From contig DZCQ01000035.1 in NCBI GenBank assembly GCA_022730285.1, positions 1 to 17,527 of the forward strand: DNA of 17,527 bases. Direction: 5' to 3'. Positions 1 to 17,527 of this stretch are shown here, piece after piece. Below the pieces are notes generated by a model, which was not told the DNA's origin, did no database searches, and saw only the letters and a list, made by a program, of their open reading frames with translations. A program made the translations under genes and the position numbers. The stretch comes from Flavobacterium psychrophilum. Its GTDB lineage: Bacteria; Bacteroidota; Bacteroidia; Flavobacteriales; Flavobacteriaceae. Every line of letters begins with the position of its first letter. Positions within the stretch are counted from its first letter, which is position 1.

Positions 1-111
1 AACAATAAAAAACTACGAGCAAGTCACGGATTGTTGTTTTTTAAAGAAATGAATCCTAAAAACTTTTTAAAACATGCGAGAGATTTAGAAAAATCGATGG
101 AAGGAATGTAA
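1..111 (+). CDS. 3' end of an unidentified gene (C-terminal 36 residues)
   Basis: An open frame runs from the first base of the window to a TAA at 109-111 and encodes the last 36 residues of a protein whose start lies outside. The tail is basic and looks helical, with a stretch like RDLEKSMEGM at the end. I do not recognise the family from so short a piece. The frame is open throughout, and the next promoter element begins 40 nt after its stop, which fits a real gene end. No hairpin follows it, only a T-rich stretch (114-134). It could also be a chance open frame, though 36 codons without a stop in DNA this AT-rich favours coding. Confidence 0.55.
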   Translation, partial: NNKKLRASHGLLFFKEMNPKNFLKHARDLEKSMEGM

Positions 112-150
112 AATATTTTTCTTTTTTCTTTTTTATATAAATAAAAGTTT

Positions 151-158
151 TATCTTTG
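151..158 (+). promoter_or_regulatory. his operon promoter, -7 element TATCTTTG
   Basis: TATCTTTG matches the Bacteroidota sigma-A -7 consensus TAnnTTTG exactly. Transcription would start around 164-166, only a few bases before the leader peptide ATG at 172. No clear TTG lies at the usual 17-23 nt upstream; the region there is T-rich (121-134), so the -33 element is weak. The placement directly ahead of the leader peptide and attenuator supports the call. Confidence 0.6.
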
Positions 159-171
159 TTAAAATTATCCA

Positions 172-231
172 ATGATAACAATGCAATTACATCATCATCA
201 TTATCCTATTTGCTCTCAAGCGATGTGTTAA
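172..231 (+). CDS. hisL: his operon leader peptide with four consecutive His codons
   Basis: A 19-codon frame reads MITMQLHHHHYPICSQAMC followed by TAA (229-231). Four CAT codons run together at 190-201. An in-frame ATG at 181 could be the start instead of 172; both keep the His run. The peptide is not homologous in any meaningful way to the enterobacterial HisL, but it has the same logic: a run of codons for the operon's end product, a stop codon, and then an intrinsic terminator before the first structural gene. Scarce charged tRNA-His would stall the ribosome in the run. Its position between a consensus -7 element and a terminator, directly ahead of hisG, makes the assignment strong although the frame is far too short for normal gene calling. 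Confidence 0.88.
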   Translation: MITMQLHHHHYPICSQAMC

Positions 232-272
232 TGGTATGTGTATAAATCACTATATTTTAAAACCCGTTTGAG
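215..272 (+). promoter_or_regulatory. candidate antiterminator pairing (215-222 with 265-272)
   Basis: CTCAAGCG at 215-222 can pair with CGTTTGAG at 265-272, giving 8 bp including one G-U. The downstream arm lies inside the left arm of the terminator, so the two structures exclude each other. The upstream arm lies in the last leader codons, 13-20 nt after the His run. A ribosome stalled on His codons would leave it exposed, while a ribosome at the stop codon (229-231) would cover it and let the terminator form. The pairing is seen in the sequence; the mechanism is inferred from known amino-acid attenuators. Confidence 0.6.
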
Positions 273-296
273 TACTTCAAACGGGTTTTTTATTTT
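259..296 (+). terminator. his attenuator terminator hairpin
   Basis: A 13-bp perfect stem pairs 259-271 with 277-289 (core AACCCGTTTGA with TCAAACGGGTT) around the 5-nt loop GTACT. It is followed by a T-rich tract (286-296) interrupted by one A. This is a strong intrinsic terminator lying between the leader peptide and hisG, where nothing else needs terminating, which identifies it as an attenuator. Its left arm overlaps the candidate antiterminator. Confidence 0.9.
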
Positions 297-300
297 CACG

Positions 301-350
301 AAGTACTCATTAATATTCAACATAAAAATTAAAATAAACAATGAGTACTT
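301..350 (+). promoter_or_regulatory. inverted repeat overlapping the hisG start codon
   Basis: AAGTACTCATT at 301-311 is the exact reverse complement of AATGAGTACTT at 340-350, with a 28-nt A/T-rich spacer. The right arm contains the hisG ATG (341-343), so the folded mRNA would bury the start codon. The same GAGTACTT word also occurs at 270-277 in the terminator hairpin and could compete for the 301-308 arm. Part of the signal is the palindrome AGTACT. A function in translation control is inferred only. Confidence 0.45.
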
Positions 351-1198
351 TAAAAATCGCAATCCAAAAATCTGGAAGATTAAATGAAGATAGTCTTCAA
401 ATATTAAAAGACTGTGGCATTTCTATCAATAATGGAAATGACCAATTAAAAGCATTAGCAACAAACTTTCCAATAGAAATTTTGTTTTTAAGAAATTCCG
501 ATATACCACAGTATTTACTAGATGGAGTGGTAGATGTTGCCATAGTAGGAAGCAATCTACTAGTCGAAAAAACACCGAATATTAGAACAGTTCAACAATT
601 GGGCTTTTCTAAATGCAAACTATCTGTTGCAGTACCAAACACTTTTCAATATAATGCTATTCAAGATTTAAGTGGACTCAGAATTGCAACTTCCTATCCA
701 AATACTGTTACTAAATTTTTTGCCTCTAAAAATATTTCTATAGAAATACACCAAATATCTGGCTCAGTAGAAATTGCTCCAAATATAGGACTTTCAGATG
801 CAATTGTAGATATTGTATCTAGTGGAAGTACTTTGTTTAAAAATGGTTTAAAAGAAGTGGAAACTGTTCTAAAAAGTGAAGCAGTATTAGCCGTTTCTCC
901 ATTAATTTCTTCCAAAAACGAAGTCATTTTAAACAAATTGCTCTTTAGAATTCAATCTGTTTTAAATGCAAGAAACTCAAAATATATTTTAATGAATGTT
1001 CCTAACAACAACATTGACAAAATTACCCAAATATTGCCTGTATTAAAAAGCCCAACAATAGTCCCTTTAAAAGAAAAAGGGTGGAGTAGCGTACAAACTG
1101 TTATTAAAGAAGCACAATTTTGGGACGTGATAGACAAACTGAAAGAAGCTGGTGCCGAAGGAATTTTAGTTTGTCCAATTGAAAAAATGGTTTTGTAA
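341..1198 (+). CDS. hisG: ATP phosphoribosyltransferase, long form
   Basis: First step of histidine synthesis: ATP and PRPP condense to phosphoribosyl-ATP, in the cytoplasm. The 285 residues match the long HisG form, with two periplasmic-binding-like catalytic lobes (about 1-210) and a C-terminal ACT-like regulatory domain (about 215-285, ending GILVCPIEKM) that binds histidine for feedback inhibition. N-terminal KIAIQKSGRL and central DAIVDIVSSGSTL are typical of the family. Being long form, it should work as a homohexamer without HisZ, and no hisZ is present. It is the first structural gene after the attenuator, and its ATG lies in one arm of an inverted repeat. hisD follows after 18 nt. 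Confidence 0.96.
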   Translation: MSTLKIAIQKSGRLNEDSLQILKDCGISINNGNDQLKALATNFPIEILFLRNSDIPQYLLDGVVDVAIVGSNLLVEKTPNIRTVQQLGFSKCKLSVAVPNTFQYNAIQDLSGLRIATSYPNTVTKFFASKNISIEIHQISGSVEIAPNIGLSDAIVDIVSSGSTLFKNGLKEVETVLKSEAVLAVSPLISSKNEVILNKLLFRIQSVLNARNSKYILMNVPNNNIDKITQILPVLKSPTIVPLKEKGWSSVQTVIKEAQFWDVIDKLKEAGAEGILVCPIEKMVL

Positions 1199-1216
1199 AA
1201 TAATTATAACAAATTT

Positions 1217-2506
1217 ATGATACTACTAAATAACCCAGATAGAAACAAATGGTCAGAAGTTTTAAAACGACCAAGCCAAAATTTTTCAGAAATAGAAAAT
1301 CTAGTAAAAGATATTTTTAAAGATGTACAAGCAAATGATGACTTTGCAATTCTAAAATATACAAAACTTTTTGATGGAATTTCAATTAACGAAATAGTAA
1401 CAAGCAAGCAAGAAATAGTAGAAGCAACCAATTCTGTTTCGAAAGAATTAAAAGAAGCTATTGAAATTGCAAAAAATAATATCGAAAAGTTTCACTTATC
1501 TCAAAAAAGCGAAAAAAAGTTAGTAGAAACTAGCAAAGGGGTGCTTTGTTGGCAAGAAAAAAGACCAATACAAAAAATTGGACTGTACATTCCTGGAGGT
1601 ACTGCACCTTTATTTTCCACCATTTTAATGTTAGCTATACCAGCAAAAATTGCAGATTGTGAAGAAATAATTTTATGCACACCACCAGACAAATTTGGAA
1701 AAATAAACCCAACCATTTTATATACTGCAAATTTATGTGGCATCACTAAAATTATGAAAGTAGGTGGTATTCAAGCAATTGCAGGTATGAGCTTTGGTAC
1801 AAAATCTATTCCTAAAATACATAAAATTTTTGGACCTGGGAATCAATATGTAACCATGGCAAAGCAAATTGCAACACAACATGGAATTGCTATCGATATG
1901 CCAGCTGGTCCTAGTGAATTGCTTATAATTGCAGATGAAAGTGCAATACCGAGTTTTGTAGCTGCAGATTTGCTAAGCCAAGCAGAACACGGAATGGATA
2001 GTCAGGTAATTTTGGTCTCTACCTCTCAAACAGTACTAGACGAAGTTGGAATTGCAATTAATAACCAAATAAAAATGCTTCCAAGGAAAGAAATTGCAAA
2101 AAAAGCAATGGAAAATTCTAAACTGATTTTTGTTCCAAATAATAACATTGCCATAGATTTAATAAATGAATATGCACCAGAACATTTTATAATTTGTACT
2201 AAAAATAATTCTTTTTTTATAGAAAATTGCATCAATGCAGGCTCGGTATTTATAGGAAATTATTCTCCTGAAAGTGCTGGAGATTATGCCTCTGGAACTA
2301 ACCACACATTACCAACAAATGGATATGCTAAAAACTATTCAGGTTTAAATTTAGACAGTTTTCAAAAAACCATCAGTTTTCAAGAAGTTTCTAAAGAAGG
2401 AATTTTAAACATAGGAAAAGCCATAGAAATAATGGCTGAAGCAGAAGGACTGCAGGCTCACAAAAATGCAGTTTCAATCCGATTAAGTTTTTTAGAAAAC
2501 AATTAA
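1217..2506 (+). CDS. hisD: Histidinol dehydrogenase
   Basis: Catalyses the last two steps, oxidising L-histidinol to L-histidine with two NAD+. The length (429 residues) is normal. Visible landmarks are IPGGTAPLFST (125-135), GPGNQYVTMAKQ (206-217) and SAGDYASGTNHTLPT (353-367). By position, the zinc ligands are Q255, H258, D356 and H415 and the catalytic pair is E322/H323, all displaced four residues from the E. coli enzyme and all retained. The start at 1217 is the first ATG after hisG, with no Shine-Dalgarno, as expected in this lineage. Second gene of the operon. Confidence 0.97.
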   Translation: MILLNNPDRNKWSEVLKRPSQNFSEIENLVKDIFKDVQANDDFAILKYTKLFDGISINEIVTSKQEIVEATNSVSKELKEAIEIAKNNIEKFHLSQKSEKKLVETSKGVLCWQEKRPIQKIGLYIPGGTAPLFSTILMLAIPAKIADCEEIILCTPPDKFGKINPTILYTANLCGITKIMKVGGIQAIAGMSFGTKSIPKIHKIFGPGNQYVTMAKQIATQHGIAIDMPAGPSELLIIADESAIPSFVAADLLSQAEHGMDSQVILVSTSQTVLDEVGIAINNQIKMLPRKEIAKKAMENSKLIFVPNNNIAIDLINEYAPEHFIICTKNNSFFIENCINAGSVFIGNYSPESAGDYASGTNHTLPTNGYAKNYSGLNLDSFQKTISFQEVSKEGILNIGKAIEIMAEAEGLQAHKNAVSIRLSFLENN

Positions 2507-2523
2507 TAAGCAAAAAGTAGAAA

Positions 2524-3567
2524 ATGAAAACATTTGATAGTAACAATATTGTTAGAAAAAATATTCATTTAATGGAGGCTTATGCTTCTGCAAGAGATGA
2601 ATTTACAGGTAATTCTAAAAAAATGATCTTTTTAGATGCAAATGAAAACCCTTTTCAAAATGGGGTAAATAGATATCCTGATCCACAACAAATAGAGGTT
2701 AAAAAGAAATTATCGGTGCTAAAAAAAGTACCTACAAACCAAATATTACTTGGAAATGGAAGCGATGAAGTGTTAGATTTACTGTTTAGAGCTTTTTGTG
2801 AGCCAAAAATAGATAATGTCATAACTTTGCCTCCAACGTATGGAATGTATAGCGTTCTTGCCAATTTGAATGCAGTAAAAAATAAAGAAATTATTTTAGA
2901 TGCAAATTTTCAACCTGATGTACCAAAAATACTTGCAAATATTGACAAGAATACAAAAATAATTTTTATATGTTCTCCAAACAACCCCACTGCAAACATA
3001 ATTGAATCGACATACATAGAAGATTTAATTCAAAAATTTAATGGTATTATTGTAATTGATGAGGCATATATTGAGTTTTCCAAAAATGAAAGTTGGCTTA
3101 CTAAATTAAACGATTTTCCAAACTTAGTAATCACACAAACTCTTTCAAAAGCATACGGATTAGCGGGAGTTAGACTAGGAATTTTGTATGCTTCTACTCA
3201 AATTATTACTATCTTAAACAAAATAAAACCACCTTATAATATCAATCAACTAACACAAAATAAGGTTTTAAAAGTTTTAGAAAAAGCAGATGTTTTGAAA
3301 AATGAAATTAACTTAATTTTAAGTGAAAAGGAAGTTTTATTTAAACAATTACTTCAAATAAAATTTATTTTAAAAATCTATCCAAGTGATGCTAATTTTA
3401 TTCTTATTAAAGTAGATGATGCCCATTTGAGATACCAACAATTATTAAAAAACGGCATTGTTGTAAGAAATAGAAGCTCTCAAGCATTGTGCGAAAATAC
3501 TTTAAGAATTACCATTGGAACAAATGCAGAAAACAAGAAGTTAATCAAAATATTAAAAGAATTATAA
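2524..3567 (+). CDS. hisC: Histidinol-phosphate aminotransferase
   Basis: PLP-dependent fold-type I aminotransferase converting imidazole acetol phosphate and glutamate to histidinol phosphate. It has 347 residues, the usual size. Motifs include the N-terminal substrate loop LDANENPF (37-44), [22 protein letters not shown] (150-156), and VIDEAYIEF. The PLP lysine is K209 in [13 protein letters not shown]. The last two bases of its TAA stop (3565-3567) and the first of the hisB ATG share base 3567 (TAATG), which suggests translational coupling to hisB. Confidence 0.96.
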
Positions 3568-4706
3568 TGACACAAAAAATTTTGTTTTTAGATAGAGATG
3601 GAACATTGGTTTTAGAACCAGAAAATTATCAATTGGACAGTTTATCCAAATTAGAATTTTATCCTCAAGTTTTCAAATATTTAGAAAAAATAGCTCAGGA
3701 GTTAGATTTTAAATTAGTTATGGTAACCAATCAAGATGGACTTGGAAGCGAAAGTTTTCCCGAAGAAAATTTTTGGCCAACACAAAACTTCATAATCAAG
3801 GCTTTTGAAAATGAAAATATACTATTCGATAAAATTTTTATTGACAATAGTTTTCCCGAAGAAAATTCTCCAAATAGAAAACCTAAAACAGGAATGCTAA
3901 CCGAATATATAGAAAATCCAGCATACGATTTAAAAAATTCTTATGTAATTGGAGATAGATTGACCGATGTTGCATTAGCTAAAAATTTAGATGCAAAATC
4001 TATTTTTATTCAAAACAATCAAAATTTAGGGCTTTTAGAAATTAATTCCGAAAAAGAAAACTTACTAAAATCTATCTCCTTACAAACTAATTCGTGGGAA
4101 CGGATATATACTTATCTTAAATTAGAAAATAGATGTTCTATAATTTCTAGAAAAACCAACGAAACCGATATTTTTATCAAAATAAATCTAGACGGGAATG
4201 GAATAAACAAGATAGAAACAGGAATTCCTTTTTTTAACCACATGCTAGAACAAATTGCTCGCCACGGACAAATAGATTTAGAAATTATTGTAAAAGGAGA
4301 TTTAGAAGTAGATGAACACCATACAATAGAGGATACGGGTATTGCTTTAGGCGAAATATTTGCAACAGCTCTAGGAAACAAACTGGGAATAGAACGCTAT
4401 GGCTTTTGCCTACCAATGGACGATTGTTTGGCACAAGTCGCTATCGATTTTGGTGGTAGAAATTGGATAGTTTGGAATGCCGAATTTAAAAGAGAAATGA
4501 TTGGACAAATGCCTACCGAAATGTTTTTTCATTTTTTTAAATCCTTTACAGATGGAGCTAAGGCAAATATCAACATCAAAGCAGAAGGCACAAATGAACA
4601 TCATAAAATTGAATCTATCTTTAAAGCATTTGCAAAAGCAATAAAAATGGCCATAAAAAGAGATATAGACAAAATGATTTTGCCAAGCACAAAAGGGATT
4701 CTATAA
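3567..4706 (+). CDS. hisB: Bifunctional histidinol-phosphatase / imidazoleglycerol-phosphate dehydratase
   Basis: Carries out two steps: IGP dehydration and histidinol-phosphate hydrolysis. The N-terminal HAD phosphatase (about 1-165) shows FLDRDGTL (nucleophile and acid Asp), VTNQDGLG and YVIGDRLTD. The C-terminal IGPD domain (about 185-379) shows [20 protein letters not shown] and NEHHKIES, the metal-binding His/Glu motifs. The start at 3567 ([13 protein letters not shown]) was chosen because it matches the E. coli HisB N-terminus and overlaps the hisC stop by one base. The same frame is open upstream to 3489, but that part lies within hisC. Odd point: the loop that carries Cys-x-His and Cys-x-Cys zinc ligands in E. 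coli reads [16 protein letters not shown], with none of them. Confidence 0.95.
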
Positions 4707-4728
4707 CTAGCTAAATAATAGTAAAAAA

Positions 4729-5316
4729 ATGAAAATAGTGATAATTAATTATGGAGCAGGAAACATACAAAGCATCTTGTTTGCACTACAAAGAGTAGGA
4801 TTTCAAGCAATTTTAAGCAATAATCCTGACGAAATTAGAAATGCAGATAAAGTAATTTTTCCAGGCGTTGGAGAAGCGGGTAGTGCAATGAAAATGTTAA
4901 AAGAAAACAAATTAGATGCTCTAATCTCTAGTCTAAAACAACCCGTTTTAGGAATTTGCTTGGGAATGCAGTTAATGTGCAAGTTTACAGAAGAAGGAAA
5001 TACTACCGGATTGGGAATTTTTGATACTTCGGTTACTAAATTTTCTTCAAAAGTACGAGTGCCTCAAATTGGTTGGAATACCATTTTTAATCTTAAAACA
5101 GCAATTTTTAATACTATTTCTGAAAATGAATATATGTATCTAATTCACAGTTTTTATGTTCCACTAAATGCAAACACAATTGCAAGTTGTAATTATGAAA
5201 CAGAATATTCAGCAGCAATGCAAAAAGATAATTTTTACGGAGTACAATTCCACCCAGAAAAAAGCGGCAAATTTGGAGAACAAATTTTATTAAATTTCTT
5301 ACAATTAAAAACCTAA
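4729..5316 (+). CDS. hisH: Imidazole glycerol phosphate synthase, glutaminase subunit
   Basis: Class I glutamine amidotransferase that supplies ammonia to HisF. The 195 residues are normal length. The catalytic triad is visible: C77 in GICLGMQLM, and H175/E177 in GVQFHPEKSG. The N-terminal INYGAGN and the PGVGEAGSAM oxyanion region fit HisH. Separated from hisB by 22 nt and from hisA by 3 nt. It forms a heterodimer with HisF, encoded two genes on. Confidence 0.96.
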   Translation: MKIVIINYGAGNIQSILFALQRVGFQAILSNNPDEIRNADKVIFPGVGEAGSAMKMLKENKLDALISSLKQPVLGICLGMQLMCKFTEEGNTTGLGIFDTSVTKFSSKVRVPQIGWNTIFNLKTAIFNTISENEYMYLIHSFYVPLNANTIASCNYETEYSAAMQKDNFYGVQFHPEKSGKFGEQILLNFLQLKT

Positions 5317-5319
5317 CAA

Positions 5320-6051
5320 ATGAGAATTATACCAGCCATAGATATTATAGACGGAAAATGTGTTCGGCTAAGCAAAGGAGATTACAGCACTCAAAAAATA
5401 TACAATGAAAACCCATTAGAAGTAGCCAAACAATTTGAGAATTATGGCATAAAATACTTGCATTTAGTAGATTTAGATGGAGCAAAGTCTACAAAAATTG
5501 TAAACTATAAAATACTAGAAGAAATTGCATCAAAAACAAATTTAAAAATTGATTTTGGTGGAGGAATAAAGTCAAATGACGATTTAAAAATTGCTTTTGA
5601 ATGTGGTGCTACACAAATAACTGCTGGAAGTATTGCCGTAAAAAACCCTGATTTGTTACAAAAATGGATTGTAGAATTTGGATCCAACAAAATAATTTTG
5701 GGTGCTGATGCTAATCACGAAAAAATTGCAGTTTCTGGCTGGGAAGAATCTAGCAATTTGGAACTCATTCCATTTATAAAAAGCTACGAAAACAAAGGCC
5801 TAAAACAGGTTATTTGTACAGATATTGCAAAAGACGGAATGCTTGAAGGTCCTAGTTTTGATTTATATAAAAAAATTATAACGCAAATTCCAAGCATACA
5901 ATTAATTGCCTCTGGCGGAATTTCAAAATTTAACGATATTCCGAAGCTAGAAGAATTAGGTTGTGAAGGTGCAATAATAGGTAAAGCAATTTATGAAAAA
6001 AAAATTTCTTTAAAAAATATTGAAAATTACATACTTACAACAAATATCTAA
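5320..6051 (+). CDS. hisA: ProFAR isomerase (HisA)
   Basis: (Beta-alpha)8-barrel isomerase converting ProFAR to PRFAR by an Amadori rearrangement. It has 243 residues. The two catalytic aspartates are D8 ([14 protein letters not shown]) and D130 (ILGADA). Phosphate-binding motifs are DFGGGI (78-83) and IASGGIS near 197-203, and [10 protein letters not shown] (166-175) is the HisA/HisF signature. Start is 3 nt after the hisH stop, implying coupled translation. HisA is paralogous to HisF next door; the VRLSKG and LVDLDGA motifs assign this one to HisA. Confidence 0.96.
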
Positions 6052-6070
6052 ACATTTAATTTAAATAAAA

Positions 6071-6826
6071 ATGCTTACGAAAAGAATTATTCCATGCTTA
6101 GATATTAAAGATGGAAGAACCGTAAAAGGAGTGAATTTCTTAGAATTAAAAGATGCTGGAAACCCAATTGAGCTCGCAAAAAAGTATGCTAAAAATGGTG
6201 CTGATGAATTAATTTTTTTAGACATATCCGCAACAGATGAAAACCGTAAAACATTGGTACAAATGGTTAGTAACATAGCAGAAACCATTAACATTCCATT
6301 TACTGTTGGAGGAGGAATTACAAGCATTCAAGATGTGGAAATACTTTTGCAAAATGGTGCCGATAAAATTTCTATCAACTCTGCAGCGATAAAAAAACCA
6401 TCATTAATTACTGAATTAGCAAACAAATTTGGAAGCCAGTGTGTGGTTGTTGCAATAGATGCTAAATGGATAAATCAAGAATGGATAGTACATTTAAACG
6501 GAGGAAAAATTGCAACGGAACTAAATTTATTCGATTGGGCGAAAGAAGCAGAAATTAGAGGGGCTGGCGAAATTTTATTCACATCAATAAATCATGATGG
6601 AGCAAAAAATGGTTTTGCAATCGAGGCACTTTCTAAATTATCTAAAACCGTAAATATCCCAATAATTGCATCGGGAGGAGCTGGAAATACACAACATTTT
6701 ATCGATGTATTTCAGTCTGCAAATGCCGATGCCGCACTCGCAGCAAGTGTTTTTCATTACCAAGAAATAGAAATTCCAACCTTAAAAAAAGAACTTTATC
6801 AAAATAAAATTGCCGTTAGGCTTTAA
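6071..6826 (+). CDS. hisF: Imidazole glycerol phosphate synthase, cyclase subunit
   Basis: (Beta-alpha)8-barrel that combines PRFAR with ammonia from HisH to give imidazole glycerol phosphate and AICAR. It has 251 residues. The catalytic aspartates are D11 ([17 protein letters not shown]) and D130 (VVAIDAKW). TVGGGI (78-83) and IASGGAGN near the C-terminus bind the substrate phosphates, and [13 protein letters not shown] is typical of HisF. The 19-nt gap to hisA is A/T-rich and carries no signal that I can see. Confidence 0.96.
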
Positions 6827-6838
6827 TAAAAACGAAAA

Positions 6839-7441
6839 ATGATAGCTATCAACTTTGAAAAAAATAAAGACGGATTAGTCCCAGCCATAATCCAAGACAA
6901 TGAAACAAAGACTGTTTTAATGCTGGGTTATATGAACAAAGAAGCCTACAATATTACTATGCAAACACAAAGAGTAACCTTTTTTAGCAGATCTAAAAAC
7001 AGATTATGGACAAAAGGGGAGGAGAGCGGAAATTATTTAAACCTTATTTCTATAAAATCCGATTGCGATAACGATACACTTTTACTACAAGTTAATCCTG
7101 TTGGTTCAACTTGTCATACTGGAGCAGATACTTGTTGGCAAGAGAAAAATAGTTCAAATTATGGCTATATTTCAAAATTAGAAAATGTAATTAAAGATAG
7201 AATTAAAAATTCAGATGCAAGTAAAAGCTATGTTTCCAGTTTATTTGCAAAAGGTATTAATAAAATAGCCCAAAAAGTAGGAGAGGAGGCTGTAGAAATG
7301 ATTATTGAAGCAAAAGATACCAACAATAACTTGTTTTTAAACGAAGGTGCCGACTTACTTTTTCACTATCTTATATTATTGCAAGCAAAAGGATTTGAAT
7401 TAAAAGATATTGAAGAAATTTTGAAAAGTAGAGAAAAATAA
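6839..7441 (+). CDS. hisIE: Fused phosphoribosyl-AMP cyclohydrolase / phosphoribosyl-ATP pyrophosphohydrolase
   Basis: Steps 2 and 3 of the pathway in one 200-residue protein. The N-terminal HisI domain (about 1-103) has GYMNKEAY, FFSRSK, WTKGE.SG, SDCDNDTLL (C76 with D77 and D79) and VGSTCHTGADTC (C92, C99), which bind Zn and Mg. The C-terminal HisE domain (about 107-200) is an all-alpha MazG-like fold with KVGEEAVE (146-153) and EGADLLFHYLILL (169-181). The fusion order is the common one. It is the last his gene; the pathway is complete in this operon. Confidence 0.96.
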   Translation: MIAINFEKNKDGLVPAIIQDNETKTVLMLGYMNKEAYNITMQTQRVTFFSRSKNRLWTKGEESGNYLNLISIKSDCDNDTLLLQVNPVGSTCHTGADTCWQEKNSSNYGYISKLENVIKDRIKNSDASKSYVSSLFAKGINKIAQKVGEEAVEMIIEAKDTNNNLFLNEGADLLFHYLILLQAKGFELKDIEEILKSREK

Positions 7442-7483
7442 TTATTTTGAGTATCTTTAACAACAATTTAAAAAGATATTACA

Positions 7484-7876
7484 ATGCGATTTCATACCAG
7501 AAAATGGGTTAAACCACAAGATTTAAACCCAAATCATACGTTATTTGGTGGGCAATTATTGGCTTGGATAGACGAGGAAACCGCCTTGTATTCTATTGTA
7601 CAGTTAGAAAATCCAAGAGTGGTAACTAAGCACATGTCGGAAATAAATTTTGTAAGCTCTGCAAAACAAGGCGATGTTATAGAAATAGGTATTGATGTGG
7701 TTAAATTTGGAAACACTTCAATAATTTTAACTTGTGAGGCACGCAATATGATGACAAGAGAAACTATAATCCATATAGATAAAATAACAATGGTTTGTCT
7801 TGACGAAAACGGAAAACCAAAGGCACATGGCAAAACAGAAATAGAATATATTAGCGACCGTATTGGCAAAAATTAA
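7484..7876 (+). CDS. Acyl-CoA thioesterase, hotdog fold (YciA/ACOT type)
   Basis: A 130-residue single-hotdog protein that probably hydrolyses acyl-CoA to free acid and CoA in the cytoplasm. The motif NHTLFGGQLLAWIDEETAL (17-35) is the N-terminal signature of YciA/ACOT-like thioesterases, with the expected Asp at D30 on the central helix. HMSEINFVSSAKQGDVIEI fits the following strands. Family members oligomerise, often as hexamers; the chain-length preference cannot be read. It follows hisIE after 42 nt, in the same direction and before the only terminator in the region, so it is probably transcribed with the his operon. A sequence TATCTTTA at 7452-7459 resembles a -7 element and could give it a promoter of its own. 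Confidence 0.85.
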   Translation: MRFHTRKWVKPQDLNPNHTLFGGQLLAWIDEETALYSIVQLENPRVVTKHMSEINFVSSAKQGDVIEIGIDVVKFGNTSIILTCEARNMMTRETIIHIDKITMVCLDENGKPKAHGKTEIEYISDRIGKN

Positions 7877-7894
7877 AACTTCTTTTGCCTTTTT
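7865..7894 (+). terminator. Intrinsic terminator at the end of the his block
   Basis: GGCAAAA (7865-7871) pairs with TTTTGCC (7883-7889) around an 11-nt loop, followed immediately by TTTTT (7890-7894). The left arm overlaps the last codons of the thioesterase gene. It lies between convergent genes, so it probably ends transcription of the his/thioesterase unit. The opposite strand offers only a few A/T bases after the stem. Confidence 0.65.
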
Positions 7895-7901
7895 AGTTGT
7901 T

Positions 7902-9158
7902 TTATTCTGCAGAATTAGGAATTGTTTCTAGTTCATAAATTTCTAAATCAAAATAAACAACCGAAGCAATTATATGATCAAAGATATCACTCATAATATA
8001 TTCGTAGTTCACAAATCGTTTATCGTTTGAAAAAGCATATATTTCTAACGGAATTCCTTGTGGTGTTGGTTGCAGATGCCTACATAAAATGGTCATTTCA
8101 TTATTTATACTAGAATGATTTTCTAAATAAAGGGTAATATATTTTCTAAAAACACCAAAATTAGTCAAATTTCGTCCATTTATTGCTATAGATTTATCAA
8201 CATGATGTGCTGTATTGTGTTTTAAAATATCTATTTGCTTTTTTTGTAAATATGGTTTTATAATTTGAATTTTTTTCAATTCTTCTATCTCATTAGTTTC
8301 TAAAAAATGAATGCTACTGCTCTTTATCAGAAGATGTCTTTTAATACGTCTTCCACCAGAATTTTGCATACCACGCCAGTTTCTAAAACTATCAGAAATA
8401 AGACTATATGTAGGAATTGTAGTAGTTGTGTAATCAAAATTACGCACTTTAACCGTTGAAAGGTTAATTTCGATAACATCTCCATCGGCACCAAATTTAT
8501 CAAATGTAACCCAATCTCCAATTCTAACCATATCGTTTATTGTAACTTGTACGCTTGCTACAAATCCTAAAATGGTATCTCTAAATATTAAGATTATTAA
8601 TGCCGAAATTGCTCCTAATATTTGGAGAATTCTGTCGCTATCTAAATTAAAAAGTTTGGCAATAATGATGGTTAGCCCAAATATCCAAAGCATAATCATT
8701 ACAACTTGTATGTAGCTATCTATTGGTTTATCGCTGTATTCTGGAATGCCTTTTAAGTAATCTCGTAAGGAATTAAAAACAGTTCTAATAATCCAAAGTA
8801 CTAAAAGAACTATGTATATACCAATTAATTTCCCAAATATACTTTCCCAAGAAGAAAATTTCTCTAATATGATAGGCACCGATTTATATATGTAAACCAA
8901 TGGAATTAAGTGCGAAATATATTTAGCAGTTTCATTAGTTACAAGTAAGTCATCAAACTTTGTTTTTGTTTTTTTTGCAACAATAAACATAACGGTTACT
9001 AGTGTAAATCGAAAAATATAAAAGAGAATATATACAATAAAAAATAATGATACAAGATTTACTGCAAGACTTAAATAAGAAGCTATAATTTCATTAAAAC
9101 CAATTTTTAGCAAAAAAATCTCACACCAACCAAATATCTTTTCTGTGAATTTAAGCAT
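7902..9158 (-). CDS. MscS-family mechanosensitive channel, YbdG-like
   Basis: Inner-membrane channel likely to open under membrane tension and protect against osmotic down-shock. It has 418 residues, close to E. coli YbdG (about 415). Hydrophobic segments fall at about 27-60, 79-95, 107-130, 150-172 and 175-205; the last is the pore-lining helix, leading into the MscS beta domain (VTINDMVRIGDWVTF, about 204-219). The IPTYSLISDSFRNWRGMQNSGGRRIKRH region (about 248-275) is the hallmark of the YbdG branch. The C-terminal cytoplasmic part holds long, charged stretches. Its start overlaps the end of the upstream DUF3817 gene by 8 nt, so the two are co-transcribed and probably translationally coupled. 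Confidence 0.88.
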   Translation of the reverse strand: MLKFTEKIFGWCEIFLLKIGFNEIIASYLSLAVNLVSLFFIVYILFYIFRFTLVTVMFIVAKKTKTKFDDLLVTNETAKYISHLIPLVYIYKSVPIILEKFSSWESIFGKLIGIYIVLLVLWIIRTVFNSLRDYLKGIPEYSDKPIDSYIQVVMIMLWIFGLTIIIAKLFNLDSDRILQILGAISALIILIFRDTILGFVASVQVTINDMVRIGDWVTFDKFGADGDVIEINLSTVKVRNFDYTTTTIPTYSLISDSFRNWRGMQNSGGRRIKRHLLIKSSSIHFLETNEIEELKKIQIIKPYLQKKQIDILKHNTAHHVDKSIAINGRNLTNFGVFRKYITLYLENHSSINNEMTILCRHLQPTPQGIPLEIYAFSNDKRFVNYEYIMSDIFDHIIASVVYFDLEIYELETIPNSAE

Positions 9159-9435
9159 TTTCCAGATATTTTTTCTCTACATAAAATGTTGCAAATGGTA
9201 ATAATGATGCTAACAATACAATAAAAAGGGTTTTAAAATTCCATTGTAAGATTTTTTTAAACAAAAAAGCTAAAATTATATAACCAATGAATAGAACGCC
9301 ATGACTCATACCTATTGGGTATAATAATGTTTTGTAAAGTGCAATGTTTGTTGGTTTTATAAGTAGCATATTGCCAAATAAAACTAAGTACGAAACTCCT
9401 TCAAGAATGGCAACAATTTTAAATAATTTAAGCAT
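9151..9435 (-). CDS. DUF3817 small integral membrane protein
   Basis: A 94-residue protein with three hydrophobic segments (about 5-25, 40-60 and 68-85) and a short polar tail ending in EKKYLENA. The pattern KIVAILEGVSYLVLFGNMLLIKP, with GMSHGVLFIGYI in the middle, matches DUF3817 (YdzA-like membrane proteins) as I know it. Function unknown. It is the first gene of a two-gene unit with the YbdG-like channel and overlaps it by 8 nt, which hints at a related membrane role but does not show one. Confidence 0.75.
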   Translation of the reverse strand: MLKLFKIVAILEGVSYLVLFGNMLLIKPTNIALYKTLLYPIGMSHGVLFIGYIILAFLFKKILQWNFKTLFIVLLASLLPFATFYVEKKYLENA

Positions 9436-9457
9436 TATGAGTTAATTAATATTTGTA

Positions 9458-9465
9458 CAAAAGTA
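9458..9465 (-). promoter_or_regulatory. Promoter -7 element TACTTTTG for the DUF3817/channel pair
   Basis: On the minus strand this reads TACTTTTG, an exact TAnnTTTG match, 22 nt before the ATG of the DUF3817 gene. The -33 position has no TTG at the usual spacing; GTG at 9489-9491 is the nearest match. The same octamer serves the divergent helicase gene. Confidence 0.55.
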
Positions 9466-9537
9466 CTAAAATTTAAAATCATAACTAGCACTTAAAAAAA
9501 ATGAATTTTACAAAAAATAAAAAAAAATGAATAATAA

Positions 9538-9569
9538 TTGGTAAGAACCTTTTTTATAGCGTACTTTTG
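9538..9569 (+). promoter_or_regulatory. Helicase gene promoter, TTG-N21-TACTTTTG
   Basis: TTG at 9538-9540 and TACTTTTG at 9562-9569 are separated by 21 nt, a full match to the Flavobacterium consensus TTG-N17-23-TAnnTTTG. Transcription would start near 9575, leaving about 16 nt before the ATG at 9591. This rules out the in-frame TTG at 9567 as a start codon, since it is part of the -7 element. Confidence 0.75.
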
Positions 9570-9590
9570 CCAAAATTGAAAATACCCAAC

Positions 9591-11132
9591 ATGCCCAATA
9601 CCTACCTAATACCAGAAGTTGAAGAGAAAAAAGTATTATACAATTACCAAACCAGAGATATAAATGCCATTTTTAATAAAATGGATTCCGTGAATCATAA
9701 TTACCATTTGCTATATCAGTTGCCCACTGGTGGAGGAAAAACAGTTATTTTTTCTGAAATTGTTAGACGATATTTAGAAAAATACGACAAAAAAGTAGTA
9801 GTATTAACTCACAGAATTGAACTTTGTAAACAAACCTCTAAAATGCTAAAAGGGTTTGACGTAAAAAACAAAATTATCAATTCTAAAGTAAAAGACCTAC
9901 CAGATCAGCACGAATATTCTTGCTTTGTTGCAATGGTAGAAACCTTGAAAAACAGGCTAAATGACGAAAAATTATTAATTGATAATATAGGGCTTGTTAT
10001 TATTGATGAGGCACATTACAATTCGTTTAGAAAACTCTTCGGAATGTTTTCAGAATCCTTTATATTAGGAGTTACAGCCACACCGTTAAGCTCTAATATT
10101 AAACTTCCAATGTATGAAAATTACAAAGAACTACTAGTTGGAGATCCAATAGGCACTTTAATAGAAAACGAATTTCTTGCAAAAGCAAATACTTTTAGCT
10201 ACGATGTAGGATTGTCTAGCTTAAAAATTGGAATAAATGGGGATTATACTGTTAAATCATCCGATGAGTTGTATTCACAATTAGACATGCAAAATAAATT
10301 GTTACATGCCTATGAAGAAAAGTCGAAAGGTAAAAAAACTTTAATTTTTAATAATGGTATAAACACTTCGTTATATGTTTATGAAACTTTTAGAGAAGCA
10401 GGATTACCTATTAAACATCTAGATAATACAACCACTACAGAGGACAGAAAGGCAATATTGCAATGGTTTAAACACACTCCAAGTGCCATTTTAACATCTG
10501 TGGGGATTTTAACCACAGGTTTTGATGAACCAACCGTAGAAACCATTATTATAAATAGAGCAACAAAATCCTTGACATTATATTTTCAAATGATAGGTCG
10601 TGGATCTAGAAAACTACCTAATAAGAATGAATTTACCATTATCGATTTAGGAAATAATGCTGCAAGATTTGGATTATGGGATCAAAGTATAGATTGGCAA
10701 CATATATTCAAATCACCTGAATATTACTTAGATAATTTAAGAGAAGATGCAGAAATTGAAGCGCATTTTAAATATGAAATGCCCCCAGAATTACGTGCTA
10801 AATTTAAAAATTCTGTAGAGGTAACATTTGATGTTGATGCAGAGCATAAAAAAGTAATTGCAGCAAATTTGCGTTCTAAAGTTGTTTTAGAAAAATCTTT
10901 AAACCAACATGCAACTATTTGCATTGAAAATACCGAAGAATTAGCAGATGCAAAAAAATTATCAAAAGAATTAGCAGATGATATTGAATACAGAATGAAG
11001 CGATATGCCAAGTGTTTGAGTCAATGTAGTAAGAATTATAGAGAATGGCTAATAGAAGATTATAAATTGCAATTACAACTATTAATAGGTAAAAAATATA
11101 GAGAGAAAATATTTGCAATGAGTGATGAATAA
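9591..11132 (+). CDS. Superfamily II DEAD/DEAH-box helicase
   Basis: An ATP-dependent nucleic-acid helicase or translocase of 513 residues. Helicase motifs are in order: Q-like YNYQTRDI (17-24), Walker A LPTGGGKT (44-51), DEAH (139-142), TATP (162-165), motif V ILTTGFDEP (306-314) and motif VI QMIGRGSRK (333-341). The fold and spacing resemble the RadD/type III restriction-like group, and the substrate cannot be told. The C-terminal quarter (about 400-513) is charged and helical with no known domain that I recognise. The start is set at the ATG at 9591 because the frame's earlier TTG (9567) lies inside the promoter. It is transcribed alone; no methylase or nuclease partner is present, so I do not call it a defence gene. 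Confidence 0.88.
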   Translation: MPNTYLIPEVEEKKVLYNYQTRDINAIFNKMDSVNHNYHLLYQLPTGGGKTVIFSEIVRRYLEKYDKKVVVLTHRIELCKQTSKMLKGFDVKNKIINSKVKDLPDQHEYSCFVAMVETLKNRLNDEKLLIDNIGLVIIDEAHYNSFRKLFGMFSESFILGVTATPLSSNIKLPMYENYKELLVGDPIGTLIENEFLAKANTFSYDVGLSSLKIGINGDYTVKSSDELYSQLDMQNKLLHAYEEKSKGKKTLIFNNGINTSLYVYETFREAGLPIKHLDNTTTTEDRKAILQWFKHTPSAILTSVGILTTGFDEPTVETIIINRATKSLTLYFQMIGRGSRKLPNKNEFTIIDLGNNAARFGLWDQSIDWQHIFKSPEYYLDNLREDAEIEAHFKYEMPPELRAKFKNSVEVTFDVDAEHKKVIAANLRSKVVLEKSLNQHATICIENTEELADAKKLSKELADDIEYRMKRYAKCLSQCSKNYREWLIEDYKLQLQLLIGKKYREKIFAMSDE

Positions 11133-11230
11133 TCACCAAAACAATACTTTTTAATACAAAATAGAGTAATAATAAATTGAACTATAATTTATATTATGTA
11201 AAATAGAAATAAATTGTTTAATGTAATTCG

Positions 11231-11258
11231 TTGGTTTCACAATAAATTAATAACTTTA
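11231..11258 (+). promoter_or_regulatory. Likely promoter of the CBS/DUF294 gene
   Basis: TTG at 11231-11233 and TAACTTTA at 11251-11258 are 17 nt apart, one mismatch from the TTG-N17-23-TAnnTTTG consensus. The CDS starts at 11296, giving a leader of about 30 nt. The 163-nt gap before it is otherwise plain A/T-rich DNA without a clear terminator for the helicase gene. Confidence 0.5.
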
Positions 11259-11295
11259 TAGAAATGTTTTTACACCTATTTTAAAAACTAAATAA

Positions 11296-13212
11296 ATGAG
11301 TAATTCTATCACACAAAAAATTGCAGAATTTTTAAAAAAATACGAACCCTTCAGCTTTTTAAATTTTGAAGATTTAGAATTAATTGCAAGTTCTGTCAAG
11401 GTAATATATTTAGAAAAAAATAAAAACTTATTTCAGATTAATGACGAATTACACGATAATTTTTATGTAATGCATTCTGGAGTTTTACATCTTACAGTAG
11501 TATCTGATGCCGAATATTCGTTATTAAATAAATGCCATTCTGGTGATATATTTGGATTAAGACCTTTTTTTGCTAAAAACAATTACCAAATGACCGCCAA
11601 AGCACAACAAGATTGTGTAATCTATGCCATTCCTATCGAAACATTTAAACCATTTGTAAGCCAAAACTCTAAAATATTAGACTATCTTTTAGAAAGTTTT
11701 GCAAATAATACAAAAAATTCATCTGGAAAAGAAAGTTTAAACAAATTAATCGCTGACAATTTAGTAAGCACAGAAAATACAACAGATAATTCATATTTTC
11801 AGACACTTTCTTATTCAAAAACACCACTAAAAGTCAGCAAAGATACTAGCATACAAGAAGTTGCTAGCTTGATGACTAATAGCTTAATGGAAAGTGCATT
11901 AATTACTCAAAATGAAATGGTTATAGGAATTGTAACCGATGCAGATTTTAGATCTAAAATAGCAACAGGTAAGTACAAACTAGAAGATTCTATTAACAAA
12001 ATTATGAGTTATCCTGTACAAACAGTTGCTGAAAACATTTCACTTGCCGAGGCACAATTAGTGATGCTAACACATGGAGTCAATCATCTTTGTGTAACCG
12101 AAGATGGAACTGATAAGACCGTTAGTCGAGGAATTATTTCTCAAAATGACCTAATTGTTTCACAAGCCAATAATCCCGGAGTACTTCTTAAGGAAATTAA
12201 AAATGCAAGAAACGTTACACAATTAAAACAGGTTCATAATAGCTTAACCAAAATTGTACAAAATTCTTTATTAAAAAATGTTCCTATTAATCATATAAGT
12301 GCTATTGTTGGAGAACTTACCTTGTCAATAATAAGACGTTTAACGGAATTAGCTATTTTAGATTTAGGCTCCCCTCCTACTAATTTTGCCCTATTAAGTA
12401 TTGGAAGTCAAGGACGTAAAGAACAATTGATACTTACAAACCACAATAATCTTTTAATTTTTGAAGAAGTAGTTCCAGAAAAATATGGAGAGGTAAAAAA
12501 TTATTTTTTACAATTAACAAAAAAAGTAACAGCCCGACTAGAAGAAATTGGTTATGAACATTCTGCCCAAGGATATGTTGCTAGCAATCCTGAATATTGC
12601 AAATCCATAACTGATTGGACTAACCAATATAATAACTGGATTTTAACACCCGGAGAAAATAGCAACGAAAACAAAACCTTATTTCTAGACTACGAACTAG
12701 CATTTGGAGATGTTAATTTAGAGAACAAATTAACAGAAATAATTTTCAAAAACACAAAAAACAATTCCCTTTTTTATGATTATTTAGGAAATATTACTCT
12801 AAAAAATCCTTCTCCTGTAAATTTTTTCAAAAAGTTTAATTTAGAAGAGGATACTCCAAATAAAGGAAAATTTGACATTAAAAGTAGAGCTTTACAACCT
12901 TTAATTGATGCCGCTAGAATGCTAGTTTTAAATTTTGAAATTAAAGGCATAAATAATACTTACCTTAGGTTCAAACAATTAGCACTTACTGATACAGAAA
13001 ATTCTGAAATTTATTTACAATCCGCAGAAGATTTTCTTACATTATTAAAAATAAGAACCATGGAAGGACTCAAAAATGATAATTCAGGGCAATATATTAA
13101 CATCGACGATTTTTCAAAGACTGAAAAAGAAAAACTTAAAAATGCTTTAGTATCGATGCATGACTTGGAAAGTATTATTAAAAGCAAATTCAAATTAACT
13201 CACTTTTCATAA
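11296..13212 (+). CDS. cNMP-binding/CBS/DUF294 protein with a degenerate nucleotidyltransferase site
   Basis: A 638-residue multidomain signalling-type protein. In order: a Crp-like cyclic-nucleotide-binding domain (about 15-125, with FYVMHSGVLHL and GDIFGLRPFFA), two CBS repeats (about 170-225 with IGIVTDADFR, and 235-290), a DUF294 putative nucleotidyltransferase domain (about 300-440) and a DUF294 C-terminal domain (about 470-625). No membrane segment, so cytoplasmic. The nucleotidyltransferase signature GSQGRKEQ (370-377) is intact, but the metal-binding stretch reads TNHNN (381-385) where relatives usually have TDQDN, with Asn at both 382 and 384. Catalysis by that domain is therefore doubtful, while nucleotide sensing may persist. 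It is followed after 1 nt by a DnaQ-like gene, a pairing that I recall as common in this phylum. Confidence 0.87.
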   Translation: MSNSITQKIAEFLKKYEPFSFLNFEDLELIASSVKVIYLEKNKNLFQINDELHDNFYVMHSGVLHLTVVSDAEYSLLNKCHSGDIFGLRPFFAKNNYQMTAKAQQDCVIYAIPIETFKPFVSQNSKILDYLLESFANNTKNSSGKESLNKLIADNLVSTENTTDNSYFQTLSYSKTPLKVSKDTSIQEVASLMTNSLMESALITQNEMVIGIVTDADFRSKIATGKYKLEDSINKIMSYPVQTVAENISLAEAQLVMLTHGVNHLCVTEDGTDKTVSRGIISQNDLIVSQANNPGVLLKEIKNARNVTQLKQVHNSLTKIVQNSLLKNVPINHISAIVGELTLSIIRRLTELAILDLGSPPTNFALLSIGSQGRKEQLILTNHNNLLIFEEVVPEKYGEVKNYFLQLTKKVTARLEEIGYEHSAQGYVASNPEYCKSITDWTNQYNNWILTPGENSNENKTLFLDYELAFGDVNLENKLTEIIFKNTKNNSLFYDYLGNITLKNPSPVNFFKKFNLEEDTPNKGKFDIKSRALQPLIDAARMLVLNFEIKGINNTYLRFKQLALTDTENSEIYLQSAEDFLTLLKIRTMEGLKNDNSGQYINIDDFSKTEKEKLKNALVSMHDLESIIKSKFKLTHFS

Positions 13213-13213
13213 C

Positions 13214-13747
13214 ATGTTAGATTGGATTAAAAACATAAACAAACCAACGCCTACTTTTTGGCTAGAATATATTGCAAAATTTTCTCAAAAATCTACCCGA
13301 TATGTAGTAATTAGTACCCAAAGCACTGGTATAAATCCAAAAAAAGACACCTTAATTTCTATTGGTGCAATTGCAATTATAGATAATCAAATTGTAGTAA
13401 AAGATAGTTTTGAATTATCCTTAAACGATAGTACAACATATGAAATATTAATTGAAAAATTTATCAATTATATCCAAAATTCAATTTTAATAGGTCATAA
13501 AATATACATCGATATTGAAATTATTAACGAAGCATTATCTAAACTAAATTGTGGAAGACTTAAAAATGAAGCTCTTGACATTGAAGTAATGCATAAAAAG
13601 TGGAATGACTTATCCGACAAAAGCATTTCTCTTAACGAGATACTTTCTAGCTACAACATTACACCACAGGAACGAACAAATTCTATGGAAGATGCGTTTT
13701 CTATCGCATTGTTGTTCTTAAAATTACGTAAAAAATTAAAATTATAA
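13214..13747 (+). CDS. DnaQ/PolC-type 3'-5' exonuclease fold protein, probably catalytically impaired
   Basis: A 177-residue protein with the RNase H-like exonuclease fold. The first motif reads YVVISTQSTGINPKKDTLISIGAIAI (30-55): the DxE pair expected in VxDTETTG is S34 and Q36. The second motif GHKIYID (94-100) keeps D100. The third, TNSMEDAFSIALLF (155-168), keeps D160 but has T155 where DEDDh enzymes have His. With two acidic ligands and the general base missing, ordinary two-metal exonuclease activity is unlikely. The gene is intact, starts 1 nt after the CBS/DUF294 stop and appears co-transcribed with it. An epsilon-type proofreading subunit is unlikely. It ends in a hairpin shared with the convergent lgt unit. 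Confidence 0.78.
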   Translation: MLDWIKNINKPTPTFWLEYIAKFSQKSTRYVVISTQSTGINPKKDTLISIGAIAIIDNQIVVKDSFELSLNDSTTYEILIEKFINYIQNSILIGHKIYIDIEIINEALSKLNCGRLKNEALDIEVMHKKWNDLSDKSISLNEILSSYNITPQERTNSMEDAFSIALLFLKLRKKLKL

Positions 13748-13762
13748 TTCTTTACGTAATTT
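13721..13762. terminator. Hairpin between convergent genes, possible bidirectional terminator
   Basis: AAATTACGTAAA (13721-13732) is the exact reverse complement of TTTACGTAATTT (13751-13762). After one A-C mismatch the stem continues for 5 bp (13734-13738 with 13745-13749) around a 6-nt loop. The stem spans the exonuclease stop codon and lies 18 nt from the lgt stop on the other strand. It is A/T-rich and lacks a long T tract, so termination is plausible rather than certain. Confidence 0.45.
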
Positions 13763-13779
13763 CAAAATATAAATTTTTA

Positions 13780-14745
13780 CTATTCAGAAACTTTTTTTGC
13801 ATTAAAAATAAAGAAAAATCCAGCAAGTATAAAAGGAATACTTAACCATTGCCCTGTGGACAAAATTCCTAAAACAGATTCAAAACCACCTTGACTCTCT
13901 TTCACAAATTCTACAATTATTCTTACTGTAAATAATAAAACTAAAAATAATCCAAACAAAAATCCTTGTTTAAGTCTAGCATCTGTTTTCCAATACAAGA
14001 AAAACAAAATGGCAAATACAAATACATACCCAAATGCTTCGTATAATTGTGATGGGTGCCTGAATGGAATTTCGTTTAAAATATAAGCAAAATTAGGATC
14101 TTTTTCTATGGCATTATATGCCTGATTCAAATTGTTAGTTTTAGTTATTTCGTATATATTTTTATCTGCCCAAAATTCGTCTTCTCTAATAAATTTAACT
14201 CCATAAAAAGGATTGCTATTAGTAATTGGCCCATAAATTTCGGAATTAAAAAAATTTCCTAATCGAACAAAAATCCCACCACTTGCCACTGGTAAAACTA
14301 TTCTATCTAAAATCCATAAAATAGGTTTTTTTAAAACTTTTTTAGTGTAGAAAAACATAAAAATTATAACAGAAATTGCAGCTCCATGACTAGCTAAACC
14401 TCTATAACCTGTAAATTCCCACCCTTTAATAAAACCAAAAATGGTTTCGTTTGGATTTTCTCTAATTGGCAAAAATATTTCTAATAAATGATTCGGATAA
14501 TAATCAAACCAATGGTAGAAAATAACATCTCCAAGCCTTGCACCAATTAGTATAGAAAGTACCATATATACTAATAAACTGTCTAACTTTTCGATAGGCT
14601 CATTTTCTCTTTTAAAAATTGGTTTCATTATAAACCAACCTAATGTAAAAGCAATTACAAACATTAAACTATAAAAATGTAAAGTAAAAGAACCAATTTG
14701 AAAACCTTCCGATGGATTCCATATAATTTGCAAGGTGTGTATCAT
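13780..14745 (-). CDS. lgt: Prolipoprotein diacylglyceryl transferase
   Basis: Inner-membrane enzyme that moves a diacylglyceryl group from phosphatidylglycerol to the lipobox Cys of prolipoproteins, the first step of lipoprotein maturation. It has 321 residues with about seven hydrophobic segments. Landmarks are RGLASHGAAI with H120, the Lgt signature FVRLGNFFNSEIYG (159-172) with R161 and N164, RHPSQLYEA (229-237), and VRIIVEF with R275. It is somewhat longer than E. coli Lgt (about 290), with an insertion near 185-220 that I believe is common in Bacteroidota. Last gene of a minus-strand run, 8 nt after yidD. Confidence 0.94.
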   Translation of the reverse strand: MIHTLQIIWNPSEGFQIGSFTLHFYSLMFVIAFTLGWFIMKPIFKRENEPIEKLDSLLVYMVLSILIGARLGDVIFYHWFDYYPNHLLEIFLPIRENPNETIFGFIKGWEFTGYRGLASHGAAISVIIFMFFYTKKVLKKPILWILDRIVLPVASGGIFVRLGNFFNSEIYGPITNSNPFYGVKFIREDEFWADKNIYEITKTNNLNQAYNAIEKDPNFAYILNEIPFRHPSQLYEAFGYVFVFAILFFLYWKTDARLKQGFLFGLFLVLLFTVRIIVEFVKESQGGFESVLGILSTGQWLSIPFILAGFFFIFNAKKVSE

Positions 14746-14753
14746 AGAATATT

Positions 14754-14996
14754 TTATTGTTTAGTAATTTTATCTGGTACTGGATCATATCCAGATTTCC
14801 CCCATGGGTGGCAACTAGAAATTCGTTTTATAGCTAAAAAACTACCTTTAAATAAGCCATGCTTTTTTAGTGCTTCAATGCTGTAAGCAGAACAAGTTGG
14901 CTCAAAACGACAACTTGGTCCTTTTAAAGGCGAGAGCACAACTTGATAAAATCGAATCAAAAAAACAAATGGATATATAAGTATCTTTTGTAACAT
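14754..14996 (-). CDS. yidD: Membrane protein insertion efficiency factor YidD
   Basis: An 80-residue protein of the YidD family, thought to help YidC-dependent insertion of inner-membrane proteins. The N-terminal amphipathic/hydrophobic helix (5-22) is followed by the family signature [17 protein letters not shown] (22-38) and then [13 protein letters not shown] (62-74), including the conserved cysteines C29, C35 and C62. It lies 8 nt from both cysS and lgt, so the three are one transcription unit. yidD is often near rnpA/yidC in other bacteria; here it sits beside lgt, another envelope-biogenesis gene. Confidence 0.94.
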
Positions 14997-15004
14997 CTTA
15001 TTTT

Positions 15005-16486
15005 TTAAAAACTAAAATCAGTTCCCTCTTTAGTATCTTTTAAAATAATTCCAAAAATAGCTAATTTATCTCTAATCTCATCTGAAAGTTGCCAATTTTT
15101 ATTTTCACGTGCTTCTTTTCTCATATCAATTAGCATTTTTACTACTCCGGATAATTTCTCGGTAGCATCTGAATTTTGATTTTCATTTTTTAATCCTACT
15201 ATATCAAACAGAAAAGAATGAATTGTATTGGATAAAATTTCTAAATCGGTTGTAGAAATTATTTCTTTTCCATCATTTATTAAATGAATAAATTTAATTC
15301 CTTCAAATAAATGTGCAATTAAGACTGGTGTATTAAAATCATCATTCATCGCATCATAACATTTTTGTTGCCAATTAGTTATATCCACAGACGAAATTTT
15401 TCCTGATGGTAAATGTGGTAATATTTTAACACCATCTAACAATCTGTTCAACCCTTTTTCGCTAGCAAGCATTGCATCGTTTGAAATGTCCAATACACTA
15501 CGATAATGTGCTTGCAAAAAACAAAAACGCACTACATTAGGTTGGAATTTTTTTTCAAAAAAAGTATTTTCACCTGAGAGCAATTCCATTGGCAAAATAT
15601 AATTTCCTGTGGATTTACTCATTCGTAAACCATTCATAGTGAGCATGTTTGTATGCATCCAATAATTAACAGGCGATATTCCGTTACAAGCAATTCCTTG
15701 TGCAACTTCGCACTCATGATGTGGAAATTTTAAATCCATTCCTCCACCATGAATATCAAATTTATCTCCTAAATATTTAGTACTCATAGCAGTACATTCC
15801 AAATGCCAGCCAGGAAAACCTTCCCCCCAAGGCGAATTCCAACGCATGATGTGTGCTGGTGAAGCTTTTTTCCAGAGTGCAAAATCTTGTGGATTTCTTT
15901 TTTCTGATTGCCCGTCTAAATCTCGAGTATTGGCAAATAATTCTTCTATATTTCTGTTACTCAGTTCCCCGTAATTATACCCTTTATTGTTATAAGCAAA
16001 TACATCAAAATAGACAGATCCATTAACTGCATAAGCAAAACCATCTTTTAGTAGCTTTTCGGTTAATTCTATTTGTTCAATAATATGTCCAGTAGCTGTT
16101 GGTTCTATATTTGGTGGTAAAAAGTTAAATTCATCTAAAACTCTATGAAAATCTACTGTATATTTTTGTACAACTTCCATTGGTTCAAGTTTTTCTAGCC
16201 TTGATTGTTTTACAAAACGGTCATTTTCTACATTTCCATCATCAGTAAGATGTCCCGCATCGGTAATATTTCGAACATAGCGAACGTTGTATTCTAAATG
16301 TTTTAAATATCTAAAAATTACATCAAAGCTCATAAAAGTTCGTACATTTCCGAGGTGTACATTGCTGTAAACCGTGGGGCCACAAACGTACATTCCTATA
16401 TTTCCTTCACTAATCGGAAGAAATAATTCTTTTTCTCCAGATAGTGAATTGTATAATTTTATGGCATTTTTTTGATATAATTTCAT
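15005..16486 (-). CDS. cysS: Cysteinyl-tRNA synthetase
   Basis: Class Ia synthetase charging tRNA-Cys. The 493 residues are usual length. The HIGH-type motif is HLGN (44-47) after CGPTVYSNV, and the KMSKS-type motif is RMSKS (288-292). The zinc site that reads the cysteine thiol is C35, C231, H256 and E260, spaced as in E. coli CysS. The C-terminal DALR-like anticodon region is shorter and less conserved, as usual. The start at 16486 ([15 protein letters not shown]) matches family N-termini. It follows folE after 50 nt and precedes yidD by 8 nt; no T-box or other leader RNA is visible. Confidence 0.96.
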
Positions 16487-16536
16487 AATTATTTTATGGC
16501 ATCAGTTTGTATTCTATCTTGTCTAAGAAATTTAGC

Positions 16537-17208
16537 TTAATATTTAGTTTCTAGTTTTATATAGTCTAAAAATTCTCTTTTAACTTGTTCGTTTTTAAAT
16601 TTCCCTCCAAATTCAGATGTAACAGTGCTACTTTCAATATCTTTTATTCCTCTTGAATTAACGCACAAATGTTTGGCATCTATCACACAAGCAACATCTT
16701 CTGTACCAAGTGCTAACTGCATTTCTTGCACAATTTGCATGGTTAATCTTTCTTGTACTTGTGGTCTTTTGGCATAATATTCTACAATTCTATTCATTTT
16801 GGAAAGTCCAATTACTTTTCCGTTAGAAATATAGCCCACATGTGCTCTTCCTACTATTGGTAATAAATGATGTTCGCAAGTGGAGTACAAAACAATATTT
16901 TTCTCTACAAGCATTTCACCATATTTATAATTATTTTCAAAGGTAGATGCTTTTGGTTTTTTAGCCGGATTTAATCCTCCAAATATTTCATTTACAAACA
17001 TTTTTGCCACTCTGTTTGGAGTTCCAGAAAGGCTATCGTCTGTTAAATCCATTCCTAATGTTTGTAAAATACTATTTACATCTTTTTTTATCCGTTCTAT
17101 TTTCTCCGCATCAGAAAGAGAAAATGCATCTTCTCTTATTGGATTTTTTGCAGATGTTGCTATATGATTATCTCCTATTTCGTCGTGCAAATCGTTATTA
17201 TTAGTCAT
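16537..17208 (-). CDS. folE: GTP cyclohydrolase I
   Basis: Converts GTP to 7,8-dihydroneopterin triphosphate, entry to folate (and pterin or queuosine precursors). It has 223 residues, the usual length for FolE1. The zinc ligands are C111 and H114 in YSTCEHHLLP and C182 in KHLCVNSRG, one residue on from E. coli numbering; GRAHVGYI, GLSKMNRI and the YYAKRPQVQERLT stretch complete the active-site set. The first 30 residues are polar and poorly conserved, so the precise start (MTNNND) is the least certain part. First gene of the minus-strand run folE-cysS-yidD-lgt. Confidence 0.95.
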   Translation of the reverse strand: MTNNNDLHDEIGDNHIATSAKNPIREDAFSLSDAEKIERIKKDVNSILQTLGMDLTDDSLSGTPNRVAKMFVNEIFGGLNPAKKPKASTFENNYKYGEMLVEKNIVLYSTCEHHLLPIVGRAHVGYISNGKVIGLSKMNRIVEYYAKRPQVQERLTMQIVQEMQLALGTEDVACVIDAKHLCVNSRGIKDIESSTVTSEFGGKFKNEQVKREFLDYIKLETKY

Positions 17209-17248
17209 TAAATTAGAGTTTGTTGCAATTCTTAAAATTTATTATTTG

Positions 17249-17285
17249 CAAATATAAGTAATAAAATATAACTTTAAAAATCAAA
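17249..17285 (-). promoter_or_regulatory. Promoter of the folE-cysS-yidD-lgt unit
   Basis: On the minus strand, TATATTTG (17256-17249) matches TAnnTTTG exactly, and TTTG (17285-17282) lies 25 nt upstream, slightly longer than the usual 17-23 nt. The transcript would start near 17241, about 33 nt before the folE ATG. The rest of the 17209-17438 gap is A/T-rich; a weak TTG-N23-TAAATTTA at 17308-17341 on the + strand might serve the next gene. Confidence 0.55.
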
Positions 17286-17438
17286 TTTTGAAAAAAATAT
17301 TTACAAATTGTTAGGAATTACTTAATATTTTCTTAAATTTAACCTCTTTTAAAACCAATTAAAATAATAGCAATATTTAGCATAAATCGTTAATTTTAAA
17401 CTAATTTACAAAGCTGAATAAAAATAATTCAAACAATT

Positions 17439-17527
17439 ATGAAAAAAAATATTTTTATAACATTTCTGTTTTTTCTGTATAGTTTTGGTATAGCACAAAA
17501 TTTACAAATTAGTATAGACCAACCACT
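17439..17527 (+). CDS. 5' end of a gene for a secreted protein (signal peptide visible)
   Basis: An ATG at 17439 opens a frame that runs off the window after 29 complete codons. The residues MKKNIFITFLFFLYSFGIAQ form a classic Sec signal peptide: two lysines, a hydrophobic core rich in Phe, Leu and Ile, and a likely cleavage after GIA, with the mature protein starting at Gln-Asn, as is frequent in Flavobacteria exports. No lipobox Cys is present. The mature part seen (NLQISIDQP) is too short to assign a family; extracellular or outer-membrane proteins of many kinds begin like this. Confidence 0.75.
   Translation, partial: MKKNIFITFLFFLYSFGIAQNLQISIDQP

Follow-up and report, generated by a model that had tools for sequence, protein, structure and literature searches.

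A strand behind the terminator of a Flavobacterium his attenuator and its possible role in a second, translational tier

Textbook attenuation ends at the terminator, and the question raised by the locus studied here is whether the leader of a Flavobacterium his operon ends there as well. The window, that is the whole stretch of 17,527 nucleotides analysed (Flavobacterium psychrophilum, contig DZCQ01000035.1), carries the operon hisGDC(NB)HAF(IE) at bases 341-7441, in the order hisG, hisD, hisC, hisNB, hisH, hisA, hisF, hisIE; the names other than hisG were recognised from the ORF translations, without family search. Among genome contigs the top HisG, within the best 80 of 271 matches, belongs to Flavobacterium sp. 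GT3R68 (82% identity), and the titles of these 80 are nearly all Flavobacterium or Flavobacteriaceae. Judged from its sequence, the stretch 151-296 forms the ribosome-mediated attenuator of a his operon of Flavobacterium type. On the whole, we consider it rather probable that this transcription attenuator has a second tier, probably translational, which would work through a strand made behind the terminator.

The his attenuator and its conservation

An earlier note on this DNA had described a -7 element, a 19-codon frame with four His codons, an 8-bp antiterminator and a 13-bp terminator with a T tract, and all of them lie where it had put them (Table 1). The predicted antiterminator joins CTCAAGCG (215-222) to CGTTTGAG (265-272) in 8 bp with one G-U, and the fold of bases 165-300 has -30.8 kcal/mol (z -4.7), with none of 200 shuffles equally good. 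The conservation of the S-Q-A leader codons would be explained by their overlap with the antiterminator strand. A helix between the His codons and the stretch after 222, present in the window model, was rejected, as it beats shuffles (p<=0.05) in only 24 of 129 sequences. According to the text of PMC9723704, the flavobacterial -7 box sits at -12 to -5, which places the predicted transcription start near 163 and leaves a predicted 5' UTR of about 9 nt. By the same estimate 122 of 130 relatives have 13-32 nt, nine sequences showing a weaker box only, so the window stands at the short end.

Table 1. Parts of the his attenuator, the strand behind it and the start of hisG in the window
Feature	Position	Strand	Sequence	Remarks
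-7 promoter box	151..158	+	TATCTTTG	TAnnTTTG, read from the sequence; box position after the text of PMC9723704
Leader ORF	172..231	+	MITMQLHHHHYPICSQAMC + stop	19 codons; ATG 172-174, stop 229-231
His control codons	190..201	+	four CAT	read from the sequence; run conserved
A, antiterminator 5' strand	215..222	+	CTCAAGCG	overlaps the S-Q-A codons; strongly conserved
Intrinsic terminator	259..293	+		13 bp, 259-271 with 277-289; loop 272-276; T tract
C5', antiterminator 3' strand	265..272	+	CGTTTGAG	in the terminator 5' arm and first loop base
C, terminator loop and flanks	269..278	+		C:P helix, 10 bp in the window
Three-way covarying site	275	+		loop base; partners 303 (P) and 348 (hisG codon 3)
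P, post-terminator strand	300..311	+	GAAGTACTCATT	pairs with 269-278 or 340-351
S, hisG start region	340..351	+	AATGAGTACTTT	pairs with P over 12 bp, one of them G-U
hisG	341..1198	+		from the ORF list; named via relatives; first gene of the regulated operon

These parts are conserved in the close relatives, taken as the best 80 of 271 HisG matches. A short ORF with a His run precedes hisG in all 79 that are readable (upstream of L061 the sequence is too short for this count), bearing out the expectation of conserved His runs, and by our own reading of the list 73 of the 79 leaders have four or more consecutive His. The terminator pattern is found in all 81 sequences, namely the window and L001-L080. 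The pairing of 215-222 with 265-272, on which the earlier note had relied, also holds in relatives: A:C5' is better than shuffles in all 129 analysable cases among 133 unique sequences.

At the level of the phylum, HisG was matched in 252 of 296 sampled genomes, and 130 loci were read, being the 30 best among the matches listed and 100 chosen ones, so that weak HisG matches are hardly sampled. A leader was counted as His-rich if three or more of eight codons, in the 300 nt upstream, were His; 113 of the 130 loci have one, versus 71 of 1300 shuffled sequences and 2 of 130 reverse-complemented ones. Arranged in five groups by falling HisG similarity, leaders occur in 17/17, 17/17, 56/68, 23/24 and 0/4 loci, and a terminator after the leader in 17, 17, 35, 0 and 0. 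Among the distant loci L103-L215 having both leader and terminator, pairing of the leader stretch with the terminator 5' arm and loop surpasses that of shuffles in 48 of the 52 that could be tested. In a sample of 199 genus genomes there are two HisG lineages (68-82% and 51-59% identity to the window), which show the same attenuator plan wherever it was read; 67 of the 199 give no HisG match at 1e-60.

The first tier, a conserved attenuator in the phylum, is thus drawn from the comparison of leader, terminator and antiterminator only, and it is almost certainly classical His attenuation; the corresponding claim of the earlier note is well supported by conservation across relatives. When His-tRNA is short, the ribosome would stall at 190-201 and leave 215-222 free to pair with 265-272; with the antiterminator formed there would be no terminator, and RNA polymerase would enter hisG. 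A ribosome at the stop codon would cover 215-222, and the terminator would end the transcript. Given the codon positions and the footprint of a ribosome, the 5' strand would lie outside a ribosome stalled at the His codons and inside one that has reached the stop codon.

A post-terminator strand complementary to the terminator loop

The first ten bases of the strand P, downstream of the T tract, exactly complement 269-278. In relatives the loop varies (GTACA, GTATA, GTAAA, GTCAA, GCACA and others) and P changes alongside; with four other stem types C and P form as many as 17-21 bp (L105, L111-L114, L116, L119). At the covarying loop site the C-P pair is C-G in 97, A-T in 16 and T-A in 9 of 128 loci, a table which omits ten loci named as lacking P. 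Comparing own with permuted partners, 0 of 5000 permutations reach the own mean of C:P, and when the loci are sorted by loop class, own partners outdo foreign ones in 17 of 19 classes, all but GCAA and GTGTA; such swaps and permutations ignore kinship. The mean C:P energy is -14.6 kcal/mol versus -5.8 with shuffled spacers, with p<=0.05 in 107 of 113 representatives. The partner-permutation and shuffled-spacer tests both omit loci with less than 35 nt from terminator to hisG. The raw C:P counts lean towards the helix, because the register of P was chosen by its pairing with C. On fixed 45-nt stretches, C:P is better than shuffles in 124 of 133 his sequences, but among trp attenuators from the genus in 2 of 34.

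Kinship enters with a tree of hisG, built without its first 12 codons and with changes inferred by parsimony. It has 22 double-sided C:P changes at 13 positions, of which 20 have a standard pair before and after, and 96 single-sided changes, which keep the pair in 59 cases and break it in 37. This count supersedes one that still included L103 and L079, where 26 of 28 double changes kept pairing.

Further loci were fetched once the idea of the helix existed. The strict terminator pattern occurs in 111 of 199 genus genomes and HisG, at E<=1e-60, in 132; 21 genomes have HisG without the strict pattern, and 19 were used, G441 and G419 (HisG at a contig end) being left out, as was the second HisG place of G437, where the piece is too short. 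In these 19 loci, with HisG 51-59% identical, C:P is found in 18, with a mean of -20.4 versus -7.8. The one miss, L330, is due to the script misreading the T tract, and P is visible there by eye. Terminator and P were seen by eye in all 19, and the His leader was recognised by script in 18 and by eye in L333, which has a GTG start. They are new loci and not a wholly unseen lineage, since L221, L246 and L247 had been seen before.

P is missing in the Sinomicrobium loci L067 and L078 (L079 is doubtful) and in L080, L103, L106, L108-L110 and L115. Across the phylum it gives p<=0.05 in 12 of 41 loci tested; nine of the 12 have HisG 64-67% identical (L104, L105, L107, L111-L114, L116, L119), and the matches in L127, L152 and L205 are regarded as chance. 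The idea that P belongs to Flavobacterium attenuators in general was rejected on the trp result above, with 0 of 11 among the trp loci with an assigned trpE start. From these comparisons C:P is, with high probability, a real and selected helix. The earlier note had called the attenuator complete; this appears too narrow, as the conserved strand 300-311 and the hisG start 340-351 seem to belong to it too.

The start of hisG and a possible second tier

P has a further possible partner, since its bases 301-311 exactly complement 340-350. A part of the P:S signal follows from C:P, because C and S share TGAGTA. The two can be separated at base 348, the second base of hisG codon 3; it lies opposite P base 303, whose other partner is loop base 275. 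The complementarity P:S exceeds shuffles (p<=0.05) in 88 of 113 representatives and stays at p>0.05 in 25; in the later loci it beats shuffles in 10 of 19 and does not in 9. By start sequence, the own P is better than a foreign P in 18 of 23 classes and no better in 5, and the start region as a whole, when folded, shows more pairing than it does with shuffled spacers (p<=0.05) in no more than 40 of 113.

At the three-way site, the P base and the codon-3 base form G-C in 97, T-A in 13, A-T in 8 and G-T in 2 of 128 loci, with no pair in 8. In 111 of 118 tree leaves the codon-3 base has its partner in P, a number which 0 of 9203 simulations reach (maximum 110) when the hisG base evolves independently, with three states, equal rates and 5-9 changes. 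All 7 inferred changes of this hisG base keep the pair with P: on 5 branches all three bases change together, and the remaining 2 go to a G-U partner. Other branches (L057, L074, the L091 clade) lose P:S, and at the three-way site L021, L074 and L105 have no C:P pair. In L328, P follows a changed second codon (ATGAAT with ATTCA), and in the L324 group C:P is kept while one P:S pair is lost. We read C:P as the constant feature and P:S as real in many lineages, not all; judged by these counts, P:S is weaker than C:P and clade-dependent.

From this we infer both the function of the C:P helix and the order of events in the second tier. In read-through RNA, P (300-311) would have two mutually exclusive partners. 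With the terminator closed, P would be free for the hisG start codon, and translation of leaked mRNA would be lowered; with the terminator held open by the antiterminator, P would pair with the loop and 3' arm of the terminator, and this would keep the terminator from re-forming and leave the hisG start codon open. P cannot act on termination itself, as it is made only once the polymerase has passed the terminator. We give the translational role through P:S tentatively, as a possibility almost as good as its opposite. Slightly more tentative still is the full proposal, in which one stalled ribosome would have two outputs, termination and then translation via P, and a three-way selection would have steered hisG codon 3.

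Forced models agree in direction with this proposal. With C:P forced, 8.2 of 12 start-region bases are unpaired versus 4.5 with the terminator, and the start is more open in 103 of 120 loci, equal in 11 and less open in 6, an opening which is partly by construction as C:P uses up P. Forcing A:C alone hardly opens the start (more open in 34 of 120, equal in 71, less in 15). The energy of C:P minus that of the terminator, with A exposed, is +6.3 kcal/mol at the median and negative in 4 of 120; the free energies thus favour the terminator, and the C:P state would need the stalled ribosome or kinetics to hold it. In the unforced ensemble the openness of the start is 0.62 when stalled versus 0.58 when released, in the expected direction in 97 of 126; this difference is small because the terminator dominates at equilibrium, and forced states were therefore compared instead.

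Several other explanations have to be weighed against this two-tier reading. The one we take most seriously, though we think it unlikely, lets C:P act on RNA stability or processing, either dissolving the terminator hairpin in the finished mRNA or making a protective 5' hairpin, with no switch of translation. It would fit the wider keeping of C:P than of P:S (L034/L040-type, L071, L324-type), whereas the tracking of P by the codon-3 base of hisG on the tree speaks against it. Clearly less probable is an ordinary attenuator with P as a by-product that matches hisG by chance, through the TGAGTA common to the terminator loop and the hisG start. That the same-genus trp attenuators do without P, and that P is absent from several related loci, favours this simple view; however, C:P covaries at loop sites which the terminator stem does not need, and it was found again in 18 of the 19 loci fetched later.

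The helix might also repress, hindering the ribosome, as in many relatives it stops 12-19 nt short of the start codon, among them nine P-bearing loci within L104-L119. We regard this as very improbable: the start codon itself is open in the C:P-forced models, and repression during His starvation would make no sense. Still harder to credit are the repeats TGAGTAC...GTACTCA...TGAGTAC as DNA sites of a regulator rather than RNA helices. Their core does contain the palindrome GTAC, and the window has three copies of this core around the hisG start, yet the arms co-change to other sequences and use G-U partners, while a protein site would be expected to stay constant in sequence.

Known systems and other leaders

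The enterobacterial his attenuator (RF00514) has a His-run leader peptide and an antiterminator competing with a terminator ahead of hisG, and we know of no post-terminator strand in it. The window element has the same plan: RF00514 matches 189-294 over all 126 positions with 38.5 bits and E 5.6e-5, below its cut-off of 49, and at the cut-off it has no match in the window or in 20 related loci. To call the leader and its folds unrelated to the proteobacterial his attenuators, as the earlier note did, is accordingly too strong. Other loose-threshold Rfam matches (PyrG, PyrR, Trp leaders and others) are weaker than RF00514 and were taken as chance. A leader acting at two levels is known from the trp operon of Bacillus subtilis, where one leader (TRAP) governs transcription and also, once read through, how the first gene is translated; that leader senses by a protein, whereas the window leader would sense by the ribosome on a leader peptide. 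The abstract of Vitreschak 2004 (FEMS Microbiol Lett) reportedly mentions candidate attenuators in Bacteroidetes/Chlorobi.

The text of PMC9723704 (2021) reports a conserved, structured 5' element ahead of hisG in Flavobacteriaceae, which is very probably identical with the window attenuator, and transcript data giving strong clues to leader-peptide attenuation upstream of Flavobacterium amino-acid operons; leader sequence, helices and the P strand are not given in that text. The statement that such attenuators are less studied in this lineage is thus fair in general, while it overlooks this hisG element. In Firmicutes, another phylum, His-leader attenuators with three to five His codons, terminator and antiterminator are described in PMC9413887. 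For the P strand we found no description in the literature searched, with subscription papers and supplements outside its scope. The attenuator itself would therefore be of an already reported kind and the P strand the newly described part, a strand behind the terminator kept and covarying with the loop in Flavobacterium and nine more distant loci. According to the text of PMC9723704, translation starts in the group rely on features other than Shine-Dalgarno pairing. If the two-tier reading is true, transcription and translation control would be joined in one leader, in a group not reliant on Shine-Dalgarno pairing.

Other leaders were seen in the course of this reading. The 24 phylum loci L188-L211 (HisG 40-43% identical; Bacteroidales by inference only) have a His-rich leader in 23, and no intrinsic terminator was detected between leader and hisG in any of them. 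Their spacer is 59-116 nt long and G-poor (3-16% G), and in 16 of the 23 the leader start (GTG or ATG) lies 4-5 nt after a -7-like box, so that it is probably at the first mRNA bases; their read-out is probably Rho-dependent or translational. His leaders without a detected terminator were also found in L159-L162, L166 and L167, where hisG seems to start with TTG or GTG and where L160, L166 and L167 have the common spacer TGTATGTTTCTACGCGAAATAACAACC. The leaders of L142-L144 end in HHFHHSS and are followed by the conserved ACACACCC...CCGGTGA...TTCACCAAAA, with no terminator detected before hisG. In L115, a second terminator-like hairpin (TCCCGTGAAAACGGGA and a T run) lies between attenuator and hisG, at the usual place of P.

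Within the genus, the trpE loci (L271-L275, L292-L321) show a short ORF containing consecutive Trp codons (mostly NNTWWW) in 35 of 35, and a terminator of the type GGCTTGTC...GACAAGCC in 34 of them; the ilvD locus L268 has MMQISIIITSVIVVNVFSTSASGMV ahead of a terminator. Leader attenuation looks general in the genus Flavobacterium. In addition, the terminator pattern occurs at a second place in four genomes (L264, L265, G410:C33, G439:C42), with a loop one base shorter.
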